From positions 1-48,823 of the forward strand of contig JAAYVC010000012.1 in the NCBI GenBank assembly GCA_012517375.1: a stretch of 48,823 nucleotides of DNA, read 5' to 3'. Of the stretch, positions 1-48,823 are shown piece after piece. The translations under genes were made by a program, and so were the position numbers. The DNA comes from a bacterium. Its GTDB lineage: Bacteria > Hydrothermota > Tepidihabitantia > B3-TA06. The notes beneath the pieces were generated by a model. That model was not told where the DNA came from. It did not search any database and worked only from the letters and a program-made list of their open reading frames with translations. Numbering within the stretch: the stretch's first letter is position 1; the number at the start of each line of letters is the position of its first letter.

Positions 1-1224
1 CCGACATTTCTACCATAGTCCATTTCAGACAACGCTTGCCGCATCTCAATTATACGCCCATCTAATCCGACATTTCTACCATAGTCCATTTCAGACTACC
101 CGAATTTACATAATGTTTCCGAATTTTCAGACCGACATTTCTACCATAGTCCATTTCAGACAAGCATTCCCATAGGAACGTTCGACGGCGCAAAAGGCCG
201 ACATTTCTACCATAGTCCATTTCAGACCAATGCCTTTCGTCGAGCCTCGCGTGCGCGGATATATCCGACATTTCTACCATAGTCCATTTCAGACTTTCTC
301 CACAATTCATACATCTTTACTTTATCGGGACCGACATTTCTACCATAGTCCATTTCAGACGCGCAGCTCCACGATTATTGCAGAAAGAATCTTAAAACCG
401 ACATTTCTACCATAGTCCATTTCAGACTCACCGATGGCGACCCAGCCAAGAACCCTTCCGAACCGACATTTCTACCATAGTCCATTTCAGACATCCGAAG
501 CTGAAATAAAAAGACTTGAAGAAAAATGCCGACATTTCTACCATAGTCCATTTCAGACTGTTGCCGATGACGAATCTTTTGTCTCGTCCTGGGGGACCGA
601 CATTTCTACCATAGTCCATTTCAGACTCCAGAACGCCTTGACCAAGGTGTTTAACGCAATATTCACCGACATTTCTACCATAGTCCATTTCAGACCGCTC
701 CATTTCGAGTGCCCGAAAGGATGATTGGCACCGACATTTCTACCATAGTCCATTTCAGACGTGAACATATTGGCTTCGTTTTCCTCGTCGGTCAGCCGAC
801 ATTTCTACCATAGTCCATTTCAGACCGCCGGAATAGGTGATCTTTCCGGTCGAGAGGAGCTCCGACATTTCTACCATAGTCCATTTCAGACGCCCATGAG
901 AGCCTGAGCGCACAGCCATTCGATTGTGCCGACATTTCTACCATAGTCCATTTCAGACATCAAAGACCTCCCAGGTTATTACCCTTCTATCAAGGACCGA
1001 CATTTCTACCATAGTCCATTTCAGACAACCGTCCCGATGATTCGCGCGAGCGCGTATGGGTCCGACATTTCTACCATAGTCCATTTCAGACGTGGTTCGA
1101 TATCCCGCGTCTCATCAAAGACCTTAACCGACATTTCTACCATAGTCCATTTCAGACACTCAAGAGCAAATAATCAATCCGCATCGGATCGCTGCCGACA
1201 TTTCTACCATAGTCCATTTCAGAC
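1..1224. CRISPR. CRISPR array, 19 repeats and 18 spacers, open at left edge
   Basis: Nineteen identical 30-bp repeats (first half CCGACATTTCTACCA, second half TAGTCCATTTCAGAC) start at 1, 67, 132, 198, 265, 331, 398, 463, 529, 597, 666, 731, 796, 862, 929, 997, 1062, 1128 and 1195. The 18 spacers are all different and 35-39 bp long. I saw no degenerate end repeat, so orientation and leader side cannot be fixed. The repeat has no strong internal palindrome. The window begins exactly on a repeat, so the array probably continues to the left. No cas gene lies in the window, so the type cannot be assigned. The nearest protein gene is a TnpB nuclease 191 bp to the right. Confidence 0.98.
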
Positions 1225-1260
1225 GCAAATCCAAGTTCCGAATCCGTTCGAGTTGCAGAG

Positions 1261-1415
1261 TACCAAATTCAAATTTTGCAGTCGATGTCCGGTAGCGCAA
1301 AATCCCCGGGGGTTCGACTGCACCACTTTCATGCTATGGCAGAATTCTTGTTTCAACCAAGCTGGTTGCTTTCCGGAATTACTCCCAAAAAACAGAGCCG
1401 CCTTGTCCACAAGCG
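1261..1415 (-). ncRNA. possible TnpB guide RNA (omega/reRNA-like) region
   Basis: TnpB nucleases normally use an RNA made from the 3' end of their gene and the DNA just beyond it. Here the 3' flank is non-coding and structured. A perfect 9-bp inverted repeat (TGCAGTCGA at 1277-1285, TCGACTGCA at 1314-1322) encloses a GC-rich loop. A smaller hairpin near 1358-1372 has CAACCA/TGGTTG arms. Bases 1225-1260, between the last CRISPR repeat and this region, are 36 bp, which is a spacer length. The element end could therefore be near 1260, but no terminal motif was recognised. The function is inferred from the family only. Confidence 0.3.
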
Positions 1416-2570
1416 TTACTTTCCCTGTGCCTCAGGGTAGTTCAACAGGTTTATGGCCGCATTCAGGTCGCGGTCAATCTCAAGGCCGCAGCTGGAGCAG
1501 CGAAAAACCCTTTCAGATAACTTTAACTCATCCTTCTTTGAACCGCATTTGCTGCACGTCCTCGACGACGCGAACCAGCGGTCGGCAACAACGAGTTCCG
1601 AGCCGTATATCTTGGTTTTATAATCCAACTGCCTGCGGAACTCGAACATGCCTATATCGCCTATCGCCCGCGCAACCCTGCGGTTTGCAAGCATACCCTT
1701 CACGTTCAAATCCTCAATCATTATCGCTTGGTTTTCGCTGCACAATTGAGTCGTCGTCTTGTGAAGGAAATCCTGCCGGATATTGCGAATATCTCGATGC
1801 AATCTGGCAAGCTGGTTTCTTGCCCGCTCTCTGTTCGCCGAACCTTTCTTCTTTTTCGTAAGCTGGCGCGACTTTCGCTTGAGTCTGTAGAGCATTGTCT
1901 TCAAAGGCTTCGGCGAATCGTAAACAATGCCCTGCTCCGACGTGGTTACGGCGCGCAGCACTCCAAGGTCTATCCCGACTTTTTTATCCGCCGTTCTAGG
2001 CTTCGCGTAATCCTTGACCTCCACCTGCACGGCAATAAACCACCTGTCAGCCTCGCGGCTTATAGCCCCGCCCTGAATCTTACCCTCGAATCTAAGAACC
2101 TCCCTCATCTTGATTGTCGTCGGTCCCGTTATCTTGCCCCTGCGAAGAAGCAGGCGTTTGCCATTGAATTCCATGCATCTGTTGTGAACGTAAAACGAAT
2201 CGTGAATCCCCTTCTTTTTGAAGTTAGGAAAGCCGGGCTTCTGGCCTTGTTTGAGCCGCCTGAAAGTATTTGCAAACGCAGCACCAAGGTTTCTGAGAGC
2301 ACCTGTTGGAATGTGTGAGTCTACTTCTCTTAACCAAAACCATCCTGGATTAAACATGACGGCACGTCGAAGAATTTTTCCTAAAGCCTCTTTACTAGGT
2401 TTTGATGTTGTCTTTTTTTGATCTTCTGATAACTCCTTCCAACCCTCGTACCACTTTTTCCATCTATCAAGCCCCCAGTTGTAGACGAACCTTGCGGTTC
2501 CGCAAGCCCTGCGGAAGTACGCCTCCTGCTCGGCTGTAGGAGCCAAAGCTATCTTATGACTCAACAGCAT
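1416..2570 (-). CDS. tnpB: TnpB-family RNA-guided nuclease (IS200/IS605 OrfB-like)
   Basis: This 384-residue protein has the family's normal length and looks intact. The N-terminal part (about 1-110) is the helix-turn-helix/wedge region of OrfB proteins. The RuvC-like core shows Asp201 in GIDLGV, Glu286 in MIEDLNVKGM, and a third acidic site at 366-368 in EIDRDLNAAINLL. A four-cysteine zinc finger (C339, C342, C358, C361) lies before the last motif. No tnpA transposase is present, so this is a solo (IS1341-like) copy. Its 3' end points at the CRISPR array 191 bp away, which makes a CRISPR-associated type V-U-like role worth testing. A normal host-type promoter lies 6 bases upstream of the ATG, and there is no Shine-Dalgarno site, so the mRNA is probably leaderless. 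Confidence 0.92.
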   Translation of the reverse strand: MLLSHKIALAPTAEQEAYFRRACGTARFVYNWGLDRWKKWYEGWKELSEDQKKTTSKPSKEALGKILRRAVMFNPGWFWLREVDSHIPTGALRNLGAAFANTFRRLKQGQKPGFPNFKKKGIHDSFYVHNRCMEFNGKRLLLRRGKITGPTTIKMREVLRFEGKIQGGAISREADRWFIAVQVEVKDYAKPRTADKKVGIDLGVLRAVTTSEQGIVYDSPKPLKTMLYRLKRKSRQLTKKKKGSANRERARNQLARLHRDIRNIRQDFLHKTTTQLCSENQAIMIEDLNVKGMLANRRVARAIGDIGMFEFRRQLDYKTKIYGSELVVADRWFASSRTCSKCGSKKDELKLSERVFRCSSCGLEIDRDLNAAINLLNYPEAQGK

Positions 2571-2576
2571 ATTTGA

Positions 2577-2604
2577 AATATACGCTCGACTTTTACCTTG
2601 TCAA
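2577..2604 (-). promoter_or_regulatory. promoter of tnpB
   Basis: Read on the minus strand: TTGACA (2604-2599), 16 bases, TATATT (2582-2577). The ATG at 2570 lies only 6 bases after the -10 box, so transcription should start at or next to the start codon. Confidence 0.7.
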
Positions 2605-2675
2605 GCCCCTTCTTATCAACGAGTTAAGGCGTAAAAAAAGCGACAGGTTAGGGGTTTCACCCATCCTCCCTGCTA

Positions 2676-2794
2676 TGTCATTCTGAGGAGCGAAGCGACG
2701 TGAGAATCTCAATGGCTAGCGGAGTGAGCAATATCAAAGTGTCGAGTTAGTGAGACCCTCACGGTCCAACGCCTTCGGCATTAGACCTCAGGGT
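2676..2794. repeat. intergenic repeat with palindromic parts
   Basis: The stretch 2676-2711 (TGTCATTCTGAGGAGCGAAG onwards) resembles an intergenic repeat I remember from many unrelated uncultured-bacterial genomes. It is followed at 2755-2794 by an interrupted hairpin with arms ACCCT/AGGGT, GGTC/GACC and GCC/GGC around a TTC loop. No convincing coding frame was seen. Confidence 0.5.
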
Positions 2795-2849
2795 GACTGC
2801 CAATTGATTTATCATACCCCCTCCCTTCAGCGCTCTTCCAGAACGCAGC

Positions 2850-2905
2850 CCTCCCCGCCAGGGGAGGAAGCTTCCTTGCTTACACCCTCCCCCCGGTGGG
2901 GGAGG
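2850..2905. repeat. two CCTCCC/GGGAGG hairpins
   Basis: Two short hairpins: CCTCCCC-GCCA-GGGGAGG at about 2850-2867 and CCTCCCCC-CGGT-GGGGGAGG at about 2886-2905. The same kind of element recurs at 20513-20671 and 42065-42085. It is a non-coding repeat class distinct from the 36-bp GGGGT palindromes. Confidence 0.6.
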
Positions 2906-2995
2906 ATAAAGGTGGGGGGGGCAGAGTAAGGGTGTATTTTGAGCAGCCTCCAAATGTCGTTTTAATATGGTTTATCGAGTTAATAGTTAATATAC

Positions 2996-3035
2996 TTGAC
3001 AAACCTCAAAAGTTAACTATACTAACCAGTCAGTC
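2996..3035 (+). promoter_or_regulatory. promoter and TetR-type half operator before the epimerase gene
   Basis: TTGACA (2996-3001), 16 bases, TATACT (3018-3023), then ACCAGTCAGTC at 3025-3035. The same core ACCGGTCAGTC sits at exactly the same distance after the TATACT box of the RND operon promoter (4674-4684). Both promoters are therefore likely controlled by the TetR protein at 5317-5922. Confidence 0.7.
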
Positions 3036-3089
3036 GTCTAATGTGACGATGACGTCTTTGGAATTTATAAATATAAAGGTGCAAAAAAG

Positions 3090-4631
3090 ATGACGCAAAG
3101 GAAGAGGAAAGTGCTCCTCACAGGAGCTTCGGGTTCAATGGGATTCGAGGCGTTCAAGGAGCTGTGGAAACGCAGGGATCGCTGCGATATTGTTCTGCTT
3201 TTGCTCCCGAATAAGCTCGAAAAGAGGCTTTTCAGACCGTATGAGAAGGATGTCGGGATCAGGAGCATCTCCGGGAATGGCGTCGTGCAGTCGGCTGAGG
3301 GGGGCTTGAAGATAGTCTGGGGCGATCTGACCGAGTATGAGGACGTGCGGGAAGCGGTGCGCGGTGTTGACCATGTGCTTCATCCTGCGGCGCTCATCTC
3401 GCCTGCAGCCGATCACAACCCGGCGCTTGCCCGAAGGGTCAATTACGGAGGGGCCGAGAATCTCATCAAGGCCATAAAGGCGGAGCCTCAAGGCGCTGAG
3501 CGCATAACGCTCGTGAGCATAGGTTCTGTAGCGTTCTACGGAGACCGCCTACCCCCTATCGCTCTCATACGCGCTGGCGATCCCTTGATGCCTTCGGTCT
3601 TCGATTTTTACGCCATATCAAAGATTGCGGCTGAGCGCGAGGTCGTCGAATCGGGCATCAGGCGCTGGGTCTCGATGAGGCAGACGTATATAGCGATTCC
3701 GGACGTGCGCTCACTAATGGACCCGATAATGTTCCATCAGCCTCTTGAACAGCGCATAGAGATGTGTACGGCAAGGGACGCAGGCTACGGACTCGTGCGT
3801 ACGCTCGACCAGCCGCTTGACTCCGATTTCTGGAGAAGGGTATACAACCAGACCGGCGGCCCGTCTGCAAGATTCGTGTACATGGACTATCTTGAACGCA
3901 TGATGAAGATTCTCGGGCTCGGCGATTACCGCAAGTTGATGGACCGCAACTGGTTCACATTGAGAAATTTCCACTGCGCATGGTATGCGGACTCTCATAT
4001 CCTGAACGGCTACCTCGGACATCAGCGCGACTCCTACGAGGACCATCTCAGGCAGGTTGAGGATGCGCTGCCCGGATACATTAAACTGGGCAAGATAGTG
4101 CCTAAATCCCTGATAAAGAAATTAGTGATGAGGCCAATGGCCTCCCGCAAGGACGGTCCGCTTTACTGGATAACCCATCCGGACCAGATGCCGAACAGGA
4201 TTAAGGCGTTTTATTCTTCGGCGGATGAATGGAGCAGGATGGGAGACTGGTCATCAGTCGATGCAGACTCGTGCAGCAATTTAAGGATTCTCGATCACGG
4301 ATACGACGAAAGCAAATCCGTGGATGATTTAAGCATTGAAGAGCTGAGGAAGGCAGCTGTCTTCAGGGGCGGAGAGTGCCTTTCATCTGAGTATTGCGGC
4401 GACAGAAGCGAAAAACTTTCGTGGCGGTGCGCATTCGGGCATGAGTTCGAGGCGAGCGTGGCGCTCGTCCTTCTTGCCGGGCACTGGTGTCCGGAATGCT
4501 CTCCGCCACCCTGGGACTACGCGAGGATTGCCCGGAAGAACCCGTTCCTCGCTCAGGCTTACTACAACACGCATTCCCCGGATGAATCACACTGCTATCT
4601 TGAAGAAGAATGTCTTAAGGAAGTCTTTTAG
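3090..4631 (+). CDS. NAD-dependent epimerase/dehydratase (extended SDR) with C-terminal zinc-ribbon-like domain
   Basis: The protein has 513 residues. The N-terminal Rossmann fold has the extended-SDR glycine motif TGASGSMG (11-18) and the catalytic YxxxK (Y174, K178) preceded by serines near 143-146. The family oxidises, epimerises or dehydrates nucleotide sugars and related alcohols; the substrate cannot be read here. After about residue 330 the protein leaves the SDR fold. It ends in a putative treble-clef/zinc-ribbon site, C447, H451, C467, C470 (WRCAFGHEF and HWCPEC), which is unusual for an SDR enzyme. The gene stands alone with its own promoter, which carries the same operator as the downstream efflux operon, so co-regulation is likely. 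The ATG at 3090 is a plausible start but has only a weak ribosome site. Confidence 0.85.
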   Translation: MTQRKRKVLLTGASGSMGFEAFKELWKRRDRCDIVLLLLPNKLEKRLFRPYEKDVGIRSISGNGVVQSAEGGLKIVWGDLTEYEDVREAVRGVDHVLHPAALISPAADHNPALARRVNYGGAENLIKAIKAEPQGAERITLVSIGSVAFYGDRLPPIALIRAGDPLMPSVFDFYAISKIAAEREVVESGIRRWVSMRQTYIAIPDVRSLMDPIMFHQPLEQRIEMCTARDAGYGLVRTLDQPLDSDFWRRVYNQTGGPSARFVYMDYLERMMKILGLGDYRKLMDRNWFTLRNFHCAWYADSHILNGYLGHQRDSYEDHLRQVEDALPGYIKLGKIVPKSLIKKLVMRPMASRKDGPLYWITHPDQMPNRIKAFYSSADEWSRMGDWSSVDADSCSNLRILDHGYDESKSVDDLSIEELRKAAVFRGGECLSSEYCGDRSEKLSWRCAFGHEFEASVALVLLAGHWCPECSPPPWDYARIARKNPFLAQAYYNTHSPDESHCYLEEECLKEVF

Positions 4632-4644
4632 ATGCTGACCCCGG

Positions 4645-4672
4645 TTGACAACACCTCAATGAGCATTATACT
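4645..4672 (+). promoter_or_regulatory. promoter of the RND efflux operon
   Basis: TTGACA (4645-4650), 16 bases, TATACT (4667-4672). It lies 76 bases before the first gene of the operon, directly upstream of a TetR-type operator array. Confidence 0.8.
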
Positions 4673-4726
4673 GACCGGTCAGTCATTGACTGAATGGTCA
4701 GTCATTGACTGAATGGTCAGTCAATG
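4673..4726 (+). promoter_or_regulatory. tandem TetR-type operator array
   Basis: Two perfect 19-bp tandem copies of GGTCAGTCATTGACTGAAT (4677-4695 and 4696-4714) are followed by the partial copy GGTCAGTCA from 4715. Each junction forms a palindrome with TGACTGA/TCAGTCA arms, typical of a dimeric TetR site. The array covers the expected transcription start, so binding should repress. The TetR gene is second in the operon it would control. Confidence 0.8.
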
Positions 4727-4748
4727 TAATTATCAACAAGGATGAAAA

Positions 4749-5339
4749 GTGACAGGATTATTGCTTGCATTATCCCTTTTTTCTCTAGGTTTAGAGGCGG
4801 GCGCAGGCGCCGCCCTTGAGAAGGGGCTCGGAAACGATATCGAGGATTACGACCCCAGGTTATCATTTTGTGCGGAATTAGGGGTCCGGGATATTTTGCC
4901 CGGAATCGGCGTAGATTTAGGGTTCCGTCGTTTCGGCGTCGAGAGGACGATTGCTGAGGATACGCTTGAGAAGCTACAGAGATGGGAAGGCTATTTCTTT
5001 GATGCATCAGCCGTTTTTGAATCATGGCCTTATCTAGCTGGGCCTATCGGAATAAAGCTCAGGACAGGCGGCTTTTTTACTCCGTGGCGGATGCTTGAAG
5101 ACGGCAAGGTCGTAGCGATTCCGCCCAAGGATACCCTTTCAGACACCGTATTCATGCGGGCGCAAAACGTCGGGGTCCTTCTGGGCGGCTCTGTCATGTT
5201 CAGGCCGTGGAAGTTTCTTCTACTGGATTTGGGCATTAACCATCGCCACATCTTTTCGATGGACGTAGATAAATTCGGCAAGGATGACGTAGATGAACGT
5301 TTCATGGAGGTATATCTTGCAGCAAGATTCAGATTCTAA
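4749..5339 (+). CDS. putative outer-membrane beta-barrel protein
   Basis: The protein has 196 residues and starts at GTG. A ribosome site (AAGGA at 4737-4742) lies just upstream; the nearby ATG at 4742 is out of frame. The N-terminus TGLLLALSLFSLGLEAGAGA looks like a signal peptide. The rest alternates hydrophobic and polar residues and ends in ARFRF, a C-terminal aromatic typical of outer-membrane barrels. No named family was recognised. It is the first gene of the operon with TetR, TolC-like, adaptor and RND genes, and the TetR start lies inside its 3' end. A role in the envelope linked to the efflux system is an inference. Confidence 0.6.
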   Translation: MTGLLLALSLFSLGLEAGAGAALEKGLGNDIEDYDPRLSFCAELGVRDILPGIGVDLGFRRFGVERTIAEDTLEKLQRWEGYFFDASAVFESWPYLAGPIGIKLRTGGFFTPWRMLEDGKVVAIPPKDTLSDTVFMRAQNVGVLLGGSVMFRPWKFLLLDLGINHRHIFSMDVDKFGKDDVDERFMEVYLAARFRF

Positions 5340-5922
5340 CAAGGGTGAACGCATACTCGAAGCGGCAGCCCGCCTGATGCGTCACAAGAGCTTTAAGGAA
5401 ATATCCATGGATGAACTGGCGGCAGAGGCAAAAGTGGCAAAAGGAACCCTCTACCTTTATTTCAGAAGCAAGGGCGAGATATATCTTTCCCTGCTTATTG
5501 AAAAGGTTACCTCCTTCTCAGAGGTAGTCAGGGAGGTAAAGGCAAAGAAATGGCGGAGCGCAAAGGAAGCTCTGGAAGAGGTTCTGAAAGCGAGCCTTAG
5601 CGCTTTTGCTGAGAAACCGCGCTCCAAAGAGATTCCCATCTTCGCCCTGGCCGGTGTTACCCCCGATGAAATCGAGGATGATCTCAACCGCCATTTTTTC
5701 CCGCTCGTAGAGGAGTTGAAGGTTAATCTTTCCTCTATATTCAAATCGGGTATTGATTCCCGTGAATTCAGAAAACTCGATCCCATGAAGCTTGCGGGAC
5801 TGTTCCTTCATCTTCTGGAGTACTGCTACGTCCACTCGCTTCTCATATCGGACACTCCCTCTGACCCCTCGCTCGAAATGGCTTTTGTCAAAGACATTCT
5901 TTTCAAAGGAATAATGGCTTGA
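5317..5922 (+). CDS. TetR/AcrR-family transcriptional repressor
   Basis: The likely start is TTG at 5317, six bases after GGAGG (5306-5310), giving 201 residues; an ATG at 5293 lacks such a site. The N-terminal helix-turn-helix (about 8-55) is classic TetR, with KGERILEAA, FKEISMDELAAEAKVAKGTLY and YFRSKGEIY-type segments. The variable C-terminal part would bind an unknown ligand and dimerise. The gene overlaps the barrel-protein gene upstream and the TolC-like gene downstream (TTGA overlap). It probably represses its own operon through the 19-bp repeats at 4677-4726 and the epimerase gene through the single site at 3025-3035. Confidence 0.9.
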   Translation: MQQDSDSNKGERILEAAARLMRHKSFKEISMDELAAEAKVAKGTLYLYFRSKGEIYLSLLIEKVTSFSEVVREVKAKKWRSAKEALEEVLKASLSAFAEKPRSKEIPIFALAGVTPDEIEDDLNRHFFPLVEELKVNLSSIFKSGIDSREFRKLDPMKLAGLFLHLLEYCYVHSLLISDTPSDPSLEMAFVKDILFKGIMA

Positions 5923-7196
5923 ATCCCTTGATTTTAATTTTTCTGTTATCCTATCAGGATACACTTGCGCTTTCATTCGACCAGGCGCTCGAAAGAGCAT
6001 ACAGATGCGCGCCGAACGCAAGAATTGCAGGCGTCACTATAGAACAAAAAGCCATAGAACAGGAAAAAGTTCTCTCGGAGTTCTTTCCCAAATTCACGGC
6101 ACAGGCTCAGCACATGCGTATGGATGAGATTCCATCCTTCAAGACCGACATTTCGGGCATACCGATAGAGTTCACCCTGGGCGATGAAAGAATTGAGCTG
6201 CTCCAGGCAGGGGTCCAGCTGCCGGTATGGACATTCGGACGCAGGCTCCATGGATATGCCCTTGCAGGGGAAGCGGTAGAGCTTTCAAGGCTCGATTCCC
6301 TTGAGCAGGCCAGGGCGTTAAGGATGGATATTGCGGAAATATTCTACAATATTCTTTATATTGACGAAGCAATGGAACTCACACAGTCCGCCCTGGATAA
6401 CTCCAAGACTCATTCGAAGGAGATAGAGGACAAGTATAATCAGGGTCTGGTGTCGCAGTACGATCTCCTTAAGGTTAGAACTAAGGAAAAAGAATTGACG
6501 CCTGAGCTTGTCGATCTTACAAACCAGAGGGATAAACTGCTTTCCCAGCTCGCGATACTCCTTAACCTCGGGGAGGACACGCTGCTGGCGCTGGAGAAAA
6601 GCAATGCGGAAGCGGATGAAAAAACGAGCGCCGAATACAATCTGGATTCCCTGTTGTCCAAAAGACCTGCCTTCTTGCAGCTTGAACTTGGATTAAAAAT
6701 GCTTGACCGTCAGATAAAACTCAAACAGAGGGAGGCGCTGCCGGCAATAGGAATAGGCGCTAACTACACGGTCCAGCGGTCTCCGCTTACGGGAGGAGAC
6801 TGGGGGTCAGGATGGTCGTACTCAATAGCCGCACAGGCGCCAATATCTTCAGGTTTCGTCAACTATGCGGAGGTAAAAAGGCTCGAGAAGGAGAAGGAAA
6901 AGATAGCGATTCAGAAGGAAGCTCTGATTATGCAGATAAAGTCGGAGCTCAGGGAAGCTCAAGGTTTGTATGAGACATCCCTTGCAAGATTCGAAGCGGC
7001 AAAAGCCAGGGAGAAGGAGGCGGAGGAGCTCGTCTCTATTGTGAGCAAACGATACAGGGAAGGTCTTGCATCGGACATCGACCTCATCGACGCCCAGCTT
7101 GGCTTGAGGAAAGCAAGGGTGGACAGGCTGTCTCTAGAAAAGAATATACTTATAGCGCGCGAGCGTTTGACTAAAGCAACAGGAGGAAGAAATTGA
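5919..7196 (+). CDS. TolC-family outer-membrane efflux protein
   Basis: The protein has 425 residues. The TTG start overlaps the TetR stop (TTGA), with AAGGA (5906-5910) eight bases upstream. A short signal peptide (NPLILIFLLSYQDTLA) is followed by the two-fold alternating coiled-coil helices and short barrel strands of TolC proteins; the second repeat starts near residue 245. It would form the outer-membrane exit channel for the adaptor and RND pump encoded directly downstream. Length and repeat pattern fit the family. Confidence 0.9.
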   Translation: MNPLILIFLLSYQDTLALSFDQALERAYRCAPNARIAGVTIEQKAIEQEKVLSEFFPKFTAQAQHMRMDEIPSFKTDISGIPIEFTLGDERIELLQAGVQLPVWTFGRRLHGYALAGEAVELSRLDSLEQARALRMDIAEIFYNILYIDEAMELTQSALDNSKTHSKEIEDKYNQGLVSQYDLLKVRTKEKELTPELVDLTNQRDKLLSQLAILLNLGEDTLLALEKSNAEADEKTSAEYNLDSLLSKRPAFLQLELGLKMLDRQIKLKQREALPAIGIGANYTVQRSPLTGGDWGSGWSYSIAAQAPISSGFVNYAEVKRLEKEKEKIAIQKEALIMQIKSELREAQGLYETSLARFEAAKAREKEAEELVSIVSKRYREGLASDIDLIDAQLGLRKARVDRLSLEKNILIARERLTKATGGRN

Positions 7197-8050
7197 AGAA
7201 GTGGATAATTACTGGAATCGCAGTAGTTGCAGCAGGCGTTTTGATTGTTGTATTTCTGCCTAAAAAAGGCAAGGTGGAAGAAACCCTTCCGCCCCTGGTG
7301 GAGGTTACAGAGGTCGATACGCAAACGGTCGCCCAAACAATCGACCTGGTCGGATACGTTGCACCCGTGAGGCAGACGGCTGCCTTATCAAGGGCTTACG
7401 GAAAGGTCTTGCACATAAACGTCAAGGAGGGTTCAAGGGTCTACAAGGATCAGGTCATCATGGTTCTCCAGCCCGAGGAGGTGGGACTGGAGTTTCAGAC
7501 TCAACCAGTAAAAGCGCCGATATCCGGTCTTGTAGCCCGGTTGATGGTCAAGGAAGGCGAGCCTGTCGCTGCCTCAACACCAGTGGCAGCGATTATAGAT
7601 CCTTCCAAGACGGAGATAGAGGTGCCCGTTGCCGGAGAATACTATGCCAGTATAGAGATTGATGATAAGGCTCTAGTCATGGTCAACTCGGATACAGTAT
7701 CCGCAAGAATAAATTCAAAGACCCCGCTGGTCGATCCCGTAACCCGGACATTCTCGATAAAACTCACTCCTATTGAGGAGTCATCGCACCTCGTTTCAGG
7801 ACTTTCAGTCAACGTCAGACTGATTCTTGAGGAAAAGAAAGGGGTTCTTGCGGTGCCTAACTCTGCGCTTGATGACTCAAAGATTTTTGCAGCCTCAGGC
7901 GACAGCGTGGTGGAAAGAAAGGTCGTTACGGGAATCACTGGCGCCGAAAATACCGAGATATTGAGCGGCTTGAGCAGGGGCGAAAGGATAATAACCTTTG
8001 GAGGTAAGAATCTCGTTTCCGGACAGAAGATAAGGACAGTGGAAAAGTGA
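7193..8050 (+). CDS. RND efflux periplasmic adaptor (membrane fusion protein), short form
   Basis: The protein has 285 residues. Its TTG start overlaps the previous stop and follows a strong AGGAGG site. One N-terminal membrane anchor (about 4-22) precedes a biotinyl-lipoyl-like domain (GKVLHINVKEGSRVYKDQ and PISGLVARLMVKEGEPV), a beta-barrel domain and a membrane-proximal domain (RGERIITFGGKNLVSGQKI). The two lipoyl halves are almost adjacent, so the long alpha-helical hairpin of AcrA-type adaptors is missing. Contact with the TolC-like partner must therefore differ from the AcrA model. It acts in the periplasm between the RND pump and the outer-membrane channel. Confidence 0.88.
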   Translation: MKKWIITGIAVVAAGVLIVVFLPKKGKVEETLPPLVEVTEVDTQTVAQTIDLVGYVAPVRQTAALSRAYGKVLHINVKEGSRVYKDQVIMVLQPEEVGLEFQTQPVKAPISGLVARLMVKEGEPVAASTPVAAIIDPSKTEIEVPVAGEYYASIEIDDKALVMVNSDTVSARINSKTPLVDPVTRTFSIKLTPIEESSHLVSGLSVNVRLILEEKKGVLAVPNSALDDSKIFAASGDSVVERKVVTGITGAENTEILSGLSRGERIITFGGKNLVSGQKIRTVEK

Positions 8051-11000
8051 ACCTCTCGAAGTTTTCAATAAAGTACCCTTACGTGGTATTCGCTATTCTT
8101 GTGGCGGTAATAGGCTTCGGGGTTATTTCCCTCGGCAGGCTTCCGGTCGATCTCTTTCCAGAATTTACGATGCCGACGGTCATGGTTATGATACCTTATC
8201 CCGGAGCAGGTCCCCAGGAGGTTGAAAAAACCGTCATCGATGAAGCCGAACGCTGGCTTGGAACCATATCGGGCCTTGACAAGATTGAATCGAACGCTAC
8301 CGATAACCTGGCCTACATACAATTAACCTTCAAATGGGGAACGGACATGAGGGAGATTATGCCCAAGATAAGGGACAATCTCGATATAGCTCTGGGCGAA
8401 GCGCCCGCTGAGGTTCATGATCCCCTGATTATTGAAACCGACGTTTCCCTTCTTCCCCAAATGATGGTCGGCGTATCCGGAGGCCAGAACCCAGTGCACA
8501 CTCGGGAGATTGCGGCAAAAATCTCGGACAGGCTGCAGAGGGTGCGTGATGTTGCGGCGGCCGACGTACTGGGAGGCGAAAAAAGGGAAGTTCTTGTCTC
8601 CATGGACAGAAGGAAGCTCACTACGTACAATATCAGCCCTCTGCACATAGAAGGACTGCTCAAGGCTCACAACCTGAATTACCCGCTCGGAAGCATCACC
8701 GAGCAAGGCCGCGAACTCGATTTGAGACTGGTCGCCGAGTATGAAAGCCTGGATGAGATAAAGCGCACCGTTGTCGGCGAAAAGGGAGGGCTGCCCGTAT
8801 ATCTCGCCGATGTCGCAAGCGCCGACTGGTCGCGTACCGAGTCCAAATCCGCCTTCAATATCAATGCTATTCCAGGCGTATCCATCATGATTCACAAGTC
8901 ATCAGGCGCTAACACCATCAATCTCTCAAAAGCCCTCATTAATGAGATAGAAGCGATAAAGAAGGAACTGCCTAAGGAGATCAAAGTAACCATCCTTTAC
9001 GATTCGGCGAAATTCGTCAAAACCTCGCTTAACAGCACGTTCTGGAATCTTATAACGGGTGCCATCCTCGCGGCATTCGTCCTGTTCTTGTTCCTGGGAA
9101 GGATGCGCCAGACCGCTTTCGTAGGGATTTCGATACCTCTTTCGGTCTTTATAGGAATAATCGGAATCGACGTGGCGGGATTCAAGATAGACATACTTTC
9201 CCTTGCGGGTATGACAGTGGCCATTGGCATGGTGGTAGACGCCTCGATTGTAGTGTTCGAGGCTATATTCAGGCATAATCAGTCAGGGCTGAGTCCAGTC
9301 GATGCAGCTGAAACCGGAGCGAAGGAGGTCGGGGCTGCAATCGCGTCTTCGACCATAACCACCATAGCGGTATTCGTTCCTCTGCTCTTTCTTCGCGGCT
9401 TTGTAAGCGTCCTCTTCAAGGAGTTTTCATGGGTAATGATTATTACGCTCTCCGCTTCGCTTCTCGTCGCTCTTACGTTCATACCTCTTGCCACCTCGCG
9501 CTTCATGAAGAAGGAAACGAAGGAGAATAAATTCCAGAAATTCTCTGAAAGATTCTACTCCTGGCTGGAAAACACATACTCCAAGATGCTCGCCTGGGCG
9601 TTGAATCACAAGGCTTATACGGTGTTTCTGGGACTGGCCCTGTTTGTCCTATCTATTGGGGCGACATTCTTCCATCAGAAGGACTTTTTTCCCAACATGG
9701 ACAGGGGCGAGATAACGGTTGATATTACCGCTGAAGCGGGGACCTCGCTCGAACAGATGAAAAGCCGCGTGGGAGTGATGGAGAAACTGGTTCTTGATAG
9801 CATTCCTGAGCTTGACGTAATGCAGTCGACTATAGGCAGCGGCGAGGGTCTTGTTTCAACCGTTCGAGGAGTCGCAGGTATGAAGGCGCAAATAATGATC
9901 CATCTTGTTGAAAAGAGAAAGCGCAGGCGCAGTTCGGAGGATATCGAGGCCTGGCTTCGCGAAAAGGCCAGGAATATGCCCGGTCTTGAGATTACGCCTG
10001 CCGCTCAGACTCTTGGCAGTCTGGCCTTCGGCGCCGAGGACATAGCGCTCGGCGGAACAACACCTATCGTGGTCGAAATAGAAGGCTATAACCTTGAGAC
10101 GGCGGATAGTCTGGGCGTCATGATTGCGGATTCCCTGAGGATGATGCCCGGACTTGTTGATGTAAGAACGAGCGCGCAAGACCGTAGACCCGGCATCATC
10201 TTCAAGATACGTCGCGACCTCTCCTCGAGATTCGGAATGACGCCTTACGAGCTCGGAGCTATCCTGCGCGCCGAGCTGGCGGGCGCTTCAGCCACTTCTT
10301 ACCGCGTGGAAGGCGATGAATACGATGTACGCATCAGGCTTTCCGCCCAGGACCGCTCAATCCTATCTAAGATTGAAACGATTGAAATCACGACGCCTGT
10401 CGGCCAGGTTCCCCTCTCCAATATGGTCACTATCGAGCGAGCGCCCACCCCAAGCGCCATACACCACAAGGGAACAAACCGTATCCGCACCGTAGGCGCA
10501 AATCTCAAGGGCAGGGACCTTGGTTCGGCTTCGAATGAGGTCCAGGCTTTCCTGAACAGGATAGACCCGCCGGCGGGAATTAAGCTGAGGCTTTCCGGCG
10601 GTTTTTCGCAGATGAAGGAATCCTTCGGCGATCTCTGGTGGGTAATGCTGCTTGCAGTCGTTCTGGTTTACCTCATCATGATGGCTCAATTCGGCTCATT
10701 CCGTTTCCCGTTTATCATAATGTTCACGCTTCCTCTGGCCCTTGTGGGCGGTATTGCCATGCTTATCGCAACGGGAACGAGCCTTAATACATTCAGCATG
10801 CTCGGCTTTATTGTTCTGGTCGGCGTAGTGGTTAACAACGGCATCGTGCTTATAGACTACACGAACCAGCTGCGCCGCGGCAAGGGCATGGCGCTTGAAG
10901 AAGCGATAAAGGAAGCAGGGCGCGTACGCATGAGGCCGGTTTTAATGACCGCGCTTACTACCATATTCGGACTTCTGCCTATGGCTATTGGAATAGGCGA

Positions 11001-11160
11001 AGGAACTGAACTGACCACGCCGCTCGCAAGACCCGTACTCGGAGGCCTTCTTGTGGCAACTCTGCTTACTCTCATATTCATACCCGTACTCTATTATCTG
11101 TTTGAAAAAGGCAGGGAAATGAAAAAGGGCGGTAAAAAAACGAGAAGGAGGATAACATGA
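8047..11160 (+). CDS. RND-family inner-membrane efflux transporter (AcrB/HAE-like)
   Basis: The protein has 1037 residues, full length for the family. The GTG start overlaps the adaptor stop. It shows the RND layout: TM1 (about 12-30), a large periplasmic loop, TM2-6 (about 330-480), a short cytoplasmic stretch, a TM near 520, a second periplasmic loop and TM8-12 (about 860-1020). The TM4 motif reads GMVVDASIVVFEA, so only the first of the two aspartates of AcrB (D407, D408) is present; that pattern occurs in other RND branches. The proton-driven export substrate is unknown. It completes the operon 4749-11160. Confidence 0.93.
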   Translation: MNLSKFSIKYPYVVFAILVAVIGFGVISLGRLPVDLFPEFTMPTVMVMIPYPGAGPQEVEKTVIDEAERWLGTISGLDKIESNATDNLAYIQLTFKWGTDMREIMPKIRDNLDIALGEAPAEVHDPLIIETDVSLLPQMMVGVSGGQNPVHTREIAAKISDRLQRVRDVAAADVLGGEKREVLVSMDRRKLTTYNISPLHIEGLLKAHNLNYPLGSITEQGRELDLRLVAEYESLDEIKRTVVGEKGGLPVYLADVASADWSRTESKSAFNINAIPGVSIMIHKSSGANTINLSKALINEIEAIKKELPKEIKVTILYDSAKFVKTSLNSTFWNLITGAILAAFVLFLFLGRMRQTAFVGISIPLSVFIGIIGIDVAGFKIDILSLAGMTVAIGMVVDASIVVFEAIFRHNQSGLSPVDAAETGAKEVGAAIASSTITTIAVFVPLLFLRGFVSVLFKEFSWVMIITLSASLLVALTFIPLATSRFMKKETKENKFQKFSERFYSWLENTYSKMLAWALNHKAYTVFLGLALFVLSIGATFFHQKDFFPNMDRGEITVDITAEAGTSLEQMKSRVGVMEKLVLDSIPELDVMQSTIGSGEGLVSTVRGVAGMKAQIMIHLVEKRKRRRSSEDIEAWLREKARNMPGLEITPAAQTLGSLAFGAEDIALGGTTPIVVEIEGYNLETADSLGVMIADSLRMMPGLVDVRTSAQDRRPGIIFKIRRDLSSRFGMTPYELGAILRAELAGASATSYRVEGDEYDVRIRLSAQDRSILSKIETIEITTPVGQVPLSNMVTIERAPTPSAIHHKGTNRIRTVGANLKGRDLGSASNEVQAFLNRIDPPAGIKLRLSGGFSQMKESFGDLWWVMLLAVVLVYLIMMAQFGSFRFPFIIMFTLPLALVGGIAMLIATGTSLNTFSMLGFIVLVGVVVNNGIVLIDYTNQLRRGKGMALEEAIKEAGRVRMRPVLMTALTTIFGLLPMAIGIGEGTELTTPLARPVLGGLLVATLLTLIFIPVLYYLFEKGREMKKGGKKTRRRIT

Positions 11161-11287
11161 AATCCCTCTTCTCAAAGATTTTTATCGCGGGATTATCTTA
11201 TCCGTCGCGTTTATTATGGACGGTCAGGGCTCGGCAAACGACGTAATCAGGGAACGCTGGCGGGCGTATAGAAAGTCGAGCATTTAA
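11157..11287 (+). pseudogene. remnant of a small secreted-protein gene, frameshifted
   Basis: An ATG overlapping the RND stop (ATGA) opens MKSLFSKIFIAG, a lipoprotein/signal-peptide-like start, and then hits a stop after 29 codons. One frame over, the reading continues as IILSVAFIMDGQGSAND and on to a stop at 11285-11287. A single-base indel near 11190 would join them into about 43 residues. It looks like the beginning of a sixth operon gene that has been cut off. From 11288 to 11425 I see nothing else. Confidence 0.4.
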
Positions 11288-11425
11288 CCCAAGACATTAT
11301 GCTTCGGTTCTGAAGGCAATAAGGTCGATTAGGTCATACTTGGACGGACTGGCTCTTCTCTTTTTGTGATTTATTTTTAACTCTAACTTGTAAAGCAAGT
11401 CAAGCTTTGTGATTTTTGGATTCAA

Positions 11426-13339
11426 TCACCTCGATAGGAGAACTGTCTTAAGATTCTCGGAATGCGACTCCGATTCGAACCTCACGAAATAGACGCCGTT
11501 CGGGAAATCCTTTAAGTCGATTTTGCCTGCGGATTCATTGAGATGCTTCGCGAGGAGTTTTCTGCCTGAGGCGTCGTAAAGCAGGATGTCGAAGGGTTCG
11601 CGCAAGTTCGTCGAGTACGTAAGGCCGCCTTGCGAGATCAGGGAACAATCGAAGTATACCTCTGCGGGCTCCGAACCATCCTCGATACCCGCCTGGGTCT
11701 TTTTGAGTATGTTGCCGCGAGGGTCGAAGACTATTGAGGATGGCTGGGCATCGGTCCTGAATACAAAGGTTTGTTCCTTCAGGCTGTCGACAAAGGACAA
11801 GTAAGACGTATCGTTTCCGCGAATAACGGCGAACTCGACCGGCATAGTGAAGATTCCTACGTCCGCAGGCCAGTTCTGCGTCTGAGCAAGATGGATTGAG
11901 ACAAAAAATGAATCGGCGTCCGGTTGAGATGACCATGTTGTCATGTAACGGGGATGCCCGGGCGCTCTGAGCCATTCATTAAAAAACCAGGAGTAGTTCT
12001 TGCCGGTTACTTCGGTAACGACACTCTCGAAATCCTGCGATGCCGCAGTGGAGTCCTGAAAGCGCTCGCCGTAAGTCTTGAGGACTCTGAAGAAGTCTTC
12101 ATCTCCGACGATACGCCTGAGCATGTGCAGAACCGCGGCAGGCTTCTCGTATGTCAGTGCCGAGTATATTTGAGGCCATGGAGGATCGATTATCGAATAC
12201 GGATGAATTGAAGACGCCTGAAGATAGACTGATGCTATCTGCTCCTCGTAGTAGTCCTGGTATGCCTGGGGTCCTTCGGCGTGCTCAATCCACAAAGCGG
12301 AGCAATATGTTGCAAAACCCTCGTTGAGCCACATATGTTTGAGGTAGCGGCAGGTGGTTGAGTTCCCCCACCACGAATGCGAAAACTCATGAGCTACTAT
12401 GGCGTCCCAGTCCCAGGCGATACTCGTATTGATGTGAGTGCATGTCTGGTTCTCCATCGCTCCGGACACAGGCGCGTAAACGTGGGCGTACTTTTCGTCC
12501 TTGAAGGGATAGGGGTAGAATAGCTCCGAGAAGTACTCCATGATATCGGAGACCACAGCGAGCTTCGGCGTAACCTCGGCTGAATCGGCTTTTAGCACCC
12601 AGTGATGGATGGGAACCTTATCCGAGCCTACCTGGACGGTGTCGGTTGTAAGGGCATAGTTCCTTGATGCGGCAAAGGCAATGAGATAGGTGGCAATGGG
12701 ATGCGCTTCAACCCAGTGGAATGACCAGTCGGCTCCGGCAAGGGATGAGTAAGCGAGCAATCCGTTCGATATGACCTCGTATCCTTCCGGGACAGTAACG
12801 AACATCTCCATGGTTGCTTTATCCTGGGGACAGTCCTGGCACGGAAACCAGTACTTGGCTCCCCACGGCGCACTGCATGTGTATGTAACCGCCGAATTGC
12901 TCGAAGAGGAGTCTATGTACATGCCCCTTCCGAAACCGCCGGTGGCCATGGTCGGCTTTCCGTGATACGATATGGTCAAAGCGAGCTCAGTTCCGGCAGG
13001 CACGGTGCTGCCAAGCGAAATCACCAATGCCGAATCGTGGCGCTCGTAGCTTCTCGATACAGCGCCCTCTTTGACGTCCGATATCTCCAGTCCCACGAAA
13101 TCGAGTCTTATGGAATCCGAGGACGCAAGCATTTTTAAAGCTACTGTCGCGGTCGCGGAGATCGATTCTGCAGGAATATCGATGTCGAGGTTCAAATCGT
13201 AATGCTCAACCTCGAAATAAAGGATGCTGTCACCCGCAGCAAAATCCTCGTAGCCAAAAAAAGGATGCTCCTCGAATCCGCTCTTTTCCTTCGGAGACCA
13301 CAAGAAAAGAAGAGGCAGTAAGAGCTTGAGACCAATCAT
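11426..13339 (-). CDS. secreted M1-family zinc aminopeptidase with type IX-like sorting tail
   Basis: The protein has 637 residues. It has a signal-peptide-like N-terminus (MIGLKLLLPLLFLW), the M1 N-terminal saddle domain, the substrate motif GAMEN (293-297), the zinc motif HEFSH (H317, E318, H321) followed by WWG, and the third zinc ligand E340 in NEGFATY. The C-terminal about 75 residues form a sorting domain ending in NGVYFVRFESES and a basic tail, as in proteins exported by the type IX system. It should trim N-terminal residues from peptides outside the cell. It starts 2 bases after the stop of the paralogous gene upstream and shares that gene's promoter. Confidence 0.92.
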   Translation of the reverse strand: MIGLKLLLPLLFLWSPKEKSGFEEHPFFGYEDFAAGDSILYFEVEHYDLNLDIDIPAESISATATVALKMLASSDSIRLDFVGLEISDVKEGAVSRSYERHDSALVISLGSTVPAGTELALTISYHGKPTMATGGFGRGMYIDSSSSNSAVTYTCSAPWGAKYWFPCQDCPQDKATMEMFVTVPEGYEVISNGLLAYSSLAGADWSFHWVEAHPIATYLIAFAASRNYALTTDTVQVGSDKVPIHHWVLKADSAEVTPKLAVVSDIMEYFSELFYPYPFKDEKYAHVYAPVSGAMENQTCTHINTSIAWDWDAIVAHEFSHSWWGNSTTCRYLKHMWLNEGFATYCSALWIEHAEGPQAYQDYYEEQIASVYLQASSIHPYSIIDPPWPQIYSALTYEKPAAVLHMLRRIVGDEDFFRVLKTYGERFQDSTAASQDFESVVTEVTGKNYSWFFNEWLRAPGHPRYMTTWSSQPDADSFFVSIHLAQTQNWPADVGIFTMPVEFAVIRGNDTSYLSFVDSLKEQTFVFRTDAQPSSIVFDPRGNILKKTQAGIEDGSEPAEVYFDCSLISQGGLTYSTNLREPFDILLYDASGRKLLAKHLNESAGKIDLKDFPNGVYFVRFESESHSENLKTVLLSR

Positions 13340-13341
13340 CG

Positions 13342-15318
13342 CTATCTCACCTTTATGGTCTTGGTCGTGACCGATTCTCCTTGGGAGTTCTCAAGCCTTA
13401 TGAAATACACTCCGTTCGGAAGGTCCGATAAGGGAAAAAACCTTTTATATGTTTTCGAACTGCCGCTGTAAAGCGGCCTGACTTTCCTGCCAGCCGCGTC
13501 AAAAAGGCTGAGGGATACGGATGCCTCACGAGGCTGCGAAAAACTCACGCAAAGCAGACCTGAGAACATACCGTCCGCGTCAAGGGAAACCGGTATGTTT
13601 CCTTGATGATTTTCGGAAATATGGGTGGGTATGTACGGAACGGAGTCTATATCGTCGTACTGAGTGGACTGAAAAAGGGCCTTGGAGTGAGGATCAAGCC
13701 TGAAGGAATCGGGTTTTGAAGGAACCTCGACCGTGAACTTCTGATAACCTATGCTGTCAGTAAATGGAAAGATGTACTCATGCCCTGCCGAGTAGACGGC
13801 GACCTCTAGCGGCATTACGAAGGGGAAAAAATGCATCTTCTGATCCTGGGTCTGGGCTATTGCAAACTCCACATTGTACTTTCCGCCGGACCCTTTTGCG
13901 GGTCTCCAGCCTATTCTATAGTAGGGATGTCCTGAACCGTAAATCCACTCGTCAAAGAACCAGTCTAGATCCTTTTTCGAGACTTCTTCCATTACGTTCT
14001 GAAAATCATCGGTTATAACACTCTCATCGGCATTATCCAGGGCATACTTGTTTAGACCTGCAAAAAACAGGGAGTCTCCAAGAACCCAGCGCAGCATGTG
14101 TAAAACGCTTCCGCCCTTTTCGTATGAGTTCACTCCAAAAAGCTCGTCTGGATCGTATACTGGATGAGAGGTTCCATACTGCAGGTAGGTGTTCATGACA
14201 TAGCGAGCGTACTCTTCCCCCCCATAATCACCATAAAGCTCTTCCCACCAGAGGACTTCACAGTAAGTCGCGAATCCTTCGTTAAGCCATATATCGGCCC
14301 ATGTTGCGCACGTCAGCCAGTCGCCCCACCAGTCATGCGATAGTTCGTGGGCAATTACCCAATCCCAGATTTCACCCCAGCCTGCATATGTATTAATGAA
14401 CGTACAGGTAGTGTTCTCCATGGCGCCGCCTATCGGCGCGTGGACCTGGTCGTACTTCTGGTCCGAAAAGGGATAGGGAGGAAAAATCTCCGAGAAGTAT
14501 TCGACTATACCCGGCGTAACATTGAACTTGTCCCGCATGTCATTTACGGCGAGCACCCACGTTCTCATGGGGACATGGGTTCCGTTGACGTCGGCAAAAG
14601 TATCTCTTGTGAGAAAATTCCTGCTCGCGGCAAACGCTATAAGATAGGTTGCCTGAGGATTTTGCTCACGCCACGTATATGTCCACCAGGGACCTGAAGT
14701 CTGCGAGGATTCAAGAACTCCGTTGGCGACAACCTGGTTGCCCGATGGAACCGTTATGCGCTGCGTGAACGTCGCCTTGTCCGAAGGCAAGTCATAGCAC
14801 GGTATCCAGTTGCGCGCACCCATGGGCTCGCAATTAGTATAAGTAACCGATGACGGAGAATCTTCAGAGACAACGTATAGCCCTCCTTGACTTGTATTTG
14901 GTCTGCCATGGTAGTATACAGCCACTAAGAGAGTCTCGTTTTCATTGACATCACGGCCTAAAGCTATCTTGAAGTTTCCCATAGATACAGGCTTCCAAGA
15001 AAGCGACCTTGCTCCTTCCTTTACTGAATCTATCATGAAGCACCAGTGAAAGTTCAACCGCAGGGTGTCAAGCGCATCCGAGAGCGTCTTCAACTTGATG
15101 ATGACAGCCGCCCATACCGAATCATTAGGTATATCGACCGTCATCTTGATGTCGTAGTCAAGTACGTCAAAGTCATGACCCCCATCCCAGTAGTCGCCAG
15201 ACACCAACAGGCGATTCGAATACTGCTCCTCTTTGTGAAGCAGCATGCGCTGCTGGAAGCTTGGAAACGACTGATTGACTTCAGAAAGACCAAATATCAA
15301 AGAAAGTACCAAATACAT
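13342..15318 (-). CDS. secreted M1-family zinc aminopeptidase, paralogue
   Basis: The chosen ATG at 15318 gives 658 residues starting MYLVLSLIFGLSEVNQ, a signal peptide, with AAAAAAGG upstream. The longer frame to 15384 starts inside the -35 box and is rejected. Motifs present are GAMEN (298-302), HELSH (H324, E325, H328) followed by DWWG, and E347 in NEGFATY. The end has a sorting tail (LSDLPNGVYFIRLENSQGE) like that of the neighbour. It is the first gene of a two-peptidase operon. The remains of a third copy lie directly upstream, so the family has expanded locally by duplication. Confidence 0.92.
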   Translation of the reverse strand: MYLVLSLIFGLSEVNQSFPSFQQRMLLHKEEQYSNRLLVSGDYWDGGHDFDVLDYDIKMTVDIPNDSVWAAVIIKLKTLSDALDTLRLNFHWCFMIDSVKEGARSLSWKPVSMGNFKIALGRDVNENETLLVAVYYHGRPNTSQGGLYVVSEDSPSSVTYTNCEPMGARNWIPCYDLPSDKATFTQRITVPSGNQVVANGVLESSQTSGPWWTYTWREQNPQATYLIAFAASRNFLTRDTFADVNGTHVPMRTWVLAVNDMRDKFNVTPGIVEYFSEIFPPYPFSDQKYDQVHAPIGGAMENTTCTFINTYAGWGEIWDWVIAHELSHDWWGDWLTCATWADIWLNEGFATYCEVLWWEELYGDYGGEEYARYVMNTYLQYGTSHPVYDPDELFGVNSYEKGGSVLHMLRWVLGDSLFFAGLNKYALDNADESVITDDFQNVMEEVSKKDLDWFFDEWIYGSGHPYYRIGWRPAKGSGGKYNVEFAIAQTQDQKMHFFPFVMPLEVAVYSAGHEYIFPFTDSIGYQKFTVEVPSKPDSFRLDPHSKALFQSTQYDDIDSVPYIPTHISENHQGNIPVSLDADGMFSGLLCVSFSQPREASVSLSLFDAAGRKVRPLYSGSSKTYKRFFPLSDLPNGVYFIRLENSQGESVTTKTIKVR

Positions 15319-15356
15319 AGATATCATCCTTTTTTTAACGTTTAAGATTTGCGAGA

Positions 15357-15384
15357 AGTTTAACCTCTGAGCCGTTATTGTCAA
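15357..15384 (-). promoter_or_regulatory. promoter of the M1 peptidase operon
   Basis: Minus strand: TTGACA (15384-15379), 16 bases, TAAACT (15362-15357). The predicted leader is about 30 bases. Confidence 0.75.
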
Positions 15385-15408
15385 CGCTTGAGGCTGTTTT
15401 ACGATTCA

Positions 15409-15712
15409 AATAATCCTTACTGTCTTCAGGGAGTTTGATTTCCCTCTTTTATCGAGCCGCAGGAAGTACACGCATCGAGGTATATCGGACAGAATAAAGA
15501 TGCCTTAAAAGTTCCTGCTTTGACCCTTGTAGAAGCCATTCCTGCAAATCTTCCCTGCGGGTAGTCATTGCACAATATCCGGATGCGTCCAACCTTAGGC
15601 TCAACATCGGCGAAGGTTGCGCAGCATCGGCATCACCAACATCCGCCTGCTAGATTAAGGGTATGCGGTTTGTCATGGCAGTAGACGGCTGTAGAAAGAG
15701 CGTCGGTTTTTT
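15409..15712 (-). pseudogene. decayed third M1 peptidase copy
   Basis: Translation of the minus strand in shifting frames gives TDALSTAVYCHDKPHT, matching ETLLVAVYYHGRPNT of the intact neighbour. It then gives a sorting domain in pieces: PMLSLRLDASG, RILCNDYPQGRFAG and LSDIPRCVYFLRLDKRGKSN followed by SLKTVRI. The whole zinc-binding centre is deleted. It lies in the same orientation just upstream of the two intact copies, so it is a dead tandem duplicate. Confidence 0.65.
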
Positions 15713-16014
15713 ATCTAAAGACCAATTTTTCACTCAGATATTTCAATGCCTGGGATATTGATTTTATGGCAACTGTGTCGCATACACATTTTTTCGACAC
15801 CTAGAGTTATTCGAATGTCGGAATCGAGAGATTAAGGGCCCGGTAATAGCCCTTAGAAATGAGTGAAGCGTTAGCCGCCTCCTGCTTATGAAACGCCTCA
15901 ATTTGGTGTACGTTAAGGACGGGTATTTAACCCAAAAGTATGACTATCGTAGCTATTCGGCCTCATTCTTTGACCGCCGCCCAAAGAGGAAGAAATAAAT
16001 CGCGCTTCTCGAAC
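15713..16014. other. non-coding stretch between dead peptidase and malic enzyme
   Basis: No open frame with a ribosome site and no recognisable RNA was seen. It may hold further decayed peptidase sequence that I could not align by eye. Confidence 0.4.
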
Positions 16015-16046
16015 ATAAAAAAAGACCGGCTTGAAGCCGGTCTTTT
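16015..16046 (-). terminator. intrinsic terminator after the malic enzyme gene
   Basis: The hairpin AGACCGGC (16023-16030), loop TTGAA, GCCGGTCT (16036-16043) is followed on the minus strand by a run of T (A-run at 16017-16022 on plus). It lies 48 bases after the malic enzyme stop. Confidence 0.85.
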
Positions 16047-16093
16047 ACATCTTCAACCGCAACCTTTTCTCCGGAAGGAGAAAAGGAGCATTT

Positions 16094-17443
16094 TCAGACT
16101 CCTTCTGGCACTTTGGAAATGAAGCCTTCCTTCATGAGCATCTGCACGGATTCGCGAGCTTCTTTTATTATTCTTTCCGCGTTCTTCATAATATCTTCAT
16201 ACTTGACGTTGGTTATTCCGGCAACGCCTTCCTTGATTGCCTGCATGCCCACGGCAGCGGCCTCGCGCGGGAAGACTTCCCACTCGTCCATGGAGGGGAT
16301 GATGTAGTCCTCGCGAAGACCTTTGTCCTCTGCAACCTTGGCAAGTTCCTTCGCAGCCGCGATGCACATGCCGTCAGTGATGGTTTTGGCGCGAACGTCA
16401 AGAGTGCCGCGGAAGATGCCGGGGAATCCGAGCGAATTGTTGACCTGGTTCGGGAAGTCCGAGCGGCCCGTAGCGACTACGACAGCGCCCGCTTCTTTTG
16501 CTTCCCAGGGCCAAATCTCCGGTACGGGATTGGCGCAAGGGAAAACCACAGGATCTTTTGCCATGCCCTTAATCCAGTCGGGAAGAATGGTTCCAGGGCC
16601 GGGCGTGGATGCACCGACAACGGCATCTGCACCGCGCATCGCCTCAAGCGGTCCGCCCTTGACCTGATCCTTGTTCGTGATCTGAGCAAGCTCCCACTTT
16701 TGCTTGTATTTCTCCGCGAGTTCGGTACGACCTTTGTGTATTGTATCTTTCGAATCAACAAGGATGATGTTTCCAGGTTCGAATCCGCCCGCAATGCAGA
16801 CATTCGCGGCGCGTATGTTTGAAGCGCCTGCGCCGATAAATACGAGCTTGGTATCCTTGATTTTCTTACCCACAAACTTGAGAGCGTTGATGAGACCGGC
16901 GTAGATTATTGCTGCTGTACCCTGCTGGTCGTCATGCCAGACTGGAATTCGCGCGCGCTTGCGGAGTTCGTCGAGTACGTAAAAACACTTTGGCTGCGAG
17001 ATATCCTCGAGGTTTACGCCGCCGAATGAAGGCTGCATGAGAAGGACGGTTTCGATTATCTTGTCTGGATCTTTTGTATCGAGGCATATCGGGAAAGCGT
17101 CGACTCCGCCAAGGTACTTGAACAGAAGCCCCTTGCCTTCCATCACGGGAAGACCGGCTTCCGGACCTATGTCGCCTAGCCCAAGTACACGTGTTCCGTC
17201 AGATACAACCGCGACCATATTGCCCTTGTTGGTGTGCTCGAATACCTTTTCCGGATTATCCCTGATGTCAAGGCAGGGTTTTGCAACGCCGGGCGTGTAC
17301 CAGATAGCAAAATCCGCAAGTGTCCGCACTGCGCACTTTGCAGTAATCTGTATCTTCCCCTTGTAATGGGGATGCATAACCATTGCATCCTTGCCAGGCT
17401 TTTGCGCCTTCGCAAGTAGTTTTTCTACGTCTTTTGGATCCAT
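16094..17443 (-). CDS. malic enzyme (NAD(P)-dependent, decarboxylating)
   Basis: The protein has 449 residues, the size of the short bacterial form without the C-terminal phosphotransacetylase-like domain. It converts malate to pyruvate and CO2. Visible motifs are YTPGVAKP with catalytic Tyr49, GLGDIGPEAGLPVMEGK ending in catalytic Lys104, acidic metal ligands in NLEDI (near 146-147) and PVWHDDQQGTA (Asp171), and the nucleotide loop GAGASN (204-209). The ATG overlaps the cdd stop (TAATG) with AGGAGA upstream, so it is translated from the cdd transcript. In this window it could feed pyruvate:ferredoxin oxidoreductase chemistry. Confidence 0.95.
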   Translation of the reverse strand: MDPKDVEKLLAKAQKPGKDAMVMHPHYKGKIQITAKCAVRTLADFAIWYTPGVAKPCLDIRDNPEKVFEHTNKGNMVAVVSDGTRVLGLGDIGPEAGLPVMEGKGLLFKYLGGVDAFPICLDTKDPDKIIETVLLMQPSFGGVNLEDISQPKCFYVLDELRKRARIPVWHDDQQGTAAIIYAGLINALKFVGKKIKDTKLVFIGAGASNIRAANVCIAGGFEPGNIILVDSKDTIHKGRTELAEKYKQKWELAQITNKDQVKGGPLEAMRGADAVVGASTPGPGTILPDWIKGMAKDPVVFPCANPVPEIWPWEAKEAGAVVVATGRSDFPNQVNNSLGFPGIFRGTLDVRAKTITDGMCIAAAKELAKVAEDKGLREDYIIPSMDEWEVFPREAAAVGMQAIKEGVAGITNVKYEDIMKNAERIIKEARESVQMLMKEGFISKVPEGV

Positions 17444-17892
17444 TATCTCTCCTTTGGATTTAGGTTAAATCTCTTGAGATTAAATCTCTCCGGCAGTAAC
17501 TTATCGAGCGTTGACCGGATTTCTTCTTTTTCGTTCAACATAAGGATTCGAGCGCCTCCATCCGCGAACTCACCCAGAACTGCAAGGCACGCACCACATG
17601 GACTTACAGGCTTTTCCGTAGGAGCAAAAACGGCAAGAGCCAGTATCTTGCGCTCGCCTTCTGCAACCGCCTTTAGGATAGCGACTCGTTCGGCGCACAC
17701 CGAAAGTCCATAAGATGCGTTTTCAACGTTAGTTCCAGAATATGTTTTCTTCGATGATGCAAGCGCTGCAGCTCCTACAGGAAATTTCGAGTAGGGCGAG
17801 TACGAATTCATAACCGCCGCTTTTGCGGCGCTTGCAAGGTCTTTCAATGATAGTTCCGAAAGGGTTGTTTCGGAACCGCTTTCCCGTGACAT
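17443..17892 (-). CDS. cdd: cytidine deaminase
   Basis: The protein has 149 residues from the ATG at 17892. Homotetrameric cytidine deaminase motifs are complete: NVENASYG (55-62), catalytic C66-A-E68 and the zinc pair P98-C99-G-A-C102. It turns (deoxy)cytidine into (deoxy)uridine in pyrimidine salvage. A longer frame starting with TTG at 17934 would start upstream of the -35 box, so it is rejected. The ATG lies about 10 bases after the -10 box with no Shine-Dalgarno site, pointing to a nearly leaderless mRNA. It forms an operon with malic enzyme. Confidence 0.95.
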   Translation of the reverse strand: MSRESGSETTLSELSLKDLASAAKAAVMNSYSPYSKFPVGAAALASSKKTYSGTNVENASYGLSVCAERVAILKAVAEGERKILALAVFAPTEKPVSPCGACLAVLGEFADGGARILMLNEKEEIRSTLDKLLPERFNLKRFNLNPKER

Positions 17893-17902
17893 ATTAAACA
17901 AA

Positions 17903-17930
17903 ACAATACGCCTGGAACAACAGTTGTCAA
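17903..17930 (-). promoter_or_regulatory. promoter of cdd-malic enzyme operon
   Basis: Minus strand: TTGACA (17930-17925), 16 bases, TATTGT (17908-17903). The start codon is only 10 bases further on. Confidence 0.75.
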
Positions 17931-17977
17931 GCAAATAGCGCGCAGAAAAAGCGGGACAAAATTCAGGAAAATAAGTA

Positions 17978-18040
17978 GGTCAAAAGCTGGTCAAAAGTTG
18001 GTCAAAAGGTGGTCAAAAGACGGTCAAAAGAGGGACAAAC
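17978..18040 (+). repeat. 11-bp tandem repeat, six units
   Basis: GGTCAAAAG plus two variable bases repeats at 17978, 17989, 18000, 18011 and 18022, with a diverged sixth unit at 18033. The 11-bp period is close to one DNA turn, so all copies face the same side of the helix. It lies between the divergent cdd and methyltransferase promoters and could be a protein-binding array. A 77-codon open frame over it is not credible as a gene. Confidence 0.85.
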
Positions 18041-18105
18041 TGGAACACTTATTTTGGCCAGATTTAAAGATATGCTGTCACGCTTAATAATATTCGTCAA
18101 TGTTC

Positions 18106-18141
18106 GGGGTCCCAGGAAAAATACTAAGTATTTTTTTGGGG
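18106..18141 (+). repeat. 36-bp GGGGT palindrome
   Basis: The GGGGT tag is followed by a 14-bp stem with a TAA loop; the inner stem is AAAAATAC/GTATTTTT. It is a member of the dispersed family described in the findings. Confidence 0.75.
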
Positions 18142-18212
18142 CTGTTGTCAGAATTGAAGGTTTGTGGTCCGGGTTGAAGAAGAGTGGTAAGGGTCTTCCT
18201 CGCCCGGTTAAC

Positions 18213-18240
18213 TTGACAAAAACTTGTAACCAAGTAAACT
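18213..18240 (+). promoter_or_regulatory. promoter of the methyltransferase gene
   Basis: TTGACA (18213-18218), 16 bases, TAAACT (18235-18240), 30 bases before the ATG at 18271. Confidence 0.7.
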
Positions 18241-18270
18241 GAGTCGATGAAGGTTTGCGAGTAATTTCCT

Positions 18271-19737
18271 ATGACTACAAAAGAACTGCAACAAGCTATC
18301 CTAAAGGATAAAGAAAAAGGAATCCCGGATATTGAAATCGGGAAGAAATACGGTGTAACTTATAGGGAGATTGAACGCGTCATCACACGCTTACACGGGG
18401 TGAACATCAGTACCCTAAAAAAAGAAAAAAAAATTACATCCCTGGCACCAAATGAATTTAAAGAAGAACAGAACACTGTATGGAGTTTTAAAAAGAGAGG
18501 GAATTGGGCAACCCATAGTGGGCATTATAGAGGGAATTGGTCACCGTACATTCCGCGAAACGTGATTTTGAAATATTCAAAACCAGGTGAACTTGTCTTA
18601 GATTACTTTTGTGGTGCTGGTACAACAGCAGTCGAAGCCAAATTATTAGGACGAAGATGTCTTGCTCTTGATATAAATGAAAATGCCATTGCGTTAGCCA
18701 AGCAGAATATTGATTTCAGTATGGATATTCAACAATTAAACTTCCTAAAGGAAACGGATCACTTAGAGATTTATGACCCCGAGTTACGAATTGGAGATGC
18801 AAGGAACTTGTCTTTTCTGAATGATAACTCAATAGACTTGATCTGCGCTCACCCACCATATGCTAATATCATTCACTATACCGATTCTGGAAATGGGGAT
18901 CTTTCCTTCTTCGAAATTGATAGCTTTTTAAACGAGATGAAAAAAGTTGCATCTGAAAGTTTCCGAGTCTTAAAGCCCGGCAGGCAATGTGCAATTCTAA
19001 TTGGTGATACCCGCAAGCAAAAGTATGTTGTACCTTTGGGGTTTGCATTAATTAATGTTTACCTAGATGCTGGTTTTAGACTAAGAGAACTTGTAATAAA
19101 ACGACAGCATAACTGTAAAACAACTGGTTTCTGGTACAATAACAGTATTAAGTACAACTTCCTCCTATTGGCTCATGAGTATTTGCAGATATTTGAGAAA
19201 CCTCAAGCAAAAGAACAAACAAAGGATACTAGATCCGACTTGAAACCAAAAGAAATAACACCGATTGAAATTACGGCATCAGGAAAAAACTCATCGAATC
19301 TAGAAACAACTACCGTATGGATTTTCCCTGAGGACAACTTTGAAAAGCAACTTGACGATAATGTAATCGGAAGGTATTCCCAAGGTAAAGAAAAGGATTT
19401 GCTTTACCTCAAGTCAACAGCACTCGACGAAATCTCATCACCATTAATGCTAGAAGATTATTTGATGCAAATTGAAAACCATATTGTTAAAGCTTTGCCT
19501 TCTATGTCCCAAGGGACTTTTGTGGTAATTCAAACACAGGATATTAGAATCGGCGAATACGTGGAACCTTTGGCTAAAAGATTAATAGATGCCCTAAAAT
19601 CTCTTGATCTCCGGCTTAAGGAGATTGTTGTTGTTACGTCTAATGGAGCAAACAAGAACGGTATAACCCTAAAAGACCATCTAGCAATTAACCACAAGTA
19701 CTTATTGATTTATGAGACACAAAATGAATCAAGATGA
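18271..19737 (+). CDS. DNA methyltransferase (N4/N6 amino-methylase type) with duplicated C-terminal half
   Basis: The protein has 488 residues. The N-terminus (about 1-45) resembles a helix-turn-helix (DIEIGKKYGVTYREIERVI). The S-adenosylmethionine motif FCGAGTT (113-119) is followed by LALDINENAIALAKQNI, and the catalytic motif appears as HPPY (194-197) instead of the usual D/N-PPY. The end of the first methylase domain (ILIGDTRKQKY, LRELVIKRQH, HEYLQIFEK) is echoed near the C-terminus by VVIQTQDIRIGEY, LKEIVVVTSNG and HKYLLIYE. A second, degenerate methylase-like half without catalytic motifs is therefore present. It should methylate an adenine or cytosine amino group in DNA. Base composition is visibly AT-richer than in the neighbouring operons, which suggests transfer. 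Confidence 0.85.
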   Translation: MTTKELQQAILKDKEKGIPDIEIGKKYGVTYREIERVITRLHGVNISTLKKEKKITSLAPNEFKEEQNTVWSFKKRGNWATHSGHYRGNWSPYIPRNVILKYSKPGELVLDYFCGAGTTAVEAKLLGRRCLALDINENAIALAKQNIDFSMDIQQLNFLKETDHLEIYDPELRIGDARNLSFLNDNSIDLICAHPPYANIIHYTDSGNGDLSFFEIDSFLNEMKKVASESFRVLKPGRQCAILIGDTRKQKYVVPLGFALINVYLDAGFRLRELVIKRQHNCKTTGFWYNNSIKYNFLLLAHEYLQIFEKPQAKEQTKDTRSDLKPKEITPIEITASGKNSSNLETTTVWIFPEDNFEKQLDDNVIGRYSQGKEKDLLYLKSTALDEISSPLMLEDYLMQIENHIVKALPSMSQGTFVVIQTQDIRIGEYVEPLAKRLIDALKSLDLRLKEIVVVTSNGANKNGITLKDHLAINHKYLLIYETQNESR

Positions 19738-20302
19738 ATTAATCAAATACATGTCATTCAACAAAGAAGGACAAAAACATGTACCTTTGTTTTCGTCCTT
19801 TGTTAATGACAAATTCATTGTCGCTGCTTATCAAGGTGGGTTCAGGCCCGGCTTAAGTCCATATGACATACTAATCAAGTATAGACAAAAAGATAAAGGT
19901 AAATGGTCAAGAATCAGAACACCTAAACATATTCACTGGGCTGTAGATATTCTTCTTAAGATGCACTCTGATAAGCAAAAGACTCAAGAATTCCTTGATT
20001 TTCTGATACATATTTGGAATAATACTAAAGGGTTCAAGAACGAGGAAGACCGAAAACGTCTTTTGAGTATAGAAATTCTCTTAGGTGCGAACAAGGAGGA
20101 GATCGACAAATACGATGATCTCGGAAAGAAAGGGGAATATAGCATCAAATTTCTTATCCTTATTGCCAAACTCTTGATGATGCAAGAGAAAACCAATTTA
20201 GAAACAGCATACATGTTTAAAAAATTACTTACAGCGCTTAGAGAAGGTGAGGATATCTTTAATATCGTTTCAATCGCTACTCACAATAGAGGAACAGCTT
20301 AA
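19712..20302 (+). CDS. unknown protein paired with the methyltransferase
   Basis: The protein has up to 196 residues and overlaps the methyltransferase end by 26 bases; MNQDELIKYMSF at 19724 is an alternative start. I do not recognise a family. There is no signal peptide or membrane span. Conserved-looking stretches are GGFRPGLSPYDILIKYRQK and WSRIRTPKHIHWAVDILLK, rich in charged and aromatic residues, followed by a helical C-terminal half. The overlap and shared AT-rich composition suggest co-transcription and joint acquisition. A restriction endonuclease or a specificity partner is possible from position only; no clear PD-(D/E)xK, HNH or GIY-YIG motif was seen. Confidence 0.75.
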   Translation: MRHKMNQDELIKYMSFNKEGQKHVPLFSSFVNDKFIVAAYQGGFRPGLSPYDILIKYRQKDKGKWSRIRTPKHIHWAVDILLKMHSDKQKTQEFLDFLIHIWNNTKGFKNEEDRKRLLSIEILLGANKEEIDKYDDLGKKGEYSIKFLILIAKLLMMQEKTNLETAYMFKKLLTALREGEDIFNIVSIATHNRGTA

Positions 20303-20329
20303 GCCCTCTCCCCCTTCAAACTTCCCCAC

Positions 20330-20365
20330 GGGGTCCCCAAAGGGATGCGGAGCAGACCTTTGGGG
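20330..20365 (+). repeat. 36-bp GGGGT palindrome, copy 1 of a tandem pair
   Basis: GGGGT, stem CCCCAAAGG/CCTTTGGGG continued inward by TGC/GCA across a GA/AG-type internal mismatch, loop GGA. It is identical to the copy at 20375, giving a 45-bp direct repeat. Confidence 0.85.
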
Positions 20366-20374
20366 CGAGAGAGC

Positions 20375-20410
20375 GGGGTCCCCAAAGGGATGCGGAGCAG
20401 ACCTTTGGGG
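20375..20410 (+). repeat. 36-bp GGGGT palindrome, copy 2 of a tandem pair
   Basis: An exact duplicate of 20330-20365, 45 bp downstream. Confidence 0.85.
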
Positions 20411-20512
20411 CGAAAGAGGGCGTCCCCGAAGTATTAATCCCCCCTACTCCCCTTATAGAAAGGGGGGTCATTAACTTATCTCACTAATTAAAAATACAGC
20501 TCTCTTGCCATA

Positions 20513-20671
20513 CCTCCCTTATGAAGGGAGGTGGTCGAAGACCGGTGGGATCTGCAGTAATTCCCCTTCCCTCGATGGGAAGGGGTTGGGGGTAAGGTGA
20601 GACTTAAAGAACACAAGATACGTCATAAACAGGGTCTCACCTCCTCCCAGCCTCCCCCATCAAGGGGGAGG
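20513..20671. repeat. cluster of CCTCCC/GGGAGG hairpins
   Basis: Three hairpins: CCTCCCTT-ATG-AAGGGAGG (20513-20531), CCCCTTCCC-TCGA-(T)GGGAAGGGG (20563-20585) and CCTCCCCC-ATCAA-GGGGGAGG (20651-20671). With the palindromes at 20330, 20375 and 20694 they fill the 470-base gap before alr; no gene is seen in it. Confidence 0.7.
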
Positions 20672-20693
20672 AGATTGATTGAAGGAACCCCCC

Positions 20694-20729
20694 GGGGTCC
20701 CCGCGGCGATGTTTCGCAGCGGCGTGGGG
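20694..20729 (+). repeat. 36-bp GGGGT palindrome
   Basis: GGGGT, a 14-bp imperfect stem starting CCCC and ending GGGG, loop TTT. It lies just upstream of the alr promoter. Confidence 0.8.
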
Positions 20730-20744
20730 TATCTTTGGAAACAC

Positions 20745-20772
20745 TTGACACTTTCCAAGCGTCGTATAGAAT
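20745..20772 (+). promoter_or_regulatory. promoter of the alr operon
   Basis: TTGACA (20745-20750), 16 bases, TAGAAT (20767-20772). The ATG follows after 7 bases, so the transcript should start at or next to the start codon. Confidence 0.75.
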
Positions 20773-20779
20773 AGATTAT

Positions 20780-21976
20780 ATGCCGCAGAGAGGTCGCGTA
20801 TGGGCCGAGATAGATGTTGACGGCCTGGTTCACAATTACCGCAAGATTCGTGAGGCGGCGGCAGGAGCCATGATACTGGCTGCGGTAAAAGCAGAGGCGT
20901 ACGGTCATGGAGGCAGAGAGGTGGCAAGGATACTTGAACATCAGGGCGTCGAGTACTTCGGCGTCGCAAGCGTCGAGGAGGGTATTGACTTAAGGACCAA
21001 CGGGCAGATACGCAAGCCAATAGTGCTGCTTTCGCCGGTTCCGTACAGGGAGATACCGCTCATATTCGACTACAACCTTACGCCGAACGTCACCGAGCAG
21101 GGCTTTGCAAAGGAGCTCAGCCAGGAGGCGAACCGGCGTTCGAAGACGCTTGGAGTGCACGTTGAGGTAGATACAGGCATGGGCCGCAGCGGTGCAAGCC
21201 TTGCTGAGGCGCCCGCGCTCATCTCGCTCATCGTCAACAAGCCCGGACTGCGTCTTGAGGCTCTTTTCACGCACTTTCCCTCGGCAGAGCACGACCCGGG
21301 GTTCACAGAGGAGCAGTTGAGACTTTTTAGTCAGATGGTGGATAAGCTCGTTTCGGAGGGCTTCAAGATTCCGCTCCTGCACTCGGCAAACTCGGCCGCG
21401 CTCTTCAAATATCCGACCTCTCAGTTTGATATAGTGAGACCGGGTATAGCGCTCTACGGCATAGAGCCCGAAGGGTTTGAGAACAAGCTCGACCTGCATC
21501 CGGTGATGACCTTGCGGACGAGGATAGTGAACTTAAGGAGGCTTGCCAAAGGCTCAAGCGTCAGCTACGGACGGACGTGCATTCTGGAAAGGGATAGTCT
21601 TGTCGCGACGCTTTCAGTAGGCTACGGCGACGGCTACCCGCGCTCGCTCTCGAACAAGGGCCAGGTCCTTTATAAGGGCAGAAGATTTCCAATACTCGGA
21701 ACCGTGTGCATGGACTTGACCATGGTCGATCTGACCGACGCCGCAACACCCGTAACACCCGCACCTTCGCCCTCCACGCCCGCGATAGGCGATGAGGTTA
21801 CCCTTATCGGCAGGGACGCGGACGCTGTACTGGGCGCAGAGGAGGTTGCAGAATGGGCCGCAACCATTCCATACGAGATTACGACCCGGATAAGTCCAAG
21901 GGTAACAAGAATCTACAAAACCACAAAAAAGATCCTGGGCTCTCGAACGCTGCTTGGATCGACGCCAATGCCTTGA
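20780..21976 (+). CDS. alr: alanine racemase
   Basis: From the ATG at 20780 the protein has 398 residues, normal for the family. The upstream in-frame extension runs through the repeats and the promoter and is rejected. The PLP lysine is K37 in VKAEAYGHG. The second catalytic region is SYGRTC with the following SVGYGDGYPR, and CMDLTMVDLT is the usual C-terminal signature. It makes D-alanine for peptidoglycan. A proline/threonine-rich stretch (near 315-330, TPVTPAPSPSTP) is an unusual insertion in the C-terminal domain. It is the first gene of a six-gene run to 25518 and is probably translated from a leaderless mRNA. Confidence 0.95.
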   Translation: MPQRGRVWAEIDVDGLVHNYRKIREAAAGAMILAAVKAEAYGHGGREVARILEHQGVEYFGVASVEEGIDLRTNGQIRKPIVLLSPVPYREIPLIFDYNLTPNVTEQGFAKELSQEANRRSKTLGVHVEVDTGMGRSGASLAEAPALISLIVNKPGLRLEALFTHFPSAEHDPGFTEEQLRLFSQMVDKLVSEGFKIPLLHSANSAALFKYPTSQFDIVRPGIALYGIEPEGFENKLDLHPVMTLRTRIVNLRRLAKGSSVSYGRTCILERDSLVATLSVGYGDGYPRSLSNKGQVLYKGRRFPILGTVCMDLTMVDLTDAATPVTPAPSPSTPAIGDEVTLIGRDADAVLGAEEVAEWAATIPYEITTRISPRVTRIYKTTKKILGSRTLLGSTPMP

Positions 21977-21977
21977 T

Positions 21978-22277
21978 ATGAACGAAGAAGAAAAAAAACC
22001 GACTGCCGGGAGCGCGGAGTACAAGCCGCCGCAGTTTTTAGACCTTGTGATATCGGTGGGAGCCGGGGCGCTTCAGGTCCTTGTGTTCGAGAACAAGGAC
22101 GAGAAGAACTTCAACATGGATCTTGCCAAGTATTCGATAGACATGCTGGAGCTTCTCAAAGAGAAGACGAAGGGAAATCTTGAGAATCAAGAGGAAAGGT
22201 TTCTTGAAGAAACGCTTCATCAGTTGAGGATGAAGTACCTTGAAATCGCCAGAAAACCCGTCGAGGAGGCGAAATGA
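21978..22277 (+). CDS. DUF1844 family protein
   Basis: The protein has 99 residues from the ATG at 21978, 1 base after the alr stop. The core FLDLVISVGAGALQVLV, then the helix NMDLAKYSIDMLELLKEKTKGN and a final helix, fit the DUF1844 family of small helical proteins of unknown function found widely in Deltaproteobacteria-like and FCB-like genomes. No membrane span or catalytic motif is seen. Its 3' end overlaps the start of the cNMP-binding protein by 4 bases. Confidence 0.8.
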   Translation: MNEEEKKPTAGSAEYKPPQFLDLVISVGAGALQVLVFENKDEKNFNMDLAKYSIDMLELLKEKTKGNLENQEERFLEETLHQLRMKYLEIARKPVEEAK

Positions 22278-22753
22278 AAGAAGAAACGTCGGCGGAAACA
22301 AAAACGCTAAAGAATTATTTTCCGTTTGACCGTCTTAACGACAGCGAGCTCAAGACCCTTTACAACTCGGGCAAAGTCAAGGAGTACCAGGCTGACGAGA
22401 TTATTTTCCACGAAGGAGACAGGGGCGACTACTTTTGCATAATCCTTTCAGGCTCAATAAGAATATCGACTGTTATCCCGGAAGTGGGCGAAGAGTCGCT
22501 TTCAATTCTTTACCAGGGCGATTTTTTCGGCGAGATGGCGCTTATAGACGACGCCCCTCGCGCTGCTGCCGCAATCGCTCACACTCCGACAGAACTGCTT
22601 ATAATGCAGAAGAAGGAGTTCGACGACCTGGTCGACAAGAACAACCCGGCGGCCTACTGGATTTTGTGGGGCCTTGCCAAGAAACTATCCCAGCGTTTGC
22701 GCGAAACCGATCAGCGGCTTAAGGCAATACTCGCGCTTATCCGCAGATTTTAG
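22274..22753 (+). CDS. cyclic-nucleotide-binding domain protein without HTH
   Basis: The protein has 159 residues, one cNMP-binding beta-roll. It shows IIFHEGDRGDYFCIILSGSI, GDFFGEMALIDDAPRAA (the phosphate-binding cassette, with E and R in the places that bind the nucleotide phosphate and ribose) and LLIMQKKEFDDLV. It stops after the helices that follow, so the DNA-binding domain of Crp/Fnr proteins is missing. It is likely a sensor or regulatory subunit acting by protein contact. ATGA overlap links it to the DUF1844 gene. Confidence 0.88.
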   Translation: MKEETSAETKTLKNYFPFDRLNDSELKTLYNSGKVKEYQADEIIFHEGDRGDYFCIILSGSIRISTVIPEVGEESLSILYQGDFFGEMALIDDAPRAAAAIAHTPTELLIMQKKEFDDLVDKNNPAAYWILWGLAKKLSQRLRETDQRLKAILALIRRF

Positions 22754-22764
22754 GAGGAATTTGT

Positions 22765-23505
22765 ATGGACGAGGAAAAGAAAACATCGCTCGACGAACCT
22801 TTAGAAGTGCGCTATGACTCATCTGGAAAGAAGATAGTCGCCCAGACGCGCGACAAGGATAGAGAGGGCGCGATACTGGCAATCAACGACAAACTCGACC
22901 AGCTTCTGGGCATATTGACTTCCACCCTGCCGACAAGGATAGGAATGGAGCTACGGGAAGCTGCCGGGGGTCAGGGTTCGGCTCCGACGGCGGACATGCA
23001 AAGACTCATAGAGATAGTCTCCAAGGAGCTGCCGGACAGGATTCAGGACGACGCCGACAAGAACACCTTCCAGAAGGCTGAGATGCTCTCGATGGTAATC
23101 TCGACAAGCTTCCAGTACCTGCAGGACGCAATAAAGGCCTACCAGGAGTCGCTCGGAAAGACGATTGAAAAAATAGCCGAACTGGAGGAGAAGACGGTCC
23201 AGACTCTGGAGCAGAACGCAAGCCTTCTCAAGGAGCTGCACGCTCTTGTTGCAGGACTCGATAAAACGCCCGGCCTGCCGCAAGAGACTACGGAAAAACC
23301 TTATTCGTTCGCAAAGGAAGAAACGCTGACTCAACCTAAAACGGAAACCTCTCCTCCGGCTTCTCCGTTCTCCTCCCCCGCTTCCGCGGAACCAAAGAAG
23401 GAGGAACCTCAGGAGAAGACCGATCTTCCCGGATGGCTTCAGTCAAAGCGCGACGAGTTAGGATGGCCCAGGCAGTCGGACGAACCTAAGCAGACAGAGA
23501 ATTAA
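22765..23505 (+). CDS. coiled-coil protein of unknown function
   Basis: The protein has 246 residues, and GGAGG lies just before the ATG. The N-terminal 45 residues are charged; two helical, coiled-coil-prone stretches follow (about 30-60 and 75-165, with IEKIAELEEKTVQTLEQNAS). The C-terminal 70 residues are rich in proline, serine and glutamate (disordered). There is no signal peptide or membrane span. It sits between a cNMP-binding protein and a DUF488 protein and may be a scaffold partner; this is only from position. Confidence 0.7.
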   Translation: MDEEKKTSLDEPLEVRYDSSGKKIVAQTRDKDREGAILAINDKLDQLLGILTSTLPTRIGMELREAAGGQGSAPTADMQRLIEIVSKELPDRIQDDADKNTFQKAEMLSMVISTSFQYLQDAIKAYQESLGKTIEKIAELEEKTVQTLEQNASLLKELHALVAGLDKTPGLPQETTEKPYSFAKEETLTQPKTETSPPASPFSSPASAEPKKEEPQEKTDLPGWLQSKRDELGWPRQSDEPKQTEN

Positions 23506-23510
23506 TTCCA

Positions 23511-24215
23511 GTGAGAATATTCACCCTCGGCACGGACGACCATTCCGAAGCTCTTATATCAAAGGTAATCTCCAAGTACCAGATTCAGGTCCTCGCCGAC
23601 ATAAGACGCTCTACAGCTCCGAAACATGAGCATCACCGAAGGGAAAACATCCAGAGACTCTGCAAGGAAAACAGGGCCGAATACCTTTACCTGGGCAATG
23701 AACTCGGCTCGGACAGGGAACAGGGCATTCTTTCGGATCTCGATCCTGATCTTGCCGCAAGAGGGATAGGCATATTGAAGACCCTTGCCCGAACGCGCGG
23801 TCTCCTGATTCTCTGCACAGAAAGGACTCCTGAAAGATGCAACCGCAGACCAATAGCCGCAGAACTCGCAAAGGAAGGGGCCGAGGTGATTCATCTTCTC
23901 GATGTCGAGGGAGTCTGGACACCCTCTATGATGAGACGGCAAGAAGGGCAGGCAAGGGATAACCAGGATAGATTCAGGGAAGGAAGAGACCGCAGAAGAA
24001 GCAACGACAGAGGATATTCTGAAAGACGCGGCTCTTCAGGACAGAGGAGGGATTTCGGCGATAAAAGAAGCAGGGATTTACGAAGAAATCCAAATCAAGC
24101 AGGAGGGGAAAGGCGTGAGGAACGAGGCGGCCAGGGAGGTGGAGGGCGAGGAGGGCGAGGAGGGCGAGGGGGTCAGGAGTTCAGAAAGAGCAATCCGGAC
24201 TCAAAAACATCCTGA
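23511..24215 (+). CDS. DUF488 domain protein with RGG-rich C-terminal tail
   Basis: The protein has 234 residues with a GTG start. Residues 1-140 form the DUF488 fold: IFTLGTDDHS, DIRRSTAPKHEH, YLYLGNELG and the signature LCTERTPERCNRR (101-113), thought to be a small catalytic or nucleic-acid-linked domain. Residues about 142-234 are quite different: almost only R, G, D, S, Q and N, with several RGG repeats near 205-220. RGG tails bind RNA and drive condensation in other proteins, so an RNA-related role is plausible. The fusion is unusual. The gene follows the coiled-coil gene by 5 bases. Confidence 0.8.
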   Translation: MRIFTLGTDDHSEALISKVISKYQIQVLADIRRSTAPKHEHHRRENIQRLCKENRAEYLYLGNELGSDREQGILSDLDPDLAARGIGILKTLARTRGLLILCTERTPERCNRRPIAAELAKEGAEVIHLLDVEGVWTPSMMRRQEGQARDNQDRFREGRDRRRSNDRGYSERRGSSGQRRDFGDKRSRDLRRNPNQAGGERREERGGQGGGGRGGRGGRGGQEFRKSNPDSKTS

Positions 24216-24240
24216 GTCAAGACAACCGGTGCAAGTCCGG

Positions 24241-25518
24241 ATGAAGACATTTCTTCTCGTCAATCCATGGATACACGATTTTGCGGCTTTCGATTTCTGG
24301 CTCAAACCGCTTGGGCTCATGAGGATTGCCGCCCTGCTCAGAGAGGCCGGACACGAGGTTGTTCTCCTTGATATGCTGGACCGCAACCATCCCTGGCTGC
24401 GTGTGCATTCGAAGACGGATTCGTGGGGAAGAGGAAAGTTCCACTCCGAGGAGATTGAAAAACCATGCGTTCTCGAGCGCGTTCCCCGCAGATTCAAGCG
24501 CTACGGCATACCGAAGCCGGCCGTGAGAGAAAGGCTTGCCGAGATGCCGGACGCCGACGCCGTATTGCTGACGTCGGGGATGACCTACTGGTACACAGGC
24601 GTGCGTGAGACCGTAGAGGTTTTAAAAGAGAGGTATCCGGAAACCAATTTTCTCTTAGGCGGCATTTACGCATCACTCATGCCCGAACATTCAAAGGCGA
24701 ACGCCGGCGTAGACCATGTAATCCCCGGCGCGATGCCTGGGATTTGCGAGGCGCTGGGGAAAGCGCTGGACGTGGATTTAAAGTGGAAGGATTTGCCGCC
24801 GCTGTGGGAGCTTTATGCAACTCTCGACTATGCCGTAATGACAACAACAGAGGGCTGCCCAATGCGATGCACATACTGCGGCTCGCAGCTTCTTAAAAAG
24901 GGATTTTCTGCAAGGGACCCAGAGGCCGTGTGCGAGGAAATCGATTATTTAGCAGGACTTGGCGTGCGCAGGATTGTATTCTACGACGACGCCCTGCTCT
25001 TTAATCCGGAATTCGACGATTTGATGAAGAGGTTGGCTGGTATGGGTTTAGAGCTTCATACACCCAACGGTCTTCACGTAACAATGATGAATGCCGCAAA
25101 AGCTCAAGCAATGAGAAGGGCGGGGTTCCGTTCTCTATATCTGAGTCTTGAGAGCGTGGATGAGAGCCTCCTTGATTCGACAGGCGCTAAGCTTACAGTC
25201 GGCGCTTTTGTTAAAGCCGTAGAGCACCTCAAGGATGCGGGTTTCGGTGCGGACGAACTCCACTCCTACATCCTTTTCGGACTCAGAAACCAGAGCGAGG
25301 ACTCGGTCAAAAGGACTGTGGAGCTGGCCCTTCGCTTGGGTGTAAAGCCCCACCTGGCTGAATTCTCTCCCGTGCCAGGCACTCAAGAGTACGAACGCAG
25401 CGGTCTGTTCTTCATGGACGACCCTCTACTCACGAACAACACGGCGTGGACGAGCATACAGGGAATGCTCGAAAGCCTGGAAAGACTCAAGCAGTCCTTA
25501 AAGATGAAGGAGTTCTGA
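24241..25518 (+). CDS. B12-binding-type radical SAM protein
   Basis: The protein has 425 residues from the ATG at 24241; the frame also extends to 24115 but overlaps the RGG tail. The N-terminal about 180 residues follow the cobalamin-binding Rossmann layout (LMRIAALLREAGHEVVLLDM, AVLLTSGMTYWY, FLLGGIYASLMPEH). The usual DxHxxG histidine is not evident, so B12 may not be bound. The radical SAM cluster motif is C206, C210, C213 in EGCPMRCTYCGSQ. A TIM-barrel follows (FYDDALLF, SLYLSLESVDESLL, HSYILFGL). It would cleave S-adenosylmethionine to make a radical; the substrate is unknown. It is the last gene of the alr run. Confidence 0.88.
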   Translation: MKTFLLVNPWIHDFAAFDFWLKPLGLMRIAALLREAGHEVVLLDMLDRNHPWLRVHSKTDSWGRGKFHSEEIEKPCVLERVPRRFKRYGIPKPAVRERLAEMPDADAVLLTSGMTYWYTGVRETVEVLKERYPETNFLLGGIYASLMPEHSKANAGVDHVIPGAMPGICEALGKALDVDLKWKDLPPLWELYATLDYAVMTTTEGCPMRCTYCGSQLLKKGFSARDPEAVCEEIDYLAGLGVRRIVFYDDALLFNPEFDDLMKRLAGMGLELHTPNGLHVTMMNAAKAQAMRRAGFRSLYLSLESVDESLLDSTGAKLTVGAFVKAVEHLKDAGFGADELHSYILFGLRNQSEDSVKRTVELALRLGVKPHLAEFSPVPGTQEYERSGLFFMDDPLLTNNTAWTSIQGMLESLERLKQSLKMKEF

Positions 25519-25539
25519 GAAGAGACTAGCCGGATCTTT

Positions 25540-26427
25540 TCAGAACTTAACGGTAACCCCTCCCACAGGCATGAAGCGGAACTGCTCCCACGGAACAACC
25601 TTGCCCTCCTTGGAATCCCACTGGTAATCTACGACGTTAGACTGGTTCAAAACGTTCTGCAGGTTGACGAATCCGGTTATTGCAATCCCGCTCCTGGTGT
25701 AGCTCGTGTGCGAGAGCTGGAAGTCAAGGCGCGAGTAAAAAGGCAGACGGTCGCTGTTGCGCTCCGCGACCCTGTCAGCGTACCACAGGCTGTCCAGAGG
25801 GTTGAAGTAGGCGTTTGCCGTATCGAAAGGGGTATACGGTCTGCCGGAGGAGAAGCGATATTTAACGCTCGCCTCAAAGTTTTTTAAAAACTTCACGCCC
25901 GTTATGAGGGTCACTATGTGCCTCGTGTCCCAGTCTGCAGCATACGTACCGTCAGAGGGATTGGTTCTTTCCGAAAAGCAGAGCGAGTAAGCGGCCTGGC
26001 CGTAGAAGTGCCTGCCCATCTTCTTCTGCACGAAGAGCTCGACGCCTTGAGCCTTGCCGTACTCGAGGTTAGTATACTGGGAGTCGGCGGTGTCGTAATA
26101 GAGAAGATTGTCAAGGTGTTTGTAGTAATACTCGAGAGAGAGCTTGAGATCGTCCCTTATCAGCTGCTCAACACCCGCGATTGCGTGCCACGCCCGCTTT
26201 GAAGAGAGGCCTTCGTTGTTTATGTGCACCCTGTAGTCATTGAGCTGGTGATAGACGCCGAAGCTCATGTTGACCGCGGTCTTCGCGAACGGTTTTAGGG
26301 ACAAGCCCGCCCTCGGTTCGGCAAGAATCTCATCCGTAAGCGTGTTGTAAGATACCCGCACTCCGGGCATGAGCTTAAGCCACTGCCACGGCGAGAATGA
26401 GTACTGGAGGTAGGCGCCTGCATTGAG
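25540..26427 (-). pseudogene. C-terminal barrel part of a TonB-dependent receptor, cut off by an in-frame stop
   Basis: This continues the same reading frame as the gene at 26428-27735 after a TGA. It begins LNAGAYLQYSFSPWQWLKLM, shows typical TonB-receptor barrel strands, and ends VGGVTVKF with the C-terminal phenylalanine of outer-membrane barrels. The first internal ATG is at 26370. No frameshift is needed: only the UGA separates the halves. It is either a nonsense mutation or a base error (for example TGG or CGA originally). Confidence 0.85.
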
Positions 26428-27735
26428 TCATGAGCCCTCGGTGGTATCTCTAACCTCTCCGCCGTTAGCGTAATCGCGGGAGTAGTAGGCATAGTCTGCA
26501 TCCGTAAAGCCGGTGAAGACTCCGGTCTGCAGTTCGTGACCCTTGAAAGGCGACATTGAGAGCGCCTCCCTGAGATAAAGGTGCAGTTCATGCGGTCTGA
26601 ACTGGAACGCGAGACTGTCGAGCGCCGTATCCTGAGAGATAAGATCGTTCACGAGGTTGGTTCCTCCGAATGTGAGAACCGAATATCCTACCTCGCCGAG
26701 AAGAGCCCGCCAGTTCAAGCCCGAGATGGTCTGGTACCCATTCCACTTCATGTCCTCGGTGGCGCCGTTGGAGCCGCCCGGCACGCTCATCCTGTCAAGG
26801 GTCTGGATGCCGAACAGCCATATCTTGTTCCCTGGATTAGGCGAGTATGCGCACCTCAAATAGAAATCGTCGAACGAAGGCGTTACGTTACCTATATTGG
26901 ATATGAGATCGACGAGTTCGAGGAACGAGCGTCTGTAGCCTGCAATATAGTTGAATTTCCTGCCCAGAGGTCCCTCCACCATCGCCTCGACTGCCGACAT
27001 GTTCAAATCCACGAGCGCCTCGAACCTCTCTTTGTTGCCGTCCCTTAAGGTTATATTCATGAGCGATGAAATCTTTTCGCCGTTTCTTGCTCCGTATCCG
27101 CCAGGCGAGAACTCCACCTCTTCGACGCCCTCAACGCTCACGATGCTTGCCTGACCGAAACCGCCGCCGATTGCAGGGAAATGAACCGGATAAGGAACGG
27201 GAAGGTTGTCGATTACGGTCAGGTTTTCATCCGGGTCACCGCCGCGCACGATTATGTCAGAGGAGAAGTCGAAGCCGGTTGCGACTCCGGGCAGGGCTGC
27301 GACCGTTCGCGCAACGTTGTATCCCTCCGGGTTAAGCCTTATCTCGTGGTAATTAATTGCGTTGTCGCCGGAGTTGACGGACTCGTCCTTAGCGAAATAA
27401 TCGGGTCTCACCGTCACGCCAGGCATAGCCAAAGGCTCCTGCCTCAAACGAAAATCAAGAAAGACGGTCCTTGACGGAAGCGTCTGAACTCTTGTCACGA
27501 CCTGGGGCTTGTAGCCTATCATCGAAGCTTCAACGGAATACTCAGCGACCGGGACGTCCTTGATAATATAGTACCCCAGTTCGTCTGTTGCGGCTCCGTA
27601 TTCGGTTCCTGCGAGTATCACGTTGACTCCAGGAAGGGGCTTTCCGGAAGCTGCGTCCGTTATCTTCCCTGAAAAACTGCCTTTCGGTATTTCAGCGTCT
27701 GCGGCAAAAATAGTCAGGACAAACAGCAAATGCAT
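26428..27735 (-). CDS. TonB-dependent receptor, N-terminal part (carboxypeptidase-regulatory-like domain and plug)
   Basis: 435 residues are read before the in-frame TGA at 26430-26428. A signal peptide (MHLLFVLTIFAADA) precedes a carboxypeptidase-regulatory-like beta-sandwich (about 18-105, GKITDAASGKPLPGVNVILAG), a plug domain (about 110-235, with INYHEIRLNPEGYNVARTVA and GGDPDENLTVIDNLPV) and the first barrel strands. Intact, the gene would encode about 731 residues and import a substrate across the outer membrane using TonB energy. As read, the barrel is incomplete and would not fold, unless the stop is an error or is read through. Confidence 0.88.
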   Translation of the reverse strand: MHLLFVLTIFAADAEIPKGSFSGKITDAASGKPLPGVNVILAGTEYGAATDELGYYIIKDVPVAEYSVEASMIGYKPQVVTRVQTLPSRTVFLDFRLRQEPLAMPGVTVRPDYFAKDESVNSGDNAINYHEIRLNPEGYNVARTVAALPGVATGFDFSSDIIVRGGDPDENLTVIDNLPVPYPVHFPAIGGGFGQASIVSVEGVEEVEFSPGGYGARNGEKISSLMNITLRDGNKERFEALVDLNMSAVEAMVEGPLGRKFNYIAGYRRSFLELVDLISNIGNVTPSFDDFYLRCAYSPNPGNKIWLFGIQTLDRMSVPGGSNGATEDMKWNGYQTISGLNWRALLGEVGYSVLTFGGTNLVNDLISQDTALDSLAFQFRPHELHLYLREALSMSPFKGHELQTGVFTGFTDADYAYYSRDYANGGEVRDTTEGS

Positions 27736-27779
27736 CTTGTTTCCTCCTTGGTATTCGGGGATAACCCGGTTTATGTGGT

Positions 27780-27807
27780 ATTATATTTTTTTTTGGAATG
27801 GAGTCAA
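27780..27807 (-). promoter_or_regulatory. promoter of the TonB receptor gene
   Basis: Minus strand: TTGACT (27807-27802), 16 bases including nine A, TATAAT (27785-27780). Confidence 0.75.
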
Positions 27808-27883
27808 ATCAAGCGGATATTTATGTTAAATGTTCTGAATATTTTATTAGGTTCTTAAAAAAGATTAGACGAACTAATGCTTC

Positions 27884-27911
27884 TTGACACAACCTTCCAA
27901 TCATCTATAAT
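27884..27911 (+). promoter_or_regulatory. promoter of def-fabD
   Basis: TTGACA (27884-27889), 16 bases, TATAAT (27906-27911), a full consensus. The def ATG is 9 bases further on, so the leader is about 2-3 bases. Confidence 0.85.
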
Positions 27912-27920
27912 CAGCAAGAT

Positions 27921-28406
27921 ATGAGTATTGTTAAATATGGAGAAGCCGTACTCAGAAACAAGACAAAGCCGGTGGTTGATTTTGATGACCGGCTCAGGAA
28001 GACGATAGAACAGATGAAGGCTAAGATGTTTGAAGCCAACGGAGTCGGTCTTGCGGCAACCCAGGTGGGCCTCGATTTAGCCCTTTTCGTTGCAAAGCTT
28101 GGAGAAGAGGTTTATGCTTTCGTCAACCCGGTGATTGTCCCGCTCTCAATGGAAAAGAATAAAGACGAGGAGGGGTGTCTTTCCGTTCCCGGAGTATGGG
28201 TTGAGGTTGAAAGGTTCGAACGCATAAGATTGCGCGCGCAGTATCCTGACGGCAAAGAGGTAGATCTTGAACTTGAAGGTTATCATGCCCGTATCGTTCA
28301 GCACGAGGTTGATCACCTTAACGGCGTGCTTATTATAGACAGGATTCCGCCCAAGAAAAGGCGCGAGATATCTGAACAACTTGACGAAATAGCCAGAAAC
28401 AATTAA
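27921..28406 (+). CDS. def: peptide deformylase
   Basis: The protein has 161 residues. All three deformylase motifs are present: GVGLAATQVG (41-50), EEGCLSVPG with metal ligand C86, and QHEVDHLNG with ligands H128, H132 and catalytic E129. It removes the formyl group from new proteins in the cytoplasm. It lies directly behind a full consensus promoter with almost no leader and no Shine-Dalgarno site. It is followed by fabD after 13 bases. Confidence 0.97.
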   Translation: MSIVKYGEAVLRNKTKPVVDFDDRLRKTIEQMKAKMFEANGVGLAATQVGLDLALFVAKLGEEVYAFVNPVIVPLSMEKNKDEEGCLSVPGVWVEVERFERIRLRAQYPDGKEVDLELEGYHARIVQHEVDHLNGVLIIDRIPPKKRREISEQLDEIARNN

Positions 28407-28419
28407 CAGCGGAGGCTTG

Positions 28420-29322
28420 ATGGCTCGAGCGTTTCTTTTTCCAGGACAGGGTTCGCAGGAAGTGGGAATGGCTAAAAGTTTATTCGACGCTTACCTAGAA
28501 TTGAAAAACCATTTCGAGAATGCAGACTCGGTGAGCGGCCTAGAAGTCCTTAAGGCGATGTTCGAAGGACCAGAGGAGCAGCTCAAACAAACTCAGATAA
28601 CTCAGCCTGCATTGTACGTTCATTCGCTGGCCGTTTTCAAGATGCTCAGAAACAAAGGCATAGAGGCTGATTTCTTTGCAGGCCACAGTCTTGGTGAGTT
28701 TTCGGCGCTCGCTGCAGCCGGCGTCTTTTCCTATGAGGACGGGCTTAAACTCGTCTCCAAGCGCGGAGCGTTAATGTCGGAGGCCAGAGAGGGCGCAATG
28801 GCGGCCATACTCGGGCTTGCGGATGAGGACGTTATCACGCTCTGCAAAGGTATTGACGACGTCTGGCCCGCCAACTTCAACTCCGAAGGACAGGTTGTTA
28901 TATCGGGTTCGCCTGAAGGCATAGCAAAAGCTACGGCTCTTGCCAGGGAAAAAGGCGCAAAAAGAGCGCTACCGCTTGCCGTATCGGGCGCCTTCCATAC
29001 GCCGTTCATGCAGAAGGCTGCCGCAGAGTTCAGGACCTTCATGGAGGGCTTCGAGTTCAAAGCGCCCCAAGGCAAGGTGATTCCTAACGTTACAGGCGAA
29101 CCTACACGTGATCCCCAAGAGATCAGGAAGTTGCTCGGAGAACAGCTTACCTCCCCGGTGCGCTGGACAAAAACGATGCAGACTCTCGCGTCGCTTGATG
29201 TAACCGAGGCATACGAGCTCGGCCCGGGCAAGGTTCTTTGCGGACTCGCGAAGCGCGGGATTGCAGGAGCCGCCTGCAGCTCTATAGGCACCGCTCAAGA
29301 GATAGATTCCTTGAATCTCTGA
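28420..29322 (+). CDS. fabD: malonyl-CoA:acyl-carrier-protein transacylase
   Basis: The protein has 300 residues from the ATG at 28420 (GGAGG at 28411-28415; a TTG three bases earlier is too close). The motif GQGSQ (9-13) and the nucleophile S90 in GHSLGEF mark the acyltransferase fold, with a later GAFHTPFM holding the catalytic histidine. It loads malonyl groups on acyl carrier protein for fatty-acid synthesis. The other fab genes are not in the window. Its stop overlaps the start of the small zinc-ribbon gene. Confidence 0.96.
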   Translation: MARAFLFPGQGSQEVGMAKSLFDAYLELKNHFENADSVSGLEVLKAMFEGPEEQLKQTQITQPALYVHSLAVFKMLRNKGIEADFFAGHSLGEFSALAAAGVFSYEDGLKLVSKRGALMSEAREGAMAAILGLADEDVITLCKGIDDVWPANFNSEGQVVISGSPEGIAKATALAREKGAKRALPLAVSGAFHTPFMQKAAAEFRTFMEGFEFKAPQGKVIPNVTGEPTRDPQEIRKLLGEQLTSPVRWTKTMQTLASLDVTEAYELGPGKVLCGLAKRGIAGAACSSIGTAQEIDSLNL

Positions 29323-29480
29323 TGCTCTGCCCCCGCTGCAAGGTAGGGATGAGGGAGGAGCGCCGTTCGTTCCACAAGAAGCGCAAGTGGATATGCCCCA
29401 AATGCGGAAGAACCAGGATGCAGGCTGTGGGTACAAAGGGAAGCGGAAGTTTCAGAGATAGACGGAAGGCTGTCGACTAA
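29322..29480 (+). CDS. small zinc-ribbon protein
   Basis: The protein has 52 residues, and its start overlaps the fabD stop (TGATG). Two CxxC pairs, CPRC (near 3-6) and CPKC (near 26-29), form a zinc ribbon in a very basic protein (RRSFHKKRKW). The function is unknown; a nucleic-acid or ribosome contact is plausible from charge. A longer frame from 29238 lies inside fabD and is rejected. Confidence 0.6.
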   Translation: MLCPRCKVGMREERRSFHKKRKWICPKCGRTRMQAVGTKGSGSFRDRRKAVD

Positions 29481-29514
29481 AGGCTATTCCTGAGCATAGA
29501 TAGAGACGAATTAG

Positions 29515-29546
29515 AAAGGCAGCCTCTAGCTGCTTTTCAATTTTTT
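29515..29546 (+). terminator. possible intrinsic terminator after def-fabD
   Basis: The stem GCAGC/GCTGC extended by A-T and G-T pairs (29517-29535) is followed by TTTTCAATTTTTT. It lies about 35 bases after the last stop of the operon. Confidence 0.55.
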
Positions 29547-29722
29547 CTATTCTGCATCAGGTCAGGGTAGAACCCCAAGGGAGTGCGAATATCCGCAGAC
29601 CGAACGTAGGAACAAACCTTTAGAGGTGGACGACTTGGTTCCCGGGAAAAGCACAAAGCGCTATTTTGGTGCAAAGAGGGAGCCCCTTATAATCACGCAC
29701 TCATATTCAAGGAATTGGATGG

Positions 29723-29764
29723 GGGGTTCCCCGCGAAATTACAGAGCAGAGTAATTTCGCGGGG
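29723..29764 (+). repeat. GGGGT-type palindrome, 42-bp variant
   Basis: A GGGGTT tag, then a perfect 14-bp stem (CCCCGCGAAATTAC / GTAATTTCGCGGGG) with an 8-base loop instead of 3. It lies right after the mglA stop and may double as its terminator. The rest of the gap 29547-29722 shows nothing recognisable. Confidence 0.75.
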
Positions 29765-29766
29765 TT

Positions 29767-30342
29767 CTAAAATTTCCGTATCACCATCTTGGCGATTTCC
29801 TTGAGGGTCTCGAATACGCCGATGCCCTGCGTCGCCACCGCTTCGAAGTACGGCACCTTCTCGGAATTCAGGAACTCCTCCATCTCGGGGACGGTCATAA
29901 TGTTCGGAAGGTCGCGCTTGTTGTACTGCATCACATAGGGGCTGTCCGAAAGCTTGAGATTGAAGGACGCGAGGTTTTCCTTGAGGTTCTGCAGGCTTTC
30001 GATATTGTCTTCCTTGCGCTCACGCTGGGAATCCGCAACGAATATGATACCGTCTGCGCCTCGCAGTATTATGCGTCTGGATGCGTTGTAGAAGACCTGA
30101 CCGGGAACGGTATACAGATGAAACCGCGTCTGGAACCCGCGCACGCTTCCGAGGTCTACAGGGAGAAAGTCGAAGAAGAGGGTGCGGTCCATCTCGGTAG
30201 CAAGCGTAATCATCTTGCCCTTTGTGCTCTGGTCTAGCTTGCTGTATATCCAGCGCAGGTTTGATGTCTTGCCGCCGAGGCCGGGCCCGTAGTATACTAT
30301 CTTGACGTTGATCTCTTTGGTTGCGTAGTTTATCAGTGCCAT
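29767..30342 (-). CDS. mglA: MglA-like small Ras-family GTPase
   Basis: The protein has 191 residues. The P-loop GPGLGGKTS (19-27), the switch II region TVPGQ (78-82, in the place of DTAGQ as usual for MglA) and the guanine motif NKRD (141-144) are intact. MglA proteins set cell polarity and gliding or type IV pilus motility in Myxococcus and have unknown jobs elsewhere. They work with roadblock partners such as the protein encoded just upstream. It is the last gene of the run that starts with the porG gene. Confidence 0.92.
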   Translation of the reverse strand: MALINYATKEINVKIVYYGPGLGGKTSNLRWIYSKLDQSTKGKMITLATEMDRTLFFDFLPVDLGSVRGFQTRFHLYTVPGQVFYNASRRIILRGADGIIFVADSQRERKEDNIESLQNLKENLASFNLKLSDSPYVMQYNKRDLPNIMTVPEMEEFLNSEKVPYFEAVATQGIGVFETLKEIAKMVIRKF

Positions 30343-30348
30343 TTTGAA

Positions 30349-30840
30349 TCAGCCGAAAAGTCTGTCAAGTTCGTCTTCGATGTCCTTCGAAATGTCCTCG
30401 ATGCTTGCATCTTCAGGTCCGCTCGTCTGCTGACCGCCAAATATCTCTTCAAGGATCTTCGAAAGCGTTTCGGATGCGTGTTTCACTCTCACCCGGACAA
30501 GACCGAGTGTGGTCCGCTGGTCGAAAATCACGGCAACGATGATGTTGCGCGCTATGACCTGAAAGTAGAGATGATCGCGTTCACCCTGGTGGTAGAGCGT
30601 TCGGAACTGAGCCTCTCCTATAATCTCCGCAAGCTGCGAAGTGGCTGCAAAATCGGCTGCGGCTAGCGTTGCGAACGCCTCAAGGTCAATCTTATCCGTT
30701 TCACCCGCGTTCGTTATCAAGTTCCCGTCGCGGTCAACCAGCATCACTGCCTTAGCGTCAGACTGCTGCAGAAGCTTCTCTATGTTTTCCTTTATCGACT
30801 GGAAACCCGATTCGAACAGCTTGATGCGATCTATCAACAT
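30349..30840 (-). CDS. roadblock/LC7 domain protein (MglB-like)
   Basis: From the ATG at 30840 the protein has 163 residues; a GTG at 30882 would overlap porB. The roadblock fold is clear: AKAVMLVDRDGNLITNAGETDKIDLEAFATLAAADFAATSQLA in segments, then the strand HLYFQVIARNIIVAVIFD and a helix ending RVRVKHA. The C-terminal 45 residues are acidic. Such proteins dimerise and act as GTPase-activating partners of MglA, which is encoded 6 bases downstream. It follows porB by 2 bases. Confidence 0.88.
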   Translation of the reverse strand: MLIDRIKLFESGFQSIKENIEKLLQQSDAKAVMLVDRDGNLITNAGETDKIDLEAFATLAAADFAATSQLAEIIGEAQFRTLYHQGERDHLYFQVIARNIIVAVIFDQRTTLGLVRVRVKHASETLSKILEEIFGGQQTSGPEDASIEDISKDIEDELDRLFG

Positions 30841-30842
30841 GA

Positions 30843-31772
30843 CTATCCGCTCGCTTGTTCCCTGCGGAGGAGTCTCTCCCACTGCTCCTGAACCTGAGCC
30901 TTGAACTGTTCTATAAGGCGCTCGTTACCAGGCTTAAAGAGGTGGCTGAAACGTCCCTGAGGTTTAAGAAAATCCTCAAGAGGTTTCGGCTCTCGAGGCT
31001 TCATGTTTATCTTGTATTTCCCGGCTTCCCATTCGTAAAGGGGCCAGAAAAGGGTGTCCACTGCAAGTTTCGAAATATTCATCGTCTGGTCGGTAGGATA
31101 TCCCCATCCGGGAACGCAAGGAGAAAGAACGTTGATGAACGAGGGGCCATCAGCCGCAAGAGCCTTCTCGACTTTCTTTATAAGATCCATGTAGTAGCCG
31201 GGCGTCGCTTGCGCTGCGTATGCGGGCTCGTGCGCGATGACGATCTCGGTGAGATTCTTGCGTACCTGTTTCTTGCCGGGAACCTTGGAGCCTACAGGCG
31301 AGGTGGTTGTGTTGGCGCAGAACGGGGTCGCCGAAGAACGCTGATAGCCGGTGTTCATGTACGCGCCGTTGTCGTAGCAGACGTAGAGCATCTTGTGTCC
31401 GCGTTCGAGCGCGCCCGAGAGCGCCTGAATGCCTATGTCGTACGTGCCGCCGTCGCCGCCGAAAGCGATGAAGCGGATATCCTTGCTTATCTTGCCCTTG
31501 CGCTTGAGAACGTTGTAAGCTGCTTCGATTCCTGAAACGGTCGCGGCTGAGTTCTCGAAGGCGTCGTGAACGAGATTTATATTCCAGGCGGTATACGGGA
31601 ATATGGTCGTGACCACTTCCATGCATCCTGTCGCGATGCCGGCAACCACAGGCTTGTCAGAAGCGGCAAGAAGTATCTGCCTCAGCGTAGCCGACGCTCC
31701 ACAGCCTGCGCATGCCCTGTGTCCGCCGACAAGTCCTTCACTGCGCGCTGCAAGATCCTTAAGTGTAGCCAT
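30843..31772 (-). CDS. porB: pyruvate/2-oxoacid:ferredoxin oxidoreductase, beta subunit
   Basis: The protein has 309 residues. It is the thiamine-diphosphate subunit: GDGGTYDIG (near 105-113) binds the cofactor and magnesium. Cluster-ligand cysteines are in HRACAGCGA near the start and further in the chain. It carries out reversible oxidative decarboxylation of pyruvate (or a related 2-oxoacid) to acetyl-CoA with ferredoxin. Its ATG overlaps the porA stop by one base, and it is last of the four subunits in order G-D-A-B. Confidence 0.95.
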   Translation of the reverse strand: MATLKDLAARSEGLVGGHRACAGCGASATLRQILLAASDKPVVAGIATGCMEVVTTIFPYTAWNINLVHDAFENSAATVSGIEAAYNVLKRKGKISKDIRFIAFGGDGGTYDIGIQALSGALERGHKMLYVCYDNGAYMNTGYQRSSATPFCANTTTSPVGSKVPGKKQVRKNLTEIVIAHEPAYAAQATPGYYMDLIKKVEKALAADGPSFINVLSPCVPGWGYPTDQTMNISKLAVDTLFWPLYEWEAGKYKINMKPREPKPLEDFLKPQGRFSHLFKPGNERLIEQFKAQVQEQWERLLRREQASG

Positions 31773-32950
31773 TACGCCTCCCCTCTTACGCCGAGGTATT
31801 GAATCATCTTCTCGACCTTTCCATTTTTTGCGACTTTCTCGATTTCATCGTAAACATGAACTATATCTGATATCTCTATGTTCCTGCCGCCGAGTCCGTA
31901 GACGTAATCGGTCATCAACGGTTTTTTCGGCATGTCGTAGAGCGCCGCACGCGTCTCCACGAATACAGGGCCGCCAAAGTCGGCCATTGTGTCGGAGCGG
32001 TCCATCACAGCAACGGCTTTGAACTTACCGAGCGCCTTCTTGAGCGCCTCGACTGGCAGCGGACGCCACATGCGCATCCGAACCAGCCCGACCTTGCGGC
32101 CTTTCTCGCGAAGGTCGTCGACCACTTCCTTGGCGGTATCGGCTGTCGAACCAGCCGTGAAGATAGCCACATCGGCGTCGTCAGTCCGGTATTCCTCAAC
32201 CGTCGGGTAGTAACGGCCCGAAATCTTTTCGTAGTCGCGCGCCACTTTTTCGTAAGCTTCAAGAACCTTGCTCATTGCATCGAGCTGGCCGCGCTTGTGC
32301 TCGAAGTAGTAATCCTGCAAATCCAAAGGACCGAATGTCATGGGATGATCGGTATCCAGAGCCCGAAGCTTGGGTTTGAATTCGCCGATGAATTTCTGAA
32401 CATCCGCATCATCAAGAACCTCAAGCCTCTCCATTGCGTGAGAGATGATGAACGCATCGGTGGAGGCTATTGCCGGAACACTCGTCATCTCCGCGAGTCT
32501 GAGAGCGATTATGATGGAGTCGTAGGCTTCCTGAGAGTTGGCGCAGTAAAGCTGAATCCAGCCCGCCTCGCGCGAACCCATGGTGTCCGAGTGATCGCAG
32601 TGAATGTTGATTGGCGCGGAGAGAGTGCGGTTTACAAGGGCGATTACGATAGGAAGCCTGTTGCCTGCGACGATGTAGAGGATCTCATGCATGAGCGCCA
32701 GCCCCTGGGAGGAGGTAGAAGTCATAACCCTTGCTCCGGCTACTGAGGCGCCGAAGCATGCCGAAAGCGCGGAGTGCTCGCTTTCGACGGCGACGAACTC
32801 GGTATCTACCTCTCCGTCCGCCACATAGTTCGAGAATATCTGCACAATCTCAGTTGCAGGCGTAATTGGATAGGCGGCTACAACATCGGGATTTATCTGC
32901 TTCATGGCGTAAGCCATCGCCTCATTTCCTGTCTTGGCAAGAGTCTTCAT
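31772..32950 (-). CDS. porA: pyruvate/2-oxoacid:ferredoxin oxidoreductase, alpha subunit
   Basis: The protein has 392 residues from the ATG at 32950, which follows GGGAGGAG; a longer frame to 33007 runs inside porD. The N-terminal pyrimidine-binding domain has AYPITPATEIVQ and EHSALSACFGASVAGARVMTSTSSQGLALMHE in segments. The C-terminal half is the transketolase-C-like domain (GRKVGLVRMRMWRPLPVEAL). It overlaps porD by 4 bases (ATGA). Confidence 0.95.
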   Translation of the reverse strand: MKTLAKTGNEAMAYAMKQINPDVVAAYPITPATEIVQIFSNYVADGEVDTEFVAVESEHSALSACFGASVAGARVMTSTSSQGLALMHEILYIVAGNRLPIVIALVNRTLSAPINIHCDHSDTMGSREAGWIQLYCANSQEAYDSIIIALRLAEMTSVPAIASTDAFIISHAMERLEVLDDADVQKFIGEFKPKLRALDTDHPMTFGPLDLQDYYFEHKRGQLDAMSKVLEAYEKVARDYEKISGRYYPTVEEYRTDDADVAIFTAGSTADTAKEVVDDLREKGRKVGLVRMRMWRPLPVEALKKALGKFKAVAVMDRSDTMADFGGPVFVETRAALYDMPKKPLMTDYVYGLGGRNIEISDIVHVYDEIEKVAKNGKVEKMIQYLGVRGEA

Positions 32951-33249
32951 TTCTCCTCCCTTACCATTTCTATGGCCGAAGCCTTTGGAGGGCAGACCCA
33001 CGCGCATATGCCGCAGCCCTTGCAGTAGTCATAGTTCATTCCCTTCATCTTGCCGTCCTCGACTACAATGGCTGTGTCCGGACAGTTTATCCAGCAGGCA
33101 AGACACTGAATGCATTTTTCTTCGGACCATAAAGGCCTCATGCTGCGCCAGTCACCTGTCTTGAAATGAAGAGATGTAGCGGGTTCATCTATTAAACACC
33201 CTTCCGGCAATTCCTTCCAGTTCATCTGCTTATCAAACTTCATGCTCAT
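32947..33249 (-). CDS. porD: pyruvate/2-oxoacid:ferredoxin oxidoreductase, delta subunit (2x[4Fe-4S])
   Basis: The protein has 100 residues. Two cluster motifs are complete: CIQCLACWINCP and CKGCGICAWVCP. It is the separate ferredoxin-like subunit that carries electrons from the thiamine site to external ferredoxin. It overlaps porG by 4 bases at its start and porA by 4 at its end. Confidence 0.95.
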   Translation of the reverse strand: MSMKFDKQMNWKELPEGCLIDEPATSLHFKTGDWRSMRPLWSEEKCIQCLACWINCPDTAIVVEDGKMKGMNYDYCKGCGICAWVCPPKASAIEMVREEK

Positions 33250-33824
33250 GCTATCTCCACTTCATCATAGGCGCGTTTGATTGCATTGACGTTTCCTTCC
33301 ACCAGTTCTTTGCGGCCGCGGAACTTTTCGGACATTTTTGCCTTTATTGATTCAAGCATCGAGTTCCATTCTAGAGCGCCCGTTACCTTTACCATTGCAC
33401 CCAGCATAACCGTGTTGGGAACATTTTTTTTGAGTATCTCTACAGCAATCTTTGTGGCATCAACTGTCGCGATCTTGATACCTTGCACCTTTATTTTCTC
33501 GCGCATCTTGGAAGCGCTTTCCTGCGTATTAATAATGAGTGCGCCGCCCGATGCAAGCCCTTCCGTTACGTTTACGGAATCAAGCAGGCTCGCATCAAGC
33601 ACCACAACAACATCAGGATTCGTAACTTGAGTGTGTATGCGTATGGGTCCGTCTGAAAGACGATTGAAAGCCTTTACCGGCGCGCCGGTACGTTCCGGAC
33701 CATATTCGGGAAAAGCCTGTATATATTTACCCGTCTCCATTGCTGCCTCGCCGAAGAGAAGGGCAGCAGTTTTAGCGCCCTGACCTCCGCGGCCGTGCCA
33801 GCGAACTTCGAAATATTTTTGCAT
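33246..33824 (-). CDS. porG: pyruvate/2-oxoacid:ferredoxin oxidoreductase, gamma subunit
   Basis: The protein has 192 residues. The gamma-subunit signature is RWHGRGGQGAKTAALLFGEA (about 8-27), then the ProERTGAPV-like FPEYGPERTGAPVKAF. It completes the enzyme core. It is the first gene of the run porG-porD-porA-porB-roadblock-mglA (33824 to 29767), in which starts and stops overlap or nearly touch. GGAGG lies just before the ATG. Confidence 0.95.
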   Translation of the reverse strand: MQKYFEVRWHGRGGQGAKTAALLFGEAAMETGKYIQAFPEYGPERTGAPVKAFNRLSDGPIRIHTQVTNPDVVVVLDASLLDSVNVTEGLASGGALIINTQESASKMREKIKVQGIKIATVDATKIAVEILKKNVPNTVMLGAMVKVTGALEWNSMLESIKAKMSEKFRGRKELVEGNVNAIKRAYDEVEIA

Positions 33825-33843
33825 TTAGCCTCCGAAATAATCG

Positions 33844-33872
33844 ATTTTACGCCATACTGCGGACATTGTCAA
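33844..33872 (-). promoter_or_regulatory. promoter of the por-mglA operon
   Basis: Minus strand: TTGACA (33872-33867), 17 bases, TAAAAT (33849-33844). Confidence 0.7.
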
Positions 33873-34093
33873 CACATTAAACACAAAGCCTTTTTTTGTC
33901 ACGATTGCCCAGTAATGGTTGATAAAACAAAAAAACAGGCGATTAAACTCATAACTTAAGGACCTGGAAACCCAGGATGCCAGGAGATGATTCAGTAGTC
34001 CTAAGTAGTCCAGGATGCGATATCTTATTTGTTATTAACGACTGGATAGTCGTACACAACATCTAAAGATGGTGCGGTTTCGAAGTCATTATC

Positions 34094-34121
34094 TTGACAT
34101 GGACAAAACTGCGCTTAGGAT
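34094..34121 (+). promoter_or_regulatory. promoter of the second roadblock gene
   Basis: TTGACA (34094-34099), 16 bases, TAGGAT (34116-34121); the gene's AAAGGAGA ribosome site follows about 20 bases later. Confidence 0.7.
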
Positions 34122-34152
34122 TAGAGCTTAAATCAAAAAAAGGAGATTCCTG

Positions 34153-34533
34153 ATGCGTGAAGTGAACAAGTACCTGGAAGAAATGGCTGAGTGGCTTCAA
34201 GAGGCTTTTTCGGTGTGTATAGTGGGCGAGGACGGCCTTATACTTGCATCAAAAACCAGAGACGGCGGAGAAAATGCAGATTTTACGAGCGCGGTGCTTA
34301 CTGAAGTGATGAGAAATATATCGAAGATAGTGAGGGAGATACGCAAGGGGAATCTTGTAGATAATCTGCTTTCTACAAGCGACGCGCATTTCCTAACCAA
34401 GCCGATTGACAATGAAGGCAAGGTGTTTCTGGCGATTGGCGTACCCCGCGGCGCCAATCTTGGTGCGGTCCGCTACGTAAGCAAAGTATATTCAGACAAA
34501 CTCCGTTCGTCTCTTCCATTACCCGGAGCGTAA
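34153..34533 (+). CDS. second roadblock/LC7 domain protein
   Basis: The protein has 126 residues with a clear Shine-Dalgarno site. The roadblock pattern is present: AFSVCIVGEDGLILASKTRDG (first strand pair), a helix, then HFLTKPIDNEGKVFLAIGVPRGANLGAVR and a last helix. It is shorter than the MglB-like protein and has its own promoter facing away from the por operon. It may be another partner of the MglA encoded nearby. Confidence 0.8.
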   Translation: MREVNKYLEEMAEWLQEAFSVCIVGEDGLILASKTRDGGENADFTSAVLTEVMRNISKIVREIRKGNLVDNLLSTSDAHFLTKPIDNEGKVFLAIGVPRGANLGAVRYVSKVYSDKLRSSLPLPGA

Positions 34534-34604
34534 GCTAGAAATAACTCCTTTTTCACCGAAGCGATTACAATTTGTCCTGTGTTTTGGGCTTTTGGGGGGG
34601 GAGA

Positions 34605-35588
34605 TTATCTGGGCAGAATCCCGTCTGTTCCGATAGAATCAGCGGCAGTCTCCCAGAAATCGGTGCCTTTGTTCTTCTTGCCCGATTCAGTAGGCAGGAA
34701 TTTGCTGAGTCCCGCGTCAACCACGATTCTTCTTTCCTCAGCGGTTAATCTTTCGTAGAGCTCGGACAGATGATCGGAGAGTTCGGCTCTTGTGATGCCC
34801 GTCTGGGCGGCTTCGTTCATCTGCTCAAGGGTTTGTCTGTAGGCAAGATGCTTGTCATCTATAGGCATATCGTAAGGGATATTGTTCGTCACTCCTTCGT
34901 TCTCCAGCATCCTGATATCGAAACCCTTTGAGTAGGTCCACTTGTTGAAGTCAGTAAAGATGCGGTCCCTTATGCGAGGCTTTACCCTGTTGATTATCAA
35001 CCTGTATATGACGTCCGATGTCTTGCGGAATACGGTCCGCAGCAGGGCGGATTCGGAATCCTCGGTCGTAACAAGCCCTTGCTTCTTTAACTCAGCGATG
35101 GTTATGGCGACCTTGGTTTTTGGTTTCCCGAGGATTCTTGCAATCTCCGGAAATGAACGTCTGCCGTTTATTTGAGAGATAATCGCCCAGCCGAGGGCGC
35201 CGAATTGAAAATCCTTGGCGGCTTCGGGGTCTACCGGCGCGAGAACGAGAGCGGCCTCGTCGAACGGCAATTCCTGACGCGCAGAGTCCCATTCGGTCGC
35301 CTGCTTGGAGGCTATCATCAATATGTCAGTGAGCGACTTTGATATGCGGCGGGAGAGATTGACCCCCTCCTCATGAAATTTGAAGGCGCCGGAAACGAGG
35401 ATGAAGAGTTCTATAAAAGCCTCATCACCGACTAGTTTGTTTGTTTGGCAATCCAGGAGATCGCCGTTGGAAAAGAAAAGCTGACCCTCGACCTCACCGG
35501 TTACCTCAAGCCTACCCGTCTTGCGACTCATGGTCAGAAGCTGGATTATATCAAGAAAGCCCTGGCGCTCTATTTTTCCCTCAAGCAT
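34605..35588 (-). CDS. DUF4388 (PATAN-like) domain protein
   Basis: The protein has 327 residues. Residues 1-95 match the DUF4388/PATAN pattern (MLEGKIERQGFLDIIQLLTM, RKTGRLEVTGEVEGQLFFSNG, GDEAFIELFILVSGAFKF), a domain tied to signalling and to GTPase/roadblock modules. A winged-helix-like stretch follows (about 150-200). The C-terminal half is helical and unassigned. It overlaps the ACT gene by 8 bases, so the two are co-translated. Its position close to roadblock and MglA genes fits the known co-occurrence of these families. Confidence 0.78.
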   Translation of the reverse strand: MLEGKIERQGFLDIIQLLTMSRKTGRLEVTGEVEGQLFFSNGDLLDCQTNKLVGDEAFIELFILVSGAFKFHEEGVNLSRRISKSLTDILMIASKQATEWDSARQELPFDEAALVLAPVDPEAAKDFQFGALGWAIISQINGRRSFPEIARILGKPKTKVAITIAELKKQGLVTTEDSESALLRTVFRKTSDVIYRLIINRVKPRIRDRIFTDFNKWTYSKGFDIRMLENEGVTNNIPYDMPIDDKHLAYRQTLEQMNEAAQTGITRAELSDHLSELYERLTAEERRIVVDAGLSKFLPTESGKKNKGTDFWETAADSIGTDGILPR

Positions 35589-36054
35589 TGAGCTTTAACT
35601 CCTTATCGAGTATATTCTTCGACGGCGCAAGATACTCTTCTAATATCAAAACGCTTATAGAGCTTAAAGACGTCGATATCATTTCTATATTGACGCCCTC
35701 CTTTGCGAGAATTGAAAAAACCTTTCCAGCAATACCAGGAATGCCTGAAAGCCCCTTTGCATAAACGGTAAGTATGCCCATCCCGGGATAGAGAATAAAT
35801 TCCTTAATACTTAAATCGCTCAAAGTCTTAAGATGCTCGACTGCATTCTGGGCATCATCCGACATTATGGCGAAAGAAATATCGGCGGTATTGTCATTAA
35901 TAATGCTTTGGGTAATCATCTCGATGTTGAAACCCTTTGTTCCCAGGGCGGAGAATAGCTCAGCCGCAATACCCGGAGAGTTGGATAAAGATTTGGCAAC
36001 TACCATCGTTATTTTTGGCTGGGTCTCAATGATTAAATCAATCCTGTCCTGCAT
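35581..36054 (-). CDS. double ACT-domain regulatory protein
   Basis: The protein has 157 residues with two ACT domains: ITMVVAKSLSNSPGIAAELF (about 15-75) and ILTVYAKGLSGIPGIAGKVF (about 93-150). Each has the NIEMI strand typical of the regulatory end of aspartate kinase, but no kinase domain is present. Free-standing ACT pairs bind amino acids. Which enzyme or regulator it controls is unknown. Confidence 0.82.
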   Translation of the reverse strand: MQDRIDLIIETQPKITMVVAKSLSNSPGIAAELFSALGTKGFNIEMITQSIINDNTADISFAIMSDDAQNAVEHLKTLSDLSIKEFILYPGMGILTVYAKGLSGIPGIAGKVFSILAKEGVNIEMISTSLSSISVLILEEYLAPSKNILDKELKLNA

Positions 36055-36073
36055 ACATCCTCTTGTGTTTAAG

Positions 36074-36101
36074 ATTATAATTAAATATCAACTTATGTCA
36101 A
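36074..36101 (-). promoter_or_regulatory. promoter of the ACT-DUF4388 operon
   Basis: Minus strand: TTGACA (36101-36096), 16 bases, TATAAT (36079-36074), a full consensus. Confidence 0.85.
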
Positions 36102-36120
36102 TGCTTTTCGATATCTTAAG

Positions 36121-36453
36121 CTACTGAATCCTCTTCTTTGTCCAGAATTCGCATATATCCCCATTATCGCTCATCAGCTGAGACTCGATAGGTCCCCATC
36201 TGAACCATACGGATTTGCCCACGTACTGTCGAGCCCAGAAACAGTTGGTTTTAGATGCAATAACCCAAACCTCTTCGTTCTCGCGGACTACCCAAAGCTC
36301 CGAACCAAAATCGTCCTGGGTCAGCACGGCCTGTTCCCATCTTCCTGGATACCCGCTTTTTTGTTCGGGTTTATCGTCCTTTACAGCAGGCGTTGTCGAC
36401 ACGCAACCCGCAAACAGAACAATACTTAAAGACATCACAAAGATTTTTTTCAT
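36121..36453 (-). CDS. small lipoprotein of unknown function
   Basis: From the ATG at 36453 (GGAGGAG six bases upstream) the protein has 110 residues. A lipoprotein signal MKKIFVMSLSIVLFAGC ends in the lipobox LFAGC, so the mature protein would be lipid-anchored at Cys17. The rest is a small soluble domain rich in tryptophan (WVIASKTNCFWARQYVGKSV). The longer frame to 36504 starts inside the promoter and is rejected. Confidence 0.75.
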   Translation of the reverse strand: MKKIFVMSLSIVLFAGCVSTTPAVKDDKPEQKSGYPGRWEQAVLTQDDFGSELWVVRENEEVWVIASKTNCFWARQYVGKSVWFRWGPIESQLMSDNGDICEFWTKKRIQ

Positions 36454-36486
36454 AAACATCTCCTCCGGTTGACCGATGTTTATATA

Positions 36487-36514
36487 AGCATAGGTAATTC
36501 TCATGAATTGTCAA
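36487..36514 (-). promoter_or_regulatory. promoter of the lipoprotein gene
   Basis: Minus strand: TTGACA (36514-36509), 16 bases, TATGCT (36492-36487). Confidence 0.7.
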
Positions 36515-36795
36515 GGTTAATAACAAAATCAAAGCGGTTTTTTTTGATAACTAACGAGCGTAATCCCCTTAAACCGACCCTGTTTGAAAAAACTGCAGGA
36601 TCAATACCTGGATCATAAGATTTTAACTCTCTTATTTTCTAAAAACGAATCGGATTTGAACTGAGATATTGAGTAAGCCTGCTTCAGAATTGGATAAAAA
36701 GCTTCCTGGCTTTTTCGATTGAAAAGGAGTGGGGAAAGAAACGACTGGAGTTTTAATGTGTAAGCGTGAAGAAGGTCAGCCTAAAATATCTATTC
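36515..36795. other. non-coding gap
   Basis: No credible gene, RNA or repeat was seen. Together with the palindromes that follow, it makes about 480 bases without a gene between the lipoprotein and gdhA. Confidence 0.4.
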
Positions 36796-36831
36796 GGTGT
36801 CCCCGCGAGCATGCTAAGCAGGCTTGTGGGG
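36796..36831 (+). repeat. 36-bp GGGGT palindrome (GGTGT variant)
   Basis: A GGTGT tag, then a 14-bp stem starting CCCCGCGAGC and ending GGGG, loop TAA. Confidence 0.75.
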
Positions 36832-36861
36832 TGGAATCCCCCTCCCCCCTATCTGAGATTC

Positions 36862-36892
36862 AAAAAAAGAGAGGGCTGGCTTTCGCCAGCCC
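36862..36892 (-). terminator. possible intrinsic terminator of gdhA
   Basis: The perfect hairpin GGGCTGGC-TTTC-GCCAGCCC (36873-36892) is followed on the minus strand by CTCTCTTTTTTT. It lies downstream of gdhA beyond two GGGGT palindromes. Confidence 0.65.
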
Positions 36893-36909
36893 TACAAATC
36901 TTAGAGGAT

Positions 36910-36945
36910 GGGGTCCTCGCACGATTGCGAAGCAATCGGGTGGGA
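36910..36945 (+). repeat. 36-bp GGGGT palindrome
   Basis: GGGGT, imperfect 14-bp stem with core CGATTGC/GCAATCG, loop GAA. Confidence 0.8.
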
Positions 36946-36954
36946 TTGTTTGCC

Positions 36955-36990
36955 GGGGTCCCCGGCCGAATACGTAGTATTCGGTTGGGG
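36955..36990 (+). repeat. 36-bp GGGGT palindrome, perfectly paired copy
   Basis: GGGGT, then all 14 stem positions paired (two G-T), core CCGAATAC/GTATTCGG, loop GTA. It starts 9 bases after the previous copy and ends 5 bases before the gdhA stop. Confidence 0.85.
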
Positions 36991-36995
36991 TGATT

Positions 36996-38246
36996 TTATA
37001 CCCAGCCGCGCAGTTTGACGGCTTCGGCCACGCGCTTTACGGCCACAAGGTATGCGGCAAGGCGCATGTGCACCTTCTTGTCCTTGTGCATATCGTAAAC
37101 TGCGTGATATGCCTTGGTCATCTTGGCGTCAAGCTGCTTCTGCACCTCTTCAAGAGGCCAGTAGTAGTTGTACGTGCCCTGTACCTGCTCGAAATAACTG
37201 ACGGTTACGCCGCCCGCATTCGCGAGGAAGTCCGGAATGACGTGCACGCCGTTCTTGTGGAGAATGACGTCCGCTTCCGGCGTGGTAGGTCCATTGGCGA
37301 GTTCGCAGCTTATCTTTGCCTTGACGTTCTTGGCGTTATCCTTCGTGATGACGTTCTCAAGGGCGGAAGGATACAGGATATCTACATCCAGTTCCAGCAA
37401 CTCCTCGTTAGTTATCTTGGAGGAGCCGGCAAAGCCCTGCACGCTGCCTGTCTTGAGCTTGTGATCGACGATGGCCTTGGGATCCATTCCGTCCTTCTTT
37501 ATGATGCCGCCTGAGGAGTCGGAGACTGCGATAAGCTTCCCGCCGCCGAGAATCTCGGGGTGCAGGAGCGCGGCGAACTGTCCGGCGTTGCCGAATCCCT
37601 GAATCGCATATGTTCCCTTGGGGTCAATCTTGAGGGTTTTCGCTGCCTCACGGACGGTGTATACGCCGCCGCGCGCGGTAGCGTCGCCGCGACCCTGGGA
37701 GCCGCCTATTGGAATAGGCTTGCCTGTTATTACCGAAGGATGGTTGTAGCCCTTAATGGCTTCATACTCGTCCATCATCCACGCCATTATCTGGGGGGTG
37801 GTGTAGACGTCAGGAGCAGGACAGTCGCGGTCGCCGCCCAGTTCGTGGGCAATAACCTTCATCCATCCGCGTGCAAGACGCTCTTTTTCCCTCTCGGAAA
37901 GCTTCTTGGGATCGCATGTTACGCCGCCCTTGCCGCCGCCCAATGGGATATCGACGACGGAGGTTTTCCACGTCATCCATGCGGCAAGCGCACGCACGGT
38001 GTCTATGGTCTCGTCAGGATGCCAGCGAATCCCACCCTTTGTGGGTCCACGGGAGTCGTTGTATTGAACTCTGTAGGCGTGAAAGACTTTCGTGGTTCCG
38101 TCATCCATCTTAACGGGGACGGTGAATACGTATTCCCGGCGGGGCCAGCGCAGTATCTCGCGCATGGCGGGCTCTAAGCCGAGTATCTCTGCCGCTTCGT
38201 CAAATTGAGCTTGTGCTATTTTAAAGGGGTTCAGCTCTTCGCTCAT
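36996..38246 (-). CDS. gdhA: glutamate (Glu/Leu/Phe/Val-type) dehydrogenase
   Basis: The protein has 416 residues, the size of the hexameric class. The substrate domain has YNDSRGPTKGGIRWHP and the catalytic-lysine motif PLGGGKGGV. The nucleotide domain has the loop YAIQGFGNAGQFAA. It interconverts glutamate and 2-oxoglutarate with ammonia using NAD(P). Glutamate use is the most likely of the family's options. TAGGAGGATAACT lies before the ATG. No TTGACA-type promoter was recognised upstream. Confidence 0.93.
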   Translation of the reverse strand: MSEELNPFKIAQAQFDEAAEILGLEPAMREILRWPRREYVFTVPVKMDDGTTKVFHAYRVQYNDSRGPTKGGIRWHPDETIDTVRALAAWMTWKTSVVDIPLGGGKGGVTCDPKKLSEREKERLARGWMKVIAHELGGDRDCPAPDVYTTPQIMAWMMDEYEAIKGYNHPSVITGKPIPIGGSQGRGDATARGGVYTVREAAKTLKIDPKGTYAIQGFGNAGQFAALLHPEILGGGKLIAVSDSSGGIIKKDGMDPKAIVDHKLKTGSVQGFAGSSKITNEELLELDVDILYPSALENVITKDNAKNVKAKISCELANGPTTPEADVILHKNGVHVIPDFLANAGGVTVSYFEQVQGTYNYYWPLEEVQKQLDAKMTKAYHAVYDMHKDKKVHMRLAAYLVAVKRVAEAVKLRGWV

Positions 38247-38383
38247 TAGTTATCCTCCTAAATTGAGGTTTTAGACATTAGGGTTTTTAAAATTTTAGTT
38301 TCTCCTTTAGTTTGATGTCCCGCGTCTCCTCTCTCCGTTATCCCCTTCCTGCACTCCAGTATCTTAGAGTCCGAAGGACCTTG

Positions 38384-40042
38384 TCACTCGCTTATGACCT
38401 TCAGCTCTACACGCCTGTTCATATCCCTGCCGAGAACGGTTCTGTTGTCCCCGATGGGCGAAAGTTCACCGTACCCTTTTACGATAAGGCGTTTTTCACC
38501 TATGCCGCGCTTGACCAGGTAATCGCGCACTGCCTCCGCTCTGGAACGAGAAAGCTCCCTGTTCTCCTTTGCGTCGCCTATGCTGTCCGTATGTCCTTGT
38601 ATCTCGACAACCATGTTCGGCCTGTCCTTTAGAAACTTGACAACGTCTTCGAGAACTGGAATGTATCGCGGTTCAATCATCTTCTCGCCTGGCTTGAAAT
38701 GGAAAATAGTCCAGCTTTTGCTGAGCACTATGTTCATCTCGGTAGTGCGGCTTGCCTCCGCCTGGCATGTAATCTCGCGGTCGAAGTACCCTTTAGACTC
38801 GGCGCGAAGGCTGTACTTGCCGGCATCGAGACCCACTATTCTGTATTCGCCGTTGCGTGGACCGGCCCGTACAACGTCGTTCGCCTCGATAATATAGACG
38901 TTTGCGATAATGCCTGTGCCGTCATCTCCGTCAAGCACCTTGCCCTGAATGGTTCCTTTGTTAGATATATCCTCAAGAAGCAAGTCAAGCTTGGTGTTTG
39001 ATGAGGAGTTCGTCTTGACAGTCACCGTCTTGCTGCGGAAGCCCTCAAGCGATGCCGCCACCTTGTAAGACCCTTGAGGCAAGGCGCGGAGGCGGTAGGC
39101 GCCGTTCTCTGTGGAAACGGCGCTCTGGTCATAATCGTCGCCGATTATTTCGACGTTGGCGCCGGGAGCCGCCTCTCCTGAAGGGTAAAGGACCCTGCCG
39201 GATAAGGTTGAACCTTTTAAGGCTGAGTGGGGGGATGTATAGAAGTTCAATCCCGCAGTAAGCCAGGGGTAGTATCCGGACGAGGGGTACATTAGGTTTT
39301 CGAGCCGCGTGGCGGCGAAGTAAACCTCCCAGTTGCTGAATCCGACCTTTGTTCCGAGGTTGATGTCCCGGCCGTCGTACTCGGCAGCAATGGAGAGCCA
39401 TTCCTCGTAGTTGAATTCGAACGCGCCAAAGAGACCGAACGCAAAGTTGGATACGCCCGTGTTGTTGAAAATATCGGTATTCAGGTATCTTTCGAAACCG
39501 TAATAGCCTGTGTAGCGGCCCCTGCCCAGACCGAGATGGGTCCTGAAGTACTTTCCGAACTGTTTGGAAGCGACTGCGAAGGCACTGAACCATTCCTGCT
39601 GCTCCCAGTACGAAAAGCCCGGTTTACCTGTGATAAGACGGTCCTCGGGGTCATTGTTGCCTGCGGCAGGGTCTGTGCCGCCGCCGAACGAGCCTATATA
39701 AGGAACCCACGTAATCTCGTGCATTCCGATGGCAAGTGAAGGGTAATATTTCCCTTCACGAACCAAAAGGGCAGTTACGCCGAGCGCATAGTTCTCAAAC
39801 GAATAAGCAGAAAGAGATAGTTCGAGAAAATCTCCAATGCCCGCTCCCACGCAAACATCCAGGTCATAAGGAGACCTTGGGTCGGCAACTGCCAAAGAAA
39901 ACGCTCCAACAGCCGTGCCCTGAATGACCTTGTGTCTCAGAACATAGGCCGTAGGTATATCTATAAGTAGCGAAGAACGATTAAATTCGGCAAAGAGCGA
40001 AAGGGCTGTCCCAAAAAGGACGAGCGCTATCTTCTTGCCCAT
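38384..40042 (-). CDS. OmpA-family envelope protein with carboxypeptidase-regulatory-like domains
   Basis: The protein has 552 residues. A signal peptide (GKKIALVLFGTALSLFAEF) and a barrel-like N-terminal half (about 20-275) are followed by two carboxypeptidase-regulatory-like sandwiches (about 281-350 with LSGRVLYPSGEAAPGANVEI, and 360-430). The C-terminal OmpA domain (about 440-552) has the peptidoglycan-binding segments VVEIQGHTDSIGDAKENREL and MNRRVELK. It would anchor the outer membrane to the wall. It is a paralogue of the protein at 42315-44258. AAAAAGGAGG lies before the start. Confidence 0.88.
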   Translation of the reverse strand: MGKKIALVLFGTALSLFAEFNRSSLLIDIPTAYVLRHKVIQGTAVGAFSLAVADPRSPYDLDVCVGAGIGDFLELSLSAYSFENYALGVTALLVREGKYYPSLAIGMHEITWVPYIGSFGGGTDPAAGNNDPEDRLITGKPGFSYWEQQEWFSAFAVASKQFGKYFRTHLGLGRGRYTGYYGFERYLNTDIFNNTGVSNFAFGLFGAFEFNYEEWLSIAAEYDGRDINLGTKVGFSNWEVYFAATRLENLMYPSSGYYPWLTAGLNFYTSPHSALKGSTLSGRVLYPSGEAAPGANVEIIGDDYDQSAVSTENGAYRLRALPQGSYKVAASLEGFRSKTVTVKTNSSSNTKLDLLLEDISNKGTIQGKVLDGDDGTGIIANVYIIEANDVVRAGPRNGEYRIVGLDAGKYSLRAESKGYFDREITCQAEASRTTEMNIVLSKSWTIFHFKPGEKMIEPRYIPVLEDVVKFLKDRPNMVVEIQGHTDSIGDAKENRELSRSRAEAVRDYLVKRGIGEKRLIVKGYGELSPIGDNRTVLGRDMNRRVELKVISE

Positions 40043-40122
40043 CTCGCCTCCTTTTTCAGTTTACAATTTATAAAGTTTATTGATAAATGGGGCGTTTGTC
40101 AAGGTAAATGTTTCGAGTACTT

Positions 40123-41919
40123 TTACCGCCCGATTTCCTTTTTGCAGTCGCCGATGAGCTTTTCTATGTCTTCCTTTACGCCCTGCCTCTTGTAGAAATC
40201 CGAATCCGAGTAATCCTTCTTGATAGTTTCGAGGTTTACGAGCGCTTTTTGCAGTAATTCCACGCTTCTCGATTCCGATTTTTCGAGTTTCTCCGCCCCG
40301 ATGCAGGATAAGACGAGATAGTAGTGCACCGAAGGTGCAAGGTCAAGTCTGGCATCATCGCCCGTGGTATAGCAAGTGAGCCATTCCTCGAACTCGGTAA
40401 TTGCCTGAGCATACTGCTCTAAGTTGTAGTAGCATCGTCCGAGCTGAACGGATATCTCAGGCATCCTGTCCTTAACTGCATCCGGAACAGGCCAGCTTTT
40501 GAGCTTCATAAGAATGTCTTTGGCTTCATCGTAGTTCTTTGATTCCATCAAAAGGTAGCTCAAAAGAAAAAGCGGATCAGGAAGGTACTGGCTTTGCGGA
40601 TTACGTTCACTTATCTTCCGTATCTTTTTTCTCAAATCCGGAATGTCATAAACAGTTGGATTATAGATTGGATGAGGGGTTGTCACATTTTTTTCTGTAG
40701 TTCCGAGTTCCTTCGTGAGTCGCTTTGCGTAAACCTCGGCCGTTTTCTCGTCGCCTATGCTCAGGTAGTAATCGAATAGAGACGCAAGCCCGAATCCGTA
40801 AGCGTCGCGATAGATAGAGCGGTTAGTCTTCATCCTTCCACCGACCACCTCCACCCTCTTTTCTGCATTATCCACCTGCTTAGCTCGCATATAAAATTCT
40901 ATCATCTTCTGGCAGGCGTCGCCTGCCGTCCTTCGTTGGGGGTAGGTATCCGCGATATGCTCGTAAACAAGAAGGGCATCGCCAAAGAAATTTAACTGCT
41001 CAAAGCTCTTACCACGCCAGAATAGCGAGCGGTCAACAAGGCTGTCTGCCAGGGCATTGTAGGTGAGCTTCTTTGTCTCTTGTTCACGATTCAACGTTAA
41101 CTTCATCTCTTCTTCGCAGTTTTTCTCGTCAAAGAAACATTTCGCCGCATTCAGGAAATCGCCCTTAAAGTATTGAGCAAGTCCCTGACCATACCTTGCA
41201 AGAACCAATGCGTCCTTGTTTCGGGTCGAGGCGATGATGGAGTCAAACTCCGAAAGCGCTGAGTCGAACCGCTTAGCCTCCAGATCGTACCACGCGAGAG
41301 AGACCCGGGCGATGTCGCTTACAAAGGATTTGGGGTACTTTTTAAGGATGCTTTGATATTCCTGTCTTGCCTGCTCCCTTCTCTTTACGTTCCGAATCTC
41401 GCCCCTGTTGTAGGAAGCGTAGTAGGTTGCATCCGCCTGGTTGAAAAGGATGAACGCCCGCAAGTCTGCGCCGTGCGGAACCGATAAGGAATCATCTTCT
41501 GTCGATTCGAGATAGTTTTTCGAAAGAGACATAGCCGCATTATAGGTTGATAGCTGGTCACTGCGGTTGAGGCTAAGAAGCGTCATGGACAATGCATACT
41601 CGTACAATAGACTCATTGCAGGCGTCGAAGCGGTGCTTGGCTCCTCGACTATCTCCTCGTAGTAATTGAGGGCGGCATCATACTTGCCCCTCTCGAACTC
41701 CTTGTTAGCAAGCCTTAAGACCTCGATTCCGAGCGAAAGCATTGAGTCGGAAGTATCTGCATCTGCAAACATGGAATCCACTGAAAGCCGCGCCGGTATC
41801 TCGAAGGACGAAAGAAGCTTTGGCCGATATTCAACTAAACCAGCAACAACAACATCGACTGGATCTACATATGTTATCGGGGATGATTGCGATACAATTA
41901 AAAGCAACAAATTAAACAT
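40123..41919 (-). CDS. TPR-repeat envelope protein
   Basis: The protein has 598 residues. A short signal peptide (MFNLLLLIVSQSSP) precedes a long series of TPR-like helical pairs (for example FERGKYDAALNYYEEIVEEP, EAKRFDSALSEFDSIIAS and LGRCYYNLEQYAQAITEFEE). The family mediates protein contacts, often in the periplasm or in secretion and gliding machinery. No catalytic motif is seen. It lies upstream of the OmpA gene on the same strand, but both have their own promoters. AAGGAGGGAGT lies before the ATG. Confidence 0.82.
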   Translation of the reverse strand: MFNLLLLIVSQSSPITYVDPVDVVVAGLVEYRPKLLSSFEIPARLSVDSMFADADTSDSMLSLGIEVLRLANKEFERGKYDAALNYYEEIVEEPSTASTPAMSLLYEYALSMTLLSLNRSDQLSTYNAAMSLSKNYLESTEDDSLSVPHGADLRAFILFNQADATYYASYNRGEIRNVKRREQARQEYQSILKKYPKSFVSDIARVSLAWYDLEAKRFDSALSEFDSIIASTRNKDALVLARYGQGLAQYFKGDFLNAAKCFFDEKNCEEEMKLTLNREQETKKLTYNALADSLVDRSLFWRGKSFEQLNFFGDALLVYEHIADTYPQRRTAGDACQKMIEFYMRAKQVDNAEKRVEVVGGRMKTNRSIYRDAYGFGLASLFDYYLSIGDEKTAEVYAKRLTKELGTTEKNVTTPHPIYNPTVYDIPDLRKKIRKISERNPQSQYLPDPLFLLSYLLMESKNYDEAKDILMKLKSWPVPDAVKDRMPEISVQLGRCYYNLEQYAQAITEFEEWLTCYTTGDDARLDLAPSVHYYLVLSCIGAEKLEKSESRSVELLQKALVNLETIKKDYSDSDFYKRQGVKEDIEKLIGDCKKEIGR

Positions 41920-41954
41920 ACTCCCTCCTTGGGTTAATTTTTATTGATTAACTC

Positions 41955-41982
41955 ATTATATGATTGAGGGTTAATTTGTCAA
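41955..41982 (-). promoter_or_regulatory. promoter of the TPR gene
   Basis: Minus strand: TTGACA (41982-41977), 16 bases, TATAAT (41960-41955), a full consensus. Confidence 0.85.
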
Positions 41983-42064
41983 CAAAGGCATGGGTAAGCT
42001 CAATCTTACCTGATTATTTTATCTCTTTCCATTTTTAAAGAGAGGCATTACCCTCCATTTTTTC

Positions 42065-42085
42065 CCTCCCCTCAGGTAAGGGAGG
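42065..42085. repeat. CCTCCC/GGGAGG hairpin
   Basis: CCTCCC, 9-base loop, GGGAGG. It is part of the 395-base gene-free stretch 41920-42314, which otherwise holds two promoters and the palindrome at 42200. Confidence 0.55.
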
Positions 42086-42199
42086 ACCTCTCTCTTGGCA
42101 GGAAGGTAGGGTGGGGCGACTCCGTGAGGGTCTTCTGAGGAGGGTTGGAGTCCAGGGCATACGCGAACGACGCGATTCAGACGTCTGGTGCAAAAAAAC

Positions 42200-42235
42200 G
42201 GGGTCCGCACGAAATCGTTTCACGATTTTGTCGGG
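42200..42235 (+). repeat. 36-bp GGGGT palindrome
   Basis: GGGGT, 14-bp imperfect stem with inner arms ACGAAATCGT/ACGATTTTGT, loop TTC. It lies 12 bases before the -35 box of the OmpA gene. Confidence 0.8.
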
Positions 42236-42247
42236 TGTATATACTCC

Positions 42248-42275
42248 TTGACACGGACGCTGTTTTTCTTACAAT
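42248..42275 (+). promoter_or_regulatory. promoter of the OmpA operon
   Basis: TTGACA (42248-42253), 16 bases, TACAAT (42270-42275); AAGGAGG follows before the ATG at 42315. Confidence 0.8.
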
Positions 42276-42314
42276 CCTTTCTATAAAACAAACATCAATG
42301 ACCAAGGAGGCTTA

Positions 42315-44258
42315 ATGCTTAAGCGTATTTCCGCAGTAGTATTACTCGCGGCGGTGGTGGCAATGGGATTTCCGGCCATTGGAGGCAGCAGGGGTTTTTA
42401 CAGGGTGACGGACACCAAGTCGGACGGTTATGGAATGCTTTCACTATCCCTGCACAACACCTTCCAGCGCATGAACGTCGGCGGCACCGATTTTTACCAG
42501 CTCGGACTCCGCGGCGGCGTTACATATGCTCCGCTGGACTGGATGGAGTTCTGGGTATCGCCTACATACGGAGTGTGGACGGAGGATTTTGGATTCGGAA
42601 ACATGAGAACGGGTTTCTATGACACGAAGTTCGGCCTTAAAGCTAGCGTAATCGGAATACCGGTCTTCAAGTTCGGGGCAATGGGTGTCGGCTCTTTCAG
42701 CACCCTTAACGACCAGTTCGGCTTGACGCCGGCAGGCGTCACGCCGGGCTTCGGTTTCGGCGGCGGACTTCTTCTGGGCTTCGACTTCAAGGATGTCTCG
42801 ATAGCCGCTCCCTTCAACCTGGTTCTGAACCTTGGTTATCTCGGCAATACGGGCGCAGGCGTCGGAGACTCGCTCGCCATGTGCCTGGGTCTGGAACTTC
42901 CTGCAAAGACTTACGCCGTAACGCTCGAGGCAACCACAACCCAGGGCATGAGTTCGCTCTTCAACCTGGACTCGAACTCCATCAGGATAACGCCCGGCAT
43001 CAAGTTCACCTTCCCGTTCGGCGTCGGTCTTGACCTTGGACTAGACATTGCATTCGGTTCGGATAATTTCGGCAATCCTATACCTACCTTCCAGGGCATC
43101 TTCGGCATCAATTTCGTATCACCCTTCTTAAGACCGTCCCCTCCCCCTGTCGGCGTGATAGCGGGTTCTGTCAGGGATGATATCTCTGGTAATCCGATTG
43201 CCGCAAGGGTTTCGTTCGTTGATACCATGATAAAGATACCGGCCGTAATAACCGACGCTGCCACCGGCGTCTACGAGTTCAAGGATGTTCCCGTGGGCGT
43301 CGTAACGATTAAGATTCAAGCAGAAGGCTACCGCGAGACGAGCATTCCGGTGGTCGTAAAGGAGAATGAGACCTCCACGCAGGATATAACCCTTATGCCT
43401 AAGCAGACTTACGGTTCAGTCACCGGTGTTGTCAAGGATGCAAAAACGGGCAGGCCCGTTGTTGCAACCGTAACCTTGAAGGGTCTTTCAAGACCTGCGG
43501 TGAAGACGGACGGCAACGGATACTACAGGATAGACTCAATTCCCACAGGCGTTGCCTCTATTGAAGCTTCGGCCCCCGAATTCATGCCGACCATAAGCAC
43601 CATTCAGATTGAAGTGAATAAGACCGCAACGCTCGACTTGACGCTCAAGACGACGAAGGTAGTGGGCCAGCTTCTGGGCCAGATAAAGGACCGCAAAACA
43701 GAGGAGCCCGTATCAGGTACGGTCACCTTCCCTGATACGGATATAAAACCGGTCAAGTCCGACCCTGCCACTGGAGTGTTCAAGGCTGAGCTTCCCGCAG
43801 GCACCTACGCGATAGTTGTCTCCGCAGAGGGATATATTGACCAGCCCTCCCCTCTCGTGATCGTCGAAGACCAGGTCACCGAAAAGGAGTTCAAACTGGT
43901 AAAGAAAGGCATGACGTTCACTCTGCGCGGCATCTACTTCGACTACGACAAGGCTACAATCAAGCCGGAGAGCTATCCGGTTCTCGACGAAGCGGCAAAG
44001 ATACTCAAGGAAAACCCCTCTATCAGGGTGGAGATTCAGGGACATACGGATTCGGACGGCTCCGACGAGTACAACCAGAAGCTCTCAGAGGCCCGCGCGG
44101 CTTCGGTCGTAAGCTACTTCGTTATGCAGCATGCGATAGACGCCAAGCGTCTTGTTGCAAGAGGCTACGGCGAATCAATGCCTGTCGCATCGAACGCTTC
44201 AGAAGCGGGCAAGGAGCTCAACCGCAGGGTTGAGTTCGTAATACTCGGAGAAATCTGA
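42315..44258 (+). CDS. OmpA-family protein with three carboxypeptidase-regulatory-like domains
   Basis: The protein has 647 residues. A signal peptide (LKRISAVVLLAAVVAMGFPA) and a barrel-like region (about 25-275, rich in aromatic-glycine strands) precede three carboxypeptidase-regulatory-like sandwiches (about 283-370, 373-453 and 455-530; the first starts VIAGSVRDDISGNPIAARV). The OmpA domain (about 535-647) has IYFDYDKATIKPES, VEIQGHTDSDGSDEYNQKLS and LNRRVEFV. The aspartate and arginine that hold the peptidoglycan peptide are present in the expected segments. It is first of a two-gene operon and a paralogue of 38384-40042. Confidence 0.9.
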   Translation: MLKRISAVVLLAAVVAMGFPAIGGSRGFYRVTDTKSDGYGMLSLSLHNTFQRMNVGGTDFYQLGLRGGVTYAPLDWMEFWVSPTYGVWTEDFGFGNMRTGFYDTKFGLKASVIGIPVFKFGAMGVGSFSTLNDQFGLTPAGVTPGFGFGGGLLLGFDFKDVSIAAPFNLVLNLGYLGNTGAGVGDSLAMCLGLELPAKTYAVTLEATTTQGMSSLFNLDSNSIRITPGIKFTFPFGVGLDLGLDIAFGSDNFGNPIPTFQGIFGINFVSPFLRPSPPPVGVIAGSVRDDISGNPIAARVSFVDTMIKIPAVITDAATGVYEFKDVPVGVVTIKIQAEGYRETSIPVVVKENETSTQDITLMPKQTYGSVTGVVKDAKTGRPVVATVTLKGLSRPAVKTDGNGYYRIDSIPTGVASIEASAPEFMPTISTIQIEVNKTATLDLTLKTTKVVGQLLGQIKDRKTEEPVSGTVTFPDTDIKPVKSDPATGVFKAELPAGTYAIVVSAEGYIDQPSPLVIVEDQVTEKEFKLVKKGMTFTLRGIYFDYDKATIKPESYPVLDEAAKILKENPSIRVEIQGHTDSDGSDEYNQKLSEARAASVVSYFVMQHAIDAKRLVARGYGESMPVASNASEAGKELNRRVEFVILGEI

Positions 44259-44259
44259 A

Positions 44260-44694
44260 ATGGCAAAAGAAACCGAAACAGGTAAAGCTAAAAAGACATC
44301 CTTTGCGGCAGTACTCGCGTGGATTCTTGCAGGATTGCTTCTGGTATCGGTTTTTATTAACTTAATCACGTTTCTCTCCATACAGGGTTTCAAGAAGACC
44401 CTGAGCCAGATGCACGAACCCGTGTACGTCTATTTCACCCAGGAACTCAACTCGATTGAAGCGGAACTAGAGACCCTTTCGACCGCAACAGGCGGCGACA
44501 AATCGCCCTTCGTGAAGGATGAACGCAAGCTGAAAAAAGCTATCGACCATGCCCGGTCGCTTTGGGAGCAGACCCGCGAGCGGGAAGCCGAAGCGTGGTT
44601 CAACGCCTACCGCAGGGCAAAACGCGCCGAGGATGAGGTCGAAAAACTCTGGAAAGACTACCGCAAGGAGCTTGGGCTCCAAACTGTTCAGTAA
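44260..44694 (+). CDS. single-span membrane protein with coiled-coil tail
   Basis: The protein has 144 residues; its ATG comes 1 base after the OmpA stop. One membrane helix (about 14-38, LAWILAGLLLVSVFINLITFL) is followed by a long charged helical region likely to form a coiled coil (about 50-140). No family was recognised. Tight coupling to the OmpA gene suggests an envelope role. Confidence 0.7.
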   Translation: MAKETETGKAKKTSFAAVLAWILAGLLLVSVFINLITFLSIQGFKKTLSQMHEPVYVYFTQELNSIEAELETLSTATGGDKSPFVKDERKLKKAIDHARSLWEQTREREAEAWFNAYRRAKRAEDEVEKLWKDYRKELGLQTVQ

Positions 44695-44712
44695 TTTGAG
44701 GATTAAAAGATT

Positions 44713-44734
44713 GAAGGGGCCGCAAGGCCCCTTC
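44713..44734 (+). terminator. terminator between convergent genes
   Basis: The perfect hairpin GAAGGGGCC-GCAA-GGCCCCTTC is followed by TTTG. It lies 19 bases after the stop at 44694 and 23 bases from the convergent gene end, so it may serve both. Confidence 0.75.
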
Positions 44735-44756
44735 TTTGCAAATCAGACGATCAGAA

Positions 44757-46457
44757 TTACTTGCCTTGCGTCCGTTCTCGCAAAAGCTGGTCGATGACAA
44801 GCTTAAGATCGGAATTATCTTCTCTTGCACCCAACCTGCGGTACCGAATCCGACCTGAAGAATCGATAATACCGTGCCACGGTATTGACCCCGGTAATCT
44901 GAAGGATTTCATAAAAGGCTGTCCCTCAGTGATAATAAGATTTGCATAGTCAAAGGGATGTTCGCTGAAATATTCTTTCAAGGCTTCAGGAGAGTCGCCT
45001 GTAAATGCAAGGAATACGACTCCAGTATTCTTGTAGTCGCTTACGAGTTTATTCAAATCCGGTATTTCTTTCTTGCATGGACCGCAGCCAATGCCCCATA
45101 CATTAACTACAACAATCTTGCCCCTGTAATCGAACCATCTGCCCGCATTACCTTCGAGATCCTTGAACCCGAAATCAGTGGTTGTATTGAGATTCTCTTC
45201 CTGGGAAGTCATCGCTTCTCCGAGCCATTCCTCGAATCCGGCGCGGCTGCCTGTATTAAGAAGATGTAATCCCTCAAGGGCAGGTCTTGCATTTTGGTTG
45301 CCAAGGCTGTATGCTTTCAAAAAGTAATCCTGAGCCCGTTTATAACGTTCAAGACGTTGCCAGACCTTTGCCTGCTCAAAATATGCATCGGCTTCATAGT
45401 CTCTTTTAAAAAGAGTGACGAAGCTGAAATCCGCAAGCGCTTCATCATACCTTTTCAAACCTGCGTAAAGCTTACCGCGCTCAAGCGTCCAATTCTCAAG
45501 CCATCTAGTAACGGTTGCCGGATTAAGACTTGGATCTCCTGTATTCTTTTGGACTTCTCCGCAAAGAATGATCTCTACAGCCCTCGAATACTCTCTTATT
45601 GCTGAGGCAGTGTCAGCTTCATGGACGTAAAACATCGCCAGAAAGGAATGAAGCATTGGATTGAGCGGTTCTTTCGATAAAAATCTCTTGATTATTTTTT
45701 CTCGTTCCTTTTTGCTTAAGCTGGTAGAATCCTCAAGCCACCTTTTCGTAGCAGTATTAATAAGAAAGCTGAAACCGGTTCTTTTCAGTTCATCATCTAT
45801 CCATTGATTAAGTGTATCCTTCCTTGCTTCGGATAGACAGGCAGGATCAGTGTATGCAACGTAATCTACGCTGCTTAATGCATTTGAGTATTCCTTCTTT
45901 CCGGAGTATTTTTTTCGCATTTCAGTAAGCAGAGCCCATGCAGTATCAGAATTTGAAAGCCTCATGAAACCATCAATACAGGCAAAATAATAGTAAGGGT
46001 GCTCTAAAGGATTTGCCCTCAAGCTGTCAAGCAGTAAAAGCGCAGAATCTCTCGGGTAACGGTTTGAACTCGCCCTAAAAAGCCTGTTTCTTATCTCTGA
46101 AAGCTCCTCCTCGATTGAATGCCAGCCCGAAGGCTTCTCAAGCATTATTTCAAGAGTGGCTCGCGCATCCCAATCTTCTAATGAGTAGAAATAAATCAGA
46201 ACACTTGATGCAGAATCTGGCGCCCTGAAATGCATTCGTGAACTGTTGCCTTCCTGCTCGAAAGCTATAACCTTTTCCATATCAATACACCCGTATACAG
46301 GGACATGCCCTTTTATCAATGCACCAGGTGCATCGTGATGGTACGTTACCGTCACGGTATCGCCCCATGCAGGTTTCTCAGGCTCCCATATAATAACGGG
46401 TTGAACCGTATCAGGCGCTTGTGAAATAATAACAACTTGAAGTAAAACCGCTAACAT
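44757..46457 (-). CDS. TPR protein with C-terminal TlpA-like thioredoxin domain
   Basis: The protein has 566 residues. A signal peptide (MLAVLLQVVIISQAPDT), an N-terminal beta domain (about 18-110) and a TPR-like helical middle (about 130-410) precede a TlpA/AhpC-type thioredoxin domain (about 425-560). The redox pair is in VVNVWGIGCGPCKKEIPDLN, and the cis-proline is in FRLPGSIPWHGIID. It would reduce or exchange disulfides outside the cytoplasm. Similar proteins in Bacteroidetes are anchored or secreted. AAGGAG lies 5 bases before the ATG. Confidence 0.85.
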   Translation of the reverse strand: MLAVLLQVVIISQAPDTVQPVIIWEPEKPAWGDTVTVTYHHDAPGALIKGHVPVYGCIDMEKVIAFEQEGNSSRMHFRAPDSASSVLIYFYSLEDWDARATLEIMLEKPSGWHSIEEELSEIRNRLFRASSNRYPRDSALLLLDSLRANPLEHPYYYFACIDGFMRLSNSDTAWALLTEMRKKYSGKKEYSNALSSVDYVAYTDPACLSEARKDTLNQWIDDELKRTGFSFLINTATKRWLEDSTSLSKKEREKIIKRFLSKEPLNPMLHSFLAMFYVHEADTASAIREYSRAVEIILCGEVQKNTGDPSLNPATVTRWLENWTLERGKLYAGLKRYDEALADFSFVTLFKRDYEADAYFEQAKVWQRLERYKRAQDYFLKAYSLGNQNARPALEGLHLLNTGSRAGFEEWLGEAMTSQEENLNTTTDFGFKDLEGNAGRWFDYRGKIVVVNVWGIGCGPCKKEIPDLNKLVSDYKNTGVVFLAFTGDSPEALKEYFSEHPFDYANLIITEGQPFMKSFRLPGSIPWHGIIDSSGRIRYRRLGAREDNSDLKLVIDQLLRERTQGK

Positions 46458-46741
46458 CCTTTCTCCTTAAGGTTAAAGATTTGCGTATATACGGTTGAGT
46501 ATAATTTAAAAACATATGTTGTCAATATCTTCTGCCACGTCTGAAACGCCCTTTGCACGGCTTCAAACTCATCGCCGTTGATGCAGCCAGGGTCCCCATC
46601 CTCGTTAATCTTGTAATGTACATTTATAGGATCGTAGGGCTGTGCTTTTGGCGGAATAGGCCAGTAGCCCAGAAGGTTGTAGGCAAACGCGACTTGAGCA
46701 CAACCAAATAAAACCAAGGAAACGAGAATCAGCCGCTTCAT
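46451..46741 (-). pseudogene. truncated matrixin-like metalloprotease gene
   Basis: The 96-codon frame has a signal peptide (MKRLILVSLVLFGCAQVAFA) and the start of a matrixin-type catalytic domain (YWPIPPKAQPYDPINVHYKI, then AVQRAFQTW), which is the region just before the active site. After FQTWQ it runs into the promoter of the TlpA-like gene and stops, without the HExxH motif. It seems to be the front end of a deleted protease. Its start overlaps the stop of the gene at 46738 (ATGA). Confidence 0.6.
46498..46525 (-). promoter_or_regulatory. promoter of the TlpA-like gene
   Basis: Minus strand: TTGACA (46525-46520), 16 bases, TATACT (46503-46498). It lies inside the 3' part of the truncated protease frame. 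Confidence 0.8.
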
Positions 46742-47271
46742 TGATTAGCCTTTTGGATGAAACTGGCAGACAGTTTACATATCGCATCACAAAGTGGCAT
46801 TGGTCTTTGCGTAAAAAGGTAAACTGAATCGTTGGCAATAGTATATTTCATAAGGGGGTGTACGTTGTAAAGGTGGTCGGTTTTTGAATTCTGCAGTGGT
46901 CTGTCAAATAAGGCGGCTAAGAATACTTCTCTCGTTGTAAATTTTGGTCCATCAGGATTCAACAGAAACGACCCGTCAGGACATTCGCCGCCTTCGTAAA
47001 CAATTTTAAATGAACCCTGAGGTAGAAGCAGACTATCATTTTTGGTATAGAGTGCAATAATACTTGAAGAAACAAGTGTAACTGGGGTTACTCGTCGAAA
47101 GGGTTTATCGTTCACGACTCCTTCAATCGTATCCATTGAGTACCAGATGCTGTCCACTTTTGCTATGACAACCATATTAGTTGAATCCAGCATATACTGA
47201 AATGTTAGCGGTTTGCCTACGAATGAGTTTACGAGCGGTAAGCAAAGCACTATACTTAGAAACACGGACAT
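46738..47271 (-). CDS. secreted protein of unknown function
   Basis: The protein has 177 residues with an AAGGATGAAGG-type ribosome site and a signal peptide (MSVFLSIVLCLPLVNS). The mature part is mostly beta-strand (YMLDSTNMVVIAKVDSIWY, TLVSSSIIALYTKNDSLLLP, FKIVYEGGECPDGSFLLNPD), with two cysteine pairs possible. I do not recognise the family. It may have formed a pair with the protease whose remnant follows it. Confidence 0.6.
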   Translation of the reverse strand: MSVFLSIVLCLPLVNSFVGKPLTFQYMLDSTNMVVIAKVDSIWYSMDTIEGVVNDKPFRRVTPVTLVSSSIIALYTKNDSLLLPQGSFKIVYEGGECPDGSFLLNPDGPKFTTREVFLAALFDRPLQNSKTDHLYNVHPLMKYTIANDSVYLFTQRPMPLCDAICKLSASFIQKANQ

Positions 47272-47310
47272 CCTTCATCCTTGAGGTTAGAAGATTGATT
47301 GTACAAATAG

Positions 47311-47338
47311 ATTTTATTAATAAAACATTTTATGTCAA
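47311..47338 (-). promoter_or_regulatory. promoter of the secreted-protein gene
   Basis: Minus strand: TTGACA (47338-47333), 16 bases, TAAAAT (47316-47311). Confidence 0.75.
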
Positions 47339-47364
47339 GTCATTTTATTATTCGAGTTGTGTGA

Positions 47365-47402
47365 GGGGACCCCAAAAAAGTTGCGAAGCGGCTTTGTGGA
47401 GG
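47365..47402 (+). repeat. GGGGT-type palindrome, 38-bp variant
   Basis: A GGGGA tag and a 15-bp imperfect stem with inner arms AAAGTTGC/GCGGCTTT, loop GAA. It lies just after the stop of the YihY-family gene. Confidence 0.7.
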
Positions 47403-47407
47403 TAAAA

Positions 47408-48274
47408 CTACGCTTCTTCTTCGGGTGGCGTAGCCCTGCTTACGAGAAGGCTTGAGAAGAGGAGTATTTCAGCTAGCACCCGCATGTAGACAAGGACGAG
47501 TGTAACCCACGCCAAAGCGCCGTATATGAGCACTCGGCTGCCCGCAAACTGGATAAACGCAGAGCCCACCACGCCGATGAGCTGCCATACTACCGAGGAA
47601 ATGAAGGCAATGAGAAGTGTAGGCCAGAACCTGAGCCTGCGTCTGGCAAAAAGGTAGAAGAGTCCGAGGAGAACGAGCGTAAAAAAGAATCCGCCGATAG
47701 CCTTGCCTCCCCAGTAGACGAGCGCGGGCGAGAGCTTGAATGAATGCCTGAAGTACGATGCGATGGTTGAGAATGAAACCGCGACGAAGAATAGCAGAAC
47801 GCCTGAAACCATAAGGGCAAGGGAGATCAGTCTGCCGGTATGAAACTTGCGGCGCGGAGCCGAAAGCATAGTGGCAAAAGCACGTTCGAGCGAGTCGAAG
47901 AGCGCGATGGAGACCGTAAGCAAAAGGATGATACCTGCAATGCCAATTGCTCCCCAGTTGCCTGCAGCTTTAGTCAGGTGAGAAAAGAAAAAACCCTGCG
48001 CATCCGGAGGCAGGAAATCAAGGAAATTCTCAGCAATGAAGCTTTGAACATTTGGACGGAACCTGTAGCTGTAAGCGGCAACAGAAACAGCAAGGAAAAG
48101 CAACGGCAGAAGCCCGAAAAGAAAGCTGAATCCCAGTCCTTTTGCCAGAAGCGGACCGTTACGCCGGTTGTACTTGTTCATAATATCCCCGAACTCGCGC
48201 CCCAGCTTTGAAAATATCCCGCTTTTAGCCCTTCGGCTTCTCAACACTCTCCTTTGCATTTGCTTCGAGCGCAC
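47408..48274 (-). CDS. YihY/UPF0761-family inner-membrane protein
   Basis: The protein has up to 288 residues; the start is uncertain because the frame overlaps the upstream gene by 50 bases. A GTG or TTG just after AAAGGAG near 48245 is the best alternative, and ATG at 48181 would keep the whole membrane part. Six membrane helices fit the family: about 50-68, 110-132, 150-172, 190-210, 216-240 and 250-275. The first is in GLGFSFLFGLLPLLFLAVSV. The family was once called ribonuclease BN; its real function is unknown. Confidence 0.85.
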   Translation of the reverse strand: MRSKQMQRRVLRSRRAKSGIFSKLGREFGDIMNKYNRRNGPLLAKGLGFSFLFGLLPLLFLAVSVAAYSYRFRPNVQSFIAENFLDFLPPDAQGFFFSHLTKAAGNWGAIGIAGIILLLTVSIALFDSLERAFATMLSAPRRKFHTGRLISLALMVSGVLLFFVAVSFSTIASYFRHSFKLSPALVYWGGKAIGGFFFTLVLLGLFYLFARRRLRFWPTLLIAFISSVVWQLIGVVGSAFIQFAGSRVLIYGALAWVTLVLVYMRVLAEILLFSSLLVSRATPPEEEA

Positions 48275-48823
48275 GCGCCTCCCTGGAAAACAGCATAGCG
48301 TATATGATGCTTCCTCTTCCCATAGCCATAGCCACGAATATCATTAATACTCCAAGAACGTAGAATATTCTTGATGGAATGCCCGCCCATCTACCCAGAA
48401 AGAGAAACAAAGCGCTAAGGATAAATGCGGAGTAAACTCCAATAAATCCAATGGAATATAGTCCTACGTTGGAGTTCGTTTTCATGCGGAAGAGTTTTTT
48501 TACGAGCTTCCCTGCCCATAGCGAGGCCTGGGGAACTGCAAGCATCCAGATGAAAAAAAGAAAGAGTACTGCAAAGGGAACCAGCGCAATACCAACGAGA
48601 GTGATAACGAGAACAACAAACGCTGCAGCAATAGCAAGTTTCATGATTATGCCGGTTAACAACATCTTCCATGGATTGCGTTCAACAAGAAGGGTTGATC
48701 GTCTCTGCCAGCGTTTGAACACGACAAGCGCAAGGAGACCGACAAGATACAATAAAGCAACGCTTATAAGGCGCCAGATTCCGCTAATTACATGACGGTA
48801 ATGCCTGTCCTTGCGCAGCTGGA
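48225..48823 (-). CDS. membrane protein, partial at right edge (bactofilin-fused type likely)
   Basis: The frame stays open to the window edge (QLRKDRHYRHVISGIWRLIS before the TTG at 48752), so the N-terminus is missing. The visible about 199 residues hold four or five membrane helices (ALLYLVGLLALVVF, IIMKLAIAAAFVVLVITLVG, ALVPFAVLFLFFIWMLAV, SAFILSALFLFLG, VLGVLMIFVAMAMG) and a charged C-terminal tail. This layout matches the membrane half of proteins that begin with a bactofilin-like polymer-forming domain. That N-terminal part cannot be seen, so the family is inferred. Confidence 0.7.
   Translation of the reverse strand, partial: QLRKDRHYRHVISGIWRLISVALLYLVGLLALVVFKRWQRRSTLLVERNPWKMLLTGIIMKLAIAAAFVVLVITLVGIALVPFAVLFLFFIWMLAVPQASLWAGKLVKKLFRMKTNSNVGLYSIGFIGVYSAFILSALFLFLGRWAGIPSRIFYVLGVLMIFVAMAMGRGSIIYAMLFSREARALEANAKESVEKPKG

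What the first reader, a model, noticed from the sequence alone, without database searches (positions are those of the whole stretch)
1..2570. Intact TnpB reading towards a CRISPR array: candidate type V-U-like locus
A 19-repeat array with identical repeats ends at 1224, and a full-length TnpB with all RuvC acidic residues and zinc finger lies 191 bp away, its 3' end facing the array. TnpB takes its guide from DNA beyond its 3' flank. A transcript running out of tnpB here would enter CRISPR spacers in antisense direction and could carry array sequence as guide. Type V effectors arose from TnpB, and V-U systems are TnpB-sized proteins next to arrays. Simple insertion of a solo tnpB beside an array is the plain alternative.
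Basis: partly seen in the sequence, partly recalled or inferred. Interest (0 to 1): 0.72.

Follow-up and report, generated by a model that had tools for sequence, protein, structure and literature searches.

The report
TnpB nuclease using a CRISPR array
A transposon-type DNA-cutting enzyme (TnpB) sits beside a CRISPR array, and its guide RNA appears to have been cut in two so that the missing piece is now supplied by each CRISPR repeat, which would make this a very early, home-grown CRISPR system caught close to its transposon origin.

Summary
In detail: 19 identical 30-nt repeats (1-1224) run off the contig's left edge, and an intact 384-aa TnpB (1416-2570, minus strand) ends 191 nt away. The protein is an IS607-type TnpB. 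Its 3' end carries that family's reRNA (RAGATH-18-like guide-RNA scaffold): a covariance model built without the window finds it at 1323-1416 (43.5 bits, E 5.8e-9, the only hit). In 13 ordinary relatives the scaffold closes with two cis contacts before the guide: a terminal stem right after the conserved core, leaving a 7-nt tail, and (11 of 13) a pseudoknot between an upstream hairpin loop and tail nt 2-5. In the window both cis contacts are missing, and both are restored in trans by the CRISPR repeat read on the minus strand: an 11-bp anti-repeat at the same position with the same 7-nt tail, and loop GGCA pairing tail UGUC. A phage TnpB locus in another clade shows the same double replacement. 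Best reading: a split reRNA (tnpB, tracrRNA, then a sense-oriented array whose spacers are guides), a V-U/TranC-like system on an IS607 TnpB. No cas1, cas2, cas6, RAMP or true cas3 was found in the 97%-complete MAG. No protospacer or expression data, so function is inferred.

The parts
1416..2570 (-). tnpB, IS607-type RNA-guided nuclease, 384 aa, intact RuvC triad and zinc finger; proposed effector
   Evidence: relatives next to IS607 tnpA
2577..2604 (-). promoter-like site for tnpB: TTGACA, 16 nt, TATATT
   Evidence: 11 of 12 matches, but one such site is expected by chance in the region
1423..1437 (-). 5' hairpin CCCTG-AGGCA-CAGGG inside the tnpB 3' end; loop nt 2-5 (GGCA) proposed to pair with repeat tail nt UGUC (pseudoknot)
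   Evidence: same 5-nt loop and loop-to-tail pairing found in 11 of 13 ordinary reRNAs
1345..1416 (-). conserved reRNA core (RAGATH-18-like), proposed tracrRNA body
   Evidence: covariance model hit 1323-1416, 43.5 bits, E 5.8e-9; alignment
1334..1344 (-). anti-repeat UUCUGCCAUAG, 11 bp (1 G-U) with repeat nt 13-23, at the position of the 5' strand of the reRNA terminal stem
1225..1333 (-). stretch between anti-repeat and first repeat: imperfect hairpin (TGCAGTCGA...TCGACTGCA) and presumed leader; contains GAACGG at 1244-1249, a chance or relic right-end motif
1..1224 (-). CRISPR array: 19 identical repeats, sense GTCTGAAATGGACTATGGTAGAAATGTCGG (minus strand), 18 spacers; leader end proposed at 1224, trailer end off the contig
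   Evidence: orientation inferred

Best explanation
This is a minimal type V-U-like (TranC-like) CRISPR system made from an IS607-family TnpB. The transposon's single guide RNA (reRNA) has been split. Its 5' part, overlapping and following the tnpB 3' end (about 1334-1440, minus strand), serves as a tracrRNA. Its 3' part, the second strand of the terminal stem plus the 7-nt tail that precedes the guide, is now the 3' part of each CRISPR repeat. A transcript through the array in the same direction as tnpB would give crRNAs of the form GUCUGAAAUGGA-CUAUGGUAGAA-AUGUCGG-spacer. The CUAUGGUAGAA segment pairs with the anti-repeat and UGUC of the tail pairs with the GGCA loop. TnpB would bind the pair and cut double-stranded DNA matching the spacer next to a short motif. 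Shown by sequence: intact nuclease, reRNA core, loss of both cis contacts, both trans contacts in the ordinary geometry. Inferred: transcription, processing, binding, cutting, motif and defence role.
For: (1) IS607-type protein with intact catalytic and zinc residues. (2) reRNA core at 1323-1416 found by a model trained only on 13 plasmid and phage relatives, E 5.8e-9, sole hit; 77 of 80 viral TnpB relatives have it too. (3) In all 13 ordinary reRNAs the segment right after the core pairs in cis with the strand ending 7 nt before the guide (4-5 bp); in the window this run is 0 bp at the candidate right end and at most 3 bp anywhere, but 11 bp with the repeat, with exactly the 7-nt tail. Among shuffled repeats a run this good occurs anywhere in the segment in 0.1%, and at the reRNA-predicted place (+-1 nt) in 0.005%; 71 other reRNA segments do not reach it. 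(4) The loop-to-tail pseudoknot, present in 11 of 13 ordinary reRNAs, is remade with the repeat tail at the same nucleotides, chance 3%. (5) A phage TnpB (L129) from another clade shows both: 16-bp anti-repeat, 7-nt tail, perfect 4-bp pseudoknot. (6) Window and L129 proteins have the two longest end branches of 72 (1.37 and 1.40, median 0.33). (7) 19 perfect repeats indicate a maintained array.
Against: A whole-duplex energy test was not significant for the window (p 0.39); significance rests on contiguous pairing at the place set by the family structure. The place was fixed by the model, but the test was thought of afterwards. No relative above about 50% identity exists in the searched sets, so conservation of the tnpB-array link cannot be shown. 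No protospacer was found. No cas1 or cas2, so the source of new spacers is unknown. A GAACGG right-end-like motif remains at 1244, so ordinary reRNA use is not fully excluded. The native right end of L129 can also form a 4-nt loop pairing with one G-U. The cis-stem geometry was weaker in a mechanical check of 35 further reRNAs, partly because several ends were mis-called. No expression data.
Confidence: 0.77

Rival explanations
1. Chance neighbours: a solo IS607 tnpB element inserted beside an unrelated CRISPR array. Its reRNA ends at GAACGG (1244) and the guide is the 19 nt up to the first repeat; the array belongs to an ordinary system elsewhere.
For: GAACGG fits the family's right-end motif (44 of 66 reRNA tails vs 8 expected); a near-identical pair of copies ends exactly at GAGCGG; tnpB is absent from seven same-family genomes; chance tnpB-array juxtapositions are known (PMC6452270); L130 is a likely example, with an intact cis reRNA next to an I-E-like array and no anti-repeat.
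Against: With the 1244 end neither the terminal stem (0 bp) nor the loop pseudoknot forms, whereas both form with the repeat in the ordinary geometry.
Confidence: 0.13
2. The RNA split is real, but the array primarily belongs to a type I or III system whose genes lie beyond the contig edge or were not binned; TnpB shares or hijacks its crRNAs.
For: 30-nt repeats with 35-39-nt spacers suit class 1 arrays (own knowledge); 18 spacers need an adaptation machine; the array runs off the contig; the MAG is 97% complete, not closed.
Against: Cas1, Cas2, Cas6, RAMPs and true Cas3 are all absent from the assembly (with 77, 125).
Confidence: 0.08
3. One reading: a tnpB transcript running on into the array takes antisense spacer sequence as a TnpB guide.
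For: tnpB does point at the array.
Against: Pairing requires the repeat in sense with tnpB (best run in the other orientation 6 nt). TnpB takes one guide directly after its scaffold, and the nearest repeat lies 109 nt beyond the anti-repeat.
Confidence: 0.02

Closest known systems
IS607-family TnpB with RAGATH-18-derived reRNA (ISFba1 TnpB, PMC11061315, PDB 8iaz)
   Same: protein family and size (384 vs 387 aa), reRNA core 3' of the gene, loop-to-tail pseudoknot, terminal stem
   Different: here the 3' half of the reRNA is not in cis but in the CRISPR repeat; no tnpA, no recognisable left end
TranC, transposon-CRISPR intermediates (LaTranC, PDB 9jfo/9jfp/9jfq; the Cell 2025 paper itself recalled, not read)
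   Same: TnpB-like effector next to an array, with the guide RNA functionally split into tracrRNA and crRNA
   Different: LaTranC scores only 78 bits against this protein versus 170-176 for ordinary TnpBs, so this is a different lineage; dual use of reRNA and crRNA untested here
Subtype V-U loci (PMC6452270), incl. V-U2 in cyanophage CL131 (PMC6293099)
   Same: TnpB-sized effector beside an array, no adaptation genes seen
   Different: not C2c8 (56.5 bits vs cut-off 350); no clade-wide conservation shown
Cas12n / V-N (V-U4, C2c9; PMC11641405)
   Same: TnpB-like nuclease with a tracrRNA inside its own mRNA
   Different: PADLOC Cas12u4 scores this protein (279 bits) no better than ordinary IS607 TnpBs (265-295), so membership is not shown
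Cas12f (V-F)
   Same: effector, tracrRNA, array arrangement (own knowledge)
   Different: Cas12f2 model 58 bits vs cut-off 450

Membership tests
IS607 TnpB with reRNA (ordinary transposon form) | guided TnpB protein family | tested here: met
   NF040570 283.5 bits vs cut-off 100; nearest relatives beside IS607 tnpA
IS607 TnpB with reRNA (ordinary transposon form) | reRNA core downstream of or overlapping the tnpB 3' end | tested here: met
   model R1 hit 1323-1416, E 5.8e-9
IS607 TnpB with reRNA (ordinary transposon form) | terminal stem and loop-tail pseudoknot formed in cis before the guide | tested here: not met
   0 bp and no pseudoknot with the 1244 end; 13 of 13 and 11 of 13 relatives have them
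IS607 TnpB with reRNA (ordinary transposon form) | left end and tnpA | tested here: inconclusive
   no tnpA in 2571-3090 and no LE/RE inverted repeat above shuffles
TranC-type split-guide intermediate | tracrRNA with anti-repeat to the neighbouring array, derived from the reRNA | tested here: met
   (computational)
TranC-type split-guide intermediate | DNA cleavage guided by crRNA plus tracrRNA | not testable with these tools
   needs biochemistry
CRISPR subtype V-U | TnpB homologue next to an array, without adaptation module | tested here: met
   no cas1 or cas2 in the assembly, though the array is cut by the contig edge
CRISPR subtype V-U | association conserved across a clade | tested here: inconclusive
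   no close homologue available; about 190 TnpB loci (with overlaps) show two other array neighbours in other clades
CRISPR subtype V-U | phage-matching spacers | tested here: inconclusive
   no match among 50,697 phage records or in three usable spacer scans of IMG/VR
Cas12f / C2c8 | family HMM above curated cut-off | tested here: not met
   58.4 vs 450 and 56.5 vs 350 bits
Cas12n (V-N, V-U4) | protein clusters with Cas12n rather than TnpB | tested here: inconclusive
   PADLOC Cas12u4 does not separate it from ordinary TnpBs

The most novel reading that the evidence does not exclude
At least two independent, recent conversions of IS607/RAGATH-18 TnpB into CRISPR effectors (this bacterial locus and the phage locus L129), each by moving the same two reRNA contacts (terminal stem strand and pseudoknot tail) into the CRISPR repeat. 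This would show at base-pair resolution how a transposon guide RNA becomes tracrRNA plus crRNA.
Probability: 0.6. Interest if true: 0.8.

Novelty: new variant of a known kind. Interest (0 to 1): 0.7.

Why it matters
How TnpB gave rise to Cas12 is a central open question. A split of the omegaRNA into tracrRNA and crRNA was proposed from the ISDra2 structure (PMC10097598) and, as recalled, shown for TranC. Here is a natural candidate at an early stage: the protein is still a plain 384-aa TnpB, and the scaffold differs from its relatives' mainly in where its last two contacts come from. It makes testable predictions (swap the repeat and compensate in anti-repeat and loop) and would add a very small CRISPR nuclease of separate origin.

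Tried and rejected
(a) First reading: RE end at GAACGG 1244 with a 19-nt guide abutting the array; rejected because neither the stem nor the pseudoknot forms with it. (b) The model's own 3' end at 1323 (AAGTGG): not a family end motif. (c) Whole-duplex energy as anti-repeat test: not informative for the window (p 0.39). (d) Left-end inverted repeat: none. (e) Empty site in relatives: only the neighbouring epimerase gene is syntenic. (f) Protospacers: none; one spacer scan was spoiled by including repeat bases. (g) cas3-like hit is RecG (identified from its sequence by own knowledge). (h) L096/L099 repeat run is a 93-bp tandem, not CRISPR; L173 not an array. (i) PADLOC Cas12 names do not discriminate. 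(j) Close TnpB relatives in genome contigs: one distant hit only. (k) TranC paper not in the library.

Full report
OBSERVATION. The window is one complete contig of a 2.54-Mb, 97%-complete metagenome-assembled genome (and contig list). Positions 1-1224 hold 19 identical 30-nt repeats and 18 unrelated spacers of 35-39 nt; the array is truncated by the contig edge. The repeat is found nowhere else in this assembly, in 146 other genomes of the same small phylum, or in IMG/VR. An ORF of 384 aa, 1416-2570 on the minus strand, is a complete TnpB; its catalytic D201, E286 and D368 align with those of ISDra2 TnpB and its zinc finger is intact. The gap is 191 nt.

WHAT THE PROTEIN IS. The nearest relatives (39-48% identity) are IS607-type TnpBs, several directly downstream of an IS607 tnpA. 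TnpB is rare in this phylum (TNB domain over cut-off in 5 of 147 genomes) and absent from seven same-family genomes. Cas12f2 and C2c8 models score far under their cut-offs, and PADLOC Cas12u4/Cas12f models score it no higher than ordinary TnpBs. By sequence it is a TnpB.

ITS RNA. Downstream of the relatives' genes lies a conserved structured RNA (alignment; 20 of 30 predicted pairs show a change on both sides). Rfam's RAGATH-18 matches it weakly, consistent with the reRNAs of IS607 TnpBs described in PMC11061315. A covariance model from 13 relatives, without the window, hits the window once, at 1323-1416 on the minus strand starting at the tnpB stop, 43.5 bits, E 5.8e-9. It also hits 77 of 80 TnpB relatives from viral contigs. 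Two copies in one contig (L068) stay alike up to GAGCGG and then diverge, marking the element's right end.

ORDINARY GEOMETRY. In all 13 ordinary reRNAs the 5 nt right after the core GAAGCAGGAA pair with the strand that ends 7 nt before the guide (5 bp in 12, 4 bp in one). In 11 of 13 a 5-nt hairpin loop upstream pairs through its nt 2-5 with tail nt 2-5. This appears to correspond to PK2 of ISFba1 reRNA (PMC11061315). When AACGG becomes GAGCGG the loop changes to match (AGTTC to AGCTC in L068).

THE WINDOW DIFFERS. With the only candidate right end (GAACGG, 1244-1249) the terminal stem has 0 bp and the pseudoknot does not form; the best cis run anywhere is 3 bp. Read on the minus strand, the CRISPR repeat GUCUGAAAUGGA-CUAUGGUAGAA-AUGUCGG supplies both. 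UUCUGCCAUAG (1344-1334), starting at exactly the same position after the core, pairs over 11 bp (one G-U), leaving exactly a 7-nt tail. Tail nt 2-5, UGUC, pair with nt 2-5 of loop AGGCA. Among 20,000 shuffled repeats a run this good occurs anywhere in the segment in 0.1%, and at this place in 0.005%. The pseudoknot has a 3% chance. In 240 tiles of the rest of the window one reached the same score. A cruder whole-duplex energy test was not significant for the window (p 0.39), so the case rests on position and register, which the family model fixes.

INDEPENDENT SECOND CASE. Of about 190 TnpB loci fetched from viral contigs, plasmids, phages and the phylum (with overlaps), two contigs have CRISPR-like arrays next to the element. 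In L129, a TnpB on a phage-like contig, the array starts right after the RNA. Its repeat gives a 16-bp anti-repeat at the same position, the same 7-nt tail and a perfect 4-bp loop pairing, while the cis stem has 1 bp. L130 has an intact cis reRNA and no anti-repeat, so adjacency alone does not produce the signal. In a maximum-likelihood tree of 72 proteins the window and L129 lie in different groups and have the two longest end branches, as expected after leaving transposon life, though long branches are also harder to place.

MECHANISM. Most likely tnpB is transcribed from a promoter at 2604-2577 (weak evidence) and the 3' part of its message or a processed piece is the tracrRNA. The array is transcribed in the same direction; crRNAs pair with the tracrRNA through the repeat and present spacers to TnpB, which cuts matching DNA. 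Sequence shows the parts and pairings; transcription, processing, the motif and a defence role are inferred. Where new spacers come from is unknown: Cas1, Cas2, Cas6, RAMP proteins and true Cas3 were not found, but the contig ends inside the array and the genome is not closed.

COMPARISON. A split of omegaRNA into tracrRNA and crRNA was proposed as a route from TnpB to Cas12 (PMC10097598). LaTranC structures in the PDB and, from memory, the 2025 TranC paper show such intermediates exist. V-U loci (PMC6452270) and a cyanophage V-U2 (PMC6293099) are array-adjacent TnpBs. The present locus works like these, but falls in none of the named families by protein score and comes from the IS607/RAGATH-18 branch. 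I therefore call it a new variant of a known kind, probability about 0.77, with chance adjacency the main rival.

Noticed in passing
L129 1480-3122 (IMGVR_UViG_3300010276_000129; whole contig L153): Phage-like contig with a TnpB followed at once by a 6-repeat array (GTTTACATTCAACTATAGTTGGTACTAAAG); 16-bp anti-repeat and 4-bp loop-tail pairing suggest a second split reRNA; last repeat degenerate, distal to tnpB; no cas1 on the contig.
   Followed up: partly
L130 1173-2589 (IMGVR_UViG_3300038492_000324; contig L154): Unusual order: complete reRNA, 3-repeat I-E-like array (61-bp period), then an intact tnpB with no reRNA of its own downstream; no anti-repeat found.
   Followed up: partly
L096, L104, L105, L107 (IMG/VR contigs, several copies per contig): TnpB family with right ends GAAGGGG and inverted-repeat left ends (GACTTAA...GTTAAC), several copies on one viral contig; useful for mapping element ends.
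   Followed up: no
window 2686-2810 and 2820-2930: Intergenic sequence upstream of tnpB resembling dispersed repeats (TGTCATTCTGAGGAGCGAAGCG..., CCTCCCC...GGGGAGG inverted repeat); could mark the other side of the element or a rearrangement point.
   Followed up: no
window 3090-4631: Epimerase-fold protein with a weak C-terminal treble-clef match (DUF4379, below cut-off); orthologues in two same-family genomes (71-73%) lie in different surroundings.
   Followed up: partly
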